Shown: in pieces, positions 1 to 64,000 of the stretch
How the letters are laid out: each line of letters opens with the position of its first letter
How positions within the stretch are numbered: the stretch's first letter is position 1
DNA from: Acidimicrobiia bacterium
GTDB lineage: Bacteria > Actinomycetota > Acidimicrobiia > Acidimicrobiales > Bin134
Length of the DNA stretch: 64,000 nucleotides
Direction of reading: 5' to 3'
Assembly: GCA_022819825.1 (NCBI GenBank)
Contig: JAJEGM010000037.1
Location: 1 to 64,000 of the forward strand
Notes under the pieces: generated by a model
Told to the model about the DNA's origin: nothing
Databases searched by the model: none
Seen by the model: only the letters and a program-made list of their open reading frames with translations
Position numbers and translations under genes: made by a program

Positions 1-132
1 AAACGCTCAGCCCGAGGCTACCGAAACCTACACAACTACCGGCTCAGAATCCTGCTTGCCGCCGGACGAAAACCAGGCCAAACTCAACCCGTCACAAAAA
101 TCAGAACCCGACGTCCCCGCTTCATCGCGTAG
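1..132 (+). mobile_element. C-terminal tail of a probable ISL3-like transposase (truncated by window edge)
   Basis: Frame 1 is open from the first base to a TAG at 130-132 and encodes about 43 residues. They include RGYRNLHNYRLRILLAAG, which resembles the extreme C-terminus of ISL3-type DDE transposases, where a G-[FY]-R-N/S-x-x-N-Y-R-x-R segment is usual. The rest of the gene lies outside the window, so it is unknown whether the element is intact. No convincing terminal inverted repeat was found between the stop and the next gene at 198. The family call rests on one short motif. Confidence 0.5.
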
Positions 133-197
133 AGCCGCTAAAGCCAGCACCAGCTGGGCTCATTTACGCCGAAGGCCGCAACCAGAAAGGCACGCTC

Positions 198-1046
198 ATG
201 GTGAAAGACATCCGCGATGTGACCCCCGACCAGCATTGGGATGCGTTCGAAGAGATCTGGACGGGGCTGATGTCCTACCGGTACCTCAACAAGACCACCC
301 CGGCGCTCGACACCGGTTTTGCCGACGACGAATTGGAGTCGATGCCGCTGCGCCACGACATGCGCAACGCCCACGGCGGGATCATGGCCGCGCCGCTGGC
401 CATCGGCTGCCCCGAGCCCAGCTGGAACGACGATCTGGTGGTGCCCGCCCCGGTGGTGTCGTACACCCAGATCCTGGACGACGCCCGAGGCGTGGACCGG
501 ATCGAGGTGTACCGCGAGGTGATCAACTTCGGCCGCACAATGGGATTCACCCGCTCCAAGGTGGTGGATGCCGCCGACCACTCCCGGGTCATCTCCACGT
601 CGGCAGGAATGGGAGTGAGCCTGGGCGATGTGCCCGACGGCTACGAGGCGGTGGACAACCCGCTCATCCCGGTGGAGGACTCCCCCGACATGCCCCGCCT
701 CCACGAGGTGTTCGGCGTCACCAAGGGCGACGACGGCTGGTACCGGCTCCCCGAACTCACCAAGGAGTTCTCCGCGCCCCATGCTGCGCTACACCTCGGC
801 CCCATCCACATCGTGTTCGACCTCACCGCCCATGAGCTGGTTGAACAGGCGGCAGGCACAAACCGCATCCAGGTGGAGAGCTGGTACGTGATGTTCGTGA
901 AGCCCGGCCTCATAGGCCCATTCCGCTGTGAGGCCGAGGCCGTCACCGGCCGCAGCGGCCGAATCAGCGTCAACCTCACCCTGTTCGACGAGGGCCGCGA
1001 CAACCGCACCATCACCACCGGCTTAGGAGTGTTCCGGGTGGTCTAG
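198..1046 (+). CDS. Double-hotdog acyl-CoA thioesterase-like protein
   Basis: A 282-residue protein, about the length of a tandem hotdog (thioesterase superfamily) protein. The N-terminal half has the PaaI-like pattern MRNAHGGIMAAPLA at about residues 55-68, where the substrate-binding helix normally begins. A second hotdog-like half starts near residue 185 and ends in the strand-rich segment GRISVNLTLFDEGRDNRTIT. It probably hydrolyses an acyl-CoA or binds an acyl thioester; the substrate cannot be read from the sequence. The ATG at 198 follows an AGAAAGG ribosome-binding site by about 8 nt. It stands between a transposase tail and tRNA-Leu and does not share an operon with later genes. Confidence 0.7.
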   Translation: MVKDIRDVTPDQHWDAFEEIWTGLMSYRYLNKTTPALDTGFADDELESMPLRHDMRNAHGGIMAAPLAIGCPEPSWNDDLVVPAPVVSYTQILDDARGVDRIEVYREVINFGRTMGFTRSKVVDAADHSRVISTSAGMGVSLGDVPDGYEAVDNPLIPVEDSPDMPRLHEVFGVTKGDDGWYRLPELTKEFSAPHAALHLGPIHIVFDLTAHELVEQAAGTNRIQVESWYVMFVKPGLIGPFRCEAEAVTGRSGRISVNLTLFDEGRDNRTITTGLGVFRVV

Positions 1047-1102
1047 TGCCGCCCCCACAATTGAGCAGCCACCCCACCGCCCGCCCGGTACCGTGGGATC
1101 AA

Positions 1103-1189
1103 GCCCGGGTGGCGGAATAGGCAGACGCAGGGGGCTTAAACCCCCCAGCCCTCAAAGAGGGCGTGTGGGTTCGACTCCCACCCCGGGCA
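1103..1189 (+). tRNA. tRNA-Leu (anticodon UAA)
   Basis: An 87-nt class II tRNA. The acceptor stem pairs GCCCGGG (1103-1109) with CCCGGGC (1182-1188), with discriminator A at 1189. The D arm has GGCGGAATAGGCAGACGC, and the anticodon stem GGGGG/CCCCC encloses the loop CTTAAAC with anticodon TAA. A long variable arm (GCCCTCAAAGAGGGC) and the T-loop GGTTCGACTCCC are present. No CCA is encoded. The convergent relE gene ends directly against the 3' end, a position often used by integrating elements. Confidence 0.96.
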
Positions 1190-1453
1190 CTAGCGGCGGC
1201 GGTAGGCCTCCCGGCGATGGGCGACTCGAACAACGAGGACTACTAGTTCGTTGTCGAGGACTTCGTATATGACCCTGTAGTCCCCGACGCGTAGGCGGCG
1301 AAGGCCCCGTAGGGCTCCTTTCAGCGGGTAGCCGGCATGCGGCTGCTCGGCGAGACGATCGATGGCGTACACGATGCGCTCGCGGTCCTGGCGAGCAATC
1401 TGCGCCAGGTCTCGGGTCGCGCTGCGTTTAATCCGAACTGAGTATGAGGCCAT
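1190..1453 (-). CDS. relE: RelE/ParE-family toxin of a type II toxin-antitoxin pair
   Basis: An 87-residue basic protein of standard RelE length. It begins MASYSVRIKRSATRDL, carries an RLAEQPHAGYPLKG turn, and ends with RLRVGDYRVIYEVLDNELVVLVVRVAHRREAYRR. The G-x-Y-R-[VI]-[IL]-Y core is diagnostic of RelE-fold ribosome-dependent mRNA interferases or their gyrase-targeting ParE relatives. The antitoxin lies upstream on the same strand (1500-1721), so this is an antitoxin-first operon. The stop codon abuts tRNA-Leu. The 46-bp gap to the antitoxin is unusual for such pairs and holds a second, degenerate copy of this gene's 5' end. Confidence 0.88.
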   Translation of the reverse strand: MASYSVRIKRSATRDLAQIARQDRERIVYAIDRLAEQPHAGYPLKGALRGLRRLRVGDYRVIYEVLDNELVVLVVRVAHRREAYRRR

Positions 1454-1514
1454 CGACTATGGCGTTTGAGCCATTCCTCAATCTCGGGTCGCGCGGCGTT
1501 CAATCCGTGCTGAG
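1411..1514. repeat. Two 32-bp copies of the relE 5' end (partial duplication)
   Basis: Positions 1411-1442, inside the start of relE, and 1483-1514, spanning the antitoxin stop, match at 28 of 32 bases and are offset by 72 bp. On the minus strand in the toxin frame the first copy reads SVRIKRSATRD. The second reads SARIERRATRD followed by a stop. The second copy therefore looks like the beginning of another relE that was cut off. Either an extra toxin 5' end was inserted or a relE was replaced next to the old antitoxin. Confidence 0.7.
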
Positions 1515-1721
1515 CAGCTCATGTCTGACCTGGTCCCAATCGAGCACCGGGTCGGCTGGGTCTCGCAGGCGCTCAAGGGCCACATCGAGATCGTCGTAGT
1601 CCTCCAAATAGCGTTCCAAGGCCTGGCGAATGATGTCGGCTCGGCTGCGCTTCAAGTCCTCAGCGGCGGCGTCCAGCGCCTCGACAAGCTCATCAGGAAC
1701 CCGGGCGGTGATCTGGCTCAT
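1500..1721 (-). CDS. Ribbon-helix-helix antitoxin (CopG/ParD/RelB-like)
   Basis: A 73-residue acidic protein. The N-terminus SQITARVPDELVEALDAAAEDL supplies the beta-strand and first helix of a ribbon-helix-helix DNA-binding fold. KRSRADIIRQALERYLEDY is the second helix of that fold. The acidic C-terminus (DYDDLDVALERLRDPADPVLDW) would wrap the toxin. An AAGGAG ribosome-binding site sits 5 nt before the ATG. Two TTGACA hexamers on the minus strand (1774-1779 and 1744-1749) lie upstream and could be promoter or operator parts of the autoregulated pair. The 123 bp between this gene and the next hold no other gene. Confidence 0.87.
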   Translation of the reverse strand: MSQITARVPDELVEALDAAAEDLKRSRADIIRQALERYLEDYDDLDVALERLRDPADPVLDWDQVRHELLSTD

Positions 1722-1844
1722 ACGGACTCCTTGGTCAGCTGGATGTCAATCGAGTTGTCTGACTTCAATCTAATGTCAAGTGATCCCAATGGCAACTAAC
1801 CAGTTGGGCTAGGCGCGGTAGTTCAAGGCGGTTTGGAGCTGGCG

Positions 1845-3044
1845 TTAGATGATGCCGTCGGCTCTGAGGGCTTCTAGTTCGGTGGTGGACAGGCCGAGCG
1901 TGCTGGAGAGCACTTCGTCGGTGTGTTCGCCGAGGCGGGGGGCGCCGGTGGGTGCGGCTGGGGTCTCGCCGAGCATGCGGGGGAAGGGGGCTTGCTGGCG
2001 GACCGGTCCGATGATCGGGTCCTGGACGGTGCATATGTCACCTCTGGCCTGGACGTGCTCGTCGGCGGCGAGGTCGGCCACGTCGTAGATCTTTCCGGCG
2101 GGCACGTCGCGGGCCACGCAGCGGGCCTCTATTTCGTCGGCGTCTTCCTCAGACACCCATTGGGCAACTATGGCGTTGATGTCAGCGCGGTTGCGGGCTC
2201 GGGCCGCAGGGTTGGCGAAGCGCTCGTCTTCGACCAGGTCAGGGCGGTCCATGGCCCGGCACAGCCGCTCGAAGAAGACCTGGCTGCCGCCCACGATGTA
2301 CACATAGCGCGAGTCGCGGCTGGCATAGTTGCCGATCGGCGCCGCATTGTCGAGGCTGTTGCCTGAGCGGTTTCGGACCCAGTCCAGCCGGTCGTAGGCG
2401 GCGATTGTCCACTCCATGATGCGCAGCATCGAGCCGTACATGAACACGTCGATAACCCCGCCGACCCCGGTGCCGCGGGCGTCGCGTTCATAGAGCAGGC
2501 TGGTGATCGCCTGAGCCGCGAACAGGCCGGTCAGGTAGCCAGCGATGTTCGCTCCCGGCCTCGCCGGAGGCCGATCGGGATCGCCGGTGAGATGCATCAG
2601 CCCGCTGAAGGCCAGTGCGTTTCCGTTGAGGCCCGGCTGCAGCGACTTGGGGCCGTCCTGGCCGAACACGCTGAAGCGGGCCGTCACCAGGCTGGGCGGA
2701 AGACGGGACGGGTCGATGTTCCAGCGTTCGAGTGTGCCGGGACGGAAGCTCTCACACAATACGTCGCTGGAGGAGACCAGGGAACGGAGGATCTCTTGGC
2801 CCTGCGGGCGGCGCAAGTCGATGGTCACCGACTTTCGGCCCCTGCCCTCCACCGACCAATACAGGGAGTACAGCTGATCGTCGTGGTCGACGTAGGGGCC
2901 GAGATAGCGCAGGCTATCGCCTCGCCCGGGATCCTCGATCTTGATTATCTCGGCCCCCTGCTCGCCCAGGATCGCGGCGCAGAAGGGCGCCGAGACGCGG
3001 GAACCGAGGTCGATAACCCGCAATCCTTCAAGGGGGCGCCTCAT
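1845..3044 (-). CDS. CaiB/BaiF family III CoA-transferase paralogue lacking the catalytic Asp
   Basis: 399 residues from ATG 3044, which has GGAG 7 nt upstream; a TTG four codons earlier is less likely. The family opening is clear: LRVIDLGSRVSAPFCAAILGEQGAEIIKIEDP, then RGRKSVTIDLRRPQGQ and FRPGTLERWNIDP. Family III enzymes shuttle CoA through an aspartyl-CoA intermediate. At the expected position this protein reads NIAGYLTG (codon GGC), whereas the neighbouring paralogue reads VSDYLTG (GAC). The normal mechanism should therefore fail unless another residue substitutes. It may be a structural partner of the next gene, or a divergent enzyme. It is the last gene of the minus-strand run that starts at 7702. 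Confidence 0.85.
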   Translation of the reverse strand: MRRPLEGLRVIDLGSRVSAPFCAAILGEQGAEIIKIEDPGRGDSLRYLGPYVDHDDQLYSLYWSVEGRGRKSVTIDLRRPQGQEILRSLVSSSDVLCESFRPGTLERWNIDPSRLPPSLVTARFSVFGQDGPKSLQPGLNGNALAFSGLMHLTGDPDRPPARPGANIAGYLTGLFAAQAITSLLYERDARGTGVGGVIDVFMYGSMLRIMEWTIAAYDRLDWVRNRSGNSLDNAAPIGNYASRDSRYVYIVGGSQVFFERLCRAMDRPDLVEDERFANPAARARNRADINAIVAQWVSEEDADEIEARCVARDVPAGKIYDVADLAADEHVQARGDICTVQDPIIGPVRQQAPFPRMLGETPAAPTGAPRLGEHTDEVLSSTLGLSTTELEALRADGII

Positions 3045-3078
3045 CAGCTTCTCCAATCCGCAGCTGCAAATGCCACCC

Positions 3079-4281
3079 TCAGATTACGTTGCGCTCTCGC
3101 AGGTCATCGATCTGGGCTTCTGAGAGTCCCAACAGGCCTGAGAGCACCTCATCGGTGTGCTCACCCAATCGGGGCGCGCCCACCGGAACGGGAGGCGGAT
3201 CGCCATCGAAGCGGGGGAAGGGGGCCTGCTGGCGAACCGGGCCGATGACAGGATCGTCAACGGTGCAGACATCTCCGCGAGCCCGCACCTGGTCGTCGGC
3301 AACCACATCCGCCACGTCGTAGATGACGCTGACGGGCACGCCGTGGCTGAGGCAGCGCTCTTCGATGGTGGCTGCGTCGAGGCCTGACGCCCACTCGGCG
3401 ACGGTCTGGTTGACTACATCCCGGTTGAGACGACGCGCCTTTGGGGTGGCGAAGCGCTCGTCGGCCAGCAGCTCGGGCCGGCCCATAGCCTCGCAGAGAC
3501 GTTCGAACACTGCCTGGCGCACGGCCACGACGCATACATACCGGCCGTCGCGGCTCTGGAAGTTGTCGAGCGGGGCAGCGTTGTTTGATCGGTTGCCCGT
3601 GCGTGGGCGCACCGAGCCTAGGCGGTCGTAGGCCGCAATCGTCCACTCCATGATCCGCAGCACCGAACCGTAGAGGTAAGCGTCTATCACGCCTCCAGTT
3701 CCTGTGCCCTTGGCGTCGCGCTCATAGAGCAGGCTCGTCACGGCCTGAGCTGCGAACACCCCGGTCAAATAGTCGGAAACGGGAAGGGCCGGCCGCGTTG
3801 GGGGTCCGTCGGGTTGTCCGGTGAGGTGCGTCAGCCCGGCGAACGCGACGGCGTTGTGGTCGAATCCGTTGTACAGAGACTTGGGCCCCTGCTGGCCGTA
3901 CAGGCTGATGCGGGCCGTGACCAGCCTCGGGTCGAGCTGGCTCGGGTCGATGTTCCAGCGCTCCAACGTGCCGGGGCGGAAGTTCTCGCACACCACATCG
4001 GACACCGAAGCCAGACGCCGGAACAGATCCTGGCCCTCAGGGCTTCGAAGGTTGATGGTCACCGACTTGCGCCCCCGGCCCTCCACCGACCAATAGAGGG
4101 AGTAAGCGTTGCCGTCGTCATCAACGGTGAAGGGCCCGTTCAGACGGGTTTTGTCGCCGCGATCGGGATCCTCGATCTTGATCACCTCTGCGCCCTGCTC
4201 GCCCAGGATCCCGGCGCAGAACGGGGCCGCCACACGGGTACCCATATCGAGCACCCTGATCCCGGCCAGAGGCTGCCTCAT
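3079..4281 (-). CDS. CaiB/BaiF family III CoA-transferase
   Basis: 400 residues, closely related throughout to the gene 34 bp downstream, pointing to tandem duplication. It has the family N-terminus LAGIRVLDMGTRVAAPFCAGILGEQGAEVIKIEDPDRGD and keeps the expected catalytic Asp in VSDYLTGVFAAQA. It should transfer CoA between acyl-CoA donors and carboxylic acid acceptors; the substrate is unknown. Its ATG overlaps the stop codon of a decayed relE fragment. The two CoA-transferases may form a hetero-oligomer with one competent active site, but that is inference. Confidence 0.88.
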   Translation of the reverse strand: MRQPLAGIRVLDMGTRVAAPFCAGILGEQGAEVIKIEDPDRGDKTRLNGPFTVDDDGNAYSLYWSVEGRGRKSVTINLRSPEGQDLFRRLASVSDVVCENFRPGTLERWNIDPSQLDPRLVTARISLYGQQGPKSLYNGFDHNAVAFAGLTHLTGQPDGPPTRPALPVSDYLTGVFAAQAVTSLLYERDAKGTGTGGVIDAYLYGSVLRIMEWTIAAYDRLGSVRPRTGNRSNNAAPLDNFQSRDGRYVCVVAVRQAVFERLCEAMGRPELLADERFATPKARRLNRDVVNQTVAEWASGLDAATIEERCLSHGVPVSVIYDVADVVADDQVRARGDVCTVDDPVIGPVRQQAPFPRFDGDPPPVPVGAPRLGEHTDEVLSGLLGLSEAQIDDLRERNVI

Positions 4282-4391
4282 TGGGACTGCGATTCGCCGC
4301 GCTGGTAGAAGCCCTCCCTCATGACGAGGACTACCAGTTCAATGTCGAGCACTTCGTATATGACCTTATTGTCGCAGACGCGTATCCGGTG
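4278..4391 (-). pseudogene. Remnant of a RelE-family toxin gene (C-terminal piece)
   Basis: The minus strand directly after the SDR stop, in the same frame, encodes RIRVCDNKVIYEVLDIELVV and then LVMREGFYQR. This aligns with RLRVGDYRVIYEVLDNELVVLVV of the intact RelE at 1190-1453. No start codon or N-terminal half is present. The Gly and Tyr of the RelE core motif have changed to Cys and Asn-type residues. The stop TGA (4278-4280) overlaps the ATG of the CoA-transferase. The piece fills the gap between two metabolic genes, so translation of the CoA-transferase may be coupled to it. Confidence 0.75.
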
Positions 4392-5129
4392 TCAGCTGGT
4401 GATGGAGCCGCCGGCGAGGGGGATGGTTTGGGCGGTCATCCAGGAGGCTTCCTCAGAGGCTAGGTAGGCGCATAGCGCGGCGACGTCTTCGGGGGTGCCC
4501 AGCCGCCGGGTGGGAATGGCCCTGGCCAATTGGTCGGTGACGCCAGTGTCGCCGGTGTTGGACATCAGGCCGAGGGCGATGGAGTTCACCGTGACCCCCG
4601 TCTGGGCCACCTCAAGCGCCACGGAGCGGAGCAGCCCGGCCGCGCCGCCCTTGCCTGCCGAGTAGGCCGCCACCCCGATGTTCACGCCGACAGTCCCGGC
4701 CCCGGAGACGACGGCGATGACCCGGCCCCAGCCCCGCTCAATCATCCCGGGCAGCACCGCGTGGGTGCAGTTCAAGACGCCGCCGAGGTTGACGGCAAGA
4801 GGCCCGATCCACTCGTCGGGCACTGTCTCGGCAAAGGGTTTGACCTGCATGGTCTCGGCCCCGGCGTTGCCGGCGTTGTTGACCAGGATGTCGATGGACC
4901 GGTCATCGATCGCCGCCCGCACCGCTTCGCCATCGGTGACGTCGAAGGGCAGCGCCTCGGCTGAATGGCCTGCTCCCACTATGGCGTCGGCAACTTCACC
5001 GGCCCGATCCGCAACGATGTCGTTGACCAGAACGTGGGCCCCTTGGGACGCCAGCGTGCGGGCCACGCCCGCGCCGACATTCTGGCCAGCGCCGGTGACC
5101 AGCGCCGTTTTGCCGTCAAGATTGAACAT
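4392..5129 (-). CDS. Short-chain dehydrogenase/reductase (FabG-like)
   Basis: 245 residues, classical SDR length. The Rossmann nucleotide-binding motif TGAGQNVGAG is at about residues 12-21 and NNAG at about 84-87. The catalytic Ser precedes YSAGK (YxxxK) near residue 158. The C-terminus WMTAQTIPLAGGSITS is the usual SDR end. It likely oxidises a hydroxyacyl-CoA or secondary alcohol with NAD(P). It lies 24 bp downstream of the acyl-CoA dehydrogenase on the same strand, consistent with one acyl-CoA-processing operon. Confidence 0.88.
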   Translation of the reverse strand: MFNLDGKTALVTGAGQNVGAGVARTLASQGAHVLVNDIVADRAGEVADAIVGAGHSAEALPFDVTDGEAVRAAIDDRSIDILVNNAGNAGAETMQVKPFAETVPDEWIGPLAVNLGGVLNCTHAVLPGMIERGWGRVIAVVSGAGTVGVNIGVAAYSAGKGGAAGLLRSVALEVAQTGVTVNSIALGLMSNTGDTGVTDQLARAIPTRRLGTPEDVAALCAYLASEEASWMTAQTIPLAGGSITS

Positions 5130-5153
5130 GGATGTCGCTCCCTTTCTTCCCCG

Positions 5154-6428
5154 CTATCTGGGGACGTCCTGCCAGGCTATGTCGTGGTAGGGGTCGGGCT
5201 CGCGGGGTAGGCCCAGCACCTTCTCGCCGATCACGTTCTTGTTGACCTCTGTGGTTCCCCCCTCGATGGTGTTGGCCCGGCTTCGCAGCATGCCCTTTGC
5301 CACATAGGGCATGTGAGCGGCCCAGGCTTCGATGGAGTCTCGCCCCTCGGACGGCTCGGTGGATATCCAGGCCACCGATCCCATACCCGCCAGATCCGCA
5401 GCGGCCAGTTGGAGTGCCTGGTTGAGCTGGCTTTGTTGCACCTTGCCGATCGACGCCGCTGGCCCCGGCGTACCTCCGGCCTTGACCGTGGCCCGAACGC
5501 GGTCGTTGGTCCACGCCCGGATCTTCTCCTCGGAATAGAGCCGCATGAGCCGGTCGCGCTCCACCGGGCCCACGTCAGCCTGACGAGCCTGGTTGAGGAG
5601 GCTGTCGACTCCCCCGCCGCCTATGCGGTCGACGCCGCCCGAGCCGGCCCCGGCCACCATCTGGCGCTCGCCGGCCAGGGTGGCCCCGGCCACCCGCCAC
5701 CCGTCGCCCGCGGTGCCGACCCGGTAGAAGTCGGGAACCCGCACCTCCTCCAGCCACACCTCGTTGAAGTCGATCTCACCGCCGATGTGGCGCAGAGGGC
5801 GCACCTCCACCCCGGGCGACGACAAGTCGACCAGGAAGTAGGTGATGCCCCGGCGCTTGGCGACGGTGGGATCGGTGCGGGCCAGGCAGATGGCGAACTC
5901 CGACTCGTGGGCCCAAGTGCTCCACACCTTTTGTCCGGTGAGGATCCACTCATCTCCGTCTTGTTCAGCCCGCATGGCCAGCGAGGCCAGATCGGAGCCC
6001 GCGCCGGGCTCGCTGAACATCTGGCACCACCGCTCCTGGTTGGCCACCATGGGGGGCAGAAAGCGCAGGCGCTGCTCCTCGGTGCCGTGGGCGAACAGCG
6101 CCGGGGCGGTGTTGTGCAGTCCCAGGGGGTTGAGCCGGCCCAAATTGAGCGGGGCGATGACCGTTTCGGCCACCCGGGCCTTGGCCGGGGGCAAGTCGAG
6201 GCCCCCATATTCGACCGGCCAAGTGGCCACCGCCAGCCCGGATGCGGCAAAGGTGGGATACCAGGCCTCGTAGTCCTTTCTCGGCCTCACTTCCCGGATG
6301 GCCCGCCGCCCACGAGGAGCGGCGTCGCGCCATGCCTGGGGGACGTGCTCGGCCACCCACTCCGTGACCGCGGCCCTGATCTCACCGTCGCTGCTCGACG
6401 CGTCGATCAGAAGCCGCTCGGAGTTCAT
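5154..6428 (-). CDS. Acyl-CoA dehydrogenase
   Basis: 424 residues, full length for the family. The FAD/substrate motif EPGAGSDLASL and the segment GQKVWSTWAHES are typical of the ACAD middle domain. Near the C-terminus, ANTIEGGTTEVNKNVIGEKVLG matches the FAD-binding and dimer region. It should form an alpha,beta-double bond in an acyl-CoA, passing electrons to ETF. The ATG overlaps the stop of the upstream hotdog dehydratase by 4 bp, indicating translational coupling and suggesting consecutive steps on the same acyl-CoA. Confidence 0.92.
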   Translation of the reverse strand: MNSERLLIDASSSDGEIRAAVTEWVAEHVPQAWRDAAPRGRRAIREVRPRKDYEAWYPTFAASGLAVATWPVEYGGLDLPPAKARVAETVIAPLNLGRLNPLGLHNTAPALFAHGTEEQRLRFLPPMVANQERWCQMFSEPGAGSDLASLAMRAEQDGDEWILTGQKVWSTWAHESEFAICLARTDPTVAKRRGITYFLVDLSSPGVEVRPLRHIGGEIDFNEVWLEEVRVPDFYRVGTAGDGWRVAGATLAGERQMVAGAGSGGVDRIGGGGVDSLLNQARQADVGPVERDRLMRLYSEEKIRAWTNDRVRATVKAGGTPGPAASIGKVQQSQLNQALQLAAADLAGMGSVAWISTEPSEGRDSIEAWAAHMPYVAKGMLRSRANTIEGGTTEVNKNVIGEKVLGLPREPDPYHDIAWQDVPR

Positions 6429-7702
6429 TCCGCCGACATCGCCTCAAACCGCTCGACAAGCGCATCGAGCGCCTCGGCCGCGGTGGTGGCCCCTCCCGGC
6501 GGGGTGGGCAACTTCACCGGTCCGTGCTCCCGGCTCGGCAGCAGAATCGTGGCGTGTCCGGGACAGGTGGTCTCGCCCCGCTGGTTCTCGCCATATATGT
6601 CGAGGTCGACGGCGGGGGTGCCTTCTTCGGTGCGGTACTTGCGGGTCACCGTGCCCCGCATCCAATGGGTGTCGCCCACATAGTTGAACCGGCGGAACTC
6701 CACGTCGAGGGCGGCCAGCCAGGCATCGTCGCCCATCCAGTCGGTACACAGGTGTACCAGCCAGGTCTCGCGCATCCGGCCGTAGTCGTATATTGCCGGG
6801 TTGCCCGCCCGCCGGGCCCACTCGGGGTCCCAGTGGACCCGCTGCTGTACGTCGGGAATGTTGAGATCGTCAGGCCGGAAGAACCCCGGCACCCGCTGGC
6901 GCTGCTGCACACCCAGCCGCAGTGCCTTCACCCCGTACAGGCCCATGCCCATGCCGGTGTGCCACACCACCATGTCGGTGACCCGCATGGGCCCCTTGAC
7001 CAGCGGGGGCAGCTCGTCGCCATCCTCCACGTCTTCCCACCAGCGGGGCTCAGCGCCCCGGCGGCGCTCCGGCTCGGCGCGGACCGCCTCGGTGATCTCG
7101 GCGATCTGCTCATCGGTGTAGGGCTCGATCTCGATGTCGCTGTACTTGCCCTTGCCCTCGTCGGCCTTGCGCTCCACCGCCCCCCGGTCGGTTCGGATCA
7201 TCAGCCGGTACTGGGCCGACAGCACCGCGTCCTCAGTGGCGAACACCTCCCCCGTCCACTCGTGCACGGTGCGGGTCGCAAATTCGCTCTTCTTGTCGTG
7301 CACGCCCACCAAGGCATTCCGCCGGGTGACCCGCATCCCCGGGCGCAGCGGAGCCCACCACTCCCGATAGCTGCCCGAGTAGTAGGCGTGGGCGCCCTTT
7401 AGCGGATCCCCCTTGAGCAGCGCCTTGGTGTCGGGGTCGAGCTTCTCAACCTCGTTCTCCCCGATGAGCGTGTCGCCACCGTTCATGTTGGGCGACGAGA
7501 TCGGCCCTCCCCACACGGTGCCCGCCCCGTAGTCGGGATCGCACCACAGCGGGTTGTCGTCGCCGAAAGCCTCCGCCACCTGCCGAAACGCATCGGCGTT
7601 GGGCTCGCGATACCAAGGAGGCTGAGGATGCGGCTGAGCAATCCCGATCCGAGCCCGCAACCGGGCAATAGCCTCGTCGGTTATCGCTCCCCCATCCGAC
7701 AC
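6425..7702 (-). CDS. Fused MaoC-like double-hotdog dehydratase/hydratase
   Basis: 425 residues. The N-terminal half (NADAFRQVAEAFGDDNPLWCDPDYG) is the FAS1-type/MaoC N-terminal dehydratase pattern. The C-terminal half includes MVVWHTGMGMG and HWDPEWARRAGNPAIYDYG, ending with a hotdog that carries the GHATILLPSR strand. It probably hydrates an enoyl-CoA or handles a related acyl-CoA. The GTG start at 7702 is preceded by a -10-like TACAGT only 7 nt away, implying a leaderless mRNA. It heads a minus-strand run with the acyl-CoA dehydrogenase, SDR and two CoA-transferases. Confidence 0.8.
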   Translation of the reverse strand: MSDGGAITDEAIARLRARIGIAQPHPQPPWYREPNADAFRQVAEAFGDDNPLWCDPDYGAGTVWGGPISSPNMNGGDTLIGENEVEKLDPDTKALLKGDPLKGAHAYYSGSYREWWAPLRPGMRVTRRNALVGVHDKKSEFATRTVHEWTGEVFATEDAVLSAQYRLMIRTDRGAVERKADEGKGKYSDIEIEPYTDEQIAEITEAVRAEPERRRGAEPRWWEDVEDGDELPPLVKGPMRVTDMVVWHTGMGMGLYGVKALRLGVQQRQRVPGFFRPDDLNIPDVQQRVHWDPEWARRAGNPAIYDYGRMRETWLVHLCTDWMGDDAWLAALDVEFRRFNYVGDTHWMRGTVTRKYRTEEGTPAVDLDIYGENQRGETTCPGHATILLPSREHGPVKLPTPPGGATTAAEALDALVERFEAMSAE

Positions 7703-7709
7703 GCATCGG

Positions 7710-7715
7710 ACTGTA
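7710..7715 (-). promoter_or_regulatory. -10 element TACAGT for a leaderless transcript of the MaoC-like gene
   Basis: On the minus strand TACAGT is followed by 7 nt and then the GTG start codon. This matches the actinobacterial TAnnnT -10 consensus and would place the transcription start at or next to the start codon. No Shine-Dalgarno sequence is visible. The same arrangement recurs at several other genes in the window. Confidence 0.5.
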
Positions 7716-7763
7716 CCCGACGCCCTAGCCCGCTTCTCCCCTGAAGACAGGGTCCAAATTCAC

Positions 7764-8603
7764 CTAGCCGGCATCGACAATTGGTTCTAGAGCGTCGGCC
7801 ATGTCGTGGACGGAGGCGGGGGGGATGGGGGTGAAGGGGTAGAGGATGGCTAGGTCTAGGCCGGCTGCTTTGTATTGCTCGGCTTGGGTGATGACGTTGT
7901 CGATGGGATCTTCAGCTCGGTAGATGAGGTGGGTGGAGGTGGTGATCTCCGCGGGGTCGCGGCCGATTTCATCGCAGCACTCCGCCAACCGGGCTTTGAC
8001 TTCGGCGAACTTAGCCACCTCGCCACCGGGGAAGTTCCAGTGGTCGGCCCACTTTGCCACTAAGGGCATGGTCCGCTTCGGGCCGGCGCCGCCGATGACG
8101 ATGGGCGGGGTGGGCTGCTGGGGGCCTTTGGGCTCATTGCGGGCGTTGGTGAGGGTGTAGTGGCGACCCTGGAAGTCGGTGATCGGCTGGCTGAGCAGCG
8201 AGACCACGCACTCCAGGTACTCCTCGAACCGGTCGAAGCGCTCGGCAAGGCTGATCCCGTAGGCTCCGGCCTCTACTTCGTTCCAGCCAGCGCCGAGCCC
8301 CAGGTCGAGTCGGCCGCCCGACACGATATCCAGAGACGAGGCCATGGCCGCGCAAAGCCCGGGATGCCGATAGGGGGCGGCATTGACCATCGACCCGATC
8401 CGAATGCGCTCGGTGGCCTGGGCCAGCGCGCTCAGGGTTACCCATGCCTCCAAGCACGGGCCCTCCTCGCCGCCGTAGATGGGGTAGAAGTGATCGAATA
8501 TCCAGGCCGACTCGTACCGGGGATCGGCGTCAAGCTCCTGCCATGTCTCCAACATGACTGACCACTCGATGTTCTGCGGCATGGTCTTGAATGCGAGCTG
8601 CAT
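7764..8603 (-). CDS. LLM-class flavin (probably F420)-dependent oxidoreductase
   Basis: 279 residues with the luciferase-like TIM-barrel pattern. It has SAWIFDHFYPIYGGEEGPCLEAWVTLSALAQAT, then RIRIGSMVNAAPYRHPGLCAAMASSLDIVSGGRLDLGLGAGW, and PPIVIGGAGPKRTMPLVAKWADHWN. These are the signatures of actinobacterial F420-dependent LLM enzymes. The reaction is probably a hydride transfer to or from an alcohol, aldehyde or enone. It stands alone on the minus strand and diverges from the gene at 8678. F420 rather than FMN use is inferred from the family. Confidence 0.85.
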   Translation of the reverse strand: MQLAFKTMPQNIEWSVMLETWQELDADPRYESAWIFDHFYPIYGGEEGPCLEAWVTLSALAQATERIRIGSMVNAAPYRHPGLCAAMASSLDIVSGGRLDLGLGAGWNEVEAGAYGISLAERFDRFEEYLECVVSLLSQPITDFQGRHYTLTNARNEPKGPQQPTPPIVIGGAGPKRTMPLVAKWADHWNFPGGEVAKFAEVKARLAECCDEIGRDPAEITTSTHLIYRAEDPIDNVITQAEQYKAAGLDLAILYPFTPIPPASVHDMADALEPIVDAG

Positions 8604-8677
8604 GTCTTGCCTCCGACGCTTCTATCTTCATCTCTGAGCCCACATAGAGTGAGCGCCGAGCGGAGAAAGGTCAAACC

Positions 8678-9844
8678 ATGACGAATGAGGCTGCGGCACG
8701 AGATCGGTTGATGACCGGGGAGGCGTGGAACGACTTCTGCGACACGATGCGAGCCGCCGGCCAGGTGGTGGTCGAACGCACTCCCGACGCCAACGAGCAA
8801 GACCGGGTGGAAGGGTTCCGCTACCTGACCCGCATGTCTCTGATGGCCTATATGCGCTGCATAGAGAACCTCCCCCCAATGGAGAAGAGGGCGATTTGGA
8901 TCATCCCGCCGCCCATGAAGGGCGGTCAGGGGGTCCAGTCGCCCGACCAGGACCATGTGGTACAACCCATCGACGCCACCAAGCGGTACCGGGTCACCGG
9001 CCAACGGGGCTCCGCCCCCTACGTCCACATGTCGGCGTGGACCCCGAAGGTGCCCGACTGGGTCGGGGTGGAATCAGTGGGCGACCGGGCCGTCGCGGTG
9101 CTGGAGGAGTTCAATCCGAGCTGGTCGCAGACTCCCTTCACCGCCCTGCTCGACGAATTCACCGACGGTGCCGGAAACGTCGATTTCGTGCTCTCGGTGG
9201 ACGATCCCGGGGTCGACAACTGGATGGCGGTCGCCCCGGAGACCCGAGAGCTGATGATGCGAATCGTCTACGACGACCGCGACTCTCAATCGGCGCCTCG
9301 GCTGATGATCGAGCCCCTCGAGCCCACCCCGGTGATTGAAACGCCGGACGCGGCCGAGATGTCGAAGCGGCTGGCCCTCGCGGCCCAAATGGTGCTGTCG
9401 GTGCAGTCCGACTACTCCGACTGGACCGACACGCTGCTCAAGGAAGAGAACCAGCTACAGCTCACTACCGAGCACTATCTCCGGGTGGGCGGCTCCCCCG
9501 ACGACCGCCACTTCGAGTTCGGCTACTGGCGCATCGGCGAGGGGGAGGCACTGTTGGTGGAGTTCAAGCCCCCGGTTTGCCGCCATTGGAACTTCCAACT
9601 CTGCAATCACTGGATGGAGAACCTGGCCAATTACTTCACCGGCCAGGGCTACGCATCGTCTCAAGACGTCGAGGCCGACGCTGATGGAGTGGTGCGGCTG
9701 GTGGTGGCGGCCGAGAAGCCGGCAACGGGTGTCTGGGTCGACACCGCGGGCCGCGACCACGGCGTGATGGGGTTGCGTTTCGTGGAGCACGAGTCGGTCC
9801 CCGTGATCACCACGAAGCTGGTGCGCTTCTCCGATCTGGGCTGA
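8678..9844 (+). CDS. DUF1214-type protein of unknown function
   Basis: 388 residues, no signal peptide. The C-terminal third has DRHFEFGYWRIGEGEALLVEFKPPVCRHWNFQLCNHWMEN, which resembles DUF1214 domains, a beta-rich fold often found with DUF1254. An aromatic-rich core (GYW, WNFQLCNHW) could form a binding pocket. No catalytic set is obvious. A GAGAAAGG ribosome-binding site is 7 nt before the ATG, and a TAGAGT -10-like box is at 8645-8650. It converges with the gene at 9863-10822. The specific role is unknown. Confidence 0.65.
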   Translation: MTNEAAARDRLMTGEAWNDFCDTMRAAGQVVVERTPDANEQDRVEGFRYLTRMSLMAYMRCIENLPPMEKRAIWIIPPPMKGGQGVQSPDQDHVVQPIDATKRYRVTGQRGSAPYVHMSAWTPKVPDWVGVESVGDRAVAVLEEFNPSWSQTPFTALLDEFTDGAGNVDFVLSVDDPGVDNWMAVAPETRELMMRIVYDDRDSQSAPRLMIEPLEPTPVIETPDAAEMSKRLALAAQMVLSVQSDYSDWTDTLLKEENQLQLTTEHYLRVGGSPDDRHFEFGYWRIGEGEALLVEFKPPVCRHWNFQLCNHWMENLANYFTGQGYASSQDVEADADGVVRLVVAAEKPATGVWVDTAGRDHGVMGLRFVEHESVPVITTKLVRFSDLG

Positions 9845-9862
9845 CGGGGCAGCGGCGGCTGA

Positions 9863-10822
9863 TTAGTAGTCGAACACCGAGGGCAGCGCGTCCATGGGGC
9901 GGGCCTCAGGGTATTGCTCGGCGATCATGGCCGCGTGGTCGGTGTCGTCGTCGATGCGGTTGGGGTCGAAGCGAGCGTCGATCCCCCGCTCCTCCAGGTC
10001 GGCGTTGAACCGGGCGGCGATGTCATCGCGGCTCAGGGGATTGGAGGCCAGTCGGTTCTTGTGGTCGGCGTCGATGTACACATCGGCCTTCCACAGCACG
10101 CTGATCCGGATGTCGGCCAGTGGCGTGCGGTACACCTCCTCGCCGTGGTCGGTGACAACCCAGTCGCCATCGGGGCTGCCCGCCGGGGCTAACTCGGCCA
10201 TCGGGGTGACCATGGGCGTGCCGATATCGAAGGGGCCGATGGCGTTAACCTGGTGGAACATTCCGTGGTTGTCGCCCATGAGCGCGGTGTTGGCCATGTT
10301 GCCCACATGCTCTTCGGGAGGCTGGTCGGGACCGTAGGGCCAGTAGCGGATCCCGCCCCCGTCCACATCGTTGAGCCACCAAATGGCCGTGGCCTGCGGG
10401 AACGACAGATCTTCGAACAGGCCCGACCACAGCATGGCCCTAAGCAGCCACATCGGGGTGTTGGTGCGGTCGCGGCCCGCGAAGCGGGGGTTGTCGGTGT
10501 GGGCCGGCCCGGCTTGCGGAATGGCCATCATCTGGTTCACATACACGCTGTGGGGCTCCACGATCTCAGCGCGGTAGAACGCCTTGGCCGAGTCGATGTA
10601 GACCGGATTGTCCAGAAACACCTCCGACCCCGGCACGGCGATGGTCTCGTTCACCCAGTCGTCCCGGAACCAAAGCGGACGGGTGCGAGCGTGGGGGTCG
10701 GCCCCAGGGTTGTACCAACCTCCCAACGGCACATAGGGGGCCTCTTGGGCCAGCAGCTTGATCGCAGCCCCGACATCATCGAGCACATCAGTAAGCAGAA
10801 TCGGCGGATCAGAAACGTGCAT
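9863..10822 (-). CDS. Uncharacterised protein with an HxD...H pattern (possible metal-dependent oxygenase)
   Basis: 319 residues from ATG 10822, which has TACCGT 8 nt upstream. The reading frame stays open further upstream but is probably not translated. Notable segments are PAHTDNPRFAGRDR (HxD near residue 106), a Trp-rich stretch AIWWLNDVDGGGIRYWPYG, and GMFHQVNAIG about 95 residues after the HxD. A HxD plus distal His triad would suit a cupin-fold iron/2-oxoglutarate oxygenase, but the rest of that signature is not clear. I do not assign a function. It converges on the DUF1214-type gene with an 18-bp gap. Confidence 0.55.
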   Translation of the reverse strand: MHVSDPPILLTDVLDDVGAAIKLLAQEAPYVPLGGWYNPGADPHARTRPLWFRDDWVNETIAVPGSEVFLDNPVYIDSAKAFYRAEIVEPHSVYVNQMMAIPQAGPAHTDNPRFAGRDRTNTPMWLLRAMLWSGLFEDLSFPQATAIWWLNDVDGGGIRYWPYGPDQPPEEHVGNMANTALMGDNHGMFHQVNAIGPFDIGTPMVTPMAELAPAGSPDGDWVVTDHGEEVYRTPLADIRISVLWKADVYIDADHKNRLASNPLSRDDIAARFNADLEERGIDARFDPNRIDDDTDHAAMIAEQYPEARPMDALPSVFDY

Positions 10823-10830
10823 CGCCCCCG

Positions 10831-10836
10831 ACGGTA
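10831..10836 (-). promoter_or_regulatory. -10 element TACCGT upstream of the HxD protein
   Basis: Minus-strand TACCGT lies 8 nt before the ATG at 10822 and fits the TAnnnT pattern. It supports choosing this ATG rather than an upstream in-frame start, with a leaderless or nearly leaderless message. Confidence 0.45.
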
Positions 10837-10870
10837 CCAGAGGCCACCGCCGTCCATGTTCCTGTCGGCC

Positions 10871-10876
10871 TAGGTT
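10871..10876 (+). promoter_or_regulatory. -10 element TAGGTT for the first transporter operon
   Basis: TAGGTT lies 8 nt before ATG 10885, with no Shine-Dalgarno in between, so transcription probably starts at or beside the start codon. It would drive the MFS-LivF, LivHMG and LivK genes, whose reading frames overlap by 1 and 4 bases. Confidence 0.45.
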
Positions 10877-10884
10877 AACTCCCC

Positions 10885-13158
10885 ATGGGAGCGGGGGATC
10901 CCAGTCCAGGAGCGAGTGGACTGACCGATCAGATCCTGGCCGCGGAGGTCGAGCGCCAGGCAGAGATGGCCGCGGAGCCACAGATTCTGGACGACAGCGA
11001 GCTTCCCGGCGTCGGCGCCAAGGAACTCTCGCTGCGAGAGGCTGTCGCAGCCGGGGGTGTGTCCACCATCGTCCTGCTGGGGGCACTTGACGCTGCCGAT
11101 GCCCTTGGAATCAGCGCACTGGGCCTCCTCGGCCCCGACGTCCAGGAATCGCTCGGGGTAAGCGACGCCGTACTGGGCACCATCACCGCCGGAGGCAACG
11201 TGTTCATCGTGGCCGGCGGTCTGCTGCTGTCCCGGATCGCCGACAACAGCAACCGGACGAAATTGGTGGCCCTGGCCACCATCTTCTGGTCGGCCATGAC
11301 CCTCCTGCTGGGATTCGTGCCCACCGCGCTCTGGTTCTTCATTGTGAACTGCGCCATCGCCTTCGGGCGGTCGCAGACCCATCCGGTGCAGGGCGCCATC
11401 ATGGCCGACAGCTACCCGGTCGAGGCTCGGGCCCGGGTGTATGCCGCCAAGGACGTGGCCGGACGATCGGGCGCATTCATCGCGCCGCTGGCCGTCGGCG
11501 GGTTGGTTTCGCTGATCGGCGGCGACGACGCCTGGCGCTGGGGTTTTATCGCCGCGTCCTTTCCGACGCTGATCATCGGCGCGGCCATCTTGTTCCTCAC
11601 CGACCCGCCCCGGGGCCAATTCGAGCAGCGCGCCACCGTCGGCGAGGCGCTGACCGACTTGAAGCCGGGGCCCATATCGCTCGGTGCCGCCTTCCAGCGG
11701 CTCTTCAAGGTGCGCACGCTCAAATGGGCGTTCGTGGGCGCGGTGGCCATCGGCTTCAGCTTGATCTCCGACGGGCTATTCCTGAACCTCTACCTCGACG
11801 AACGCTTCGACCTAGGCCCGTTTGAGCGGGCCCTGGCCAACAACACTCCCGGCGTGATCGCCCTGTTCATGATCCCGTTCGTGGCCAAGTGGTACGACAC
11901 CTTCTACCGCCGCACCCCGCCGCGGGCAATGGCCCTGCTGGGGATGCTGTTCTTCCCGATGGCGTTCTTCACGGTGCTCCAGCTGCTGATGCCATCACCG
12001 GCCACATTCGCAGTGATGGCCGGGCTCAAAGCGCTGTTTGCCGCTCCGGCCCTCTCGCTGCTGGGGCCAACCCTGGCCCACATCAACCCCTACCGCATGC
12101 GGGCGCTGGGCTCAGCCATCGGCATGTCGCTGGTCTTCGGGGTTGGGGGCCTCGGGGGAGCGATCTTGATGGGCCTGATCTCCGATGCCACCTCGCCCCG
12201 CACGGCCCTGCTGGCCGTGGTTCCCGCGGGCATGGTCGTCGGCGGTTTGTTCATGATCAACGGGTCCCGGCACATCCGGGCCGACCTAACGCTGGTGGTC
12301 GAAGAGATCAGAGAGGAGAAGGCCGAGAGCGACCGCATGAAGGCCGACCCCCACTCCATCCCTGTGCTCTCGCTCCACAACATCGACTTCTCCTACGGGC
12401 CGGTGCAGGTGCTCTTCGACGTGAACCTCGAAGTGGCCCGGGGTGAAACCCTGGCGCTGCTCGGAACCAACGGCGCAGGCAAGTCAACCGCCCTGCGGGT
12501 GGCCGCCGGTTTGGGTATCCCCTCCCGGGGCGTCGTACGGCTCAACGGTCGCAACATGACATTGGCGTCGCCCGAGCAGCGAGTGAGGGAGGGCATCTTC
12601 TTGCTGCCGGGCGGCCAAGGAGTGTTTCCCCACCTCACAGTGCTCGAGAACCTCGAGACATCGGCGGCGATCATCCGCAGCGACGCCGGCACAAAGCCCG
12701 ACATCGCGGGGCGGCTGGATAGGGCGTTCGAGCTGTTCCCGGTGCTCGCCCAGCGGCCCAAGGCCTTGGCTCACGACCTCAGCGGCGGGCAGAAGCAGAT
12801 GCTGGCGCTGGCCCGAGTGATCATGCACGACCCGGAGGTGCTCATCATCGACGAGCTCTCCCTTGGCCTTGCCCCTGTCGTGGTCCAAGACCTGCTGGCC
12901 GTGGTCGAGCGTCTGCGCGACGCCGGCCAGACGATGATCATCGTGGAGCAGTCGCTCAATGTCGCCCTGACATTGGCTGATCGTGCTGTGTTCATGGAGA
13001 AGGGCCATGTGCGATTCACCGGGTCGGCCCAGAGCCTTTTGGAGCGCGACGACTTGGCCCGCGCCGTGTTCTTGGGCCGCGACGCGGCCACCAGCCCGCA
13101 AACTGATCTGGATCGCGCCGAGACCGACCGCACGCAATCTGATCAGGACGAAAACTGA
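10885..13158 (+). CDS. MFS permease fused to a LivF-type ABC ATPase
   Basis: 757 residues. Residues about 55-470 form a 12-helix major facilitator-like region (for example SRIADNSNRTKLVALATIFW, FGRSQTHPVQGAIMADSYPV and a late helix bundle). From about residue 492 a LivF-type ABC domain starts (IDFSYGPVQVLFDVNL). It has Walker A GTNGAGKST near 526, signature LSGGQKQML near 631 and Walker B VLIIDELSLG near 652. LivF normally is a separate ATPase of branched-chain amino acid importers. The gene overlaps the LivHMG fusion by one base (TGATG), so the proteins should be made together. How the MFS part cooperates with an ABC importer is unknown. A second fusion of the same design is at 35469. Confidence 0.9.
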   Translation: MGAGDPSPGASGLTDQILAAEVERQAEMAAEPQILDDSELPGVGAKELSLREAVAAGGVSTIVLLGALDAADALGISALGLLGPDVQESLGVSDAVLGTITAGGNVFIVAGGLLLSRIADNSNRTKLVALATIFWSAMTLLLGFVPTALWFFIVNCAIAFGRSQTHPVQGAIMADSYPVEARARVYAAKDVAGRSGAFIAPLAVGGLVSLIGGDDAWRWGFIAASFPTLIIGAAILFLTDPPRGQFEQRATVGEALTDLKPGPISLGAAFQRLFKVRTLKWAFVGAVAIGFSLISDGLFLNLYLDERFDLGPFERALANNTPGVIALFMIPFVAKWYDTFYRRTPPRAMALLGMLFFPMAFFTVLQLLMPSPATFAVMAGLKALFAAPALSLLGPTLAHINPYRMRALGSAIGMSLVFGVGGLGGAILMGLISDATSPRTALLAVVPAGMVVGGLFMINGSRHIRADLTLVVEEIREEKAESDRMKADPHSIPVLSLHNIDFSYGPVQVLFDVNLEVARGETLALLGTNGAGKSTALRVAAGLGIPSRGVVRLNGRNMTLASPEQRVREGIFLLPGGQGVFPHLTVLENLETSAAIIRSDAGTKPDIAGRLDRAFELFPVLAQRPKALAHDLSGGQKQMLALARVIMHDPEVLIIDELSLGLAPVVVQDLLAVVERLRDAGQTMIIVEQSLNVALTLADRAVFMEKGHVRFTGSAQSLLERDDLARAVFLGRDAATSPQTDLDRAETDRTQSDQDEN

Positions 13159-16028
13159 TGGTGGCCTTCACCCTCACCAGCCAAATCGTCTACCTCGGGG
13201 TGATCGACGGCCTGCTGATCGGCTTTCTGGCGTTGGGCATTGTGCTGATCTACCGGGCCAGCGGGGTCATCAACTTCGCGGTGGGATCGCTGGGGGTGCT
13301 GTCGGCCAGCCTTCTGGCCCTGTTGGTGCTCAACTACGGCTGGCCCTTCTGGCCCGCGGTCATCGTCTCGGTGGTGGCGGGCGGCCTGATCGCCGCCGCG
13401 CTGGAACTCACCGTGATCACCCGGCTGTTCCGCGCCCCGAGGGTCATACTCCTGGTGGCCACCATCGGGATCGCCCAGCTCTGCGAGCTGCTCCAGGTTG
13501 CGCTGCCTGACATCGACGTGTCGATGGCGAACCGATACCCGGTGGCGCTCTCCGGCCGGTGGGAGATTCTCGGGCTGCGAGTGCGAGGCGTCGAGCTGAT
13601 CGTGATCATCGTCGTTCCCGTCCTAACCGCGGCCCTCACCTACTACCTCCAGCGCACGGCGCAAGGCCGGGCAATTCGGGCCGCGGCCTCCAACCCCGAC
13701 CTGGCCCGGCTCACCGCCATCAGCCCCAAGATCATCTCGACCATCACTTGGATCATCGCGGGGCTCCTAGCCGCAGTGGCATTGATCCTGGTGGCGGGGA
13801 TCAACGGCCAGCCCAGCGGCTTTCGGTCGCTGGGGCCGGCCACCCTGGTCCAGGTTCTGGCCGCAGCCCTGATCGGGCGGCTTCGCAACTTCCCGGCAGC
13901 GATGATTGCCGGAGTGGCCCTCGGGTTGCTCCGATCCCTGCTGGTTTTCAACTGGCCGACCACCGCAGGGCTCTACGACGGATCTCTCTTCCTGATCGTT
14001 ATCGCCACCACACTGGTGGCCGGCCGACGGCTCACCGGCAGAGACGAGTCGTTCTCGTTCGTGCCCACCACCCGCCCGCTTCCCCACGCGGTGGCCCGCC
14101 TCTGGTGGGTCCGCCACTCTTCCCGCATCGGTATCGGCCTGCTCATTGCGGGCGCGGCCATTCTCCCTTTCCTGGTCACCCTGGCATCGCGCCAGCTCCT
14201 GTTCAGTGAAGTGCTGCTCTTCGCCCTGATCGGCATCTCGCTGGTGGTGCTCTCCGGATGGACCGGACAGATCTCGCTGGGGCAGGCGGCGCTGGCCGGC
14301 ATCGGCGGTCTGACCACCGCCGCACTGGTGGCGGGACGCGATATCGGGGTCGGCGTTGGCGAGGCATCGTTCACACTGGCCCTGCCCGATATCCACTTCC
14401 TGTTGGCACTGCTGGTGGGCGCGGCAGTGACCGGTGCCGTCGCAGTGGTCATCGGGTTGGGGGCGTTGCGGATTCGGGGCTTCCACCTCGCCATAGCCAC
14501 CTTGGCGTTGGCCCTCCTGGGGCAGCAATTTCTCTGGCGGCGACCATTCCTCTCCGGCGATTCCTACACCGTTTCTCTCCCCCGAGCCGCGGGACCTGTT
14601 GACCTGGCCGACCAGCGCACCTACTACTTCTTCTCGCTGATTGCCCTGGTGGTGGTGATTGTTCTGGTGGCCAGAATGCGGGCCACCGGGGTCGGGCGCC
14701 GATGGCTGGCGGTGCGAGACAACAGCACTGCTGCGTCGGCGTACACGATCTCGCCCTCCCGGGCGGGAATCCAGGCGTTCGTGGTGTCCGGGGTGATCGC
14801 CGGGCTCGGCGGTGGACTGTTGGCCGGGCTGTACGTCTCCATTGGACTGACCGAGCGGTTCCAGCTCCAAGATTCCATCGAGGTTGTCGCCATCGCGGTG
14901 ATCGGCGGCGCCGGAACCGTGGTCGGACCGATTCTGGGCGCCCTGTGGATCGTGGGCCTTCCCGCCTTGTGGCCGGCCAACGAGTTGGTGCCGCTTCTGA
15001 CATCCTCTGTCGGGCTGCTGATCCTGTTGATGTACTTTCCGGGCGGATTCGCCCAAGTGGTGCTCACCGGACGCGACCGCTTCCTAGGCTGGTACGCGGC
15101 CCGGCTTCCCGAACCCGAGCCGCCGCCCAAACGCGAGGTGGCCAGCGTCGTGTCCCGATCTGACGCAGTTGCCGTCACCGGGCCGGTGCTGGTTGCCGAA
15201 GAGGTGACGGTGACTTTCGGAGGCCTGACCGCAGTCGACGACGCCTCGATCCGAGTCCATTCCGGAGAGGTGGTGGGCCTTATCGGTACCAACGGGGCGG
15301 GCAAGACCACCCTGATGAACGCCATCAGCGGATTCGTCCCGTGCTCCGGTCGAATCGAGCTCGAAGGCCGCGCCATCGAGAAGATGGCCGCCGACCGGCG
15401 AGCTGCGCTTGGTTTGGGCCGGGCGTTTCAGCAGTCGCGGCTGTTTCCCGATCTGACCGTGCTCGAGACCCTGGCAGTGGCGGCCGAATCGCGCCAGCGA
15501 ACCTCATTCACCACCGCAGTGGCGCATCTTCCCAACGGTTATCGCCGCGACCAGGCCCAGCGAGCCCACGCCCACGACATCGCCGACTTCCTCGGCCTCG
15601 GCCCCTACGCCGACAAGTTCACCTCCGAGCTCTCCACCGGCACCCGTCGCATCGTCGAACTTGGCTGCCTGCTGGCTCTGGAGGCCCGCGTGCTGTGCCT
15701 GGACGAGCCCACTGGAGGTGTGGCCCAGCGCGAAGTCGAGGCGTTTGCGCCCCTGCTGTTGTCAATCAAAGATCAACTGGGCGCCGCCATGCTTGTGATT
15801 GAGCACGACATGCCCATGATCATGCAGATCAGCCACCGGATCTACTGTCTGGAAGCAGGCCGCGTGATTGCGATGGGGTCGCCCGCTGAGGTTCGTGCCG
15901 ATCCCGCGGTCATCGCCTCCTACTTGGGCACCGACGAACGGGCCATCCGCCGGTCAGGGGCAACCGCTTCAGCCGAAGAAGCCCATTTCCCCACGCCGAC
16001 TACTGTTCTCAACGAGGGGGAAACATGA
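13158..16028 (+). CDS. LivH-LivM-LivG triple fusion (two permeases plus ATPase)
   Basis: 956 residues. Residues 1 to about 290 match LivH-type permease (IDGLLIGFLALGIVLIYRASGVINFAVGSLG), about 330-640 match LivM (SGWTGQISLGQAALAGIGG ... VRDNSTAASAYTISPSRAGI), and about 675-930 match LivG. The LivG part has Walker A GTNGAGKTTLMN near residue 709 and Walker B VLCLDEPTGG. In place of the usual LSGGQ-like signature it reads LSTGTRRIVELG, a feature shared with the paralogue at 37706. With the preceding LivF domain and following binding protein this completes an importer in three chains. The substrate is not necessarily an amino acid. Confidence 0.92.
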   Translation: MVAFTLTSQIVYLGVIDGLLIGFLALGIVLIYRASGVINFAVGSLGVLSASLLALLVLNYGWPFWPAVIVSVVAGGLIAAALELTVITRLFRAPRVILLVATIGIAQLCELLQVALPDIDVSMANRYPVALSGRWEILGLRVRGVELIVIIVVPVLTAALTYYLQRTAQGRAIRAAASNPDLARLTAISPKIISTITWIIAGLLAAVALILVAGINGQPSGFRSLGPATLVQVLAAALIGRLRNFPAAMIAGVALGLLRSLLVFNWPTTAGLYDGSLFLIVIATTLVAGRRLTGRDESFSFVPTTRPLPHAVARLWWVRHSSRIGIGLLIAGAAILPFLVTLASRQLLFSEVLLFALIGISLVVLSGWTGQISLGQAALAGIGGLTTAALVAGRDIGVGVGEASFTLALPDIHFLLALLVGAAVTGAVAVVIGLGALRIRGFHLAIATLALALLGQQFLWRRPFLSGDSYTVSLPRAAGPVDLADQRTYYFFSLIALVVVIVLVARMRATGVGRRWLAVRDNSTAASAYTISPSRAGIQAFVVSGVIAGLGGGLLAGLYVSIGLTERFQLQDSIEVVAIAVIGGAGTVVGPILGALWIVGLPALWPANELVPLLTSSVGLLILLMYFPGGFAQVVLTGRDRFLGWYAARLPEPEPPPKREVASVVSRSDAVAVTGPVLVAEEVTVTFGGLTAVDDASIRVHSGEVVGLIGTNGAGKTTLMNAISGFVPCSGRIELEGRAIEKMAADRRAALGLGRAFQQSRLFPDLTVLETLAVAAESRQRTSFTTAVAHLPNGYRRDQAQRAHAHDIADFLGLGPYADKFTSELSTGTRRIVELGCLLALEARVLCLDEPTGGVAQREVEAFAPLLLSIKDQLGAAMLVIEHDMPMIMQISHRIYCLEAGRVIAMGSPAEVRADPAVIASYLGTDERAIRRSGATASAEEAHFPTPTTVLNEGET

Positions 16029-17581
16029 AAAAGCTGCTCACTTTCTTCGCAGTTTTCGGCCTGCTCCTTGCGGCCTGCGCGGGGGGCGACTCCGGCAATG
16101 AGGCCAGCAATAGGGCCAGCGATAGGGACAGTCCCGCATCCGACGCACCACCCCCTACCCAACCTGCCGAGGCCCCCGCACCCGATGACAACGGAGCGGC
16201 CGGAGACGCCGGCATCAGCAATGGCGACGACGCACCGGAATCCACGGGAGGCGGCGCCGAGGACGAAGCCACCGAAGACGCTGCCAGCCCAGAGCCCTCG
16301 GACGATGCTGTAGCGAGCGAGGAAGTAGGCGCCATGTCAGACCCCATCTTCCAGCCGACGTGCCAGGGAGAAGGCGAGCTCAGCGCCACCGCCACCGGCG
16401 TCACCGCGGAAACCATCAAGGTCGGTGCCCCCCAGATCGACTACGAGGAGCTAAGCAATCTGGGGCTGGTTCAGCTCGACCGAGGAGACAATGAGGTGAT
16501 CCTCCAGGCCCTGGCCCAGGAGGTGAACGACAACGGGGGGATCTGCGGTCGCATGGTGGAGACGGTGACCTACAAGTTCCTTCCCTTCGGTACCGACACC
16601 TCGCTGGCCGGCTGCGTTTACTTCACCGAGGACGAGCAGGTGTTTGCGGTTTTGGGACCTTTCACCCGGGTGCCGGCTGGAAACATCTGCGTGACCGAAA
16701 CCCATAGCACTGCACTCCTCGGCGCCCCGTTCAACGCTGAAGACCGGGCCAGGGCCAATGCTCCCTGGGTACACCTGGAAATCGCCACCGACCGGGTGCT
16801 GGAGGTGTTTGTGGCCGCATTGGACAAGGCTGGCCTGCTCGCCGATCTCGGAAATGTGGCCGTGCACTCCGGTGCCGGACGCCAGGAATTGGTGGACAAC
16901 GTGCTCGTCCCCGCGCTTGAGGCCGCCGGGGTGGAAATCGCCGAGCGGACGGTGATCGATGTGCCGTCCGGCGACACCCAAGCCGGAGCGGCGGTGTGGC
17001 GGACCTTCGCGGAGATCTACCGGAACGCCGACATCAATACCGTCTTCATCGATGGCGACAACGTCTTCGGGGTGGAACAGCTCATCCAGAACGGCCTCGA
17101 CGTCAAGCTGTTCAATGCGGAATTCTCCACGTTCTCCTATGGGCTGGGGGGCTCAAGCGACCCCGGCTATTTCGAGGCTTACACACTCGGCTCGCCATAC
17201 GCTGGCGACGACACCAACCAGCGGACGGACGACTGCATAGACGCCTTCGAGCGCCAATCGGGAATCGAGGTGATCCCCACCGAGCAGTTGCCGGAAGACG
17301 AAACCGACTGGTTTACCCCGGTACGCGGTTACTGCCGCGTGTTCGACCTCTTCGTACAACTGGCTGCCGCAGCCGGCCCGAACCTGACCAACGAGACCCT
17401 TCAGGCGGCTATCGACGGTTTCGGACCCATTGAGCTGCCCAATGAGGCGTTCGCTTCGCTGGGTGTCGGGAAATATGACGCCCGAGATGGCGTTGTTCTC
17501 ATGAAGTGGGACCCAGAGGCCGGAGAAGACAACGCTGGCGACTTCGTCGTCATCTCCGACTTGATCGACACCGCGGGGTGA
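16025..17581 (+). CDS. LivK-type substrate-binding lipoprotein
   Basis: 518 residues. The lipoprotein signal peptide is MKKLLTFFAVFGLLLAAC, with the lipobox Cys near residue 18. It is followed by a Ser/Pro/Ala/acidic linker to about residue 110 and a periplasmic-binding-protein fold of the type 1 family (TAETIKVGAPQIDYEELSN, then the two-lobe core). It should capture the ligand outside the membrane and deliver it to the LivHMG/LivF fusions. The ATG overlaps the upstream stop by 4 bases. The linker probably spans the cell envelope. Confidence 0.9.
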   Translation: MKKLLTFFAVFGLLLAACAGGDSGNEASNRASDRDSPASDAPPPTQPAEAPAPDDNGAAGDAGISNGDDAPESTGGGAEDEATEDAASPEPSDDAVASEEVGAMSDPIFQPTCQGEGELSATATGVTAETIKVGAPQIDYEELSNLGLVQLDRGDNEVILQALAQEVNDNGGICGRMVETVTYKFLPFGTDTSLAGCVYFTEDEQVFAVLGPFTRVPAGNICVTETHSTALLGAPFNAEDRARANAPWVHLEIATDRVLEVFVAALDKAGLLADLGNVAVHSGAGRQELVDNVLVPALEAAGVEIAERTVIDVPSGDTQAGAAVWRTFAEIYRNADINTVFIDGDNVFGVEQLIQNGLDVKLFNAEFSTFSYGLGGSSDPGYFEAYTLGSPYAGDDTNQRTDDCIDAFERQSGIEVIPTEQLPEDETDWFTPVRGYCRVFDLFVQLAAAAGPNLTNETLQAAIDGFGPIELPNEAFASLGVGKYDARDGVVLMKWDPEAGEDNAGDFVVISDLIDTAG

Positions 17582-17668
17582 CGGGCGGCCAATCCAAATA
17601 CCCGGCCCATGGCCTCCGGGCCTGGCTTGGTCGAGGCTTGGCTCGGTTGGGTTCTGCCCCAACTGCGG

Positions 17669-18892
17669 TCACGCGTCGGCCATCATCCCAACCGACCCCA
17701 AGGTAAACGCCGGGGAGTAGCTGTCGGTCGGATAATCCTCGGCCCCTATGGGCCGGGCGACTTCTTCGACCTTTGGGCCGACCTCTGAGGCCAGCGGCGC
17801 CAGCGCATCGAGGTCGAATCCGTAGAGGTCGGCGGCGTTGGTGGACACCATCTGGGCCACATCGGCGGGGTCGCGCCCCGCGAAGGCCACTCGCAAAGCC
17901 TTCATTGTGTGAGGCCACGTGCCCTCGTTGTGGGGATAGTCGTTTCCCCACATGATGTGGTGGACCGCGTCATCGCCCAGCGACTCGATCTCACCGGCGC
18001 TGGGGAAGCTGGCGCCAAATCGCACTTGGTCCCGGAAGGTCTGCCGTGGGGTCCGCGCCAGATGGTCGGCGCCCGCGGCGTCGTGGTTGAGCTTCACCTG
18101 CTTGGCAAACCAGCCGATCATGGGGAGGTCAGACTTGATCCAGCTCACCCCCTGCTCAGTGAGCACCAACTTGAGGTCGGGGTAGCGGTCGAAGATGCCG
18201 CCGAGCAAGAACTGGGTAAGCGACCGCTTGGTCCAAAATGCGTACTCGGACAGCTCGATGGCGGCCCGGCCGGAACCGGGGGCGTACACCGGCTTGTTTC
18301 CGCCGTGGGTGGTGATCGGGTATCCCACCTCGGCCGCGGCAGCCCACACTGGTTCCCAATGCTCCTCATAGAACTGGGGAAAGGTGCCATCGGGGGGCGC
18401 AACCCGCACCAGCACACCCGCGGTCATCACGCCGTTCTTCGCCATGGCCCGGATTTCGTCGGCCACCTTCTCGGGCAAGAACGGGCTGGTCTGTATCAGC
18501 CCGCGAAGTCGAGCTGAGTCACTGGCACAATGGTCGGCCATCCAGCGGTTGTGAGCCTTGAAGCCCTCCCATTGGAGCTCGATCTCCCGGCTATCGTGTC
18601 CCCGCTCGAACACATTGAATGCGAACGGTGTATCGGTATTGGGCAAAACAACCCCGGCCACCACGCCATCGGCAAACTGCTCGGCTCGGCGCTGGTCGTT
18701 GTCGAAGTTGTTCGGGTCGGTCTGGTCGCCAGCTGGCAACCACGCGGCGGCCCATGCGTCGAACTCGTCGTGCAGCGACGCTGGCAGGTACGGCCGGTAG
18801 TCGACGAGCCGGCCCCCGCCATGGGTATCGGAACTCACCACGATGTACCGCCCGTTGTCGGTAATGCCGCGGATTGAAGCTGTATCGCTCAT
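17669..18892 (-). CDS. Amidohydrolase-family metal-dependent hydrolase (amidohydrolase_2)
   Basis: 407 residues from ATG 18892, chosen for its GGGGGCAG ribosome-binding site and because the metal-ligand region follows closely (YIVVSSDTHGGG). Further markers are YPITTHGGNKP, LKLVLTEQGVSW, and HHIMWGNDYPHNEGTWPHT near residue 330, where the last metal-binding Asp of the TIM barrel sits. Members decarboxylate or hydrolyse aromatic or alicyclic acids; the substrate is unknown. It diverges from the sulfatase at 18977. A similar protein is encoded at 59928, with the same DYPHxxGTWP signature. Confidence 0.82.
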   Translation of the reverse strand: MSDTASIRGITDNGRYIVVSSDTHGGGRLVDYRPYLPASLHDEFDAWAAAWLPAGDQTDPNNFDNDQRRAEQFADGVVAGVVLPNTDTPFAFNVFERGHDSREIELQWEGFKAHNRWMADHCASDSARLRGLIQTSPFLPEKVADEIRAMAKNGVMTAGVLVRVAPPDGTFPQFYEEHWEPVWAAAAEVGYPITTHGGNKPVYAPGSGRAAIELSEYAFWTKRSLTQFLLGGIFDRYPDLKLVLTEQGVSWIKSDLPMIGWFAKQVKLNHDAAGADHLARTPRQTFRDQVRFGASFPSAGEIESLGDDAVHHIMWGNDYPHNEGTWPHTMKALRVAFAGRDPADVAQMVSTNAADLYGFDLDALAPLASEVGPKVEEVARPIGAEDYPTDSYSPAFTLGSVGMMADA

Positions 18893-18976
18893 TGCTCTGC
18901 CCCCTAGGGGCACGAGGATAGTTTCGCGTTGAGCAAAAAGGTGACCTGAGACCATGTCGCGGTGTAGGAAACGAGG

Positions 18977-20647
18977 ATGACCACACGCCCCAACGTTTTG
19001 TGGGTGTCTTTCGAGGACTGCTCGCCGCGATTCGGGTGCTACGGCGACCCGGTGGCCCGCACCCCTAACCTCGACCGGCTGGCTGCCCAGGGTGCGCTAT
19101 GGACCAAGGCATTCACTACCGCGCCGGTGTGCGCGCCGTCGCGCAGCGCGGTGATCACCGGCATGCACCCGGTAACGCTCGGCACCCACCATATGCGCAC
19201 CAACAGCGGCCCCCATCACGGTGGGAAGGGCATTCCCCGCTACGAGGCGGTTGTCCCCCACTACGTGCGCTGCTTTCCCGAATACCTGCGGGCGGCCGGC
19301 TACTTCTGCACCAACCGCAACAAGACCGACTACCAGTTCATCCCGCCCATCACTGCCTGGGACTTGCCGGGCGGCCACTGGCGCGACCGGCCCGACTCCG
19401 ACCAGCCGTTCTTCTCGGTGTTCAACCTGGACGAGACCCATGAGATGGCGGGATGGGAGGGGAGCTTCTTCGGCGACAACGACATAAACCTCGACTCCAT
19501 CGAAGTGCCGCCCTACTTCCCCGACACCCCCAAAGTGAGGGAATCGCTGGCCCAGGTGTACACGGCCATTGAGCATTGCGACCGGCTGTTGGGCGACCTC
19601 CTCGAAGAGCTCGACGAGGACGGACTGGCCGGCTCCACCGCGGTGTTCGTGTGGACCGACCACGGCCCTTTGCCCCGGGGAAAGCGGTGGCCCTACGACA
19701 GCGGCATCCACAGCCCGCTCATCGTCCGCTGGCCCGGGATGATCGAACCCGGGACCATTAGCGACGACTTGGTGAGCACTATGGATCTGGGACCGACCGT
19801 GCTGTCGATTTGCGGCGCCGAAGTGCCCCAACACCTTCACGGTCGGCCTTTCATCGGCCCCGACGCCCACGGCGGGCGCGACTACGTCTTTGCCTCCCGG
19901 GACCGCTACGACGAGATGTACGACACCGTGCGAGCCAGCCGAGACCAGCGGTTCAAGTACATCCGCCATTACGACCCCGCACGGCCCTACATGATGTGGA
20001 ACTCGTTTCGGAACAACCACCCGATCATGAAGGAGATGTGGCGGCTGTACGCGGCCAGCGAGCTCGAGGGCCCGCCGGCGCAGGCCATGGCCGACAAGCG
20101 GCCGGCTGAGGAGTTGTTCGACACCGAGGCCGATCCTCACGAAATCAACAATCTGGCTGGCGACCCGGCTTATCGCGAAGTGCTGGAGCGCCACCGGATC
20201 GCGCTGGAGCAGTGGCAGCGCGAGGTGGGCGATCTGGGCATGATTCCCGAGGACATGATGGTGGCCCAGATGTGGCCGGGAGGAGTGCAGCCCGCAACCG
20301 ACGCCCCCAAGTTCATCGTGGTGGGCGGCGAACACCACGGCACCGAGGCCAGCCCCGAGGGCGGCACGTTCAAGGGCCCGGCCATCCTCCAGCTGCAAAG
20401 CAGCACCCAGGGGGCATCCATCGCCTACACACTCCAAGACGACCCCTTGCCCGACCCCCCCGCCGATCTCGACGCCCAGTTTGCCGCCGCGCTAGGCCAC
20501 AACCCCCAAGCCGGAGACCCCCCTCGCCGTCTGCTCTACCACGAACCGCTGCGGCTGCCGGTCGGCGAGACCACCATCAGAGCCGTCGCCCACCGCATCG
20601 GCTACCAGCGCAGCCCCGAGTCGGTAGCCACGTTCATTGTCGAATAA
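18977..20647 (+). CDS. Type I sulfatase with C-terminal beta-domain
   Basis: 556 residues. The formylglycine signature is VCAPSRSAVITG (Cys about residue 52), with metal residues early in VSFEDCSPRFGCYGD and late in WTDHGPLPRGKRWPYDSGIHSPLIVRWPG. The order resembles heparan N-sulfatase-like (SGSH-type) enzymes. From about residue 445 an extra region (GTFKGPAILQLQSSTQGASIAYTL) looks like the beta-sandwich domain that ends some glycosidases and sulfatases. No signal peptide is visible, so it would act in the cytoplasm. No formylglycine-generating enzyme is encoded in the window. It starts a plus-strand run with another sulfatase, an aldolase and an ene-reductase. Confidence 0.9.
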   Translation: MTTRPNVLWVSFEDCSPRFGCYGDPVARTPNLDRLAAQGALWTKAFTTAPVCAPSRSAVITGMHPVTLGTHHMRTNSGPHHGGKGIPRYEAVVPHYVRCFPEYLRAAGYFCTNRNKTDYQFIPPITAWDLPGGHWRDRPDSDQPFFSVFNLDETHEMAGWEGSFFGDNDINLDSIEVPPYFPDTPKVRESLAQVYTAIEHCDRLLGDLLEELDEDGLAGSTAVFVWTDHGPLPRGKRWPYDSGIHSPLIVRWPGMIEPGTISDDLVSTMDLGPTVLSICGAEVPQHLHGRPFIGPDAHGGRDYVFASRDRYDEMYDTVRASRDQRFKYIRHYDPARPYMMWNSFRNNHPIMKEMWRLYAASELEGPPAQAMADKRPAEELFDTEADPHEINNLAGDPAYREVLERHRIALEQWQREVGDLGMIPEDMMVAQMWPGGVQPATDAPKFIVVGGEHHGTEASPEGGTFKGPAILQLQSSTQGASIAYTLQDDPLPDPPADLDAQFAAALGHNPQAGDPPRRLLYHEPLRLPVGETTIRAVAHRIGYQRSPESVATFIVE

Positions 20648-20687
20648 ATGGCCCATACTGGAAGCACTTGGCGAAAGAAACACCCTC

Positions 20688-22211
20688 ATGCGAATCCTCT
20701 ACATCGACATCGACACGCTTCGGGCTGATCACCTGGGGTGTGCGGGGTATCACCGCAACACCACCCCGAACATCGACGCGCTGGCCGCCGAGGGGGTGCG
20801 GTTCTCAAACGTGTATGCGTCCGACGTACCCTGTCTGCCGAGCCGAACCGCGCTCATCACCGGAATGTTCGGGATCCGCAACGGGGTGGCCAATCACGGG
20901 GGGATGGCCGCCGACCTGCGGCCTCAGGGGGCGGAGCGGAGCTTTTTCTCGTCGATCGCGGCCAACTCCTGGGCGTCTCGCTTCTATTGGTCGGGGTACC
21001 ACACCGCCTCCATTTCCAGCTTTCCGTTCCGCCACTCGGCCACTTGGTGGAACAGCGGCTTCATGGAGTCGATGAACCTGATGCGGGGCTTCGGCGGCGA
21101 GCGGGCCGACCAGGTGCTGCCCGGAGCGCTGCGCTGGCTCAACGACAACGCAGCCCAGGAAGACTGGTTCCTCCATGTACACCTGTGGGATCCCCACACC
21201 CCCTACAACACCCCCGAAGAGTATGGAAACCCGTTCGAGGGCGACCCGGCCCCGGCATGGCATACCGAGGAGGTAAGGGCCCGCAACTGGCCGCTGGCCG
21301 GACCGCACTCCGCCCAGGAGCCCTGGGGATTCAAGCCCGACGAGTGGGGTCCTCCCCCGCCCCGCCACCCGTGGAACCTGTCGAATATGGACGAGGTGAA
21401 GCAGACCTTCGACGGCTACGACACCGGGATCCGCTACGCCGACGATGCGGTGGGAACGCTGGTCAACACGCTGGCCGACCACAGCGTGCTCGACGACACC
21501 GCCATCCTGGTCTCCTCCGACCACGGCGAGGCCTTCGGCGAGCTGGGGGTGTACGCCGACCACCAGGGCGCCGACGAGGCCACCTGCCACATCCCCTCAG
21601 TGCTGCGCTGGCCGGGAATCGAGCCCCAAGTCCACGACGGGCTGCTCTACCACCTCGACATAGGCGCCACCGTCGTCGATTTGGCCGGCATCGACATCCC
21701 CTTCGGATGGGACGGCAGGTCGGTGGCCGAGGATGTCCGCTCCGGCAATCACGGCGGACGGGACTACCTGGTCTTGTCGCAGGGGGCGTGGTCGGTGCAA
21801 CGGGGGGTCCGCTGGGGCGACCACCTCTACCTCCGCACCTGGCACGACGGCTACCACGCGGCCTGGAACGAGGAGATGCTGTTCGACATAGCCGCCGACC
21901 CCCACGAAACCACCGATCTGGCCGACCAGGCCCCCTCGGTGCTGGCCGAGGGCCAAGACCAACTGCTGTCGTGGACCGACGACCAGATGACCCGCAGCTA
22001 CTCCCCCGTCGATCCCCTCAAGATCGTGTTGGCCGAGGGCGGCCCTTTCCACTGCAAAGGGCACCTGCCCGAGTACCTGGAGCGGCTCGAAGCCACCGGC
22101 CGGTCCGACGCGGCGGCAATTCTGCGAGAGCGCCATCCAGTCGACCCCACATCCACCGGCCTGTCTGGGATCCCCAAAGATGTGCTGGAGAGCCTTGGAG
22201 TCGACAACTAG
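20688..22211 (+). CDS. Type I sulfatase
   Basis: 507 residues from ATG 20688. An in-frame TTG 51 bp upstream overlaps the previous gene and is less likely. It opens with the metal motif YIDIDTLRADHLGCAGYHRNT and has the formylglycine signature PCLPSRTALITG (Cys about residue 50). The second metal cluster is SSDHGEAFGELGVYADHQG. No signal peptide. The stop overlaps the GTG of the DapA-like gene by one base, so these two are translationally coupled. It probably hydrolyses a small-molecule or sugar sulfate ester. Confidence 0.9.
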   Translation: MRILYIDIDTLRADHLGCAGYHRNTTPNIDALAAEGVRFSNVYASDVPCLPSRTALITGMFGIRNGVANHGGMAADLRPQGAERSFFSSIAANSWASRFYWSGYHTASISSFPFRHSATWWNSGFMESMNLMRGFGGERADQVLPGALRWLNDNAAQEDWFLHVHLWDPHTPYNTPEEYGNPFEGDPAPAWHTEEVRARNWPLAGPHSAQEPWGFKPDEWGPPPPRHPWNLSNMDEVKQTFDGYDTGIRYADDAVGTLVNTLADHSVLDDTAILVSSDHGEAFGELGVYADHQGADEATCHIPSVLRWPGIEPQVHDGLLYHLDIGATVVDLAGIDIPFGWDGRSVAEDVRSGNHGGRDYLVLSQGAWSVQRGVRWGDHLYLRTWHDGYHAAWNEEMLFDIAADPHETTDLADQAPSVLAEGQDQLLSWTDDQMTRSYSPVDPLKIVLAEGGPFHCKGHLPEYLERLEATGRSDAAAILRERHPVDPTSTGLSGIPKDVLESLGVDN

Positions 22212-23134
22212 TGCAGCTATTGCCCGGACGGGCCATCACCGGGATGTCCGCCATCTTGTTGCCCCATCTCGACTCGGCCACGGTGGACTGGGCCTCACTG
22301 GATGCCCACATCGCCCGCACCCACGAGGCGGGGCTCACACCAGCGGTGAACATGGACACCGGCTACGTCCAGCTACTCGACACCGACACCCGGGCGCAGG
22401 TGCTAGATCGCGCCTCGGCCATCGCCGGGAGCGATTTCGTGGCCGGGGCCTTCGTGGCTGACGAGCCAAAGGCGGCATTCGACCTCGATGCCTACCGGCG
22501 AGCCACCGATGAGATCACCCACCGGGGCGGGCTTCCCGTGATCTTCCCGTCGCATGGATTGAACAACCACGGCGACGCCGCCTGGCTCGACGCCCACGGC
22601 CAGATTGCCACCCATCTGGACCGGTTCATCGGGTTTGAGCTCGGCCCCATGTTCGTGCCCTATGGCCGCATCGTGTCGCTGGACACCTATCGAGGACTGT
22701 TGGAGCTGCCCCAGTGCATCGGGGCCAAGCACTCGTCGCTCAACCGGGAACTGGAATGGGACCGGCTGGCGCTGCGAAACGAGGTGCGTCCGGATTTTCT
22801 GGTGCTCACCGGCAACGACCTGGCCATCGACATGGTGATGTACGGCTCCGATTACCTGCTGGGCCTCTCCACCTTCGCCCCCGACCAGTTCGCCGAGCGC
22901 GACCGCCTGTGGGCCAAGGGTGACCCTGGCTTCCACCAGCTCAACGACATACTCCAGTATTTGGGCCATTTCACCTTCCGCCCGCCGGTACCGGCCTACC
23001 GCCACAGCGCGGCCATGTTTTTGGAGATGCGAGGCTGGGCCAACAGCGATGCCATCCCCCGCGGCGCCCCCACCCGTCCCGACAGCGATCGCGAGATCCT
23101 GCGCGACATCGGCGAGCGCCTCGGAGTGCTCTAG
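22211..23134 (+). CDS. DapA-family (dihydrodipicolinate synthase-like) aldolase
   Basis: 307 residues from GTG 22211, which overlaps the upstream sulfatase stop; a start at the ATG at 22243 would remove the first strand. The pattern GRAITGMSAILLPHLDSATVDWASL is the class I aldolase N-terminus. FVPYGRIVSLDTY provides the Tyr region, and CIGAKHSSL carries the likely Schiff-base Lys. The family cleaves or forms C-C bonds next to a keto acid. Coupling to two sulfatases and an Old Yellow Enzyme suggests a sugar-acid or keto-acid released from a sulfated compound. The substrate is inferred only from context. Confidence 0.78.
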   Translation: MQLLPGRAITGMSAILLPHLDSATVDWASLDAHIARTHEAGLTPAVNMDTGYVQLLDTDTRAQVLDRASAIAGSDFVAGAFVADEPKAAFDLDAYRRATDEITHRGGLPVIFPSHGLNNHGDAAWLDAHGQIATHLDRFIGFELGPMFVPYGRIVSLDTYRGLLELPQCIGAKHSSLNRELEWDRLALRNEVRPDFLVLTGNDLAIDMVMYGSDYLLGLSTFAPDQFAERDRLWAKGDPGFHQLNDILQYLGHFTFRPPVPAYRHSAAMFLEMRGWANSDAIPRGAPTRPDSDREILRDIGERLGVL

Positions 23135-23137
23135 CTG

Positions 23138-24550
23138 ATGCCCCGGTTCAAGCAGGTGAAAAACCTGACCAGCTTGGCCGCGCTTCGCGACTACTTGGGA
23201 GATCTCGGGATCGAGATTCCAATCGACGACGAGGTGAATCCCTCAGGGGCGCTGGCCCAGCCAATGGAGATCACCGACGGCTCAGCCGGCACCCACATCG
23301 CGCCCAATCGCTGGGCGGTGCTGCCCATGGAGGGCTGGGACGGAGAAACCGACGGGAGGCCATCTGATCTGGTCCACCGCCGCTGGGACCGGTTCGCGGC
23401 CAGCGGGGCCGGATTGGTCTGGGGCGAGGCCACCGCGGTGCGTCCCGACGGTCGAGCCAACCCCCGCCAGCTGGTGCTGAGTGAGACCACCGTTGATGAT
23501 CTCGCTGCCCTACGAGATCGGCTCGACCCCTCACAGGTGACGGCGCTCCAACTCACCCACTCCGGCCGCTATGCCCGGCCCACCGCGGCGGGTCCAGCCC
23601 CCAAAACGGTGTACGAACATCCCTTGCTGGATGCCCGGGTGGACTCCGGGGCAGCCGAGGTACTCACCGATGACGAGCTCGACGAGCTGGTCGAGCAGTT
23701 CATCCACCGGGCGGTGCTGGCCCGCCAGGCCGGGTTCGACTTTGTAGACATCAAGGCCTGCCACGGCTACCTGGGCCACGAGTTCCTATCCGCCATCGAC
23801 CGCCCCGGTCCCTACGGTGGCGATCTGGAGGGCCGCACTCGCTTCCTGCGATCCATCATCACTGGTATCCGCGCCAAAGCCCCCACCCTGGGCGTGGCTG
23901 TACGCCTGTCGCTGTTCGACTTCGTCCCCCATACCGCGGGCGCCAGCGGCGTCGGCACCCCCGAAACTCTCGACCCTTACCCGCTGGCCTTCGGCGGCGA
24001 CGGATCGGGAGTGGGCGTCGACCTAGCCGAAACTCACCAACTGCTCGACATGCTGGGTGAGTTGGGGGTCGGGCTGGTATGCGCCACCGCGGGCAGTCCT
24101 TACTACGTGCCCCATATCCAGCGGCCCGCCTTCTTCCCACCCTCCGACGGCTATCAGCCCCCTGAAGACCCTTTGGTCGGCGTGGCCCGCCTGATCGACG
24201 CCACCGCTGATATAGCCCGCCAGCATCCGGACATGACGCTGGTGGCCGCAGGCCTGTCGTACCTCCAGGAATGGCTGCCCGCCGTCGGCCAAGCCCTGGT
24301 GGCCGCGGGGATCGCCGACGCCGTCGGCCTGGGTCGCATGATCCTGGCCTACCCCCAGATGCCCGCCGACGTGATGGCCGGTCATGAGCTCGACCGCCGC
24401 CTCATCTGCCGCACCTTCTCCGACTGCACCACCGCCCCTCGCAGCGGACTGATCTCGGGGTGCTACCCACTGGACGACTTCTACAAGCAGCGAGAAGAGC
24501 GCATCCAACTCGCCGCTTTCAAGAAGGAGGCCAAGGCTCGCCTGCGCTGA
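23138..24550 (+). CDS. Old Yellow Enzyme-family NADH:flavin oxidoreductase
   Basis: 470 residues, somewhat longer than typical OYE proteins. FMN-barrel features include the early WAVLPMEGWDGETDG, then LTHSGRYARPT and IKACHGYLGHEFLSAIDRPGPYGG, the usual catalytic and substrate region, and a late VGLGRMILAYPQMPADV phosphate-binding part. It should reduce activated C=C bonds or act on a trimethylamine- or enone-like substrate. It starts 4 bp after the aldolase and ends the sulfatase run. It converges with the TetR gene. Confidence 0.86.
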   Translation: MPRFKQVKNLTSLAALRDYLGDLGIEIPIDDEVNPSGALAQPMEITDGSAGTHIAPNRWAVLPMEGWDGETDGRPSDLVHRRWDRFAASGAGLVWGEATAVRPDGRANPRQLVLSETTVDDLAALRDRLDPSQVTALQLTHSGRYARPTAAGPAPKTVYEHPLLDARVDSGAAEVLTDDELDELVEQFIHRAVLARQAGFDFVDIKACHGYLGHEFLSAIDRPGPYGGDLEGRTRFLRSIITGIRAKAPTLGVAVRLSLFDFVPHTAGASGVGTPETLDPYPLAFGGDGSGVGVDLAETHQLLDMLGELGVGLVCATAGSPYYVPHIQRPAFFPPSDGYQPPEDPLVGVARLIDATADIARQHPDMTLVAAGLSYLQEWLPAVGQALVAAGIADAVGLGRMILAYPQMPADVMAGHELDRRLICRTFSDCTTAPRSGLISGCYPLDDFYKQREERIQLAAFKKEAKARLR

Positions 24551-24565
24551 ACCCTGGGAAAGAAA

Positions 24566-25309
24566 TCAGCCCTCGGGGGGAGGCCGGAGCGCCCCCAGGC
24601 AAAAGCCCCATAGTCCATCGAACCGGGTGTGAGTGGAGCCCACTCGACCGAGTGCAAAAATATGGGCGGCCAGCGAGATATCGAAGAAGAGATCGGACAG
24701 TTGCTCCACCTCGATGTCCGATCGGACTGATCCGTCGGCCACCCCGTCGGCGATGATTCCGGATATGAGCTGCCGCAGGGGATCCCAGGCCAGCCGCAGT
24801 CCTTCGGGCCGGGTGGCGGCCAATTGGTTGTGCAGCGTGGCCATAGAGCGGACGATCTTCGCTGGGGGCGCATCTTGGCCTCGAATGAAGTCCCACAGAG
24901 TCCGGACACAAGTCTCTAGCCTGACCAGCGGAGGGGCTCCACCCTGAACAGTGTCGGGGATGTGTTCCACAAGCTGGGTGATCAGCTCCTCGAACAGCGC
25001 CAAGACGAGGTCGTCCTTGGAAGAGAACAGCTGGTAGAAGCGCCGCAGCGAGCCTCCCGAGCGCTGCACCACGTCTTGCACGGTGAACTCCACCGATCCC
25101 TCCTCTTCGAGAAGGGCTAGCGCGGCGTGAACAAATTCGCCGCTGCGAGCCAAGGCCTGGACTCGAGCGCTGTCCAGCGACCGCTCGAGCATGCGCTGCT
25201 CCCAAGTGCTGAGCGCAACCAGCTCGGAATCTTCGTTCTCTACTTGGATATCTGTGTTCTCAACACTGACATCTTTGTTCTCAGTGTCAATATCTATGTT
25301 CTCAGGCAC
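24566..25309 (-). CDS. TetR-family transcriptional regulator with a repeat-encoded N-terminal tail
   Basis: 247 residues if the GTG at 25309 is used. The helix-turn-helix region (VHAALALLEEEGSVEFTVQDVVQRSGGSLRRFYQLFSSKDDLV) is clear. The first about 30 residues are four 7-residue units of the form EN-x-D-[IV]-x-V that come straight from a 21-bp DNA repeat. This makes it uncertain whether they are protein or operator DNA. The next in-frame ATG is at 25192, just before the HTH domain, and would exclude the repeats. It diverges from a P450 and probably controls it and itself. Confidence 0.85.
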   Translation of the reverse strand: MPENIDIDTENKDVSVENTDIQVENEDSELVALSTWEQRMLERSLDSARVQALARSGEFVHAALALLEEEGSVEFTVQDVVQRSGGSLRRFYQLFSSKDDLVLALFEELITQLVEHIPDTVQGGAPPLVRLETCVRTLWDFIRGQDAPPAKIVRSMATLHNQLAATRPEGLRLAWDPLRQLISGIIADGVADGSVRSDIEVEQLSDLFFDISLAAHIFALGRVGSTHTRFDGLWGFCLGALRPPPEG

Positions 25310-25381
25310 GTCTTTCCTGTTCTCATAGTTGATATTGTAATTCTCGCGTGCAAGAATGGGATTCTCAACAAGGAGAAGCGG
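25235..25381. repeat. Seven-unit array of 21-bp repeats between tetR and P450 genes
   Basis: The hexamer GTTCTC occurs at 25235, 25256, 25277, 25298 and 25319, and ATTCTC at 25340 and 25361, every one exactly 21 bp apart. The first three units also share a later A-T-A/C-T-C-T block. Twenty-one bases are two helical turns, so the sites would lie on one face of the DNA. The last unit covers the AAGGAG ribosome-binding site of the P450, and the first four lie within the N-terminal codons of the regulator if GTG 25309 is its start. A cooperative TetR operator is the simplest reading; a coding repeat is the alternative. Confidence 0.85.
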
Positions 25382-25384
25382 GTT

Positions 25385-26668
25385 ATGTCACCCTCCACAC
25401 TAGCCACCGCGATCGACCTGACTGACATGGACATGTTCGCCGTACGTGAGCCCTACGAGGTGTATGACGAGCTGCGAGCCCACTCCCCCATCTGGCGCCA
25501 TCCCGCGACCGCCACCCATGAAGAACCGTTCTGGCTGGTCACTTCCCACGATCTCATCACCAAAGCCCACCGGATGGGCCCGGTGCTCTCCCATCAAACC
25601 GGCCCGGGCCGCGACGGCGCCGGCGGCATCATCCTCCCCGATGTCGAGATGGGCCCCGGAATCATGATGATCATGACCGACCCGCCCGACCACACCCGCT
25701 ACCGGAAACTGGTCAGCAGGGGATTCACCCCCCGGATGGTGCGCAAGCTGGAGCACTGGCTCCGCATCCGCAGCCACCTCATCATCGATGCGCTCGACGG
25801 CCGCACCGAGGGCGACTTCGTGGTCGACCTGGCCTCGGAGCTTCCACTCATGGCCATCGCTGAGATCGTCGGCGTCCCCCAGGAAGACCGCCACAAGCTG
25901 TTCGAGTGGACCAACTCAGCTATCGGGCGGTTCGATCCCGAGTTCCAGAACGAGCATGATCCCTACTCGCCGCAAAACGGGACGATGGACGCCTTCAACA
26001 TGACCATCTACGCCCAGCAGCTCACCGAGCAGAAGCGCCGCTGCCCCGGCGAGGACCTGATGACCAAGCTGGCGCAGGCCAAGGTGACGATGGCCGACGG
26101 GACGGTGACCGAGCTCAACGATCTGGAGATCTCGCTCTTCTTCACCCTGCTGGTGGTCGCCGGCAACGAGACCACCAGGAACTCCATCACCCACGGCCTG
26201 CTCGCCTTCCAGAAGTTTCCTGACCAGTGGGAGCTGCTGCGCCGCCATCCCGAGCTGATGCCCAGCGCAGTGGACGAGGTTCTGCGGTACGGCTCGCCGG
26301 TTCGCTACTTCCGCCGCACCGCGGCCGAAGACCTAGAACTGGGCGGAGCGCACATCCGGGCTGGTGAGAAGGTCACCCTGTGGTATGGGGCGGGCAACCG
26401 CGACCCTGAGGTGTTCGACGACCCCCACCGCTTCGACATCACCCGTACGCCGAACCCCCACCTGGCCTTTGGTGCCGGTGGCGCCCACTATTGCCTGGGT
26501 GCCAACTTGGCCAAGCTGGAGTTGGAAGTCATGTTCGAAGCGCTGATCAACCGCCTCCCCGAAATCGAGGTGATCGGCCCGCCTGAGCGGCTACGCGACC
26601 TCACCATCAACGGCATCAAGCACCTCCCGGTGCGCTACGGGCCGGTGGCCAGCGCCGAAGCGGCTTAG
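25385..26668 (+). CDS. Cytochrome P450 (CYP125/CYP142-like steroid or alkyl hydroxylase type)
   Basis: 427 residues from ATG 25385, which has AAGGAGA 9 nt upstream. It has the I-helix VVAGNETTRN, the ExxR motif EVLRYGSPVRYFRRTA, and the heme loop FGAGGAHYCLGANLAKLE with the axial Cys near residue 367. The distinctive DHTRYRKLVSRGFTPRMV segment is shared with actinobacterial P450s that oxidise sterol side chains and related acids. It is soluble and needs ferredoxin and reductase, not found nearby. The upstream repeat array and divergent TetR gene suggest inducible expression. An enoyl-CoA hydratase follows. Confidence 0.9.
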   Translation: MSPSTLATAIDLTDMDMFAVREPYEVYDELRAHSPIWRHPATATHEEPFWLVTSHDLITKAHRMGPVLSHQTGPGRDGAGGIILPDVEMGPGIMMIMTDPPDHTRYRKLVSRGFTPRMVRKLEHWLRIRSHLIIDALDGRTEGDFVVDLASELPLMAIAEIVGVPQEDRHKLFEWTNSAIGRFDPEFQNEHDPYSPQNGTMDAFNMTIYAQQLTEQKRRCPGEDLMTKLAQAKVTMADGTVTELNDLEISLFFTLLVVAGNETTRNSITHGLLAFQKFPDQWELLRRHPELMPSAVDEVLRYGSPVRYFRRTAAEDLELGGAHIRAGEKVTLWYGAGNRDPEVFDDPHRFDITRTPNPHLAFGAGGAHYCLGANLAKLELEVMFEALINRLPEIEVIGPPERLRDLTINGIKHLPVRYGPVASAEAA

Positions 26669-26730
26669 CCTTCGCCTCTTCACCCCCCGATACTGTGGGG
26701 GCCGAACTCAACAGCGAAAGCAGGCGAGCA

Positions 26731-27510
26731 GTGCCCGACCTCCAGGTAGAAAAGCGCGACCACATCGTCACCGTCACCATCGACCGCCCCCCTGTCAATG
26801 CCGTCACCACCGCCACCATGGCCGAGATCAGAGACGTGTTCTCCACATTGGGCGACGACCGGGACGTGCGGGTCGCCATCTTCACCGGCGCCGGTGACAA
26901 GTCGTTCGTGGCGGGCGTCGATCTGAAGACCTCTGGAACCGAACCCCGCGACCAGCGACCCCCCACGGAGCTGACCGACCCCGGATTAGTGGCCCGAGAA
27001 GCCATGTGGGCCATCATCGACTGCGCTGTGCCGGTGATCGGGGCCATCAACGGCTACGCACTGGGTGCGGGCCTGGCCTATGCCGCCTGCTGCGACATGC
27101 TGGTGGCCTCCGAGAACGCCCGTTTCAGTACTCCCGAAATAAATGTCGGGCTTTTGGGGGCCAGCGCCCACCTGTCTTTGATGATGGGCCGCCACAAGGC
27201 CCGAGAGATGTTCCTCACCGGCGAGCAGGTGTCCGCACAGGAGATGTACCGCATCGGCGCGGTCCGAGAGGTGACCGCGCCCGACAAGCTCATGGACACC
27301 GCGCTGGAGCTGGCCCAAGAGCTGGCCGCCAAGAGCCCGATCGCGCTGCGCATGGCCAAGGAGTCGATGAACCGAATCGAGAACATGGAACTGCGGGAGG
27401 GCTACCGAACCGAGCAGGACTACACCACCCGCCTGATGCGCTTCGACGACTCCCGCGAGGCCCGCCGCGCCTTTCGGGAGAAGCGAGACCCCGAGTACAA
27501 GTGGCAGTGA
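26731..27510 (+). CDS. Enoyl-CoA hydratase/isomerase
   Basis: 259 residues from GTG 26731, which begins MPDLQVEKRDHIVTVTIDRP; an in-frame GTG at 26695 would add 12 residues. Crotonase features are FTGAGDKSFVAGVDLK (first oxyanion-hole segment), GYALGAGLAYAACCDMLVAS (second) and STPEINVGLLGASAHL. It should hydrate an enoyl-CoA or carry out a related isomerisation. The gene follows the P450 by 62 bp with a TACTGT -10-like box (26691-26696) between them, so it may have its own promoter. It converges with a PPOX-fold gene after 12 bp. Confidence 0.9.
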   Translation: MPDLQVEKRDHIVTVTIDRPPVNAVTTATMAEIRDVFSTLGDDRDVRVAIFTGAGDKSFVAGVDLKTSGTEPRDQRPPTELTDPGLVAREAMWAIIDCAVPVIGAINGYALGAGLAYAACCDMLVASENARFSTPEINVGLLGASAHLSLMMGRHKAREMFLTGEQVSAQEMYRIGAVREVTAPDKLMDTALELAQELAAKSPIALRMAKESMNRIENMELREGYRTEQDYTTRLMRFDDSREARRAFREKRDPEYKWQ

Positions 27511-27522
27511 GGGCGATTCTGC

Positions 27523-27993
27523 TCAGAAGAGCTTGCTGTTGTCCCAGTTTAGGATCTTGCCCACCGGGGTCAGCTCGATGGTGGAGTTGAGGTTCTTCTC
27601 GTAGTAGTCCCGGGTCTGCTCGGGCATCACTTCTTGGGCGGTCCGATACGCGGCGTACTTCTCATCGAGGGCAACAGCAATCCTCTGGGCCAGCTCGTCG
27701 GAGGGCTCAATCACCCGGCCCACGCACTCCACATGCACCGCCCGCAACTCAGCCCACCTCTCACCCGATTCCACAAGGAAGGAACACCGCTGGTCGTTGC
27801 GGACCCGCACCACCTTCTTGCCCCGAGTGACCATGTAGATCTTCTGATCCAGCACCACGTACCACACCGGCAGGGCGATCGGCTGGCCGTTGGCCCGAAG
27901 CGTTGTGAAGACGCCGTTCACCGAGTTCTCCAGCATCTCCCAGCACTCTTCGGGCGACATCCGCACCGTGAGCTTGGTCTTCTTCTCAGCCAT
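27523..27993 (-). CDS. Pyridoxamine 5'-phosphate oxidase-fold (PPOX) protein, possibly F420- or FMN-dependent
   Basis: 156 residues. The split beta-barrel pattern is VNGVFTTLRANGQPIALPVWYVVLDQKIYMVTRGKKVVRVRNDQRCSFLVESGERW. This is the usual actinobacterial flavin/F420-binding PPOX form and is followed by VHVECVGRVIEP. It probably reduces a small molecule, although family functions vary widely. It overlaps the upstream CoA-ligase gene by 8 bp and closes the minus-strand run that includes the redoxin and sulfatases. Confidence 0.8.
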   Translation of the reverse strand: MAEKKTKLTVRMSPEECWEMLENSVNGVFTTLRANGQPIALPVWYVVLDQKIYMVTRGKKVVRVRNDQRCSFLVESGERWAELRAVHVECVGRVIEPSDELAQRIAVALDEKYAAYRTAQEVMPEQTRDYYEKNLNSTIELTPVGKILNWDNSKLF

Positions 27994-29548
27994 CGACCAG
28001 CTCTCTCAGTTCTCGTCGGAGGATCTTGCCCGAGGCCGATTTGGGAATGGCATCGGTGAACCGCACCTCTCCGAGGTGCTTGTAAGTGGCCATGTGGTCG
28101 GCGACATGGGCCTTGACCGCCTGCTCATCGAGCGGGGAATCCGGGGCGGCAACCACGAATGCCAGCGGCACCTCGCCGCTCTCTTCGTCGGGGCGACCGA
28201 CCACCGCGGCATCGGTGATCTGCGGGTGGTCCAGCAGCAGCGCCTCCAACTCGGCGGGGGCCACTTGGAACCCCTTGACCTTGATGAGTTCCTTCAGCCG
28301 GTCGACGATGTAGACGTGGCCGTCGCCGTCGATCCGGGCGATGTCCCCGGTGTGGAGCCAGCCGTCCTCGTCGATGGTCTCGGCGGTGGCCGCCGGGTTG
28401 TTGAGGTACCCCTTCATCACCTGGGGGCCGCGGATCCAAAGCTCCCCCTCCACATCTATGGGCTGATCTTCACCGGAGTCGGGAGCAACGATGCGGGCCT
28501 CGGTATTGGCCACCGTCAGGCCCACCGACCCCGGCTTGAAATTGCCCGGCGGGGTGGCATGGGAGATAGGGCTGAGCTCGGTCATCCCGTAGCCCTGCAC
28601 CACCTCGCAGCCGATTCGGTCCGATGCCTCCGCGGCCACTTCAGCTCCCAGCGGGGCAGCGCCGGACAGAACCTGGCGCAGAGACGAAAGATCGAAATCG
28701 GCTACCGCGGGGTGTTTGGCCAACGCCAACACGATGGGGGGAACAGCGAAAAACCGGGTCACTTCGTGCCGTTCGATGAGCGAAAGCGCCTGGGCCAAGT
28801 CGAAACGGGGCATGGTCACCAGCGTCGCCCCGTGGTGAAGCTGGTCGTTCATGAGCACCTGCATGCCGTAGATGTGGAAGAAGGGCAGCACCGCCAGCAC
28901 CACATCGCTGCCCTGGGACGCCACCGACGAGGCGCACTGCTCGACGTTGTTCACCAGGTTGGCGTGGGTGAGCATCACCCCCTTGGGCAAACCGGTGGTG
29001 CCCGATGAATAAGGCAGCACCACCACGTCATTGTGGGGGTCAACATCGACCTGCGTGATTGGGTCTCCCATCAGCGACTGCATGGGAACGCCCATGGTCG
29101 GGCTGGCGGCGTCGATTACCACCACATCGCCTGCCACTCCGGCCTGGTCCATTGCCTCTTGGGCCTGGGGGGCGAACCCGTCGGCAGCAAAGACCAGCTT
29201 CGCCCCCGAATCGATGAGCTGGTAGGCGATCTCCTCCGCTCCGTAGGTGGGATTGACCGTGGTGACTGCTCCTCCCGCGACCGCCACCGCGTGGAACACC
29301 ACCGGATACCACGGGGAATTCGGCGCGATCAGCGCGGCGACATCGCCTCGCTGGAAACCGCCCGCGGCCAATCCCCCAGCCAGGGCATATACCGACCGCC
29401 CGAGTTGGCCGAACGTCAGCGACCACTCCCCCGGCCCGTCGATCACCGCGGCCTGGTCGGCCAACTCCGCGGCCCGCTCCAGTACAAACCCCGTGACCGG
29501 CTGGGAGCTCAGCGGCTCATCGGGCAAGGGGCTGGGATGAACCATCAC
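27986..29548 (-). CDS. AMP-forming acyl-CoA synthetase (4-coumarate-CoA ligase type)
   Basis: 520 residues. The adenylate motif is YSSGTTGLPKGVMLTHANL near residue 188, YGMTELSPISH follows, and the C-terminal domain carries GWLHTGDIARIDGDGHVYIVDRLKELIKVKGFQVAPAELE and the catalytic Lys in PKSASGKILRREL. It activates a carboxylic acid to an acyl-CoA via the adenylate. It starts 8 bp after the redoxin gene and overlaps the PPOX gene. In this setting it may activate acids released or oxidised by neighbouring enzymes. Confidence 0.93.
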   Translation of the reverse strand: MMVHPSPLPDEPLSSQPVTGFVLERAAELADQAAVIDGPGEWSLTFGQLGRSVYALAGGLAAGGFQRGDVAALIAPNSPWYPVVFHAVAVAGGAVTTVNPTYGAEEIAYQLIDSGAKLVFAADGFAPQAQEAMDQAGVAGDVVVIDAASPTMGVPMQSLMGDPITQVDVDPHNDVVVLPYSSGTTGLPKGVMLTHANLVNNVEQCASSVASQGSDVVLAVLPFFHIYGMQVLMNDQLHHGATLVTMPRFDLAQALSLIERHEVTRFFAVPPIVLALAKHPAVADFDLSSLRQVLSGAAPLGAEVAAEASDRIGCEVVQGYGMTELSPISHATPPGNFKPGSVGLTVANTEARIVAPDSGEDQPIDVEGELWIRGPQVMKGYLNNPAATAETIDEDGWLHTGDIARIDGDGHVYIVDRLKELIKVKGFQVAPAELEALLLDHPQITDAAVVGRPDEESGEVPLAFVVAAPDSPLDEQAVKAHVADHMATYKHLGEVRFTDAIPKSASGKILRRELRELVDG

Positions 29549-29556
29549 GAGGTGGC

Positions 29557-30576
29557 TCAGGCGGGCGTGATGCCGTGGAACGGGCTCCCAGCCGCCTGAT
29601 ACTCCTCGAGCAGCTTGAAGAACTCCTCGCCGAAGGGACTTTCACCCCGCAGCGGCATCGCCGCCCGGACCACGGTGAAGTCCAAAGGCGCGAGCTCGGC
29701 GGCGGCGTCGAAGTGGCGGACGGCCCCTTCCTCGTTTCCGGCCCGCCGCAGATGGGCGGCCAGTCGGAAATGCAGGCGGGCAGCGATCTCGTCCTCGTCC
29801 AGATCAGCGATCTCGCTGTCGGCGTCGTCGGGAACAACATCGTCGTGGACCCAGGCACGGATCTGGTCGAAGTGCCCTTGACAAGTTCGACCGGTGAATT
29901 CGCTAAACATGTCGCTTCCGAATTCGTTGGCATTGGGACGGGCGATTCGTCCCTGCTCGTCGATCCACACCACCGCGGGCACATTGCTTATGGCGTATGT
30001 CTCGGTCAGGATGTGGTTGGGGTCCATGAGCACCGGGTAAGTGATGCCATCGGCCAACACCCGTACCTCGTCGACGGCCTCGTCGATGGCCACTGCAATC
30101 ACCATAAAGCCGTCGTCGGCCATCTCATCGTGCAATTCCTGCCACCCGGGCAGGTCAAAGGCGCATCCTCACCAACTGGAGAAGGCGACCAAGAGCCGCT
30201 TCTTGCCGGCATAGTCCGAGAGGCTTCGCTCCGCGCCGTCGAGATCGGCAAGGGTGAAGTCGGGCGCCTGGCGATCTCGCAGAGCCGCCTGACGAGTGGC
30301 GTTGGGCTGGCCCAACACCACAACGCTGGCGTCAGGGTCAATCACGGTGGGCTGATCCACTGCATTGGCCACCGCGGCCAAATCGAGCTTGTCGCCCACC
30401 CGGATGGCCGAGCCGTCTCCGACCAGTACGCATTGATCGCCGCGGCAAAGCCCCTCCGGTTTCAGCGTCCAGCCGACGGCGGCGGAGAGGGCATCGGGCT
30501 CGATCAGCGGGCGGCCATCCGCCCATTCGCCGGTGGCAGTGGCCACCTCGTCACCCAGGATGGTGATTGTCGTCAT
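29557..30576 (-). CDS. Redoxin/TlpA-like protein with in-frame UGA read as selenocysteine (Sec136)
   Basis: 339 residues if the UGA at codon 136 is decoded as selenocysteine. ATG 30576 has AAGGAG 8 nt upstream. After an N-terminal region of about 95 residues, a redoxin domain begins (APDFTLADLDGAERSLSDYAG), followed by LLVAFSSW, the UGA codon, then G-C-AFDLPGWQELHDEM. The UGA therefore occupies the first position of a redox W-U-G-C motif. The cis-Pro region NVPAVVWIDEQGRI lies about 80 residues on, and a helical C-terminus (DEDEIAARLHFRLAAHLRR) follows. Both halves are in the same frame with no other stop, and a SECIS-like hairpin lies just downstream of the UGA. A true nonsense mutation is the main alternative. 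It sits between a binding lipoprotein gene and a CoA ligase. Confidence 0.82.
30138..30154 (-). promoter_or_regulatory. Putative bacterial SECIS hairpin
   Basis: Starting 15 nt after the UGA, the minus strand forms a perfect 6-bp stem CCTGCC/GGCAGG closing the loop CGGGT. The apical loop occupies +21 to +25 from the UGA and has a G in its second position. Known bacterial SECIS elements lie immediately 3' of the UGA, with the apical loop about 16-37 nt away and a G among its first two bases. The structure was found by eye and not folded by program. Confidence 0.7.
30169..30171 (-). other. UGA recoding site (selenocysteine codon 136)
   Basis: The minus strand reads TGG TGA GGA TGC here (Trp-UGA-Gly-Cys). 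The codons before and after the UGA both encode conserved-looking redoxin sequence in one uninterrupted frame. The UGA replaces the residue expected to be a redox-active Cys. Confidence 0.75.
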
Positions 30577-30598
30577 GCCAGGAACTCCTTGATTTCGG

Positions 30599-32101
30599 CT
30601 ACTGCACAGGATCGGTCGGAATCGGTTCGCCAACCGGCAAATAGGTTCTGACCTCGGGGAAGTACTCGTAACGGCGCACCAACGAGCCAGCCGAGTGCTT
30701 GTCGGGCGAGAGGCTGGCATTGATCATGGCGGGGAGGTCGAACGTACCGAGTCCCTCTGCCGCGGCCTTGAATGTCTCCGGGGTGATGTTGCCGCCGGCT
30801 GCCTCCAAGATCTTCACGGTTAGGGCGAAGGCCCGGCAATGGTTGACCACACCGTTGACGATGTCGTCGTTGGTGGTATCGAGAGGCTCGTCGCTGGATC
30901 GCTCTTCAAATATGGCAAGGCACTGCTGGACGCCGGAATCGGCCAGGGCTTCCTCGCTGGTCGGCTTGTTGGTGGTGACGGCAAAGGTGCGGGCCATGTA
31001 CTCGTCTTCCAGGCCTTGATCGTCGGCGATTGTCAAGCGGTCGGCGGCCTGTCCATTGGTGTGGGCAATGCGCACCTCCCAGCCAATTCGCTGCACTGAC
31101 CCGATGATGCCGTACACGTTGGAGAGGTTGAGGATCAGATCAACCCCGTCGGCCTCCATTCGCGTGGAGATGTTGTCGGTGTTCTGCTCGTTCTGAACGG
31201 TGTCAGTGGTGGGTGCGCCCGGGGAGTAGACGCCGACGACGTTGATGCCCGCCTCCTCTAACAACGGCTCTACCGCGTCGGCATACTCCTTGTCGGGGGG
31301 AGCCTCGTAGTAAATGCCCACTCGGTACCCGTCAAGATCGCCGGCCCGGATCATCTCGGTGGTCCCGCCGACCCGCTGGCGGGTTTGCTTCATCTCAGTG
31401 GCAAAGAACAGGCCGTTGGACCGCTCTTGGCGCTCGGTGTTCTCCCCGAAATGGCCCACATAGGGGTGTCCGTGAAGCTCGGTTATGCACAGGGCGTTGT
31501 CTTCGAGGAACTGGCCGATCACCACGAACACCTCTTTGTCCTCGAGTAACTCGGTACACACCCGCTCGCTGTCGGCGGTCCCAATGGGCAGGAAGGAAAC
31601 CACATGGACGACGACGTTGCGGCCGTGGATGCCGCCCCGCTCATTCAGGTCTTCGGACAGTGCGGCGTATAGGTCATGCACCGGGAAGATGCCGATGTCG
31701 ATGCCGAACATCTCGTTGATCTGCACCGGATCGATGGCGGCCACGCCAATAGCGATCTCGGTTTCGGTCACCCCCTGGTAGCTGGCAATGAGCTCCACCG
31801 GTGTGGGGGCTGGCGTCGGCTCAGCGGGGGTCTCAGCCGGCTCGTCGGCCGGTTGCTCGGCGGGCTCCTCAGCAGGTTCGTCAGCCGGCTCCTCCGCGGG
31901 TGCTTCGGCCGGCTCGTCGGCCGGTTGCTCGGCGGGTTCCTCAGCCGGTGCAGCCGTCTGCTCCTCAGCCGCGGCTGGCTCAGCGGTGTCGGCCGCGCCG
32001 TCATCGTCGTTGCCACCGCAGGCCGCGGCCACCAACGCCAAGACGACGAGCAGCCACCACCATCTTCTAGCGGTCCCAAATCCCCTGTTCTTGCCGGGCA
32101 T
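30599..32101 (-). CDS. LivK-type substrate-binding lipoprotein (second copy)
   Basis: 500 residues from ATG 32101; a second ATG two codons upstream has GGAG only 2 nt away and is less likely. The signal peptide has an Arg-rich start, a hydrophobic core WWWLLVVLALVAAAC and a lipobox Cys near residue 25. About 70 residues of Glu/Pro/Ala repeats (units such as EEPAEQPADEPAE) form an extended linker. The binding-protein core begins near LIASYQGVTETEIAIGVAA. No permease is adjacent on this strand. The second LivHMG fusion operon (35469-40597) has no binding protein, so this is its likely partner. It sits between sulfatase and redoxin genes. Confidence 0.9.
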   Translation of the reverse strand: MPGKNRGFGTARRWWWLLVVLALVAAACGGNDDDGAADTAEPAAAEEQTAAPAEEPAEQPADEPAEAPAEEPADEPAEEPAEQPADEPAETPAEPTPAPTPVELIASYQGVTETEIAIGVAAIDPVQINEMFGIDIGIFPVHDLYAALSEDLNERGGIHGRNVVVHVVSFLPIGTADSERVCTELLEDKEVFVVIGQFLEDNALCITELHGHPYVGHFGENTERQERSNGLFFATEMKQTRQRVGGTTEMIRAGDLDGYRVGIYYEAPPDKEYADAVEPLLEEAGINVVGVYSPGAPTTDTVQNEQNTDNISTRMEADGVDLILNLSNVYGIIGSVQRIGWEVRIAHTNGQAADRLTIADDQGLEDEYMARTFAVTTNKPTSEEALADSGVQQCLAIFEERSSDEPLDTTNDDIVNGVVNHCRAFALTVKILEAAGGNITPETFKAAAEGLGTFDLPAMINASLSPDKHSAGSLVRRYEYFPEVRTYLPVGEPIPTDPVQ

Positions 32102-32141
32102 GTTCATACTCCAATGCTGTGGCCGGATATGTGTAGTGGCG

Positions 32142-33719
32142 TCACTTGAGTCCCAAACGAGCGTATTGCTCATCGGGCGCGTCCACATCGTTGAGCGCGG
32201 TGTGGAGCAAATCAACCATCTCTGCGGCTGATGGCTCGCTGCTTCGGTTTTCCTGTTCGCTGGGATCGACGTCGAGGTCGAACAGGAAGTGGCGGTTATT
32301 GCAGGCATTCACCGCTACCCACAGCGGGAGCGTGTCGCCCGGCTCGTAGGGCTGGCGGATCACCGGAACCTCCGAACCAGGCATGTTGTCGAGCCAAGCC
32401 CGGTGGTCAGGCGGAGGCAGGCCAGGCATGCCGATGTCGCCGAACGGCATGGTGGACCATCGGTTGGACCACATGGAGATGGGAAAGTTCTCGCCCTCGG
32501 CTCCCCGGGCGTACTTGTGCTGGCCATCGGTCACCTGCACCCATCCGCCGAACACCCCGCCCAGCGCCCACTCTCGGATGGAGTCAGCCTCGCCGCTCAG
32601 CAGCGGGGCCATGGAGCGGCCGTGGGTGGTCTGCATCACTTCGGCATCGAAGATGTCGGCCACGGTGGCGAAGATGTCTACGTTGGTGGTCAGCGCCTCG
32701 CAGGTTCCCCCGCCGGGTTTGCCGGGCCACGAAATCAACAGCGGCGTGTGGCCCAGCGGCTCGTATTGGGGCACGCCCGGCTTGCCCCAGATGTCGCGGC
32801 CCTCCCGCTCGTCGCCCAGGTAGTGGCCGTGGTCGGTACACACGATCAGCGCGGTGTTGTCCCACAGGTTCTGTTCGTCGAAACGATTGAGGATCTGTCC
32901 GAACCAGTGGTCGATCATCGACAGCTTGGCCCCGTAGTTGGCCCGCACGTGCCGGCCCTCTTTCTCCGAGAAGTGGCCGGAGGCGATGCCCCCGTCGATG
33001 TAGGGGGGCCAGATAATCCACTCCTCGTTCCCCCACGGCTCGTCGTGATAGCGGCCAGCCCACGGCGCGGGGGTGTCGAACGGCTCGTGGGGGTCGAATT
33101 CATCCACGAACATGAACCACCGGTCGTGATGCGGCGTGTCCTCAGCCAAGAACCGGGCCGCCGAGCTCATGGTCATCGGTCCGGGATAATCCTCCTCGGC
33201 CCGGAAGAACGTGCGCGACCGGTCATAGGCCCGATCCATCTCCTCGAGCCCCCACATCTTCGACCACCACCAGCCGCCCTTTCGGGCCGGCATAGTAGGG
33301 GTGCCGGCCCAAGAGGGGTCGTAGTACGTGCGCCACGGATCGCCCTCGTGGCCCCGCAGGTAGTCCCAGCAATGGAAATCGGTGTGGTAGTTCTCCCCGC
33401 CGGTCTCGAACAGGTGGGGATGATCGGTGACCAGTGCGGTGGTCACGCCTTGGTGGCGCAGCACCCGGGTGATGGGCTCCTCCCACAGCTCGATCGAACC
33501 CCACGGCTTCCACAGAAAGTCCAGCGCCCCGCACAAGATGTCGTGGCGAGCCGGCATACAAGGCAGCGACCCCGTCACATGGCGAGTGAACCGGGTGGCC
33601 CGCTCAGCCGCAAAACGGTCCAGGTTCGGCGTCTCGAACTCGGTGCCGCCGTAGCTCCCCAACATGTGCCGGTTCAGCGAATCCAGGAGGATGACCGCGA
33701 CATTGGAGGGTGTTCCCAT
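32142..33719 (-). CDS. Type I sulfatase (tandem copy B)
   Basis: 525 residues from ATG 33719, preceded by AAGGGGAC. The metal motif VILLDSLNRHMLGSYGG opens the protein. The formylglycine signature is PCMPARHDILCG (Cys about residue 51), and the late metal cluster is CTDHGHYLGDEREG with a Lys/His region after it. No signal peptide. It is very closely related to the upstream sulfatase at 33842; the two genes' 5' thirds are almost identical in DNA. Its stop is 40 bp before the binding lipoprotein gene. It probably desulfates an organic sulfate ester inside the cell. Confidence 0.9.
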   Translation of the reverse strand: MGTPSNVAVILLDSLNRHMLGSYGGTEFETPNLDRFAAERATRFTRHVTGSLPCMPARHDILCGALDFLWKPWGSIELWEEPITRVLRHQGVTTALVTDHPHLFETGGENYHTDFHCWDYLRGHEGDPWRTYYDPSWAGTPTMPARKGGWWWSKMWGLEEMDRAYDRSRTFFRAEEDYPGPMTMSSAARFLAEDTPHHDRWFMFVDEFDPHEPFDTPAPWAGRYHDEPWGNEEWIIWPPYIDGGIASGHFSEKEGRHVRANYGAKLSMIDHWFGQILNRFDEQNLWDNTALIVCTDHGHYLGDEREGRDIWGKPGVPQYEPLGHTPLLISWPGKPGGGTCEALTTNVDIFATVADIFDAEVMQTTHGRSMAPLLSGEADSIREWALGGVFGGWVQVTDGQHKYARGAEGENFPISMWSNRWSTMPFGDIGMPGLPPPDHRAWLDNMPGSEVPVIRQPYEPGDTLPLWVAVNACNNRHFLFDLDVDPSEQENRSSEPSAAEMVDLLHTALNDVDAPDEQYARLGLK

Positions 33720-33841
33720 GGTGTCCCCTTGCTCTTCCCCTGCCATGCGGCCACCCAAACTACCCTGCACGGACAAGGGCGCGCCGACCGCTGACGCCGA
33801 ACGACCTCGACGAGTTGGCGGGTCCCGTTAGCCCTGGCCGA

Positions 33842-35416
33842 CTAGCTCAGCCCCAGCCGGGTGAATTGGTCGTCGGGGGCTTGCAACTCGCTGAGCGCAG
33901 CATGGAGCAGTTCGACCATCTCCCGGTCGCTCGATTCGCCGCTGCGATTCTCCTGCTCATCGGGGTCGATGTCGAGGTCGAACAGGAAATGGCGGTCGTT
34001 GCAGTTGTTCACCGTCACCCATAGCGGGAGGGTGTCGCCCGGCTGGTAGGGCTGGCGGATCACCGGCACCTCCGAGCCTGGCATCGTGTCGAGCCAGGCA
34101 CGGTGGTCGGGAACCGGAAGGCCGGGAAAGCCCATTTCGCCGAAGGGCACGGTGGACCATCGGTTGGACCACATGGAGATGGGGAAGTTCTCGCCCTCGG
34201 CTCCCCGGGCGTACTTGTGCTGGCCGTCGGTCACCTGGACCCATCCGCCGTAGACGCCGCCCAGCGCCCACTCCCGGATGGATTCGGCCTCGCCGGTAAC
34301 CAGAGGGGCCATGGAGTGGCCGTGGGTGGTCTGCTTCACCTCGGCGCCAAACACGTCGGCCACGGTGGCGAAGATATCCACGTTGGTGGTCAGCGCCTCG
34401 CAGGTTCCCCCGCCCAGTTTGCCGGGCCACGACATCAAAAGCGGCGTGTGGCCCATCGGCTCATACTGGGGCACTCCGGGCTTGCCCCAGACGTCACGGC
34501 CCTCCCGCTCCTCGCCCAGATAGTGGCCGTGGTCGGTACACACGATCAGCGCGGTGTCGTCCCACAGGTTCTGCTCGTCGAAGCGGTCCAGGATCTGACC
34601 GAACCAGTGGTCGATCATCGACAGCTTGGCCCCGTAGTTGCCCCTTACGTGGCGAGCCTCCCGCTCGGTGAGGTTCCCTACGCTGATGGCCCCGTCGGCG
34701 TAGGGGGGCCAGATGATCCACTCGTCGTCCCACGCCTCATCGTGGTAGCGGCCGGCCCACGGCGCGGGCGTGTCGAACGGCTCGTGGGGGTCGAACTCGT
34801 CCACGAACAAGAACCACCGGTCGTGGTGCGGGGCGGCCTCGGCCAAGAACCGGGCCGCCGCGCTCATAGTCATCGGACCGGGATAGTCGTCCTCGGCCCG
34901 GAAGAAGGTGCGGGCCCGGTCGTAACCCCGATCCATCTCCTCCATGCCCCACGTCTTGGTCCACCACCAGCCGCCCTTTTTGGCCGGCATGGCCGGAGCC
35001 CCCACCCAGGTGGGGTCGTAGTAGGTGCGCCACGGGTCAGTGGTGTGGCCTCGGAGGTAGTCCCAACAGTGGAAGTCGGTGTGGTAGTTCTCCCCGCCGG
35101 TCTCAAACAGGTGGGGATGATCGGTGACCAGCGCGGTGGTCACGCCTTGGTGGCGCAGCACCCGGGTGATGGGCTCCTCCCACAGCTCGATCGAACCCCA
35201 CGGCTTCCACAGAAAGTCCAGCGCCCCGCACAGAATGTCGTGGCGAGCCGGCATACAAGGCAGCGACCCCGTCACATGGCGAGTGAACCGGGTGGCCCGC
35301 TCAGCCGCAAAACGGTCGAAGTTTGGCGTCTCAAACTCGGTGCCCCCATAGCACCCCAGCATGTGCCGATTCAGCGAATCCAGCAGAACTACCGCAACGT
35401 TGGATGGTGCCCTCAT
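33842..35416 (-). CDS. Type I sulfatase (tandem copy A)
   Basis: 524 residues from ATG 35416; a TTG immediately upstream is in frame but less likely. The architecture equals the sulfatase at 32142: VVLLDSLNRHMLGCYGG, formylglycine PCMPARHDILCG, late CTDHGHYLGEEREG. Between about 35121 and 35350 the DNA matches 33421-33650 with very few changes, more closely than later parts of the gene. It leads the minus-strand run and diverges by 52 bp from the second transporter operon, so the two may share regulation. Confidence 0.9.
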   Translation of the reverse strand: MRAPSNVAVVLLDSLNRHMLGCYGGTEFETPNFDRFAAERATRFTRHVTGSLPCMPARHDILCGALDFLWKPWGSIELWEEPITRVLRHQGVTTALVTDHPHLFETGGENYHTDFHCWDYLRGHTTDPWRTYYDPTWVGAPAMPAKKGGWWWTKTWGMEEMDRGYDRARTFFRAEDDYPGPMTMSAAARFLAEAAPHHDRWFLFVDEFDPHEPFDTPAPWAGRYHDEAWDDEWIIWPPYADGAISVGNLTEREARHVRGNYGAKLSMIDHWFGQILDRFDEQNLWDDTALIVCTDHGHYLGEEREGRDVWGKPGVPQYEPMGHTPLLMSWPGKLGGGTCEALTTNVDIFATVADVFGAEVKQTTHGHSMAPLVTGEAESIREWALGGVYGGWVQVTDGQHKYARGAEGENFPISMWSNRWSTVPFGEMGFPGLPVPDHRAWLDTMPGSEVPVIRQPYQPGDTLPLWVTVNNCNDRHFLFDLDIDPDEQENRSGESSDREMVELLHAALSELQAPDDQFTRLGLS

Positions 35417-35468
35417 CAAATCCCCCGGCTTGCCTCTGGCATCGGCTCGATCTGGTCACGCTAGTCTC

Positions 35469-37706
35469 ATGGGCCATCTAAGCCTGCTCAATTCAGGGGG
35501 ACAGTTGGCCGAGGATCGTGCCCAGGGTGAGTCGATTGACGCACTGGCGTCCTCGGTGCTCGAGGGCGAGGCCGCGCGGCGCGACGCCCAGAAGGCCGAT
35601 GTGCTGTTCCCCGACGATCTACTGCCCGGGGTGGGCGGCGAGCAGACCACCCTCAAGGAGGGCCTGCGCAAGGGCGGATTCCAGACCTTCATCGTGCTGC
35701 TGGCGCTGAACAGCCTCGACGAACTGGAGAACAGTGCGGTGGCCATCTTGGGGCCCGACATCGGCGAGAGCTTCGGGGTGAGCGACGGGGCCATCACCGC
35801 CATCAGCACCGCCTCGCTCATGTTCTTTGTGCTGGGTGCCGGCCCGATGGGGTGGCTGGCCGACCGCTTCCGCCGCGGCCCTATCGTGGGCATCGCCAGC
35901 GGGGCCTTCGCCGCGTTCAGCGCCCTGTCGGGGGCGGCGGTGAATGCCCTGATGTTTTTCTTCATGCGGTTCTTCGCCGGCATGTCCAAGGCCAACACCA
36001 TCACCGTGCATCCCAGCATGCTGGCCGACACCTACCCGCTTCAGACCCGGGGCCGCATGTACGCCACCAACGCCGGGGTGGGCCGGGTGTTCTCCGCCAT
36101 CAGCCCGATCCTGGCCGGGGGCATCGCGGTGTGGATCGGCGGCGACGACGGCTGGCGGTGGGCGTTCTACCTGCTCGGGCTGCCCACCGCGGCGTTGGCG
36201 TTCTTAGCCTTCTTCCTGCGGGAGCCGCCCCGGGGCCAGTGGGAGCAGAAGCACGTTCTGGGTGCCGGGCTCAAGCAGGACAACAAGATGCCCATCTCGG
36301 TGGAGGCCGCCTTCACCCGCATCTGGAACATCGACACCATCCGCAACATGACCATTGCCTTTGCGGCCATGGGATTCGCCCTCTTCCCAGCCGGCTCGAT
36401 CCAGTCGTTCTTCTTGGAAGAGGAGTTCGGCCTCGACGCCTTGGAGCGCGGCTTGGCGGTGGCCCCCGCTGGCATTGGGCTGATCATGTTCTTGCCGTTC
36501 GTCGGACGCCGGTTCGACGCCACGTTTCGCAAGGACCCCGACCGGGCCATCCGGCTCATCGGCATCCTCCTCCTGCCCATTGGCGTGCTGGTTCCCATCC
36601 AGTACGCCATGCCCAACCTCGCTTTGTTCATGATTCTGTCCGCGATCAACTCCACCTTCTTGGGCGGAGCTTTCGCCATGGTGCAGCCCGCCATCCAAGC
36701 GGTGTTCCCCTACCGGCTGCGGGGCATGGGCACTGCGTTTCTGACGTTCTTCATGGTCATGGTCGGCGGTGTGGGAGGCAGCATCATCGCCGGCTTCCTC
36801 CAAAACGAGCTGGGCGAGCAAACCGCCATCACCATCATCACCGCCACAGCCATGCCGATCGGGGCTTACTTCGTGCTGCGAGGGGCCAACCGGCTGCGCC
36901 GCGACCTCTCGTTGGTAGTCAGCGAGCTGCGGGAAGAACAGAACGAGGAGCGCCGCCAAGCCGAGACAGACCCCGACGACATCCCGGCCATCCAGGTGAC
37001 TGATGTCGATTTCAGCTACGGGCAAGTGCAGGTTCTGTTCGACCTCGGGTTTGAAGTACGCAAGCACGAGACGTTGGCCCTATTGGGCACCAACGGCGCG
37101 GGGAAGTCCACCGCGCTCAAGGTGACCACCGGCCTGGTGACCCCTGAGCGAGGAGTGGTGCGTCTGCACGGCCAGACCGTTACCTTCGCCACACCTGAGC
37201 AGCGGGCGGCCATGGGGCTGCACATGCTGCCCGGCGGAGCCGGAGTGTGGAGCGACCTGTCTATCCGCGACAACCTGCTCATGGGGGCTTACGCCTATCG
37301 CAGGGATCCCAGCGACCGGGACCGTCGCATCGAAAGGGTCTTCGAATTGTTCCCCGACCTGGCCCACCGGCCTAAAGAGCGGGCGGGCAACCTCTCGGGT
37401 GGCCAGCAGCAGATGCTGGCGCTGGCCCGGGTGATGCTGCACGAGCCCGAGGTGCTGATGATCGACGAGTTGTCGCTGGGTCTGGCCCCGGTGGTGGTGC
37501 AGTCGCTACTGGAGACCATCGAGGAGCTCAAGGACCAGGGCCAGACCATGATCATCGTCGAGCAGTCCCTGAACGTGGCGCTGGCCATTTCCGACCGGGC
37601 CGTGTTCCTGGAAAAGGGACAGGTGCGCTTTGAGGGGCCGGCCCAGGAGCTGGCTGAACGAGACGATCTGGCCCGGGCGGTTTTCCTGGGCACCGAGGGC
37701 GGCTGA
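35469..37706 (+). CDS. MFS permease fused to a LivF-type ABC ATPase (second copy)
   Basis: 745 residues from ATG 35469. It has the same order as the protein at 10885: an about 50-residue cytoplasmic lead, 12-helix MFS region (GWLADRFRRGPIVGIASGAFAAF, a canonical A-loop), then a LivF domain from about residue 515. The LivF part has Walker A GTNGAGKSTALKV, signature LSGGQQQMLALARV and Walker B VLMIDELSLGLAP. The two copies are clearly paralogous but well diverged, so the fusion is old and maintained. It overlaps the LivHMG gene by one base. A TAGTCT box lies just before the ATG. Function: ATPase of an ABC importer with an attached MFS module of unknown role. Confidence 0.9.
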   Translation: MGHLSLLNSGGQLAEDRAQGESIDALASSVLEGEAARRDAQKADVLFPDDLLPGVGGEQTTLKEGLRKGGFQTFIVLLALNSLDELENSAVAILGPDIGESFGVSDGAITAISTASLMFFVLGAGPMGWLADRFRRGPIVGIASGAFAAFSALSGAAVNALMFFFMRFFAGMSKANTITVHPSMLADTYPLQTRGRMYATNAGVGRVFSAISPILAGGIAVWIGGDDGWRWAFYLLGLPTAALAFLAFFLREPPRGQWEQKHVLGAGLKQDNKMPISVEAAFTRIWNIDTIRNMTIAFAAMGFALFPAGSIQSFFLEEEFGLDALERGLAVAPAGIGLIMFLPFVGRRFDATFRKDPDRAIRLIGILLLPIGVLVPIQYAMPNLALFMILSAINSTFLGGAFAMVQPAIQAVFPYRLRGMGTAFLTFFMVMVGGVGGSIIAGFLQNELGEQTAITIITATAMPIGAYFVLRGANRLRRDLSLVVSELREEQNEERRQAETDPDDIPAIQVTDVDFSYGQVQVLFDLGFEVRKHETLALLGTNGAGKSTALKVTTGLVTPERGVVRLHGQTVTFATPEQRAAMGLHMLPGGAGVWSDLSIRDNLLMGAYAYRRDPSDRDRRIERVFELFPDLAHRPKERAGNLSGGQQQMLALARVMLHEPEVLMIDELSLGLAPVVVQSLLETIEELKDQGQTMIIVEQSLNVALAISDRAVFLEKGQVRFEGPAQELAERDDLARAVFLGTEGG

Positions 37707-40597
37707 TGGAAATCGCCTCTGCCTCCGTGGTCGGGACCTGGATCACCCAGCAGTTGGCCTTCAACGGGGTAGTCAATGGCTTGGTGACCGGGCTGGTTGC
37801 CTTGGGGATCGTGCTGATCTACCGGTCCACCCGGGTCATCAACTTCGCGGTGGGCAACATGGGCATCATCTCCGCTTCGATGATGGCGCTGCTGGTGCTG
37901 AACTACGGCTGGGGGTTCTGGCTGGCGCTCGCGCTATCGCTGGCGCTGGGGGTCTTGTTCGCCGCCGCAGTGGAGCTGACGGTGATCCGCCGGCTGTTCA
38001 ACTCTCCCCGGGTGATTGTGCTGGTGGCCACGGTCGGCATCGCCCAGCTGGCCCAGCTGGTGATCTCCCAGCTTCCCGACATCGAGGCCGCCGGCCAGAG
38101 ATATCCGGTGGTGGTCGGTAGAGTCTGGGAAGACGTTTGGTTTACCGAAATCCGGGTACGCGGTCCCCAGCTCATCATTCTCATCGCAGTGCCGGTTTTG
38201 GCCCTGCTATTGGGCTGGTTGATGAACCGAACCTCATTCGGCAAGTCGGTAGCCGCTTCGGCCAACAACCCCGACCTCTCCCGGCTGTCGGGGATCAATC
38301 CCAAAACGGTGTCCACCTTCGTATGGGTGATGGCCGGGATGTTGGCCTCCCTGTCGATGATCATGCTCTCCGGGTCAACCGGACAGATAGCGGGCTTGGC
38401 CAACCTGGGACCACAAACGCTGGGCAAGGCCATGGTGGCTGCCGTGCTGGCCTCGATGGTTTCCTTCCCGCGGGCCATGGTGGCCGGGATGTTGATCGGT
38501 TTCCTCGACGCTCTGTTCCGGTTCAACTTCTTCACCGAAACCGGACTCATAGACTTCGTCATCTTCTTGGCGGTGCTGGTGGCCGTGTATTTCCAAAGCC
38601 GCAGCCAAGGCGAGACCGGCGTGTTCTCATTCGCCCCCAAGGTGCGGGCCATCCCCGAGCGGCTGCGCCAGGTGTGGTGGCTGCGACACCTGTCCAAAAT
38701 CGCTTTGGGGGCGCTTTTGGTGCTCGGCATCGTGCTGGTGCAGCTCCCCGGCATCACCAACCTGCCGTCCCGCCAGCTGCTGTACGCCACCGTGCTGTGC
38801 TTTGCGGTCTGCGGACTGTCGGTCACCATCATCACCGGCTGGGCCGGCCAGCTCTCCCTGGCCCAGATGACCTTCGCCGGCATGGGGGCGCTGTTCGCCG
38901 CCAGCCTCAAGCGGGGACTGTCCATGGACTTCACCGTGGGAACCGGGTTCTTGCCCGGCGACGCGTTGTCGTACGACTTCTTCGACGTCCAATTTGAGAC
39001 CGGCGGTATCCCGTTCATGGTGGCCATTCCGGTAACCGCGCTGTTCTCTGCGCTGGTGGCGGCCGTGATAGGGGTCGGATCACTTCGGGTTCGCGGCCTC
39101 TATCTGGCGGTTACCACATTTGTGTTCGCCCTGGCCGCCCAGCAGTACCTCTATCGGAGGCCGTTCTTCACTGGGGGCAACACGTCGTCGGTGTCGTTCC
39201 GCCGGGGCGAGTTGTTCGGCCTCGACCTGAAGTCGCAGAAGACCTACTACTACGTGTGTCTGGCCTTGTTGCTGATTGCGGTGATCATCGTCAGCCGACT
39301 GCGCCGATCGGGGGTTGGCCGCACCATCATCGCAGTGCGCGACAACGCCGACTCCGCCTCGGGCTACACGGTTGGGCCGGTGCGCTCCAAGCTGTCTTCG
39401 TTCGCGTTGGCCGGGGGCATCGCCGGATTGGGCGGAGCAATGCTGGCCGGCTTGGTGCAGAACGTCCCGATCAGCGAGCGGTTCTTCCAGGTGGAGGACT
39501 CATTGCAGCTTGTGGGCATGGTGGTGATCGGGGGTCTCGGCTCGTCGGTTGGCGCAGTGTTGGGGGCGATTTGGGTCTACGGCCTCCCGAATCTGTTCAA
39601 CAATGCGGAAACCGTTGCCCTGTTCTCCTCCAGCATCGGGCTCCTGCTGGTGCTGATGTACTTTCCGGGCGGGCTCATCCAAATCGGCTACAGCGCACGA
39701 AACGCCCTCATCGGCCTAGCCGAGCGACGACTCGGACCCGATCCCGGCGGCAAGACCATCCAAGCCGCTCCCACCAGCCTGACCCGGGTTGACGATCCCC
39801 GGCCGGCCACCGATCCCATGCTGGCCGGGCACGACATCAGTGTGCGGTTCGGCGGCGTGAATGCAGTTTCGGAGGCCACCGTGGTGGTCCATCCCGACGA
39901 GATCGTGGGCCTCATCGGTACCAACGGCGCCGGCAAGTCCACATTCATGAATGCGGTGGGAGGCTACGTGCCGTCCAGCGGCCGAGTGGAGCTGCTCGGC
40001 ACCGACATCACCCGGCTTTCTGCTTCCCGTCGGGCCCGAGCCGGGTTGGGACGCACCTTCCAAACCGCGTCGCTGTTCCCGGAGCTGACGGTTCGAGAAA
40101 CAGTGCAGGTGGCCTTGGAGGCCCGGGGCCGCACGCCACTCCTGAGCACGGCCCTGCACCTCCCCCACACATTTACCTTGGAACGGCGGCGACGGGCCGA
40201 AGCCGACGAGCTCATCGACTACTTGGGGTTGGGGCGCTACGCGGATTCCTATATCAGCGACTTGTCCACCGGGACCCGCCGCATCGTGGAGATCACTGGG
40301 CTGCTGGCCCTGGGCACCCGGGTGCTTTGCCTCGACGAGCCCACCGCTGGAGTGGCCCAGCGGGAAACCGAGGCATTCGGACCGCTTATCGTCAATATCC
40401 GCCGGGAACTGGGTGCCGCCATGCTGATCATCGAGCACGACATGCCCCTCATCATGAGCATCAGCGACCGGGTGTATTGCCTGGAAGCCGGCAAGGTCAT
40501 CGCCGAGGGATCGCCCTCCGAGGTCCGCAACGACCCCCTCGTGATCGCCAGCTACCTCGGCACCGACGAGCGCGCCATCGCCATCAGCGACGGCTGA
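37706..40597 (+). CDS. LivH-LivM-LivG triple fusion (second copy)
   Basis: 963 residues. LivH (FNGVVNGLVTGLVALGIVLIYRSTRVINFAVGNMG), LivM (IITGWAGQLSLAQMTFAGMGALF ... VRDNADSASGYTVGPVRSKL) and LivG (Walker A GTNGAGKSTFMN) follow in order. The ABC signature region is DLSTGTRRIVEITG, again lacking the usual SGGQ. Walker B is VLCLDEPTAGVAQRE. No binding protein follows; the next gene is a convergent amidohydrolase. The lipoprotein at 30599, in the divergent sulfatase run, is the best candidate partner. Confidence 0.92.
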   Translation: MEIASASVVGTWITQQLAFNGVVNGLVTGLVALGIVLIYRSTRVINFAVGNMGIISASMMALLVLNYGWGFWLALALSLALGVLFAAAVELTVIRRLFNSPRVIVLVATVGIAQLAQLVISQLPDIEAAGQRYPVVVGRVWEDVWFTEIRVRGPQLIILIAVPVLALLLGWLMNRTSFGKSVAASANNPDLSRLSGINPKTVSTFVWVMAGMLASLSMIMLSGSTGQIAGLANLGPQTLGKAMVAAVLASMVSFPRAMVAGMLIGFLDALFRFNFFTETGLIDFVIFLAVLVAVYFQSRSQGETGVFSFAPKVRAIPERLRQVWWLRHLSKIALGALLVLGIVLVQLPGITNLPSRQLLYATVLCFAVCGLSVTIITGWAGQLSLAQMTFAGMGALFAASLKRGLSMDFTVGTGFLPGDALSYDFFDVQFETGGIPFMVAIPVTALFSALVAAVIGVGSLRVRGLYLAVTTFVFALAAQQYLYRRPFFTGGNTSSVSFRRGELFGLDLKSQKTYYYVCLALLLIAVIIVSRLRRSGVGRTIIAVRDNADSASGYTVGPVRSKLSSFALAGGIAGLGGAMLAGLVQNVPISERFFQVEDSLQLVGMVVIGGLGSSVGAVLGAIWVYGLPNLFNNAETVALFSSSIGLLLVLMYFPGGLIQIGYSARNALIGLAERRLGPDPGGKTIQAAPTSLTRVDDPRPATDPMLAGHDISVRFGGVNAVSEATVVVHPDEIVGLIGTNGAGKSTFMNAVGGYVPSSGRVELLGTDITRLSASRRARAGLGRTFQTASLFPELTVRETVQVALEARGRTPLLSTALHLPHTFTLERRRRAEADELIDYLGLGRYADSYISDLSTGTRRIVEITGLLALGTRVLCLDEPTAGVAQRETEAFGPLIVNIRRELGAAMLIIEHDMPLIMSISDRVYCLEAGKVIAEGSPSEVRNDPLVIASYLGTDERAIAISDG

Positions 40598-40632
40598 CCT
40601 TCCGAGACCGCGGTCTTGCTTGGCTGATCGGC

Positions 40633-41457
40633 TCAGTAGCGGGGATTGCGGGAACCGAAGAACAGACGGTCGGCGTTGGCGTAGAGGTACTTGTCGAGCA
40701 CGCCATCTCGCAGGTCGAGGTCCCAGGCCTCGGTGATGCAGCGGCGCATGTCCAGGGCCGGATGATCGGAGGCGAAGATCACCTTGTCTTGGCCCCGCGT
40801 ATTCATGAAATGGACGAACTCGTCCGGGAGCCGCTTGGGGCTGTACGCCGAGGTCATCAGATGCAGGTTCTTGTACTTGATCATCAGCCGCATGGCCACC
40901 CCCCACCACGGATCGGCCCCGTGGGCCATGCACAGCTTCAGATCGGGGAAGCGCAGACAGATCCGGTCGAGCAGCATTGGGTCTTGGCCCTCTCCGGGCA
41001 TGGGCGGGCCGGGGATGCCGGTGTTGATGGACAGCGGCAGATCCAGCTCAGTGCACTTGGCGTAGAGCGGGTAGTACACCGGGTCGCTGGGCGGCACATC
41101 CACCCCGAATGGCACCACACGGGCCAGCGCCACCGGATACTGCTTGACCATGTCCTCCAGCTTCCACAGCACCGGCATCATTCCCCGGGGGTCGAGATGG
41201 AGAGCCAGCGCGAACCGCTCGGGGTAGCGCTCCACAAAGTCGAAGGCACGGGGGTTGTCCTCGCCGACCGTCGCTTGAATGATCGCCCTTTCCACCCCCA
41301 GCTCGTCCATAAGCGGCAGCAGCTCTTCGGGGGTGAAGCTGCGGAAAAAGTCCGCTCCGCCATGGAGATAGTCCTCTTTGACCCGAATCAGGTACTCGGG
41401 AGGCTCGTAGTCGCCCATGTTCACGTTCACCCAGCAATCAATTGCTCTCGGCGGCAT
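40633..41457 (-). CDS. Amidohydrolase-family protein (amidohydrolase_2)
   Basis: 274 residues from ATG 41457, which has TAGCGT 6 nt upstream. TIM-barrel features are AIDCWVNVNMGDYE (where the usual HxH-type start is replaced by CWVNVN), LPLMDELGVERAII, LKLCMAHGADPWWGVAMRLM, and VIFASDHPALDMRRC with the late Asp. The absence of a clear HxH at the N-terminus is unusual and may mean altered or lost metal binding. Relatives include decarboxylases and hydrolases. It is convergent with the second transporter operon, and its role there is unknown. Confidence 0.72.
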   Translation of the reverse strand: MPPRAIDCWVNVNMGDYEPPEYLIRVKEDYLHGGADFFRSFTPEELLPLMDELGVERAIIQATVGEDNPRAFDFVERYPERFALALHLDPRGMMPVLWKLEDMVKQYPVALARVVPFGVDVPPSDPVYYPLYAKCTELDLPLSINTGIPGPPMPGEGQDPMLLDRICLRFPDLKLCMAHGADPWWGVAMRLMIKYKNLHLMTSAYSPKRLPDEFVHFMNTRGQDKVIFASDHPALDMRRCITEAWDLDLRDGVLDKYLYANADRLFFGSRNPRY

Positions 41458-41463
41458 GGCCCG

Positions 41464-41469
41464 ACGCTA
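41464..41469 (-). promoter_or_regulatory. -10 element TAGCGT for the leaderless amidohydrolase gene
   Basis: Minus-strand TAGCGT is followed by six bases and then the ATG at 41457. There is no room for a Shine-Dalgarno site, so transcription probably begins at the start codon. Confidence 0.5.
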
Positions 41470-41546
41470 TCCCGGCTGGGTGCCCCGGCTGGACTTGATG
41501 GCAATTCTGATAGGTGACTCGCATCGCCAGGCACCAGAATCAAGCC

Positions 41547-43862
41547 ATGGCCACTGCCCTGGAAGGGTTGCGAGTCTTGGAGCTCGGCTCGGGAGCGGCT
41601 GCTGGTATCGCCGGAATGGTCTTGGCCGAGAACGGAGCAGAGGTGGTCAAGGTCGAATCGCCCGACGGTGACCGAGACCGGGGCCGACCCGGTTTCACCG
41701 TCTGGCATCGGGCCAAGAAGAGCGCAGTTCTCAATCTGGCCGACGACAATGACCGGGACAGATTTTTTGAGTTGGCCCGGAAGGCCGACGGGGTGATCGC
41801 GGCGTTCCGCCCATCGACTGCCACAAGGCTCGGGGTTGACTACGAGACCCTGCACCGGCTGAACGACCAACTGGTGTACGCCGCCATCACCGGCTTCGGC
41901 GAAGCCGGACCATGGCGGGACCTGCCCGGCTATGAGCAGATCGTGGCGGCCAAGAGCGGACGCATGACCACCTACGAGGGGGTGCGCCCCGGCCCGGTGT
42001 TCACCCCGGTGCCCATCGCCTCCTATGGGGCCGGGATGCTGGCTGCGGTGGGGTTGATGGCCGGGATTTGGGCCCGCCCCCGCTCAGGCCGGGGGCAGCG
42101 AGTCCACACCAGCCTGCTGCACGCTCTGAGCGTGTACGACATGACCAGCGGGCACGGCAACCGCACCAACATGCCGCCCGAGCCGGGAAAGGTCTTCGGG
42201 ATCATGCGGGTGCCGTTCATGACCGCGCCCACCAAGGACGGCCGGTTCATCCAGATGTGCAGCCGCCAAGCCCACCACTACCGCCGGTGGCTCATCGAAC
42301 TAGGGCTCGAGGGACTGCTGGACGATCCCGAGCTGGCCAACGCGCCCGACCTTTGGCCCAGTGAAGAGCGGCTGGCCGATGTGATCGAGGCCATCAGAAA
42401 TGGCATGGAGCAGCGGACTGCCGAGGAGTGGATGGACGTGTTCTCGGCCAAAGACATCGGGGGCGATCCGTTCCTAGCCCCGCAGGAATTCCTCGACCAT
42501 CCCCAGTGCACTGAGAACGGACGCCGCCAAGAGTCAGTTGATCCAGAGATGGGCTCCACGGTGCAGATCGGCCCGCTCGGTTTGTATTCCGACACGCCAT
42601 CGGTTGTCGGCTCGCCCGCACCCCGACTGGGAGAGCACACCGGTGAGGTGTTGGCCGAATGGCCTTCTACTGCCTCCGGTTCTCCCTCGGCTAGCGGGAA
42701 TGATCCTGCTTCCGACCTGCCCCTGGCAGATATCACCATCTTGGACGTTGGCTACTTCTACGCCTGCCCGTTCGCGGCCACGCTGCTGGCGGAGGCCGGA
42801 GCCCGGGTGATCAAAGTAGAGCCACCCACCGGCGATCCCGGGCGGCGCAACTGGACAACCGACTATGTGAAATCTCAGGTGGGCAAGGAGTCCATCGTCT
42901 TGGACTTGAAGACTCCTGAGGGACTTGAAATCTTGTACCGGCTGGTCGATCGGGCCGACGTGTTTCTGCATAATTTTCGGCCGGGGACTCCCGAGCGGCT
43001 GGGCATTGACGCGGAGACGGTGATGGCCCTCAACCCCCGCCTGCTTTATGTGTACGCCTCGTGCTTCGGCAGCCAAGGGCCGTGGGCCCACAAGGCCGGG
43101 TTCCACTCATCGCCCAACGCCATTGCCGGCGCTGGAGTGGTGGAGTCGGGTGATGAGAACCCGCCCCGCAACCGTACTTATGGCGACCCCACCGCCGCCC
43201 TGGCCACCGCGGCGGCCATCATGGCGGGCGTTCTGGCCTGCCGCAGAACTGGCCGGGGCCAGAAGCTGGAGACCACCATGCTCACGGCCACCGCATACGC
43301 CGTAGCAGAGTGGGGCATTCAACACTCGGGTCCTAAGGCACATGCCGTGGACTCCGGGCAGTTCGGATACCACGCCTACCAGCGGCTCTATGAGACCGCC
43401 AATGGCTGGCTGGTGCTGGATGTGCATCGAGACCGAGAGCGACAAGCACTGGGCGAGGTGCTCGGCGTCGAGCTTCCCGAGCAGCCCTCCCCGGAACTCG
43501 CAACCCAGTTGACCAGCGCGTTCAGCTCAGACTCGGCTGAGGCTTGGGAAGACCGGCTGCTGGCGGCCGGGATTCCCGCGGCCCAAGCTGACCGGGGAGA
43601 CTTCTTGCACAATATGTTGAATGAGGACCACATGCGGAAAAGCGGCGTGGCCGTCGAAGCCAAACAAGACAGTCTGGGCTCGTACTGGAGAGCCGGGCCG
43701 ACCATGAAGTTCTCGACCGCCCCAACTTCCCTGGCCCCGGCACTTCCCCTCGGTTGGGCCACGACGGGTATTTTGGGTGAACTTGGTATCGATGATGAGG
43801 AGATCACCCGACTTCACGATGCCGGGGTGACGAAGCCAATCGGACACGGTCTACCCAGCTAA
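41547..43862 (+). CDS. Double CaiB/BaiF family CoA-transferase (two domains in one chain)
   Basis: 771 residues from ATG 41547 (LEGLRVLELGSGAAAGIAGMVLAENGAEVVKVESP), about twice a usual family III chain. Residues 1 to about 370 and about 395-771 are each one CoA-transferase half; the second begins DITILDVGYFYACPFAATLLAEAGARVIKVEPP. Where the catalytic Asp is expected the first half has Ser (VPIASYGAG), while the second half has Asp (YGDPTAAL). A single active site in the second half is therefore likely. It probably transfers CoA to an acid. It precedes a beta-carbonic anhydrase by 7 bp. Confidence 0.87.
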   Translation: MATALEGLRVLELGSGAAAGIAGMVLAENGAEVVKVESPDGDRDRGRPGFTVWHRAKKSAVLNLADDNDRDRFFELARKADGVIAAFRPSTATRLGVDYETLHRLNDQLVYAAITGFGEAGPWRDLPGYEQIVAAKSGRMTTYEGVRPGPVFTPVPIASYGAGMLAAVGLMAGIWARPRSGRGQRVHTSLLHALSVYDMTSGHGNRTNMPPEPGKVFGIMRVPFMTAPTKDGRFIQMCSRQAHHYRRWLIELGLEGLLDDPELANAPDLWPSEERLADVIEAIRNGMEQRTAEEWMDVFSAKDIGGDPFLAPQEFLDHPQCTENGRRQESVDPEMGSTVQIGPLGLYSDTPSVVGSPAPRLGEHTGEVLAEWPSTASGSPSASGNDPASDLPLADITILDVGYFYACPFAATLLAEAGARVIKVEPPTGDPGRRNWTTDYVKSQVGKESIVLDLKTPEGLEILYRLVDRADVFLHNFRPGTPERLGIDAETVMALNPRLLYVYASCFGSQGPWAHKAGFHSSPNAIAGAGVVESGDENPPRNRTYGDPTAALATAAAIMAGVLACRRTGRGQKLETTMLTATAYAVAEWGIQHSGPKAHAVDSGQFGYHAYQRLYETANGWLVLDVHRDRERQALGEVLGVELPEQPSPELATQLTSAFSSDSAEAWEDRLLAAGIPAAQADRGDFLHNMLNEDHMRKSGVAVEAKQDSLGSYWRAGPTMKFSTAPTSLAPALPLGWATTGILGELGIDDEEITRLHDAGVTKPIGHGLPS

Positions 43863-43869
43863 AGGACCC

Positions 43870-44292
43870 ATGAGCGCACCTTCTGGACTTCAAACATCCG
43901 TGTTGACCTGCATGGACCACCGATTGGACCCTCTTGCCATATTGCAGCTTGAGCCAGGAGAAGCCCACGTGGTGCGCAACGCCGGGGGCTACGTCACCGA
44001 TGACGCCATCCGGTCCATTTGCCTGTCGCAGCAGCTTGTCGGAACCAATCGAATTGTGGTGCTCCACCATACGGGCTGTGCGGCATCGGCCCATTCTGCT
44101 GAGGGCTTCCGGGCGTTGGTAGAAGCCGGTACCGGCTTCTCACCGACCTGGGATGTGGAACCGGTCGGCGACCCCCGCGAGCGGGTCCTGGCCGCGATGG
44201 CACAGCTTCGGGCATCGCTTCTGTTGGACACTGCCAACTTGGAAGGCTACGTCTACCACGTGGAAGACGGCAGCTTGACCACAGTCGGGTAG
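43870..44292 (+). CDS. Beta-class carbonic anhydrase
   Basis: 140 residues, compact for the class. Zinc and active-site positions are visible as CMDHRLDP (Cys14, Asp16, Arg18) and HHTGC (His67, Cys70), with RNAGGYVTDDAIRS between them. It should interconvert CO2 and bicarbonate in the cytosol. The C-terminus GYVYHVEDGSLTTVG is the normal end of this subfamily. Co-transcription with the CoA-transferase is plausible (7-bp gap), but no carboxylase is nearby. Confidence 0.87.
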   Translation: MSAPSGLQTSVLTCMDHRLDPLAILQLEPGEAHVVRNAGGYVTDDAIRSICLSQQLVGTNRIVVLHHTGCAASAHSAEGFRALVEAGTGFSPTWDVEPVGDPRERVLAAMAQLRASLLLDTANLEGYVYHVEDGSLTTVG

Positions 44293-44296
44293 CCGT

Positions 44297-45130
44297 CTAT
44301 CTCGACGACATTGGGAGCATTTCGTCACCGGCGATGCCCGCCGACGACTCGCTCATCGACGACACGATGGCCCCTCGATTGTGGGGAGTGAGAATAAACT
44401 CGCTGGCGGCCCGGTTGTGCTCGCCTACCACATATGTCGGCCCGTTGTGGAGGTTCGCTAGGGCTTCATCGGCGACATCTGCGGCCTCCATCGGGCTGTG
44501 TGCGCTCAAGTCGGCTCCCATCCGGCGGTGGGAAGGGGTATCGGTGGCCCCGATGACCATGGCAATGGCGTCCACTCCGTAGATCCCGAGCTCTCTCCAC
44601 AGCCCTTCGGCAAATACCCAGTCATACGCCTTCGAGGCGTTGTACACAGACTGGTGGGTTGAGCCGGCAAACCCGGCCACCGAGCCGACCAAAACAAAAC
44701 CGCCTCGTCCTCGCTGGATCAGCCGAGGGGCAAAGCGATGGGCGAACAGCGTCGTGGTGCGACAGTTCATGTTCACCAGGGCGAGAAGGTCTTCCTCGGG
44801 CCATTCGGGGAAGTAGTTGAACCGGATGGTGGCCCCGGCGTTGAAGATCACCAGTCCGACGTCGAGGTCTTCGGTCAACTCGGCTGCCATGGCCGCCGCA
44901 TCGGCGTCTCCCAGGTCTACCGAGGCGGTTCGAACCTCGACGCCGTGCTCGGCTCGGATATCGTCGGCCACTGCATCGAGCGGGCCTTGGCGACGAGCGA
45001 GCAGCGCCAAGTTGATCCCTTCGCGGGCAAGACGTCGGGCAAAGGCCTCCCCGGTGCCCTCCGACCCTCCTGCAATAAGAGCCCACGGGCCGTAGCGGTC
45101 GGAAAAATCAGCCGGGAGTTCCCAATTCAT
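44297..45130 (-). CDS. Short-chain dehydrogenase/reductase
   Basis: 277 residues. The nucleotide motif is IAGGSEGTGEAFARRLA (a variant TGxxxGxG), NAGA is at about residue 98 and the active-site YNASK near 157. The first about 15 residues precede the Rossmann fold. It should oxidise or reduce a hydroxyl/keto group with NAD(P). The ATG lies 6 nt from a TAGTCT -10 box, so the mRNA is probably leaderless. It diverges from the SDR at 45221. Confidence 0.88.
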   Translation of the reverse strand: MNWELPADFSDRYGPWALIAGGSEGTGEAFARRLAREGINLALLARRQGPLDAVADDIRAEHGVEVRTASVDLGDADAAAMAAELTEDLDVGLVIFNAGATIRFNYFPEWPEEDLLALVNMNCRTTTLFAHRFAPRLIQRGRGGFVLVGSVAGFAGSTHQSVYNASKAYDWVFAEGLWRELGIYGVDAIAMVIGATDTPSHRRMGADLSAHSPMEAADVADEALANLHNGPTYVVGEHNRAASEFILTPHNRGAIVSSMSESSAGIAGDEMLPMSSR

Positions 45131-45136
45131 GGCCGC

Positions 45137-45142
45137 AGACTA
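45137..45142 (-). promoter_or_regulatory. -10 element TAGTCT for the divergent SDR at 44297
   Basis: Minus-strand TAGTCT followed by GCGGCC and the ATG at 45130. It faces the second leaderless promoter at 45209 across about 70 bp, forming a compact bidirectional control region. Confidence 0.5.
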
Positions 45143-45208
45143 CTCATTCGGTGATTCCGTCCTGGCAGTCTGAACAGTCACGGCGCATCCATCTCGCCGA
45201 GGGGCAAC

Positions 45209-45214
45209 TAACCT
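45209..45214 (+). promoter_or_regulatory. -10 element TAACCT for the leaderless SDR at 45221
   Basis: TAACCT is followed by CGCCCC and the GTG start. No Shine-Dalgarno is present. The exact 6-nt spacing matches the expected distance from a -10 box to the transcription start. Confidence 0.5.
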
Positions 45215-45220
45215 CGCCCC

Positions 45221-45964
45221 GTGGATTTAGGAATCAGCGGACGACGGGCGCTGGTGGCTGCCTCATCAGCCGGACTGGGCCTGGCCACCGCAGTGGCGCT
45301 AGCTGAAGAGGGGTGCCGGGTGGTGATGAACGGGCGCGACTCCGATCGCCTCAACGACGCGGCTAGCGGTGTGCCCGACGCCATCCCCATCGTGGGCGAC
45401 GTGTCCGAGGCGGCTGGCGCAACTGCCCTGGTAGACGCGGCCACCGAGGCCTTGGGCGGCATCGACATCCTGGTCACCAATGCCGGCGGGCCGCCCGGGG
45501 GCAACTGGGCCGACACTGACACCAGCCTCTACGCGGCAGCACTCGAGTTGAACCTCATTTCGGTGGTGGCCATGACCAAGGCGGCGGTGCCCGCCATGCA
45601 AGCCCAAGGCTGGGGACGGGTACTGGCCATCACTTCAGTGTCGGTACGCCAGCCGCTGAACATGCTCATCCTGTCCAACACAGCCAGGGCCGGAGTCACC
45701 GGCTACCTCAAGACCATGGCCAACCAGGTTGCCGCCGACGGGGTGACCGTCAACTCCCTCCAACCCGGCTACCACACCACTGACCGGCTTCGGCAGCTGT
45801 TCGGCGATCGGATGGCTGACCTGGAATCAAGTGCGGCTTCCCACTCGGTAGGCGATCCGTCGGATTTCGGCCGGGTCGCCGCCTTCCTGTGTTCTGAGCA
45901 CGCCCGGTTCATCACCGGCGCCGCCCTCCCGGTGGATGGCGGCCTTTACGCAGGCCTGCAATAG
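45221..45964 (+). CDS. SDR-family protein with an altered active site (SxxxR instead of YxxxK)
   Basis: 247 residues from GTG 45221. The Rossmann motif is AASSAGLGLATAVAL and the NAG segment reads TNAGGPPGG. At the catalytic region the sequence is ITSVSVRQPLNMLILSNTARAGVTGYLKT, so the usual Tyr-xxx-Lys is replaced by Ser-xxx-Arg. Some FabG-like SDR subgroups share this substitution and may use a different mechanism or be non-enzymatic. The end AALPVDGGLYAGLQ is typical. It lies 15 bp before a Dabb-domain gene. Confidence 0.82.
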   Translation: MDLGISGRRALVAASSAGLGLATAVALAEEGCRVVMNGRDSDRLNDAASGVPDAIPIVGDVSEAAGATALVDAATEALGGIDILVTNAGGPPGGNWADTDTSLYAAALELNLISVVAMTKAAVPAMQAQGWGRVLAITSVSVRQPLNMLILSNTARAGVTGYLKTMANQVAADGVTVNSLQPGYHTTDRLRQLFGDRMADLESSAASHSVGDPSDFGRVAAFLCSEHARFITGAALPVDGGLYAGLQ

Positions 45965-45979
45965 GCAAAAGGAGAAGAC

Positions 45980-46276
45980 ATGATCCGCCACGTTGTGATG
46001 TTCAAGTTCCGAGACGATGCCGACGAGGCTCAACGCCAGGCGGTACACGATGCCATCGCCACCATGCCTGAGGCCACCGGGGTTACCGAGGCCTACACCT
46101 TCGGACCGGACCTGGGGCTGGCAGAGGGCAACTTCGACTTCGCCGTCGTCGGGGATTTCGCCGACCAAGAGGCCTACTTGACCTACCGCGACCACCCCGA
46201 GCACCAGCGAATCGTCTTCGACATCATCCGCCCGGCCATCACCGACCGAGCCGCTATTCAATTCGAGATCCCCTAA
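45980..46276 (+). CDS. Stress-responsive alpha/beta-barrel (Dabb) domain protein
   Basis: 98 residues, the standard length. The Dabb pattern MIRHVVMFKFRDDADEAQRQAVHDAIATMP and the later NFDFAVVGDFADQEAYLTYRDHPEHQ are clear. These small proteins form dimeric ferredoxin-like barrels. Relatives include plant olivetolic-acid cyclase and stress proteins, but most bacterial ones are uncharacterised. A GGAGAAGA ribosome-binding site precedes the ATG. It probably shares a transcript with the preceding SDR-like gene. Confidence 0.88.
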   Translation: MIRHVVMFKFRDDADEAQRQAVHDAIATMPEATGVTEAYTFGPDLGLAEGNFDFAVVGDFADQEAYLTYRDHPEHQRIVFDIIRPAITDRAAIQFEIP

Positions 46277-46282
46277 TCACCC

Positions 46283-47068
46283 TTAGACGGGCATGATCCC
46301 CGGTGAGGGGTATCCGGCGGTAAACCCGCCGTCGGACACGAACTCCGACCCGGTGGAATACGAGCTCTCGTCAGAGGCCAAAAACAGAGCTAGGCGGGAA
46401 ATGTCCTCGGGAACTCCGGCCCGGCCCATGGGAGCCATCCGAGCCGAATAGGCCTTTAGGTTCTCGTGCACCTCCTCAGGGGTCCTCTCCTCAGTGGATC
46501 CCATGTGGGTGAGGATGAAACCGGGGTGGATGGAATTCACCCGGATACCCACAGGGGCCAGTTCCATAGCCGCGGTCTTGGTCATCCCTCGCACCGCCCA
46601 CTTGCTGGCGATATAGGAGGTGAGGTTGTTCATGCCGATCAGCCCGTCGATTGACGAGATGTTGATGATCGACCCGCCCCCGGAATCGGTCATCGGCTTT
46701 ACCGCAGCCCGCATCCCCAAGAACACGCCGGTCTGATTCACCTCGGTGACCCGGCGGTAGCTGTCCAGCGTCATCTCGGCCAATGGGGCCACCTCGGCAA
46801 TCCCGGCATTGTTCACCAGCACGTCAAGCCGCCCGAAGTTCTCCATCACCGCATCTATGGCCACGGCCCAGTCTTCCTCTCGGGTCACGTCCAGGTGCTG
46901 GTACACAGCATTCGGGCCGATCTCGGCAGCCACTGCGGCACCCTCGTCATCAAGGATGTCGGCCACCATCACCTTGGCCCCCTCGGCGGCGAACAGCCGG
47001 CAGTGGGATTGGCCCATACCACGAGCACCACCCGAGACCAGCGCAACCTTGTTGTCCAAGCGTCCCAT
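46283..47068 (-). CDS. Short-chain dehydrogenase (3-alpha/20-beta-hydroxysteroid dehydrogenase-like)
   Basis: 261 residues. The classical motifs are SGGARGMGQSHCRLFA, DVLVNNAGI and the catalytic segment ISSIDGLIGMNNLTSYIASKWAVRG (Ser and YIASK). This is the pattern seen in actinobacterial hydroxysteroid-dehydrogenase-like SDRs, but broad specificity is common. A close relative is at 56138. It diverges from the Rieske oxygenase gene across 55 bp that contain the shared 42-bp upstream element. Confidence 0.88.
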   Translation of the reverse strand: MGRLDNKVALVSGGARGMGQSHCRLFAAEGAKVMVADILDDEGAAVAAEIGPNAVYQHLDVTREEDWAVAIDAVMENFGRLDVLVNNAGIAEVAPLAEMTLDSYRRVTEVNQTGVFLGMRAAVKPMTDSGGGSIINISSIDGLIGMNNLTSYIASKWAVRGMTKTAAMELAPVGIRVNSIHPGFILTHMGSTEERTPEEVHENLKAYSARMAPMGRAGVPEDISRLALFLASDESSYSTGSEFVSDGGFTAGYPSPGIMPV

Positions 47069-47078
47069 GCTTCTCTCC

Positions 47079-47120
47079 GTTTTCTAACGACAGCGGCCAT
47101 GAGGGTAGCGTTTCCCGAGC
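47079..47120 (+). promoter_or_regulatory. 42-bp upstream element A (shared with 54536-54577)
   Basis: This stretch matches 54536-54577 at 38 of 42 bases, ending in a 20-base identical block that contains TAGCGT (47106-47111), a -10-like box. It lies just before the Rieske gene (ATG 47124) and after the divergent SDR start. The other copy precedes the FAD monooxygenase. A shared promoter or regulator-binding site is likely. Confidence 0.65.
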
Positions 47121-47123
47121 GAT

Positions 47124-48194
47124 ATGACGGCAACCGCGAGCGACCCGCTACTTCCTCCCTTTCCCGAGGGCTGGTACTTCGTCGCCAGTCGCCAATCGCT
47201 GAAAGAAAGCGCCAACCTCATCCGAAGGACCTGGATGGGCGAGGAGATCATCGTCTGGTGCGACGACAACAGCGGTGTCTGTGTGGCCAACGCCTATTGC
47301 CCGCACCTGGGTGCCGATCTAGGGCCCGACGTCGGAGGGTGTGTCCGCGACGGCCGGCTTGTCTGCCCCTTCCACGGATTCGAATACGACACTGGTGGCC
47401 AGTGCGTTGCCACTCCATTTGGCCCGGCACCGAAAGCAGCCCGGCTACAAGTCTTTGAGGCCCGGGAAATTGCCGGCTTGATCTTCGCTTGGTGGGGACT
47501 AGGGGGACGGCCGCCGCAGTGGCACCTGCCTCCAGACGAGCTGGACCAAGCTGGTTGGAGCAACCACCACATTTGGATATCCCGCTTTCCCGGCCACCCT
47601 CAGGAAACAACGGAGAATTCCGTGGACTTGGTTCACCTCAGCCACGTCCACGGCTACGACAGCGTGAGCCGAGTCGATCCCTTGGAGATAAACGGGGCCT
47701 TCCTCAGGAGCCGCTTCGACTTCTGTACTACGCGGAAAATCGCCAAAGTGGGCAGAATGAGGTTTGACATTGCCGCCAACGCCCTCATCCACGGGCTTGG
47801 TTACTCGTTCGTCGAAATCCGCGAGCGCTCCATCGGCTTGGACATGCGCATGTGGATACTGGCCACGCCAGTGGACGGCGATGTGATCGAATTGACCATC
47901 GTTTCGCAGGCTGGACCGATTCGCCGTCCAAACCGCAAGATTGCCGGCCTGGCCTTTCTGCCAGTGAGGTTCCGCGCCCCCGTCATGAACAGGTTCATGG
48001 CGGTTTTTGAGAAACGCGATGTGCTTCAAGACGTGCCGATCTGGAGCACCAAGCAGTATCGGTCCCGCCCCCGCCTGTCGCGTACTGAGGGCGAGATCGG
48101 TCAGTACCGGGCCTATTGCGCCCAGTTCTATTCCGGCCCGTCTGCTACCGCGGACTCCGATACAACGGCCGCCGACCAGTCTGCGGCCAACTGA
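47124..48194 (+). CDS. Rieske non-heme iron oxygenase (KshA/DAF-36-like)
   Basis: 356 residues. The Rieske cluster ligands are in CPHLGADLGPDVGG and later CPFHGFEYDTGGQ (Cys-x-His and Cys-xx-His, about residues 59-79). The catalytic iron motif is NSVDLVHLSHVHGYDS near residue 170. This order fits single-component terminal oxygenases such as KshA and the cholesterol-7-desaturase group. It would hydroxylate or desaturate a lipid or steroid-like substrate, using a reductase encoded elsewhere. It precedes an FAD oxidoreductase by 18 bp and is controlled by the repeated 42-bp element. Confidence 0.88.
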   Translation: MTATASDPLLPPFPEGWYFVASRQSLKESANLIRRTWMGEEIIVWCDDNSGVCVANAYCPHLGADLGPDVGGCVRDGRLVCPFHGFEYDTGGQCVATPFGPAPKAARLQVFEAREIAGLIFAWWGLGGRPPQWHLPPDELDQAGWSNHHIWISRFPGHPQETTENSVDLVHLSHVHGYDSVSRVDPLEINGAFLRSRFDFCTTRKIAKVGRMRFDIAANALIHGLGYSFVEIRERSIGLDMRMWILATPVDGDVIELTIVSQAGPIRRPNRKIAGLAFLPVRFRAPVMNRFMAVFEKRDVLQDVPIWSTKQYRSRPRLSRTEGEIGQYRAYCAQFYSGPSATADSDTTAADQSAAN

Positions 48195-48212
48195 GGGAGA
48201 AGGACGACGAAA

Positions 48213-49601
48213 GTGGCCAAGGGCAAGACTTCTAGCACGCAGAAGAAAGTCGCCATCGTTGGTGGCGGCATTTCGGGCCTCGGTGCCGCCTGGGGGCTGC
48301 ACCATCAACCAGACCGCTTTGATTTCCGATTGTATGAGGCCCAGGAACAGCTCGGCGGCAATGCGATCACCGTGAACATGCCGCAAGACGACGGCAGTTC
48401 GATTCCCTTCGACATCTCAGTCACCGCCTGCATCCCGTCGGTGTACGACCACATCTTGCTGTTGATGAAGCAGTTCGACATCGAGCTGCTCGACACCAAG
48501 TTCAGCTACAGCGTGAAGTACGACGGGCAGATCTATGCCCACGATTTCGATTCCGAAATCAGAGAGCAGCTGCAACCTGAGATCGACAAGTTCCAACGCC
48601 TCCTGCGGCGCCTGCACCGGTTCGGATGGCTCACCAATTCCCAGTCGAAGGTGCTGAGCCTTCTGAACCCGTACAACTACGTGAGCATGGGCACGCTGTT
48701 GAACCTGGGTGGGTTCTCCGGCGACTTCCGGTACAAGGTTCTCAAGCCCATGTTCGTCAACTTCCTCATGGCCACGAACGTGTTCGACATGCCGGCATCC
48801 TTGTTCGCCCGATATCTGGAGTTCTTCGATATCGAGTCGGCCACACCCATGCAGACGTGGGACCAGGGAACGCAAAATATCTACCGACACCTGTCGGCCG
48901 ATTTTCAAGACAAGATCTATCTGAACCGGCCGGTTCGAAAGGTGTACCGGTCGAAGTCCGGCGTTGTGGTGGAAGACGCAGCCGGTGTACAGGAGGAGTT
49001 CGACGAGGTCATCTTCGCCTGCAACGCGAACCAGACCATGATGATGCTCGACAAGCCCACTGCCCTCGAGCGCTATCTGCTCTCGTCGATTCGCTACGAG
49101 AGCGAACTCCACAACCACACCGTCGTCCACTACGACTCCTCGGTGCTCCCCGAAAACGAGGTGAAGCCGCTGACCACCCGCAGCAACCACATCGAGCAGT
49201 ACGGCGCGAGACCGGACAACTACGAGATCACCTACATCATGCACAACCAGCAGCCGTGGGCCAACCGGTCGGACAAGCCCTGCTTGGTGACCTATAACGC
49301 CATCTCGCCAATCGACGAGGACAAGATCGTCAAGAGGTGGTGGTTCCAGCACATCGTGCACGACGTGCGCCACGTCGCCTGGCTGGTCAACCTGTTCCGC
49401 TTCGTCCAGGGCAAGCGGCGCACTTGGCACTGCGGCGCCCACACGCTGATCAACAGCCAGGAGACCTGCTTCATCACCGGACTCGCCGCGGCAAGACAGC
49501 TCGGCGCCGACTACCCCTTCGACGATCCCGCGGCGAGGCGCTCCTTCAACTTCTACGGGAGCCTGATGTACGGATGGCGCTTCAAGAAGGCGAAGCGCTA
49601 G
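48213..49601 (+). CDS. FAD-dependent amine-oxidase-fold oxidoreductase
   Basis: 462 residues from GTG 48213. The FAD motif VAIVGGGISGLGAAWGLHHQ is at about residues 13-32, and a second FAD segment is the late INSQETCFITGLAAARQLG. The middle (FSYSVKYDGQIYAHDFD, then EEFDEVIFACNANQTMMML) resembles predicted flavin amine oxidases of the COG2907 kind, some of which act on fatty acids or alkenes. It probably forms a pair with the Rieske oxygenase. Its last codons (KKAKR) are duplicated in the antisense orientation at the end of the second GPP34-P450. Confidence 0.78.
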   Translation: MAKGKTSSTQKKVAIVGGGISGLGAAWGLHHQPDRFDFRLYEAQEQLGGNAITVNMPQDDGSSIPFDISVTACIPSVYDHILLLMKQFDIELLDTKFSYSVKYDGQIYAHDFDSEIREQLQPEIDKFQRLLRRLHRFGWLTNSQSKVLSLLNPYNYVSMGTLLNLGGFSGDFRYKVLKPMFVNFLMATNVFDMPASLFARYLEFFDIESATPMQTWDQGTQNIYRHLSADFQDKIYLNRPVRKVYRSKSGVVVEDAAGVQEEFDEVIFACNANQTMMMLDKPTALERYLLSSIRYESELHNHTVVHYDSSVLPENEVKPLTTRSNHIEQYGARPDNYEITYIMHNQQPWANRSDKPCLVTYNAISPIDEDKIVKRWWFQHIVHDVRHVAWLVNLFRFVQGKRRTWHCGAHTLINSQETCFITGLAAARQLGADYPFDDPAARRSFNFYGSLMYGWRFKKAKR

Positions 49602-49603
49602 GA
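49584..49603 (+). repeat. 20-bp repeat, copy 1 (end of FAD oxidoreductase gene)
   Basis: The last codons of the FAD oxidoreductase, plus its stop, form a 20-base sequence that is exactly repeated at 52371-52390. There the same bases provide the final codons of the second GPP34-P450 on the opposite strand. The match marks an old recombination or duplication boundary. Confidence 0.75.
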
Positions 49604-49640
49604 AAGCGCCAAACCGGCAAAGCCGCCCGTCTTCGGTCAG

Positions 49641-50087
49641 CTAGCTCTCAGCAAACCTCTTGACGAGGTTGTCGAGGGTGGCGGCGATGTTGGCCCTCTG
49701 GCGCTTGGGGGGATGCATCTTCATGGCGACAAGGCAGTTGAGCGCGGCAGAATATGTGAAGTCCACTGACTCGGTAGTCAGGGTGCCGCCTTCGACCGGC
49801 TCGAGCTCATAGCGCCATCGGTGTTTGCCCCAATGGGACCAGGCGATACGACGGTTCTCCTCGAACTCCACAACTGTGTTGGTGATCTTGTAGGGCCAGC
49901 CTAAGTGTCTCATCGCAATCTTGAACTTCGACCCCAATTGCATTGGACCCCCACCGGAGACGACTCGCCGAACTGTGCCTGAGCCGTCAAACTCACAATG
50001 GCGAACAGGATCGGCCAGCAGCGAGAAGATCGCCTCGGGAGGCGCAGGGACTATTCGATTGTCAGTGAAGATGAGCTCCTTGCTCAC
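49641..50087 (-). CDS. SRPBCC (START-like) ligand-binding protein
   Basis: 148 residues. The fold is recognisable as FTDNRIVPAPPEAIFSLLADPVRHCEFDGSGTVRRVV and later RIAWSHWGKHRWRYELEPVEGGTLTTESVDFT. SRPBCC proteins form a deep hydrophobic cavity and may act as polyketide cyclases or lipid carriers. It lies between the FAD oxidoreductase and the first GPP34-P450 (52-bp gap), oriented with the P450. It could present or receive a hydrophobic substrate. Confidence 0.85.
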   Translation of the reverse strand: MSKELIFTDNRIVPAPPEAIFSLLADPVRHCEFDGSGTVRRVVSGGGPMQLGSKFKIAMRHLGWPYKITNTVVEFEENRRIAWSHWGKHRWRYELEPVEGGTLTTESVDFTYSAALNCLVAMKMHPPKRQRANIAATLDNLVKRFAES

Positions 50088-50139
50088 AACAGGACTCCTT
50101 GCATGCTGTCAATGGGTGTTGAAACGCCGAGATGTCAGG

Positions 50140-52167
50140 TCAGAAGGGCAAGTCGTGTCGCTGGCCGGTGACGCGGATCTTCAGCTTCTTGCTCGGAGAC
50201 ATTGACGGCAACGCGCTGATCTTGAACTTGTAGTTCTCGGGGGCGATCTCCAGGTCGTAGTAATGCACCATCATCAGCAGGTTGATCGCCAGCTGCATTT
50301 CAGTCCACCGAGTACCTAGGCAGGTGTGCGTGCCCAATCCGTAGGGGGCGTATTGGGTACCCACGTGTTCTTTCCGGGGTGCCTCGTACCGGTCGATATC
50401 GAACTTCCAGGGATCGGGGAATAGGTCGCCCATGTAGTGGGTTGCCGTCTGGGCGACGAACACCCGGGCCCCCTCCGGCAGCTCGTAGCCCTCGACCACA
50501 CAGGCATTCATTACGTTTCGCACCGACACCGGGGCGATCGGGTAGAGCCGCAAGCACTCCATGATGAAGCGCCGAGTGATATCGGTGCCTTCTCCGGTCA
50601 GCGCCTCGCTGTCGGGATCGCCCTTGGCGAACAGCGCATCGGCCTCTTCACGGATCTTCTCATGGAAATCCGGCTGGGACAGCATGGCGTAGACGATGAA
50701 GCTGAGCTGATCGCCCACGTACATGCTGGCAATCAGCGGCGCGGACAGCACAAACCGCAAGTTCGACTCCGGGAGGAACTGTCGATCGCTGGAGTGCATG
50801 TTCAGCAGTTCGTCAGCGAGGTCACGAGGACATCCCGCCCGCTGGGCGGGGGTGTGGCTGCGCAGCACCCGATCCACCACCTCGCCAACCAGCTTTGCCC
50901 GCCGCCTCATGGACGGGGTCTTCAGCATGAACTTGGGGAGCACCTTGACGAGGTGCGTCAAGAGCGCCCGCTCCTTGAACTTATGCATGTCGTTGGCGAC
51001 ATCTTGCGAATCAATGCTCAACGACAGAGGCGACAACTCTGAGTTGACCAGCATGCGGCACATGGTCACCGCACCCCGCGCTTCTCCGATGTTCCAAGTG
51101 GCCAAGTTCTCGCGGGCCTTGGAAAAGACAAGGTCCAGCTGCTCCTCCAGCCTGGCGCGGGAATAGCCGGGCTGAATTGACTTTCGATACCGGAAGTGGT
51201 CGGCACCATCGAGTGCGGGCAGCAGCCCTGCGCCCCCGTAGACCTTTTCGAAATCCTCAAGGTAGTCCCTGGCCCTCAGGTGCATACGGCCGTTTCGGTG
51301 CACCCAGTGGTTGGTGTCGGGTCCCGTCAGAAAGACCATGCGTTCCTGGAATGGCGGCTTGAGATCGAACACCGGGCCGTATTCTTGGTGGAGTTCCGCA
51401 AAGAGCGCGGGGATGTTGCCGCTGCGAACATGCTTGCTCCTCACCAGCTTTCGCAGCTTGACCCGGGGAATCTCCTTGGTCAGAGCTGCCCGCCGAAATA
51501 TCGACCCGGAGATGTTCTCGCTGACCGCATCGGCGATGGAGCGACCGATCAAGTCCATCTTGAGGATCTGCTCGACCCGCTGCTCTTGTTCCTCTTCGAT
51601 TTCGAAGATGTAGCGCAACACGTCGCAGGTCTCGATGAGGCAGATGATGATTATGTCTCGGGGGCTCGGTATCTCGTTGGTGAAGATCGCCTTGCTGATG
51701 CGAGTCTTGACGAACTCGACGGCCGTGCCCACTTCAGATCTTGTGTGGAGTCCCGACATCCAGGCGCCTTGGGCCAGCGACCAGAAATCGCCTTCGTGAT
51801 GTTGAAGGATCTTCTGGTCGACCAAGCGGTCTAGCGTCGTATCGATGATCGCATCTGCTTGGGGAGCGAGCCGCTCGATCCAGAATTGGGCGTTGTGCTG
51901 TCCCGGTTGCGACGCAATCTCGGCGAGGATGGGGTCGAGAGCGGGGTCGCCCGTTCTTGACTTATCCAGCAGGGTCAGTGACTCCAGGTCGGTGTCAATG
52001 CGATAGATGAGTGACAACTCGGCCAGCGCTGCCCCGATGACGGCGCAGTTCAGGTTCCAACCCGGAACCTGGCGAAAGTAGCCACTCTCCTCATTCAGGA
52101 GAGTCAAGACAAGCTCATCAAGCAAAGTCAGCTGGGTGGCTGTCGCGTCATGTTCGGCAACCGTCAT
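50140..52167 (-). CDS. GPP34 (GOLPH3-like) domain fused to cytochrome P450 (copy 1)
   Basis: 675 residues. Residues about 10-225 match bacterial GPP34 proteins: LLDELVLTLLNEESGYF, GAALAELSLIYRIDTD, TGDPALDPILAEIA, IERLAPQADAIIDTTLDRLV and EQRVEQILKMDLIGRSIA. Eukaryotic GOLPH3 binds phosphoinositide membranes, so membrane attachment is plausible. A P450 follows: ExxR in ECLRLYPIAP (about residue 535) and heme loop YGLGTHTCLG (Cys about 616). The I-helix motif is VGDQLS, where most P450s have GxxT, so both the acid and the conserved Thr are missing. The substrate is unknown. It is transcribed with the SRPBCC gene. Confidence 0.88.
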   Translation of the reverse strand: MTVAEHDATATQLTLLDELVLTLLNEESGYFRQVPGWNLNCAVIGAALAELSLIYRIDTDLESLTLLDKSRTGDPALDPILAEIASQPGQHNAQFWIERLAPQADAIIDTTLDRLVDQKILQHHEGDFWSLAQGAWMSGLHTRSEVGTAVEFVKTRISKAIFTNEIPSPRDIIIICLIETCDVLRYIFEIEEEQEQRVEQILKMDLIGRSIADAVSENISGSIFRRAALTKEIPRVKLRKLVRSKHVRSGNIPALFAELHQEYGPVFDLKPPFQERMVFLTGPDTNHWVHRNGRMHLRARDYLEDFEKVYGGAGLLPALDGADHFRYRKSIQPGYSRARLEEQLDLVFSKARENLATWNIGEARGAVTMCRMLVNSELSPLSLSIDSQDVANDMHKFKERALLTHLVKVLPKFMLKTPSMRRRAKLVGEVVDRVLRSHTPAQRAGCPRDLADELLNMHSSDRQFLPESNLRFVLSAPLIASMYVGDQLSFIVYAMLSQPDFHEKIREEADALFAKGDPDSEALTGEGTDITRRFIMECLRLYPIAPVSVRNVMNACVVEGYELPEGARVFVAQTATHYMGDLFPDPWKFDIDRYEAPRKEHVGTQYAPYGLGTHTCLGTRWTEMQLAINLLMMVHYYDLEIAPENYKFKISALPSMSPSKKLKIRVTGQRHDLPF

Positions 52168-52368
52168 AAGTGTTCACCCCGTTTCCCACTCTGTGGACCC
52201 AAAACGTCAGTACTTTGAACGACGATTTCAGGGCTCGCTCTACATGGTTTAAGCACGCGCGGGTAGGTGCACCGATGTCTCGTGAATCTCGACGATCTGC
52301 AGTGATCGCAGTGCTGAATCCGGCCTATCCGCGCGGCCCTTAAAGGAGCCCCGTGTACTAGTAACGGT

Positions 52369-54429
52369 CTAAGAAGGCGAAGCGCTAGGAGGAGGGGGGG
52401 GGGTCAGCTCACGCCGCTGTGCGGCGATGTGGAACTTCAGCTTCTTGTTCGGAGACATCGACGCGAACGGGGAGATCTTGAACTTGTACTTCTTCGGGGC
52501 GACTTCGAGGTCGAAATAGTGGGCGATCATCAACAGATCGATCAGCATCTGGAGTTCGGCCATCCGCCAGCCCATGCAAGTGTGGGTGCCCAAACCGTAT
52601 GGGGCATAGGTGGAACCGAGGTGTTCCTTGCGCGGCGCCTTGTAGCGGTCGATATCGAAGGTGAACGGATCGGGAAACACATCGTCCATGTAGTGGGTGG
52701 CTGTGGTGGCGATGAACACCCGCACCCCCTCCTCGAGTTCGAATCCCTCCACCACGCATGCATTCATCACGTTGCGAACCGACATCGAGAGGGTCGGCCA
52801 CATGCGCAAGCACTCCATGATGAAGCGGCGGCTGATGTCGGCCCCAGGCCCAGTCAGCGCCTCGACGTCGGGATCGCCGTCGGCGAACAGGGCATCGGCC
52901 TCCGCCCTGATCTGCTCGTAGAACTCCGGCCTGGTCAACATGGCGTAGACGATGAAGCTCAGCTCGTCGCCCACGTACATGCTGGCCAGAAGCGGCGTGG
53001 AGAGCACGAACCGAAGATTCGACTCGGGTAGGAACTGCTTGTCGCTGGTGTGCATGCTCAGCAGATCGTCGACCAATTCCCGTGGGCAACCCGCCCGCTG
53101 GGCGGGGGTGTGGACCTTTTGGACCCGGTCCACCACCTCGTCGATTGTCTTCCCCCGGCGCCTCATGCCCGGGGTCTTCAACATGAACTTGGGGAGAGAT
53201 TTGGCAACATGCGTCTGGAGCGCACGCTCCTTGAACTTCTGAAGATCTTCGATGATGTCCTGCGACTCAATGCTGGCCAGCAGCGGCGACGTCTGGGCGT
53301 TGACGAAATTCCGGCACATCGTCACCGCGGGCAGGGTCTCTCCGACGTTCCAAGCAGACATTTCCTTTCGCGCGTAGCGGTAGACCACTTCGAGCGACTC
53401 TTCCAGCCTGGTGCGGGAATACGCGGGCTGGATGGACTTGCGATAGCGGAAGTGGTCGGCACCGTCGAGGGCGGGCAGCAACCCAGCACCGCCATAGACC
53501 TTCTCGAAGTCCGTGAAATAGTCCCGAGCCCTCAAATACATGCGGCCATTGCGGTGTACCCAGTGATTCATCTCCGGCCCCGCGAGGAAGATGCTTCGCT
53601 CCTGGAAGGGAATGCGGACCTCGAACACCGAGCCGTGCTTTTCGTGAAGCTCCGCGAACAGCGCCGGGAGGTTCCCACTGCGCACATGCTTGCTGCGCAA
53701 CAGCTTGCGCATCTTGACAACGGGGATGGGCTTGGTGAGGGTGGATCGACGTAACAGCGGGCTGGCGATGTTCTCGCTGACCGCGGTGGCGATGGAGCGG
53801 CCGATCAGGTCCATTTTCAGGATTTGCTCGACACGCTGCTCCGACTCCTCATCGAGCTCGAAGATGTAGCGCAACACGTCGCAAGTATCGATGAGGCAGA
53901 CGATGACCACGTCTCTGGGACTCGGAATCTCGTTGTAGAAGATCGCCTTGCTGATTCGGGTCTTGACGAACTCGACGGCGGTGCCCACCTCGGAACTGGT
54001 GTGGAATCCCGACATCCAGGCCCCTCGGGCCAGCGACCAAAAGTCGCCTTCGTGGTGTTGCAGGATCTTCAGGTCGACCAAGCGATCCAAGGTCCTATCG
54101 ATGATCGACTCTGCTTTGGGAGCGAGCCGCTCGATCCAGTACTGGGCGTTGTACTGCCCCGGCTCCTGCGCGATTTCGGCCAGGATGGGGTCGAGACAGG
54201 GGTCACCCGTCACCTTCGTATCCAGAAGAATCAAGGACTCCATGTCGGTGTCGATGCGATAGAGGAAGGACAGCTCGGCGAGCGCGGCACCGACGACGGC
54301 GCAGTTCAATGTCCACCCGGGTACCTGGCGGAAATAGCCGCTCTCTTCATTCAGAAGCGTCAAGACGAGTTCGTCGAGCAGGCTCAGCGGCGTTGCGTTG
54401 GCCTCTACTTCGGTTTCGACGCGCGTCAT
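52369..54429 (-). CDS. GPP34 domain fused to cytochrome P450 (copy 2)
   Basis: 686 residues, same order as the copy at 50140: GPP34 to about residue 225 (TGDPCLDPILAEIAQEPG, EQRVEQILKMDLIGRSIA), then P450 with ExxR ECLRMWPTLS and heme loop YGLGTHTCMG. The I-helix reads VGDELS: the acid is kept but the Thr is Leu. The C-terminus ends LTPPPPPSASPS, produced by a run of ten Gs and the antisense of the FAD-gene tail (52371-52390). The stop may therefore be a rearrangement product. The upstream region contains a TGAACGAC block also present before copy 1. Confidence 0.88.
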   Translation of the reverse strand: MTRVETEVEANATPLSLLDELVLTLLNEESGYFRQVPGWTLNCAVVGAALAELSFLYRIDTDMESLILLDTKVTGDPCLDPILAEIAQEPGQYNAQYWIERLAPKAESIIDRTLDRLVDLKILQHHEGDFWSLARGAWMSGFHTSSEVGTAVEFVKTRISKAIFYNEIPSPRDVVIVCLIDTCDVLRYIFELDEESEQRVEQILKMDLIGRSIATAVSENIASPLLRRSTLTKPIPVVKMRKLLRSKHVRSGNLPALFAELHEKHGSVFEVRIPFQERSIFLAGPEMNHWVHRNGRMYLRARDYFTDFEKVYGGAGLLPALDGADHFRYRKSIQPAYSRTRLEESLEVVYRYARKEMSAWNVGETLPAVTMCRNFVNAQTSPLLASIESQDIIEDLQKFKERALQTHVAKSLPKFMLKTPGMRRRGKTIDEVVDRVQKVHTPAQRAGCPRELVDDLLSMHTSDKQFLPESNLRFVLSTPLLASMYVGDELSFIVYAMLTRPEFYEQIRAEADALFADGDPDVEALTGPGADISRRFIMECLRMWPTLSMSVRNVMNACVVEGFELEEGVRVFIATTATHYMDDVFPDPFTFDIDRYKAPRKEHLGSTYAPYGLGTHTCMGWRMAELQMLIDLLMIAHYFDLEVAPKKYKFKISPFASMSPNKKLKFHIAAQRRELTPPPPPSASPS
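52371..52390 (+). repeat. 20-bp repeat, copy 2 (end of second GPP34-P450)
   Basis: Exactly identical to 49584-49603. A ten-G homopolymer (52394-52403) lies immediately beyond it. The 200 bp between this point and the start of copy 1 hold no gene, only the copy-1 promoter region. Confidence 0.75.
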
Positions 54430-54535
54430 GGGTGAACATTCCTGTGTTCCACGCTACGAACTCTAATCTCTTGCGTTCTGAACGACAATCACACTGTTGT
54501 TGTTACAAGGCATTTCAAGGCCTAAAGGCCCGTAC

Positions 54536-54577
54536 GTTTTCTATCGGCCGCGGCCACGAGGGTAGCGTTTCCCGAGC
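54536..54577 (+). promoter_or_regulatory. 42-bp upstream element B (shared with 47079-47120)
   Basis: Matches element A at 38 of 42 bases. The conserved 20-base end carries TAGCGT at 54563-54568, about 26 nt before the FAD monooxygenase ATG. A GAGAGAGG ribosome-binding site lies between them. The divergent GPP34-P450 starts at 54429. The element likely co-regulates the two oxygenase units. Confidence 0.65.
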
Positions 54578-54594
54578 CACTGAGAGAGGTAGAC

Positions 54595-56085
54595 ATGAGC
54601 ACGCAGCAAGCAGTAGCCAGCGGCAACGGGGGACGAGACCTGCGAATCGCCATCATCGGTGCCGGACCGGGCGGTTTGTGCGCCGCCATTCGGCTCCGCC
54701 AGTTAGGGTTCGAGAACTTCACCGTGCTGGAGAAGGGCAGCGGCGTGGGCGGCACCTGGTATCACAACCGCTACCCGGGCTGCGCTTGCGACATCCAATC
54801 TGAGCTCTACTCGTTCTCCTTCGAGGTGAACACCACCTGGACCCGCCCCTATGCCCGCCAGCCCGAGATCCTGAGCTACATGGAGCACTGCGCCGAGAAG
54901 TACGGGGTGCTCCCCCACTGCCGGTTCGACGACGCCGTGACCTCGGCCCGCTGGGACGACGACAGCGCCACCTGGACTCTGACCACCGAGTCGGGCGCAG
55001 AGGTGATCGCTGATGTGGTGATCAGCGCACTGGGCATGTTCAACGACGTGCCCCTCCCCGACATCGAGGGCTTGGACTCCTTCGAGGGCAAGACCATCCA
55101 CTCGGCCCGGTGGGATTGGGATCACGATCTCACCGGCGAGACCGTCGGCGTGATCGGCTCGGCGGCCAGCGCGGTGCAGCTCGTCCCCGAGATCGCCCTC
55201 GAGGTGGGACATCTCCAGGTGTTCCAGCGCACCGCCAACTGGGTGCTGCCCAAAGAAGACGACCCCTACACCGCCGAGGAGATGGCGGCCCGCCAGGCCG
55301 ATCCCAGCATCGTGGCGGCCCGTCGCGATGAGCTGTTCGAGCAGGTGGACACCGGCATGGCCTTCAAAGACCCTGTGAGGCAGGCCGAGATGGAGGACAT
55401 CGGCCGCCGAGCACTTGAGGCGGTGTCCGATCCCGAATTGCGAGCCAAGCTCACCCCCACCCACATGTGGGGGTGCAAGCGCCCGCTGTTCCACAACGAG
55501 TACTTCACCACCTACAACCGCTCGAATGTGGAGTTGGTGACCGACGCCATTGAGCGGATCACCCCCAAGGGGGTGCTCACCGTGGACGGCACCGAGCGGG
55601 TGATGGACACCATGGTGCTGGCCACCGGTTTCTCCACCACCAAGTACCTTTCGGCCATCGAGGTAACCGGCCGGGGAGGTTTGGACATCGAAGATGCCTG
55701 GAACGATGGCGCCACCGCCTACATGGGCATCACCACTGCCGGGTTCCCCAACCTGTTCATGCTGTACGGCCCCAACACCAACAACGGTTCGATCATCACC
55801 ATGATCGAGTACCAGGTGGACTATGCCCTGGCCCACATCCAGCGCTTGGCCGCCGAGCGGCTGGCCTGGGTGGATGTCAAAGCCGACACCATGGCCGACT
55901 ACAACGAGTGGGTGCAGGAGGGAATCTCCGAGATCAGGCCCTGGAATGCCAGCTGCAATGGCTACTACCGCAGCCCCAGCGGCCGCATCGTCACCCAGTG
56001 GCCCCACAACATGACCACCTTCAAAGACCAGACGGCCAACATCGACGACGACGCCTACGAAGTGGCGTCGCTACCGACGGACTGA
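54595..56085 (+). CDS. Flavin-containing monooxygenase (Baeyer-Villiger type)
   Basis: 496 residues. It has the FAD motif IAIIGAGPGGLCAAIRLRQLG, the segment GVGGTWYHNRYPGCACDIQSELYSFSF, and the NADP motif GVIGSAASAVQLVPEIALEVG. The fingerprint near residue 163 is FEGKTIHSARWDWD, close to the BVMO pattern FxGxxxHxxxW. It should insert oxygen into a ketone, or hydroxylate, using NADPH. It heads a plus-strand run with an SDR and a P450 and has element B upstream. Confidence 0.89.
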   Translation: MSTQQAVASGNGGRDLRIAIIGAGPGGLCAAIRLRQLGFENFTVLEKGSGVGGTWYHNRYPGCACDIQSELYSFSFEVNTTWTRPYARQPEILSYMEHCAEKYGVLPHCRFDDAVTSARWDDDSATWTLTTESGAEVIADVVISALGMFNDVPLPDIEGLDSFEGKTIHSARWDWDHDLTGETVGVIGSAASAVQLVPEIALEVGHLQVFQRTANWVLPKEDDPYTAEEMAARQADPSIVAARRDELFEQVDTGMAFKDPVRQAEMEDIGRRALEAVSDPELRAKLTPTHMWGCKRPLFHNEYFTTYNRSNVELVTDAIERITPKGVLTVDGTERVMDTMVLATGFSTTKYLSAIEVTGRGGLDIEDAWNDGATAYMGITTAGFPNLFMLYGPNTNNGSIITMIEYQVDYALAHIQRLAAERLAWVDVKADTMADYNEWVQEGISEIRPWNASCNGYYRSPSGRIVTQWPHNMTTFKDQTANIDDDAYEVASLPTD

Positions 56086-56137
56086 GTCGCAGTCGGAGCG
56101 CAACCAGAATCCACGTACATCGATAGGGGCCAAGCGA

Positions 56138-56911
56138 ATGACCGGAAGACTCGAAGGCAAGGTGGCGCTCATTTCTGGCAGCGCCCGGGGCCAAGGCGAG
56201 GCGGAGGCCCGCCGGTTCGTGGCCGAGGGGGCCAAGGTGGCCATCACCGACCTGCGCGACGTGCTGGGCGAGCAGTTGGCCGCCGAGCTGGGGCCCGACA
56301 CCTTCTACCAGCAGCTCGACGTGACCCGGGAGGACGACTGGAACGCCGCGGTGGCCGCCACCGTGGAGCGGTTCGGCAAGTTGGACATTTTGGTGAACAA
56401 CGCCGGGATCGGGGCGTTCGGCACGCTGGAGGGGCTCGACCTCAAGACCCATCACGAGATGACCGACATCAACCTCCATGGCGTGTACTTGGGAATGCGG
56501 GCGGCCAAGGCCGCTCTGGTAGCTGCCGGCAACGGCGCCATCGTGAACATCTCCTCCATCGACGGCATCGTGGGCGTATTGGGCATGACCAGCTACTCCG
56601 GCACCAAGTTCGCGGTCACCGGAATGACCCGCTCAGCCGCTATCGAACTGGGGCCGCTGGGGGTGCGGGTCAACTCCATCCACCCCGGAGTGATCAACAG
56701 CCCGATGGTGCAGGAGGCGCCGCCCGAGACCCTGGCTCGACTCAACCGGCTCATGGACATGCAGCCCATCAAGCGCATGGGCGAGCCCGACGAGATCGCC
56801 TCGCTGGCCCTGTTCCTGGCCAGCGACGAGGCCAGCTACATCACCGGCGCCCAGTTCGTGATCGACGGCGGTCACCTGGCCGGGCCCTGGCGGGAATCTT
56901 TCGAGGAGTAG
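56138..56911 (+). CDS. Short-chain dehydrogenase (hydroxysteroid dehydrogenase-like)
   Basis: 257 residues with SGSARGQGEAEARRFVAEGA, DILVNNAGIG and ISSIDGIVGVLGMTSYSGTKFAVTG (Ser and YSGTK). It is a close relative of the SDR at 46283, sharing the ISSIDG active-site lead. An alcohol or ketone produced by the adjacent monooxygenase or P450 could be its substrate. It is 52 bp downstream of the monooxygenase and 14 bp upstream of the P450. Confidence 0.89.
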   Translation: MTGRLEGKVALISGSARGQGEAEARRFVAEGAKVAITDLRDVLGEQLAAELGPDTFYQQLDVTREDDWNAAVAATVERFGKLDILVNNAGIGAFGTLEGLDLKTHHEMTDINLHGVYLGMRAAKAALVAAGNGAIVNISSIDGIVGVLGMTSYSGTKFAVTGMTRSAAIELGPLGVRVNSIHPGVINSPMVQEAPPETLARLNRLMDMQPIKRMGEPDEIASLALFLASDEASYITGAQFVIDGGHLAGPWRESFEE

Positions 56912-56925
56912 GGAACGACGGAGCT

Positions 56926-58116
56926 ATGACCGACACCCTGCCTGCCTTCGACCCCCACAATCCCGATTACTTCGTAACTGGCCTGCCCTTCGACCTACTG
57001 GCTGAGCTACGTCAGCAGGGGCCGGTGGCCAAGACCCCGCTGGGCTACTACCTCACCCGCCGCCAAGAGGCCGACGAGCTGCTGTACGCGGTAGACACCT
57101 ACGGCTCAGACATGACACCGGGCACCGGTCTCGCCGGCGTAGAAGAAGTGCCCGAGGAACAGCTGTTCCTTCCCGAGATCGACGAGCCAGTCCACGGGCA
57201 GATCCGCCGGCTCTATAACTCTGCACTAGGACCCCACCGCACCATGAGAATCCAGCCGTTCGTGAGGGAGACCTGCGAGGGGTTGCTGGACGCGCTGGTG
57301 GACGACGAAGTATCGGACCTACACGCCGACTACGCCGTGCCCATCCCCTGCGAGGTGATCGCCCACATCATCGGCCTGCCCGAGGGCGGGGCCGACAAGC
57401 TGAAGGTGTGGTCGTCGGACGGCTCGGTCATGTTCCGTGCCGTGTGCCCGCAGTACGCCCCCGACGGCCCGCCCATCACCGGCTACTTGAAAGACTTGGT
57501 GGCCCAAGAGCGACAAGCTGACGAGCCCAGCTCGCACACCTACAAGGTGTTTCTGGATGCGGAGATCGAGGGCGAATCCCTCAGCGACACCGTGATCGCC
57601 CACCAGCTTCAGACAATGGTGCTGGGCGGGGTACACACCACCCGAGGGCTGCTGGCCCACTCCATGCACCGGCTCATCGTGGAGCCCGATACCTGGGCCG
57701 CCCTGGAGGCCGACCGGGAGCTGATCCCGGTGTTCGTGGAGGAGTCACTGCGCCACGACTCCCCCGCTCCCCGGGTGGCCCGGCGATGCCTTAAGGACAC
57801 CCACCTGGGCGGAGTAGACATGCAACAGGGCGACTGGGTGGAGGTGGGCCTGGCCTCAGCCAACCGCGACGCGGCCCAATACGAACACCCCGAAGACTTC
57901 CGCCTCGACCGCCCCGACCCCTTGAACCACGTGGCCTTCGGCGCCGGCGCCCACGTCTGCCCCGGCGCCAGCCTGGCCCGCCTCGAAGGAGTCACCGCCA
58001 TCGAAACCCTCCTCGACCGCGTCTCCGCCCTCACCCCCGTCGACGGTTTCCAATATCCACCCCTCCCCGCCAACCTCGCCTACAGCGACCTCCCCGCCCA
58101 AATCACCTGGCGCTAA
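56926..58116 (+). CDS. Cytochrome P450
   Basis: 396 residues of a normal soluble bacterial P450. The I-helix is LGGVHTTRGLLAHSMH (His in place of the usual acidic residue but with the Thr), the ExxR motif ESLRHDSPAPRVARRC, and the heme loop FGAGAHVCPGASLARLE. It follows the SDR closely and should oxidise the same or a related substrate. No ferredoxin gene is adjacent. It converges with a nitroreductase gene after 3 bp. Confidence 0.88.
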   Translation: MTDTLPAFDPHNPDYFVTGLPFDLLAELRQQGPVAKTPLGYYLTRRQEADELLYAVDTYGSDMTPGTGLAGVEEVPEEQLFLPEIDEPVHGQIRRLYNSALGPHRTMRIQPFVRETCEGLLDALVDDEVSDLHADYAVPIPCEVIAHIIGLPEGGADKLKVWSSDGSVMFRAVCPQYAPDGPPITGYLKDLVAQERQADEPSSHTYKVFLDAEIEGESLSDTVIAHQLQTMVLGGVHTTRGLLAHSMHRLIVEPDTWAALEADRELIPVFVEESLRHDSPAPRVARRCLKDTHLGGVDMQQGDWVEVGLASANRDAAQYEHPEDFRLDRPDPLNHVAFGAGAHVCPGASLARLEGVTAIETLLDRVSALTPVDGFQYPPLPANLAYSDLPAQITWR

Positions 58117-58119
58117 CCC

Positions 58120-58794
58120 TCAATCCCAGGCGGGGTTCCAGTGGTTGTAGGCGGTTACTTCGGCTGCGGGGTGGCGGAGGGCGGGGCGGAAATCGGTTCC
58201 GATGGTGTAGGCGATGGGAAAGAGGCCTGCTTGGATGTGGGTGTCGTAGGGGATGCCGAGCAGGTCGGCCATCTCCTGTTCGCGGTGCAAATGGATGGTG
58301 GTCCAGGCGCTGCCCATGCCCTTGCTGCGCAGCGCCAGCATGAAACTCCACACCGAGGGGATTATCGAACCCCATTGGCTGGCATGGTGGAACGTCTTGG
58401 CCTGGTCGCTGCGCAGCACTCCGAACCGGTCGGCCAGCACCGGGATCAGCAGGGCCGGCACCCGGTGCATGTTGTCGCGCAGGTAGGCCACTGACTCCGA
58501 CATCTGCTCCGCTCGCACGGTCTGGCGCTCGTAGTGCTCCCGTCCCGCCGCGATGTCAGCCGAGTACTGGGCCATGGCCGCCCGGTAGATGTCGGCCGCC
58601 TGGCCGATTACCTCGGGATCGTCGAGCACGATCCAGTGCCACTGCTGCTGGTTCGACCCGGTCGGCGCCTGCAACGCCAGTTCCAGACACTCCTCAATCA
58701 CGGTCCGCTCGACAGGCCGCTCCAAGTCGAGGCGCTTGCGCACGGCCCGAGTCGTGGTCAGCACTTCATCAATGGTTAGGTCAAGAACAGTCAT
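58120..58794 (-). CDS. Nitroreductase-family flavoenzyme
   Basis: 224 residues. The N-terminal TTRAVRKRLDLERPVERTVIEECLELALQAPTGSNQQQWHWIVLDDP is the FMN-binding pattern of the family, with the Arg and Ser/Asn phosphate contacts. AWTTIHLHREQEMADLLGIP matches the C-terminal half. It likely uses FMN and NAD(P)H to reduce quinones, nitro groups or enones. It is monocistronic and diverges from the alcohol dehydrogenase gene. Confidence 0.9.
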   Translation of the reverse strand: MTVLDLTIDEVLTTTRAVRKRLDLERPVERTVIEECLELALQAPTGSNQQQWHWIVLDDPEVIGQAADIYRAAMAQYSADIAAGREHYERQTVRAEQMSESVAYLRDNMHRVPALLIPVLADRFGVLRSDQAKTFHHASQWGSIIPSVWSFMLALRSKGMGSAWTTIHLHREQEMADLLGIPYDTHIQAGLFPIAYTIGTDFRPALRHPAAEVTAYNHWNPAWD

Positions 58795-58804
58795 AGGGGC
58801 ATCG

Positions 58805-58810
58805 TAGGAT
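58805..58810 (+). promoter_or_regulatory. -10 element TAGGAT for the leaderless alcohol dehydrogenase
   Basis: TAGGAT is followed by 7 bases and the ATG at 58818. It lies in the 23-bp gap between divergent genes, so no 5' leader with a Shine-Dalgarno site is possible for this start. Confidence 0.5.
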
Positions 58811-58817
58811 CATCGCC

Positions 58818-59897
58818 ATGAGCGACGCGGTGCGGGCGATGGTGCAGGTGGGGCCGGAGCGGTTGGAGATACAGGAATTCGGTCGGCCCCAGGTGGGCGA
58901 AGACGACGCTCTGCTGCGGATTGAGGCGTGCGGGATTTGCGGTACTGACGTTGAGACGTACTCCGGCAGTTCGCTGATGAACTATCCGGTGATTCCGGGG
59001 CATGAGCCAGTCGGAATCATCGAAGAGGTGGGTGAGCGGTATGCGGCTCGCTGGGGGCTGAAGCCGGGCGACCGGGTGGTGGCTGAAGCGGCCTATGGGT
59101 GCGGTCGCTGTCTGGCGTGCCTCGACCAGCAGATGTGCCGGGTGGCGCCGGGCAACCACGGCTTCACTCCCACTGGTCGGGCTCCGGCGCTGTGGGGCGG
59201 GTACGCCGAGATGATGTATTTGGCGCCGGGGTCAGTCCCCCACAAGATCGACAGTTCGATACCGCCTCGCATTGCGGCGCTGTACAACCCGCTGGGGGCG
59301 GGCTTCGCCTGGGCGGTGTCGGCCCCCAACCTGCGCTACGGCGACACCGTCACCGTGCTCGGCCCCGGCCAGCGGGGGTTGGCCTGCGTGATCGCGGCGG
59401 CGGCCGCGGGGGCGTCGGCGATCTTCGTAACCGGGTTGGGTTCGCAGGACACTCACAAGCTGGCCTTGGCGGCGGAGTTCGGGGCCGATGTGACCATCGA
59501 CGTGGAGTCGGAGAATGCGGTGGAGCGGGTGCTGGCCGAAACCAACGGCCGGGGGACCGACATTGTGGTGGACACCACCCCGCACGCCACCCAGCCGGTG
59601 GTGGATGCGGTGTCCATGGCCCGATTGGGGGGCACCATCGTTTTGGCCGGCCTCAAGGGCCATGGGGTGGATGGCTTCCCCTCCGACGCCGTGGCCATGC
59701 GCTACCAGACCGTCGTCGGAGTGCGCACAGTGGACTTCCACAGCTACCGGCAGGCGGTGCGGCTCATCGAGTCGGGGACGCTGCCGGTGGAGCGCCTCCA
59801 CACCCACCATTTCCCCCTGGAACAGGCCGCGGATGCCGTGCAGACCCTCGTCCAAGCAGGCATGGCCAAAGCCGTCTCCATTACCGTTGAGCCCTAG
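58818..59897 (+). CDS. Zinc-dependent alcohol dehydrogenase (MDR family)
   Basis: 359 residues. The catalytic-zinc region is CGICGTDVETYSGS and GHEPVGIIEEVG, the structural-zinc loop is GCGRCLACLDQQMC, and the NAD motif is VLGPGQRGLACVIAAAAAGAS. It oxidises an alcohol to an aldehyde or ketone. It precedes an amidohydrolase by 30 bp. Substrate unknown. Confidence 0.91.
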   Translation: MSDAVRAMVQVGPERLEIQEFGRPQVGEDDALLRIEACGICGTDVETYSGSSLMNYPVIPGHEPVGIIEEVGERYAARWGLKPGDRVVAEAAYGCGRCLACLDQQMCRVAPGNHGFTPTGRAPALWGGYAEMMYLAPGSVPHKIDSSIPPRIAALYNPLGAGFAWAVSAPNLRYGDTVTVLGPGQRGLACVIAAAAAGASAIFVTGLGSQDTHKLALAAEFGADVTIDVESENAVERVLAETNGRGTDIVVDTTPHATQPVVDAVSMARLGGTIVLAGLKGHGVDGFPSDAVAMRYQTVVGVRTVDFHSYRQAVRLIESGTLPVERLHTHHFPLEQAADAVQTLVQAGMAKAVSITVEP

Positions 59898-59927
59898 GCA
59901 CCCCCCGAATCACCACAGAGGAACACA

Positions 59928-61211
59928 GTGAACCCCGACGACCTCATTCTGATCAGCGTTGACGACCACATCGCCGAGCCGGCGGACATGTTCGAGGGCC
60001 ACGTGCCTGAGAAGTACAAGGAGCACGCCCCCAAGGTGGTGACCGACGAGAACGGGCGTGAGCAGTGGTACTACGGCAAGCTGCCCGGCCGGAACCTCGG
60101 GTTGAACGCGGTAGCGGGCAAGCCCCGGGAGCACTACAACATCGACGCCAGCCGCTACGACGAGATGCGACCTGGCTGCTACGACGTACACGAGCGGGTG
60201 CGGGACATGAACGCCGGCGGGCAGCTGGCCGGGCTGAACTTCCCCAACTGGACCGGATTCTCCGGCCAGGTGCTCAACGAGGGGCCCGATCCCGATCTCA
60301 ACGAGATCATGATCAAGGCCTACAACGACTGGCACGTCGACGAGTGGGTGGGGACCTATCCCGACCGGTTCATCCCCTGCGGCATCCTGCCCCTGTTCGA
60401 CGTCGACCGGGCGGTAGCCGAGGTGAAGCGCCTGGCCAGCAAGGGATGCTACGCGGTGACCTTCTCGGAGAATCCGGCGATGCTGGGCATGCCGTCGATC
60501 CACTCCGGCGCATGGGATCCGCTGTTCGCGGCGTGCAGCGACCTCGGTACTGTGCTGTGCTGCCACCTGGGTTCGTCGTCTCGCTCGATGGGCGCCTCGG
60601 CCGACGCTCCCCCCAGCGTGCCGATGACCCTGTCGTCGGCGCTCACCATCTCCACGCTGGTGGAGCTGGTGTGGGCCGAGTTCTGGGATCGCTTCCCCGA
60701 CCTCAAGTTCTCGCTCACCGAGGGCGACATCGGCTGGATCCCCTACTTCCTGTGGCGGGCCGAGCACGTGCAAGACCGCCACTCGGGCTGGACCAAGCAC
60801 GAGTTCGGCATCGACGGCAGCCCCACCGGCGTGTTCCGCAACCACATCCTGTGCTGTTTCATCAACGACCGCATCGGGGTGAAGCTGCTGGACGAGTTCA
60901 ACGTGGACAACCTGTGCTGGGAGTCGGACTACCCCCACTCTGATGGCACCTGGCCCCAGGCTCCCGAATACGTGGCCAAGCTGATGGGCGAACTGCCCCA
61001 AGACGTAGTGGCCAAGATCACCCACCAAAATGCCATGCGCCACTATCGGTTCGACCCCTTCGCCCACCGCCCGCCGGAGAAGTGCACCGCGGCCGCGCTG
61101 CGGGCCGAATCTCCCGACGTGGACGTGGTGACCCATGTGGGCCGCCCCGCCGATGAGCGCGACGCCGCATTCTGGCAGCAGATCCAAACCGGCGGCTGGA
61201 AGCGCGAATAG
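59928..61211 (+). CDS. Amidohydrolase-family metal-dependent hydrolase (amidohydrolase_2)
   Basis: 427 residues from GTG 59928 (NPDDLILISVDDHIAEPADMF). Further markers are AMLGMPSIHSGAWDPLFAACSDLGTVLCCHLG, FSLTEGDIGWIPY and NLCWESDYPHSDGTWPQAP with the last metal Asp. The protein resembles that at 17669. It should be a cytosolic decarboxylase or hydrolase. It forms a likely pair with the alcohol dehydrogenase and converges with a small gene at 61220. Confidence 0.86.
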   Translation: MNPDDLILISVDDHIAEPADMFEGHVPEKYKEHAPKVVTDENGREQWYYGKLPGRNLGLNAVAGKPREHYNIDASRYDEMRPGCYDVHERVRDMNAGGQLAGLNFPNWTGFSGQVLNEGPDPDLNEIMIKAYNDWHVDEWVGTYPDRFIPCGILPLFDVDRAVAEVKRLASKGCYAVTFSENPAMLGMPSIHSGAWDPLFAACSDLGTVLCCHLGSSSRSMGASADAPPSVPMTLSSALTISTLVELVWAEFWDRFPDLKFSLTEGDIGWIPYFLWRAEHVQDRHSGWTKHEFGIDGSPTGVFRNHILCCFINDRIGVKLLDEFNVDNLCWESDYPHSDGTWPQAPEYVAKLMGELPQDVVAKITHQNAMRHYRFDPFAHRPPEKCTAAALRAESPDVDVVTHVGRPADERDAAFWQQIQTGGWKRE

Positions 61212-61219
61212 TCGAACCG

Positions 61220-61582
61220 CTAACCGCCGCGGCGGTAATTGGCGATGATCACCGCGGCGGCAAAACGCCGATGGCACTGCGTCTGGATATAGCGGGCTGC
61301 GGCAGAATTCGGTGATCGGGCTGCCCGGCGGGCCATTTGGTTAAACACGTCAGCCTCGGCGCGAATCGCCTCGTCGGTGGGAGGGGTGCCAACCCGGTCA
61401 GCGAGACTCCGCAAGCGATCAGTTTGGGTGCGGATGAATTTCCTGGTGCAAGTGCCTGTGCTGTGAGCTGCCTGTATGGCTTCCCACAATCCTCGGTAGG
61501 TGTTGGCGATGTCGTCGAGTTCTTCGGGACCCAGGTTCGGGGGAAAGGCTTGCAGGTCGAACTCCTGCCTTGGCGTGCTCAG
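61220..61582 (-). CDS. Small hypothetical protein, start uncertain
   Basis: The last about 120 residues of an open minus-strand frame look like real protein: LGPEELDDIANTYRGLWEAIQ, TQTDRLRSLADRVGTPPTDEAIRAE, ARYIQTQCHRRFAAAVIIANY, probably helical. No ATG, GTG or TTG in frame lies near its apparent start. A CTG at 61582, overlapping the hemolysin-III stop, is the only well-placed candidate. It may be translated by coupling from that gene or be a truncated remnant. I do not recognise a family. Confidence 0.45.
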   Translation of the reverse strand: MSTPRQEFDLQAFPPNLGPEELDDIANTYRGLWEAIQAAHSTGTCTRKFIRTQTDRLRSLADRVGTPPTDEAIRAEADVFNQMARRAARSPNSAAARYIQTQCHRRFAAAVIIANYRRGG

Positions 61583-62247
61583 GCCAGCGGAAGGGCGAAG
61601 AAGGCGATGGCCACGTAGTGGACGGCCACGGCGGCCACCACTAGCAGATGGAAGACCTCGTGGTAGCCGAACCAACGGGGCCACGGGTCGGGACGGTGAG
61701 TGGCATAGATGAGCGCACCCAGCGTGTACAGGCCGCCACCCACGAAAAGCAAGGTACTGCCGGCGATTCCCATGCCGCGCCAGACATCTCCGATGACCAA
61801 AAGAGCGGCCCAGCCGACAATCGGGTAGGGGGCGATGAGCACCCACCGGGGTGCGTTGAGCCACATTATCCTCCCGATTGCCCCCAGCAAAGCGCCAGAC
61901 CACACCACACTCAGAACCAGCTTGGCGGCACCGGGTTCCAACGCGAAGAAGCCCACCGGGGTATAGGTGGCGGCAATGAACACGAAGATCATCGAGTGGT
62001 CGAGGCGGCGGATCATCGCCTTGATTCGAGGGGTCCAGTCGAACCGGTGGTAGGCCGCGCTCACTCCGAACACGCCCACCACCGCGATGGCGTAGACCGC
62101 CACAACCGCCCGATCAGCCCCGCCCGGCCCCAAGGCAATAACGATGGGCGCGAGGACCGTGGCGGCAAGCGCGGCCACTGCGTGGGACCAGCCCCGGAGT
62201 ACCGGCGTGGGAAGAATTAAGGGGCCAGCGACCGTCAGGCAGACCAC
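61579..62247 (-). CDS. Hemolysin III/PAQR-family membrane protein
   Basis: 222 residues with seven likely membrane helices. The family metal-site residues are visible in AAYHRFDW (His), RRLDHSMIFVFIAATYTPVG (Asp, His) and EVFHLLVVAAVAVHYVA (His). Bacterial members are integral membrane proteins of uncertain function; the haemolysin name is historical. The GTG at 62247 overlaps a TAGGGT -10-like box, so the exact start is uncertain. Confidence 0.88.
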   Translation of the reverse strand: MVCLTVAGPLILPTPVLRGWSHAVAALAATVLAPIVIALGPGGADRAVVAVYAIAVVGVFGVSAAYHRFDWTPRIKAMIRRLDHSMIFVFIAATYTPVGFFALEPGAAKLVLSVVWSGALLGAIGRIMWLNAPRWVLIAPYPIVGWAALLVIGDVWRGMGIAGSTLLFVGGGLYTLGALIYATHRPDPWPRWFGYHEVFHLLVVAAVAVHYVAIAFFALPLA

Positions 62248-62282
62248 CCTACACGGGTGGTGGAGAAGATCGCGAGAGGGAC

Positions 62283-63776
62283 CTAACCGCCTAGTTCAGC
62301 CGCTTCGTACTCCAGGAGACGGCCGAACAGGTCACGCAGCTCCGAGCGCCGAGAGCGGTCGTTGGCCAGGTTGACCAGCTCATGGGGATCGTCGTTTAGG
62401 GAGTACCACTCGTGGTCGTGATCATCGAAGTCGGCATCAGTGTCGAACAGCTTTGGCTCGGGAGCGAGATTGCCGGTGCGGTCGATCCCCCCGCCCACGC
62501 CGTAGTACCGGGCGTACTTGGTCTCGCCGTCGAAGAAGCCCCGCACCGCATAGCGGCTGTGGCGCAGCAGCTCCGACTGGGCGCTGTCTTGGCTGAACAG
62601 CACGTAGTCGCGCACCGAGGTCAACGGGTCGGCCAACGACGGGGTGAGGTCCTTGCCCGATAGGGTGGGCGAGCTGTCGACGTCCACGCCACCGAGCGCG
62701 GCGATGGTGGCGGCCAGGTCCACGTGGGTGGCCAACGCATCGGTGGACACTCCCTGCGGAGTGAGCCCGGGGGCTTTGACGATGAGCGGCACTCCCATGA
62801 CTTCCTCATACACGCAGGGCAGCTTGGCCCGCAGCCCGTGCGATCCGCAGGCGTCGCCGTGGTCGGAGGTGTAGATGACCACGGTGTCGTCGTAGGCCCC
62901 GATGTCGTCGAGCGCCCCCAGAATCGAGGTGATGCTGTGGTCCAGCAGTTCGTGGAGCCAGGCGTAGTAGTCCAGTTGGCGCAACCAGGAGTCGACGTCG
63001 TCAAGGGCCATGTGGCCCACCATGTGCTCCCGGTTGCGGACATGGCGCCAAGCCCGCTGGACCTCGGGCTTGGTGTGGAGATCGTCGTCGAAGTTGTCGG
63101 GCAGCCGGGTGAAGTAACGGGGGTAGATCTCCTCCAACGGCTCAAGGTCCACCTTGCCGCCCAGCATGTGCTCGTGGAGGAAGTTGAACACGCCCATCAG
63201 GTCGGGGTTGTCCTCCTGGAAAGACGGCTGGTCAAGCGGGTACCACATCACGTCGTGAGGATTCACTAGTGCCACCGTCAAGAACCACGGTCCGACGGAA
63301 GGGTCGGCGCCGTGGGTTCGCAGCCAGTCCACCGCCTGGTCGGCGATCACCGGATCGAAGTGCCGGCCAGTCCACGGCCCGCCGATGTAATGGCGGTCGT
63401 CGCCCTGCCAGCCGCTGTAGCCGAAGGCTTCCATGTCGGGCATCGGCTCGTGGGTGAGGTGGTATTTGCCCAGGTAGGCCGATTCGTAGCCCACCTCTCG
63501 CATCAGCCGTCCCACGGTGGGAATGGCGGGGTCGAGCGCGGTGTGGGCCGGGAAGCTCACGTTGTCCACCACGCCGTGCTCGGCCAGGTAGCTGCCGGTG
63601 TACAGGCTGGCCCTCGACGGTGAGCACGGCGACGAGTGGGTGTAGTAGCGGTTGAAGTCCAAGCCGTCGCGGCGCAGCCGGTCGTGGGCGGGCATGTCGA
63701 CCACCCCGTCCAGCCACGGGTTGCGGCGCTCCTCGTCGGACACGATCAACAAGATGTTGGGCTGCGTAGTTGACAT
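62283..63776 (-). CDS. Type I sulfatase
   Basis: 497 residues from ATG 63776 (TTQPNILLIVSDEERRNPWLDG). The formylglycine signature is PCSPSRASLYTG (Cys about residue 52), and the second metal cluster is YTSDHGDACGSHGLRAKLPCVYEEVMGVPLIVKAPG. No signal peptide. It differs from the other four sulfatases and resembles choline-sulfatase/phosphonate-hydrolase-like members in the SDEER and SDHGD segments. It is 5 bp downstream of a CoA-ligase gene, so sulfate-ester cleavage and acid activation may be linked again here. Confidence 0.9.
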   Translation of the reverse strand: MSTTQPNILLIVSDEERRNPWLDGVVDMPAHDRLRRDGLDFNRYYTHSSPCSPSRASLYTGSYLAEHGVVDNVSFPAHTALDPAIPTVGRLMREVGYESAYLGKYHLTHEPMPDMEAFGYSGWQGDDRHYIGGPWTGRHFDPVIADQAVDWLRTHGADPSVGPWFLTVALVNPHDVMWYPLDQPSFQEDNPDLMGVFNFLHEHMLGGKVDLEPLEEIYPRYFTRLPDNFDDDLHTKPEVQRAWRHVRNREHMVGHMALDDVDSWLRQLDYYAWLHELLDHSITSILGALDDIGAYDDTVVIYTSDHGDACGSHGLRAKLPCVYEEVMGVPLIVKAPGLTPQGVSTDALATHVDLAATIAALGGVDVDSSPTLSGKDLTPSLADPLTSVRDYVLFSQDSAQSELLRHSRYAVRGFFDGETKYARYYGVGGGIDRTGNLAPEPKLFDTDADFDDHDHEWYSLNDDPHELVNLANDRSRRSELRDLFGRLLEYEAAELGG

Positions 63777-63781
63777 GGCAG

Positions 63782-64000
63782 TTACCCTCCGTACGTTTCC
63801 CGGAGCTCCTTTTTGAGCACCTTGCCCACCGGGTTGCGGGGCAGTTCGTCGACAATCTCGAGTTGCTCGGGGATCTTCTGGTTCATCAGCCCGACTTCCT
63901 TGCAGTGCTCCACCATCTCGCCGAAGCCGAATGACTGACCGGCCATGGGGGCCACCACCGCGCAGCACCGCTCCCCCGACACCGCATCGGGCAAGCCGAT
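63782..64000 (-). CDS. C-terminal part of an AMP-forming acyl-CoA ligase (truncated by window edge)
   Basis: Open minus-strand frame reaching the window edge: IGLPDAVSGERCCAVVAP, MNQKIPEQLEIVDELPRNPVGKVLKKELRETYGG. The PRNPVGKVLK segment holds the catalytic Lys of the C-terminal domain of ANL-type acyl-CoA synthetases. The N-terminal domain is outside the window. It probably shares an mRNA with the following sulfatase. Confidence 0.85.
   Translation of the reverse strand: MGLPDAVSGERCCAVVAPMAGQSFGFGEMVEHCKEVGLMNQKIPEQLEIVDELPRNPVGKVLKKELRETYGG

Follow-up and report, generated by a model that had tools for sequence, protein, structure and literature searches.

The window, a 64,000-nt stretch of Acidimicrobiia DNA, carries on its minus strand a redoxin gene with a single in-frame UGA codon, followed closely by a potential RNA hairpin and flanked by genes for a CoA ligase and two sulfatases. 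The features of the locus, with the evidence for each in brackets, are as follows.

29557..30576, minus strand: predicted selenoprotein gene for a UGC-motif, ResA-like redoxin, 339 codons plus the TGA terminator (translation, Pfam, alignment, fold model)
30283..30576, minus strand: N-terminal domain, residues 1-98, with no Pfam name (Pfam, alignment, fold model)
30445-30447 and 30430-30432, minus strand: codons of Cys44 and Cys49 (facing strands of a predicted beta hairpin)
29938..30273, minus strand: redoxin domain (AhpC-TSA / ResA-like), about residues 102-213 (Pfam, PDB sequence and fold matches)
30169..30171, minus strand: in-frame UGA, codon 136, predicted selenocysteine U136 (UGA/Cys alignment of 138 genes)
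30163..30165, minus strand: codon of Cys138, putative resolving Cys of the U-G-C motif (alignments)
30138..30154, minus strand: bSECIS-like hairpin CCUGCC-CGGGU-GGCAGG, positions 18-34 when the U of UGA is 1
30144..30148, minus strand: apical loop CGGGU with predicted cross-loop pair C24:G27 (30148:30145), apical G25-G26 and unpaired U28 (covariation)
29560..29880, minus strand: C-terminal helical region, about residues 233-339 (fold model)
30599..32308, minus strand: upstream ORF, 22 nt before the redoxin ATG, start codon uncertain (ORF list)
27986..29548, minus strand: AMP-binding CoA ligase, 8 nt past the redoxin stop (Pfam)
32142-33776 and 33842-35419, minus strand: two sulfatases, further upstream (both PF00884)

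The redoxin frame runs from an ATG at 30576 to a terminal TGA at 29557-29559 and contains only one internal TGA. An earlier note on this DNA had proposed, without giving a strand, that one frame lies open on both sides of the UGA at 30169-30171; this holds, on the minus strand, and so does its placement of the UGA between Trp and Gly-Cys, the residues around codon 136 being LLVAFSSW-U-GCAFDLPGWQ when the frame is translated through. Because the match to PF00578 (AhpC-TSA; 60.1 bits, cut-off 26) covers residues 102-212 and spans the UGA, the halves before and after it form one redoxin domain, also as proposed. A plus-strand ORF over the same DNA (29575-30651, 358 aa) was dismissed as a mere shadow of the coding strand, since it is the minus strand that bears the AhpC-TSA match. 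Also within the gene, upstream of the UGA, is a 12-bp perfect inverted repeat, GTGGTGTTGGGC-CA-GCCCAACGCCAC, at 30296-30321. Eight relatives of the genus were compared at this repeat, and since it is unchanged in two of them (L030 and L031) and altered in the other six, it is probably a product of chance within coding sequence.

Relatives of the gene were collected at several levels. A search of 298 genomes of the order gave some match in 273, mostly distant redoxins. The sample comprised 65 of the 66 close cases (>200 bits), 25 matches forming a second group, and the best 80 of 292 loci on named contigs; among these best 80, the nearest named relatives are 96% identical and are Acidimicrobiia metagenome-assembled genomes, and Candidatus Poriferisocius aerobius has a relative that is 80% identical. 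Removal of identical coding sequences reduced 170 genes to 138, including the window gene, and comparing the DNA near the site by a stricter standard eliminated no others. Of these 138 distinct genes, 113 carry UGA at the aligned codon and the remaining 25 carry Cys, with no other residue, which bears out the expectation of Cys or Sec at this site in homologues. The first group, to which the window gene belongs, holds 88 UGA and 25 Cys genes, and the second group holds 25 UGA genes. Each of the 113 UGA genes has exactly one in-frame UGA. The Cys gene L093 (genome G046) has an internal TGA far downstream, and an alignment check confirmed that the site itself is Cys. On a quick tree, the fewest Sec/Cys changes number eight, four of which are forced by starred branches. 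In a phylum-wide search, 14 of 296 genomes match at E 1e-30; five of the 14 lie outside the class, and all five have a UGA in a matched stretch, accompanied in one (G519) by two TAG codons. Cys138, two residues past the UGA, shows no variation in either alignment, A1 (24 rows) or A2 (47 rows).

Selenoproteins of this kind have been described before. Table 2 of a 2008 publication lists "Prx-like (UGC-containing)" selenoproteins of pfam00578 with 46 sequences from the Global Ocean Sampling (GOS) survey (PMC2398784), and a review from 2026 includes an entry named "UGC-containing TlpA disulfide reductase family protein" (PMC13188914). As these lists describe them, such families resemble the window protein in having a redoxin domain (pfam00578 or cd02966), the UGC motif and Cys homologues; the window protein has both the pfam00578 domain and U-G-C, and is set beside the GOS family by description only. 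The closest named family is NCBIfam NF041054 (WAxxUGC_long, "ResA-like WAxxUGC motif-containing protein"), in which, as in the window protein, a U-G-C redoxin follows a related Cx4C N-terminal domain. However, the window protein reads F-S-S-W-U-G-C in place of W-A-x-x-U-G-C, with Phe at the family's Trp, and its C-terminal part differs. It scores 198.8 bits against this family, below the cut-off of 300, with the best stretch at residues 25-217. Since five other first-group proteins likewise score 191.9-236.4 bits, the window gene is, on profile scores, a member of a sister subfamily of NF041054. Of three second-group proteins scored, two exceed the cut-off and one reaches 272.9 bits; the second group, which includes NF041054 members, has the Cx4C motif and the cross-loop pair described below in 25 of 25 genes. 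A literature search found no paper joining selenocysteine, selenoprotein and Acidimicrobi.

The AlphaFold2 model of the protein (47 rows) has a mean pLDDT of 94 and a pTM of 0.91. A ResA-type thioredoxin fold was found both in this predicted fold and by sequence search of the PDB. Foldseek ranks ResA first (24% identity, E 1.2e-10, target TM-score about 0.78), followed by TlpA/DsbE-type proteins and, lower in the list, by peroxiredoxins (3drn, 5enu). ResA has a CxxC motif and is anchored outside the cytoplasm. The window protein shares the thioredoxin fold of ResA/TlpA/DsbE-type proteins but, unlike ResA, has UxC and additional N- and C-terminal parts; its N-terminus begins with a strand from residue 2 and shows, by eye, no hydrophobic stretch or signal peptide. 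In the C-terminal helical region, a TPR_2 match at residues 266-297 falls below the cut-off (20.3 versus 27 bits).

The N-terminal domain contains a Cx4C motif (GLCRGDQC, Cys44 and Cys49) that is present in 138 of 138 genes across both groups. Because these two cysteines lie on opposing strands of a predicted hairpin (E42-45 and E48-50), the model suggests that they may form a redox pair. Modelled alone, the domain has a pLDDT of 89, and a fold search against the PDB gave 111 matches up to E 10, none at or below 0.001 and the best at E 0.41. The domain occurs in one copy in its own genome. Fifty class-level matches to it were listed, of which 20 loci were fetched, and in all 20 it is accompanied by a UGA-containing UGC redoxin motif. 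One UGC gene, L219 (G673), has C-x8-C spacing, apparently by a four-residue insertion in the hairpin.

What the redoxin domain does is a point on which two readings can be weighed. The usual peroxiredoxin active site is Pro-x3-(Thr/Ser)-x2-Cys. This motif is not retained in the window protein, which has LVAFSSWU; its relatives have Ala or Ser at position -3, and no Pro stands seven places ahead of the site in the 24 rows of A1. The view that the protein is primarily a peroxiredoxin-like peroxidase, and not a thiol-disulfide oxidoreductase, can draw on PF00578 being its best Pfam match and on the GOS authors' naming of UGC proteins as Prx-like (PMC2398784, in the table cited above), yet the missing motif and the ResA and DsbE-type proteins at the head of the fold matches, though 3drn and 5enu follow in the list, make it the less likely of the two. 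The two activities are not mutually exclusive.

The RNA just past the UGA contains the 6-bp perfect hairpin that the earlier note had reported, CCTGCC-CGGGT-GGCAGG, with the loop at +21 to +25. By a published rule for bacterial SECIS elements, as worded in one source, the apical loop lies 16-37 nt from the UGA (PMC10778597); the loop here, 21-25 nt past the UGA and with a G in it, lies inside that range. A G is found at the second loop position in 113 of 113 UGA genes, though the Gly/Val codon fixes that base. The stem pairs, positions 19-23 with 29-33, are coded by Leu-Pro-(Gly/Val)-Trp-Gln, and silent positions were tested because most stem bases are fixed by the protein. For each gene with LP[GV]WQ, a null was drawn 1000 times from that gene's own codon usage with pooled pseudocounts, which left out two UGA genes and nine Cys genes lacking the peptide. 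The stem together with the cross-loop pair was found in 104 of 111 UGA genes, where 12.8 (sd 3.3) were expected, an approximately eightfold excess, and in 5 of 16 Cys genes, where 2.2 (sd 1.4) were expected, somewhat above the null.

In the loop, the Pro and Gly/Val codons place their third bases at positions 24 and 27, and in 107 of the 113 UGA genes these two bases form a Watson-Crick pair (C-G in 72, A-U in 24 and G-C in 11); of the other six genes, five have A-C and one has A-G. The pair is present in 8 of 25 Cys genes. When the set was thinned to less than 65% identity, it was present in 37 of 37 UGA genes versus 3 of 15 Cys genes. On permutation of third bases, the 27 pairs of the Gly genes were never reached in 10000 draws, and the 10 pairs of the Val genes were reached in 38 of 10000. 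In the thinned UGA genes, the mutual information between positions 24 and 27 is 1.17 bits, the highest among pairs of the 15 wobble positions (next, 0.35), and in the 15 Cys genes the pair falls outside the top six. Six independent pairs of starred branches were available within the UGA genes, of which an average of 5.9 covary in the same direction and none in the opposite one (sign test on the six contrasts, median p 0.03). The corresponding tree-independent contrast between UGA and Cys genes has four starred pairs (p 0.25), too few for significance.

Changes elsewhere in the stem follow the same course. Five genes use Leu TTG and Gln CAA in place of CTG and CAG, which turns the outer stem pair into U-A and keeps it. 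At pair 21-31, L092 carries C-G in place of G-C, and a near-invariant Gln is replaced by Glu in this gene. A held-out set consisted of the 20 loci fetched by their N-terminal domain; one of them, L201, is the same gene as L170, leaving 19 new genes, and all 19 have both the UGA at the site and the cross-loop pair. One of them, L217 (G270), has the loop AGTTT, with Pro CCA, Val GTT and an A-U cross-loop pair, a loop absent from the first 138 genes. A search with the Rfam SECIS models gave no match in 29900-30400 up to E 10, nor in ten relatives at gathering scores; because no small curated collection can include every bSECIS element, this says little.

A hairpin of this kind might also be a functionless by-product of the LP(G/V)WQ peptide and G+C-rich codon usage. 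Its stem does lie within codons of conserved residues, and the five pairs are kept in 12 of 16 Cys homologues with LP[GV]WQ. However, this explanation would have to produce by chance the excess over the synonymous-codon null in UGA genes, and a cross-loop pair that uses silent third positions only, that sits at its null in Cys genes (6 seen, 5.6 expected, n=16), that separates UGA from Cys genes in the thinned set and that recurs throughout the held-out genes; it would also have to account for L092, which stays paired despite its Glu. It is accordingly given very little credence, and the hairpin is, on these comparative grounds, under selection as RNA. The SECIS-like character that the earlier note had assigned to it thus gains the support of covariation and silent-site constraint, both weaker in Cys homologues.

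The hairpin can be compared with the SECIS element of E. coli fdhF, taken as a control, which also lies just past its UGA and whose GGUC loop has ends, G22 and C25, that could pair; the fdhF-type loop GGUCU recurs within the window gene's family. The window loop lies 2 nt further downstream than that of fdhF, and its family has an unpaired U 3' of the loop, whereas fdhF has a bulged U17 5' of it; no counterpart of that 5' bulge is evident in the window hairpin, a point against the SECIS reading. In E. coli, as described in the portion of one report consulted, the bulged U of fdhF is essential and U17 and G23 are SelB binding sites (PMC8659212); SECIS elements are also treated, at least in part, in PMC12013277, PMC1088965 and PMC11881835. 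No description of a covarying cross-loop pair was found in the literature searched, in which subscription journals were thinly covered, and an E. coli case may well exist there. The design seen here has a stem of five or six pairs, a two-base apical turn (G-G or G-U), a covarying silent cross-loop pair and an unpaired U on the 3' side, and it describes the hairpins read within the order and elsewhere in the class. None of the further UGA genes read from the source genome shows it.

The earlier note had made its reading depend on Sec machinery encoded elsewhere in the genome, and all of that machinery is there. Profile searches covered the whole source assembly (57 contigs, 3.44 Mb). On a 3.9-kb contig outside the window is a tRNA-Sec (67.5 bits, cut-off 47), which ARAGORN also calls SeC with anticodon tca. 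SelA (400.4 bits, cut-off 267.9) and the adjoining SelB (276.8 bits, cut-off 242.25) also lie outside the window, and so does SelD (354.9 bits, cut-off 125), which has one in-frame UGA of its own. The genome thus holds SelA, SelB, SelD and tRNA-Sec, the set expected of a bacterium that makes selenoproteins. It also has eight matches to PF00578, three of which, besides the window gene, contain a UGA: two are peroxiredoxin-like with a TxxU motif, and the third is TlpA-like with UxxC and, by eye, a lipoprotein. Together with SelD, these genes on other contigs (L002, L003, L007 and L026) are probable further selenoproteins.

The allele was compared with the machinery across the 66 genomes that have the gene. 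SelA is present in every one of the 51 UGA-allele genomes but in only 3 of the 15 Cys-allele genomes (Fisher p 9e-11). Of the 51 matches, 48 exceed the family cut-off and three are partial (G172, G055 and G070); a 19.7-bit match in the Cys-allele genome G210 was left uncounted, and G294, with the gene on two contig fragments, was counted as UGA from the genome search alone. A tRNA-Sec of at least 57 bits is present in 48 of 51 UGA-allele and 3 of 15 Cys-allele genomes. This 57-bit line was our choice, set at a gap in the scores; the Rfam gathering score of 47 would admit another five Cys-allele genomes (G269, G194, G023, G111 and G140, at 47.5-50.4 bits), whose matches are presumed to be other tRNAs. 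The UGA-allele genomes G119, G195 and G070 have no tRNA-Sec at or above 57 bits, possibly through gaps in the drafts. The machinery does not by itself fix the allele, since three Cys-allele genomes (G143, G289 and G046) still have both SelA and tRNA-Sec; Sec may have been exchanged for Cys there within a Sec-using background. Two genomes of the same genus, G035 and G085, lack a close copy of the gene and retain SelA and tRNA-Sec.

These data also bear on the nature of the UGA codon itself. A redoxin gene of the Cys type could in principle be split here by a genuine stop codon, by the lesion of a pseudogene or by an error in sequencing: UGA ends 7 of 10 neighbouring ORFs checked, and the Cys homologues share the same architecture. 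Such an account is highly improbable in view of a UGA recurring at the catalytic position in 113 of 138 genes, none with a second one in frame, the silent-site constraint on the hairpin, the co-occurrence with SelA, and the 30 invariant columns after the UGA versus 8 before it in A2. A sequencing error, raised earlier as a possible refutation, is excluded because the same UGA recurs in 113 distinct genes from many assemblies. Reading of the UGA as Trp or Cys by a suppressor or a change of code, although readthrough to Cys would fit the Cys homologues too, has hardly any likelihood against a complete Sec machinery with a UGA-bearing SelD, known selenoprotein-type sites (Prx TxxU and UxxC) in the genome's other UGA genes read, and UGA terminating both this gene and 7 of 10 neighbouring ORFs, because of which it is not a general sense codon here. 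We conclude, from comparative sequence evidence, that the window gene is very probably a SelB- and SECIS-dependent selenoprotein gene in which the UGA at codon 136 is read as Sec.

The genes around it give little guidance to function. An operon with a binding lipoprotein, a CoA ligase and sulfatases had been proposed; the AMP-binding CoA ligase and the two sulfatases stand on their Pfam matches, whereas the name "binding lipoprotein" does not, the upstream ORF having no Pfam match at E 1e-10. The sulfatases are adjacent and very similar by eye, apparently a tandem duplication. Beyond them, 35361-37706 (781 aa) encodes an MFS transporter fused to an ABC ATPase, directly followed by 37706-40597 (963 aa), in which permease parts are fused to another ABC ATPase, of the branched-chain amino-acid type. 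Of the 14 nearest loci (L119-L132), all but L131 and L132 retain the upstream ORF, CoA ligase and sulfatases, 12 in total, and this set was not seen next to the gene in 46 further loci (L133-L178). Recurring by eye in subsets of L133-L198 are an MFS transporter (18 loci), enoyl-CoA hydratase (15) and acyl-CoA dehydrogenase (9). Only the nearest relatives share the setting among CoA ligase, transport and sulfatase genes, and it offers no general indication of function.

With the UGA read as Sec, a course of events can be proposed for the gene and its product. During translation, SelB would bind the hairpin just past the UGA and deliver Sec-tRNA(Sec) to codon 136. The product would be a 339-residue ResA/TlpA-like oxidoreductase of thioredoxin fold, probably cytoplasmic, whose active site would read W-Sec-Gly-Cys. 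U136 would attack a disulfide or a peroxide through its selenol, Cys138 would resolve the intermediate, and the N-terminal pair Cys44/Cys49 may hand on electrons. Such a protein would act, probably in the cytoplasm, as a selenol-dependent reductase of disulfides or peroxides. The fuller proposal, in which a distinct bSECIS design is joined to a cytoplasmic three-part selenoenzyme whose structurally unmatched N-terminal domain feeds electrons through Cys44/Cys49 to U136, is put forward as a tentative one. At the level of sequence, UGA/Cys exchange, a covarying hairpin, the machinery and a predicted fold all support the selenoprotein assignment.

While the UGC kind of selenoprotein is already known from the literature and from NCBIfam, what this gene adds, through its many relatives, is an unusually clear demonstration of its signal. 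Since the cross-loop pair joins two silent positions, and since natural Sec and Cys forms exist (113 and 25 genes), coding constraint and RNA constraint can be separated. The bacterial SECIS loop is hard to define by sequence, and the pair supplies a rule for it that can be tested on this group's SelB. Standard annotation is prone to split such UGA genes into two. For the Acidimicrobiia, the findings show a complete Sec trait and several probable selenoproteins.
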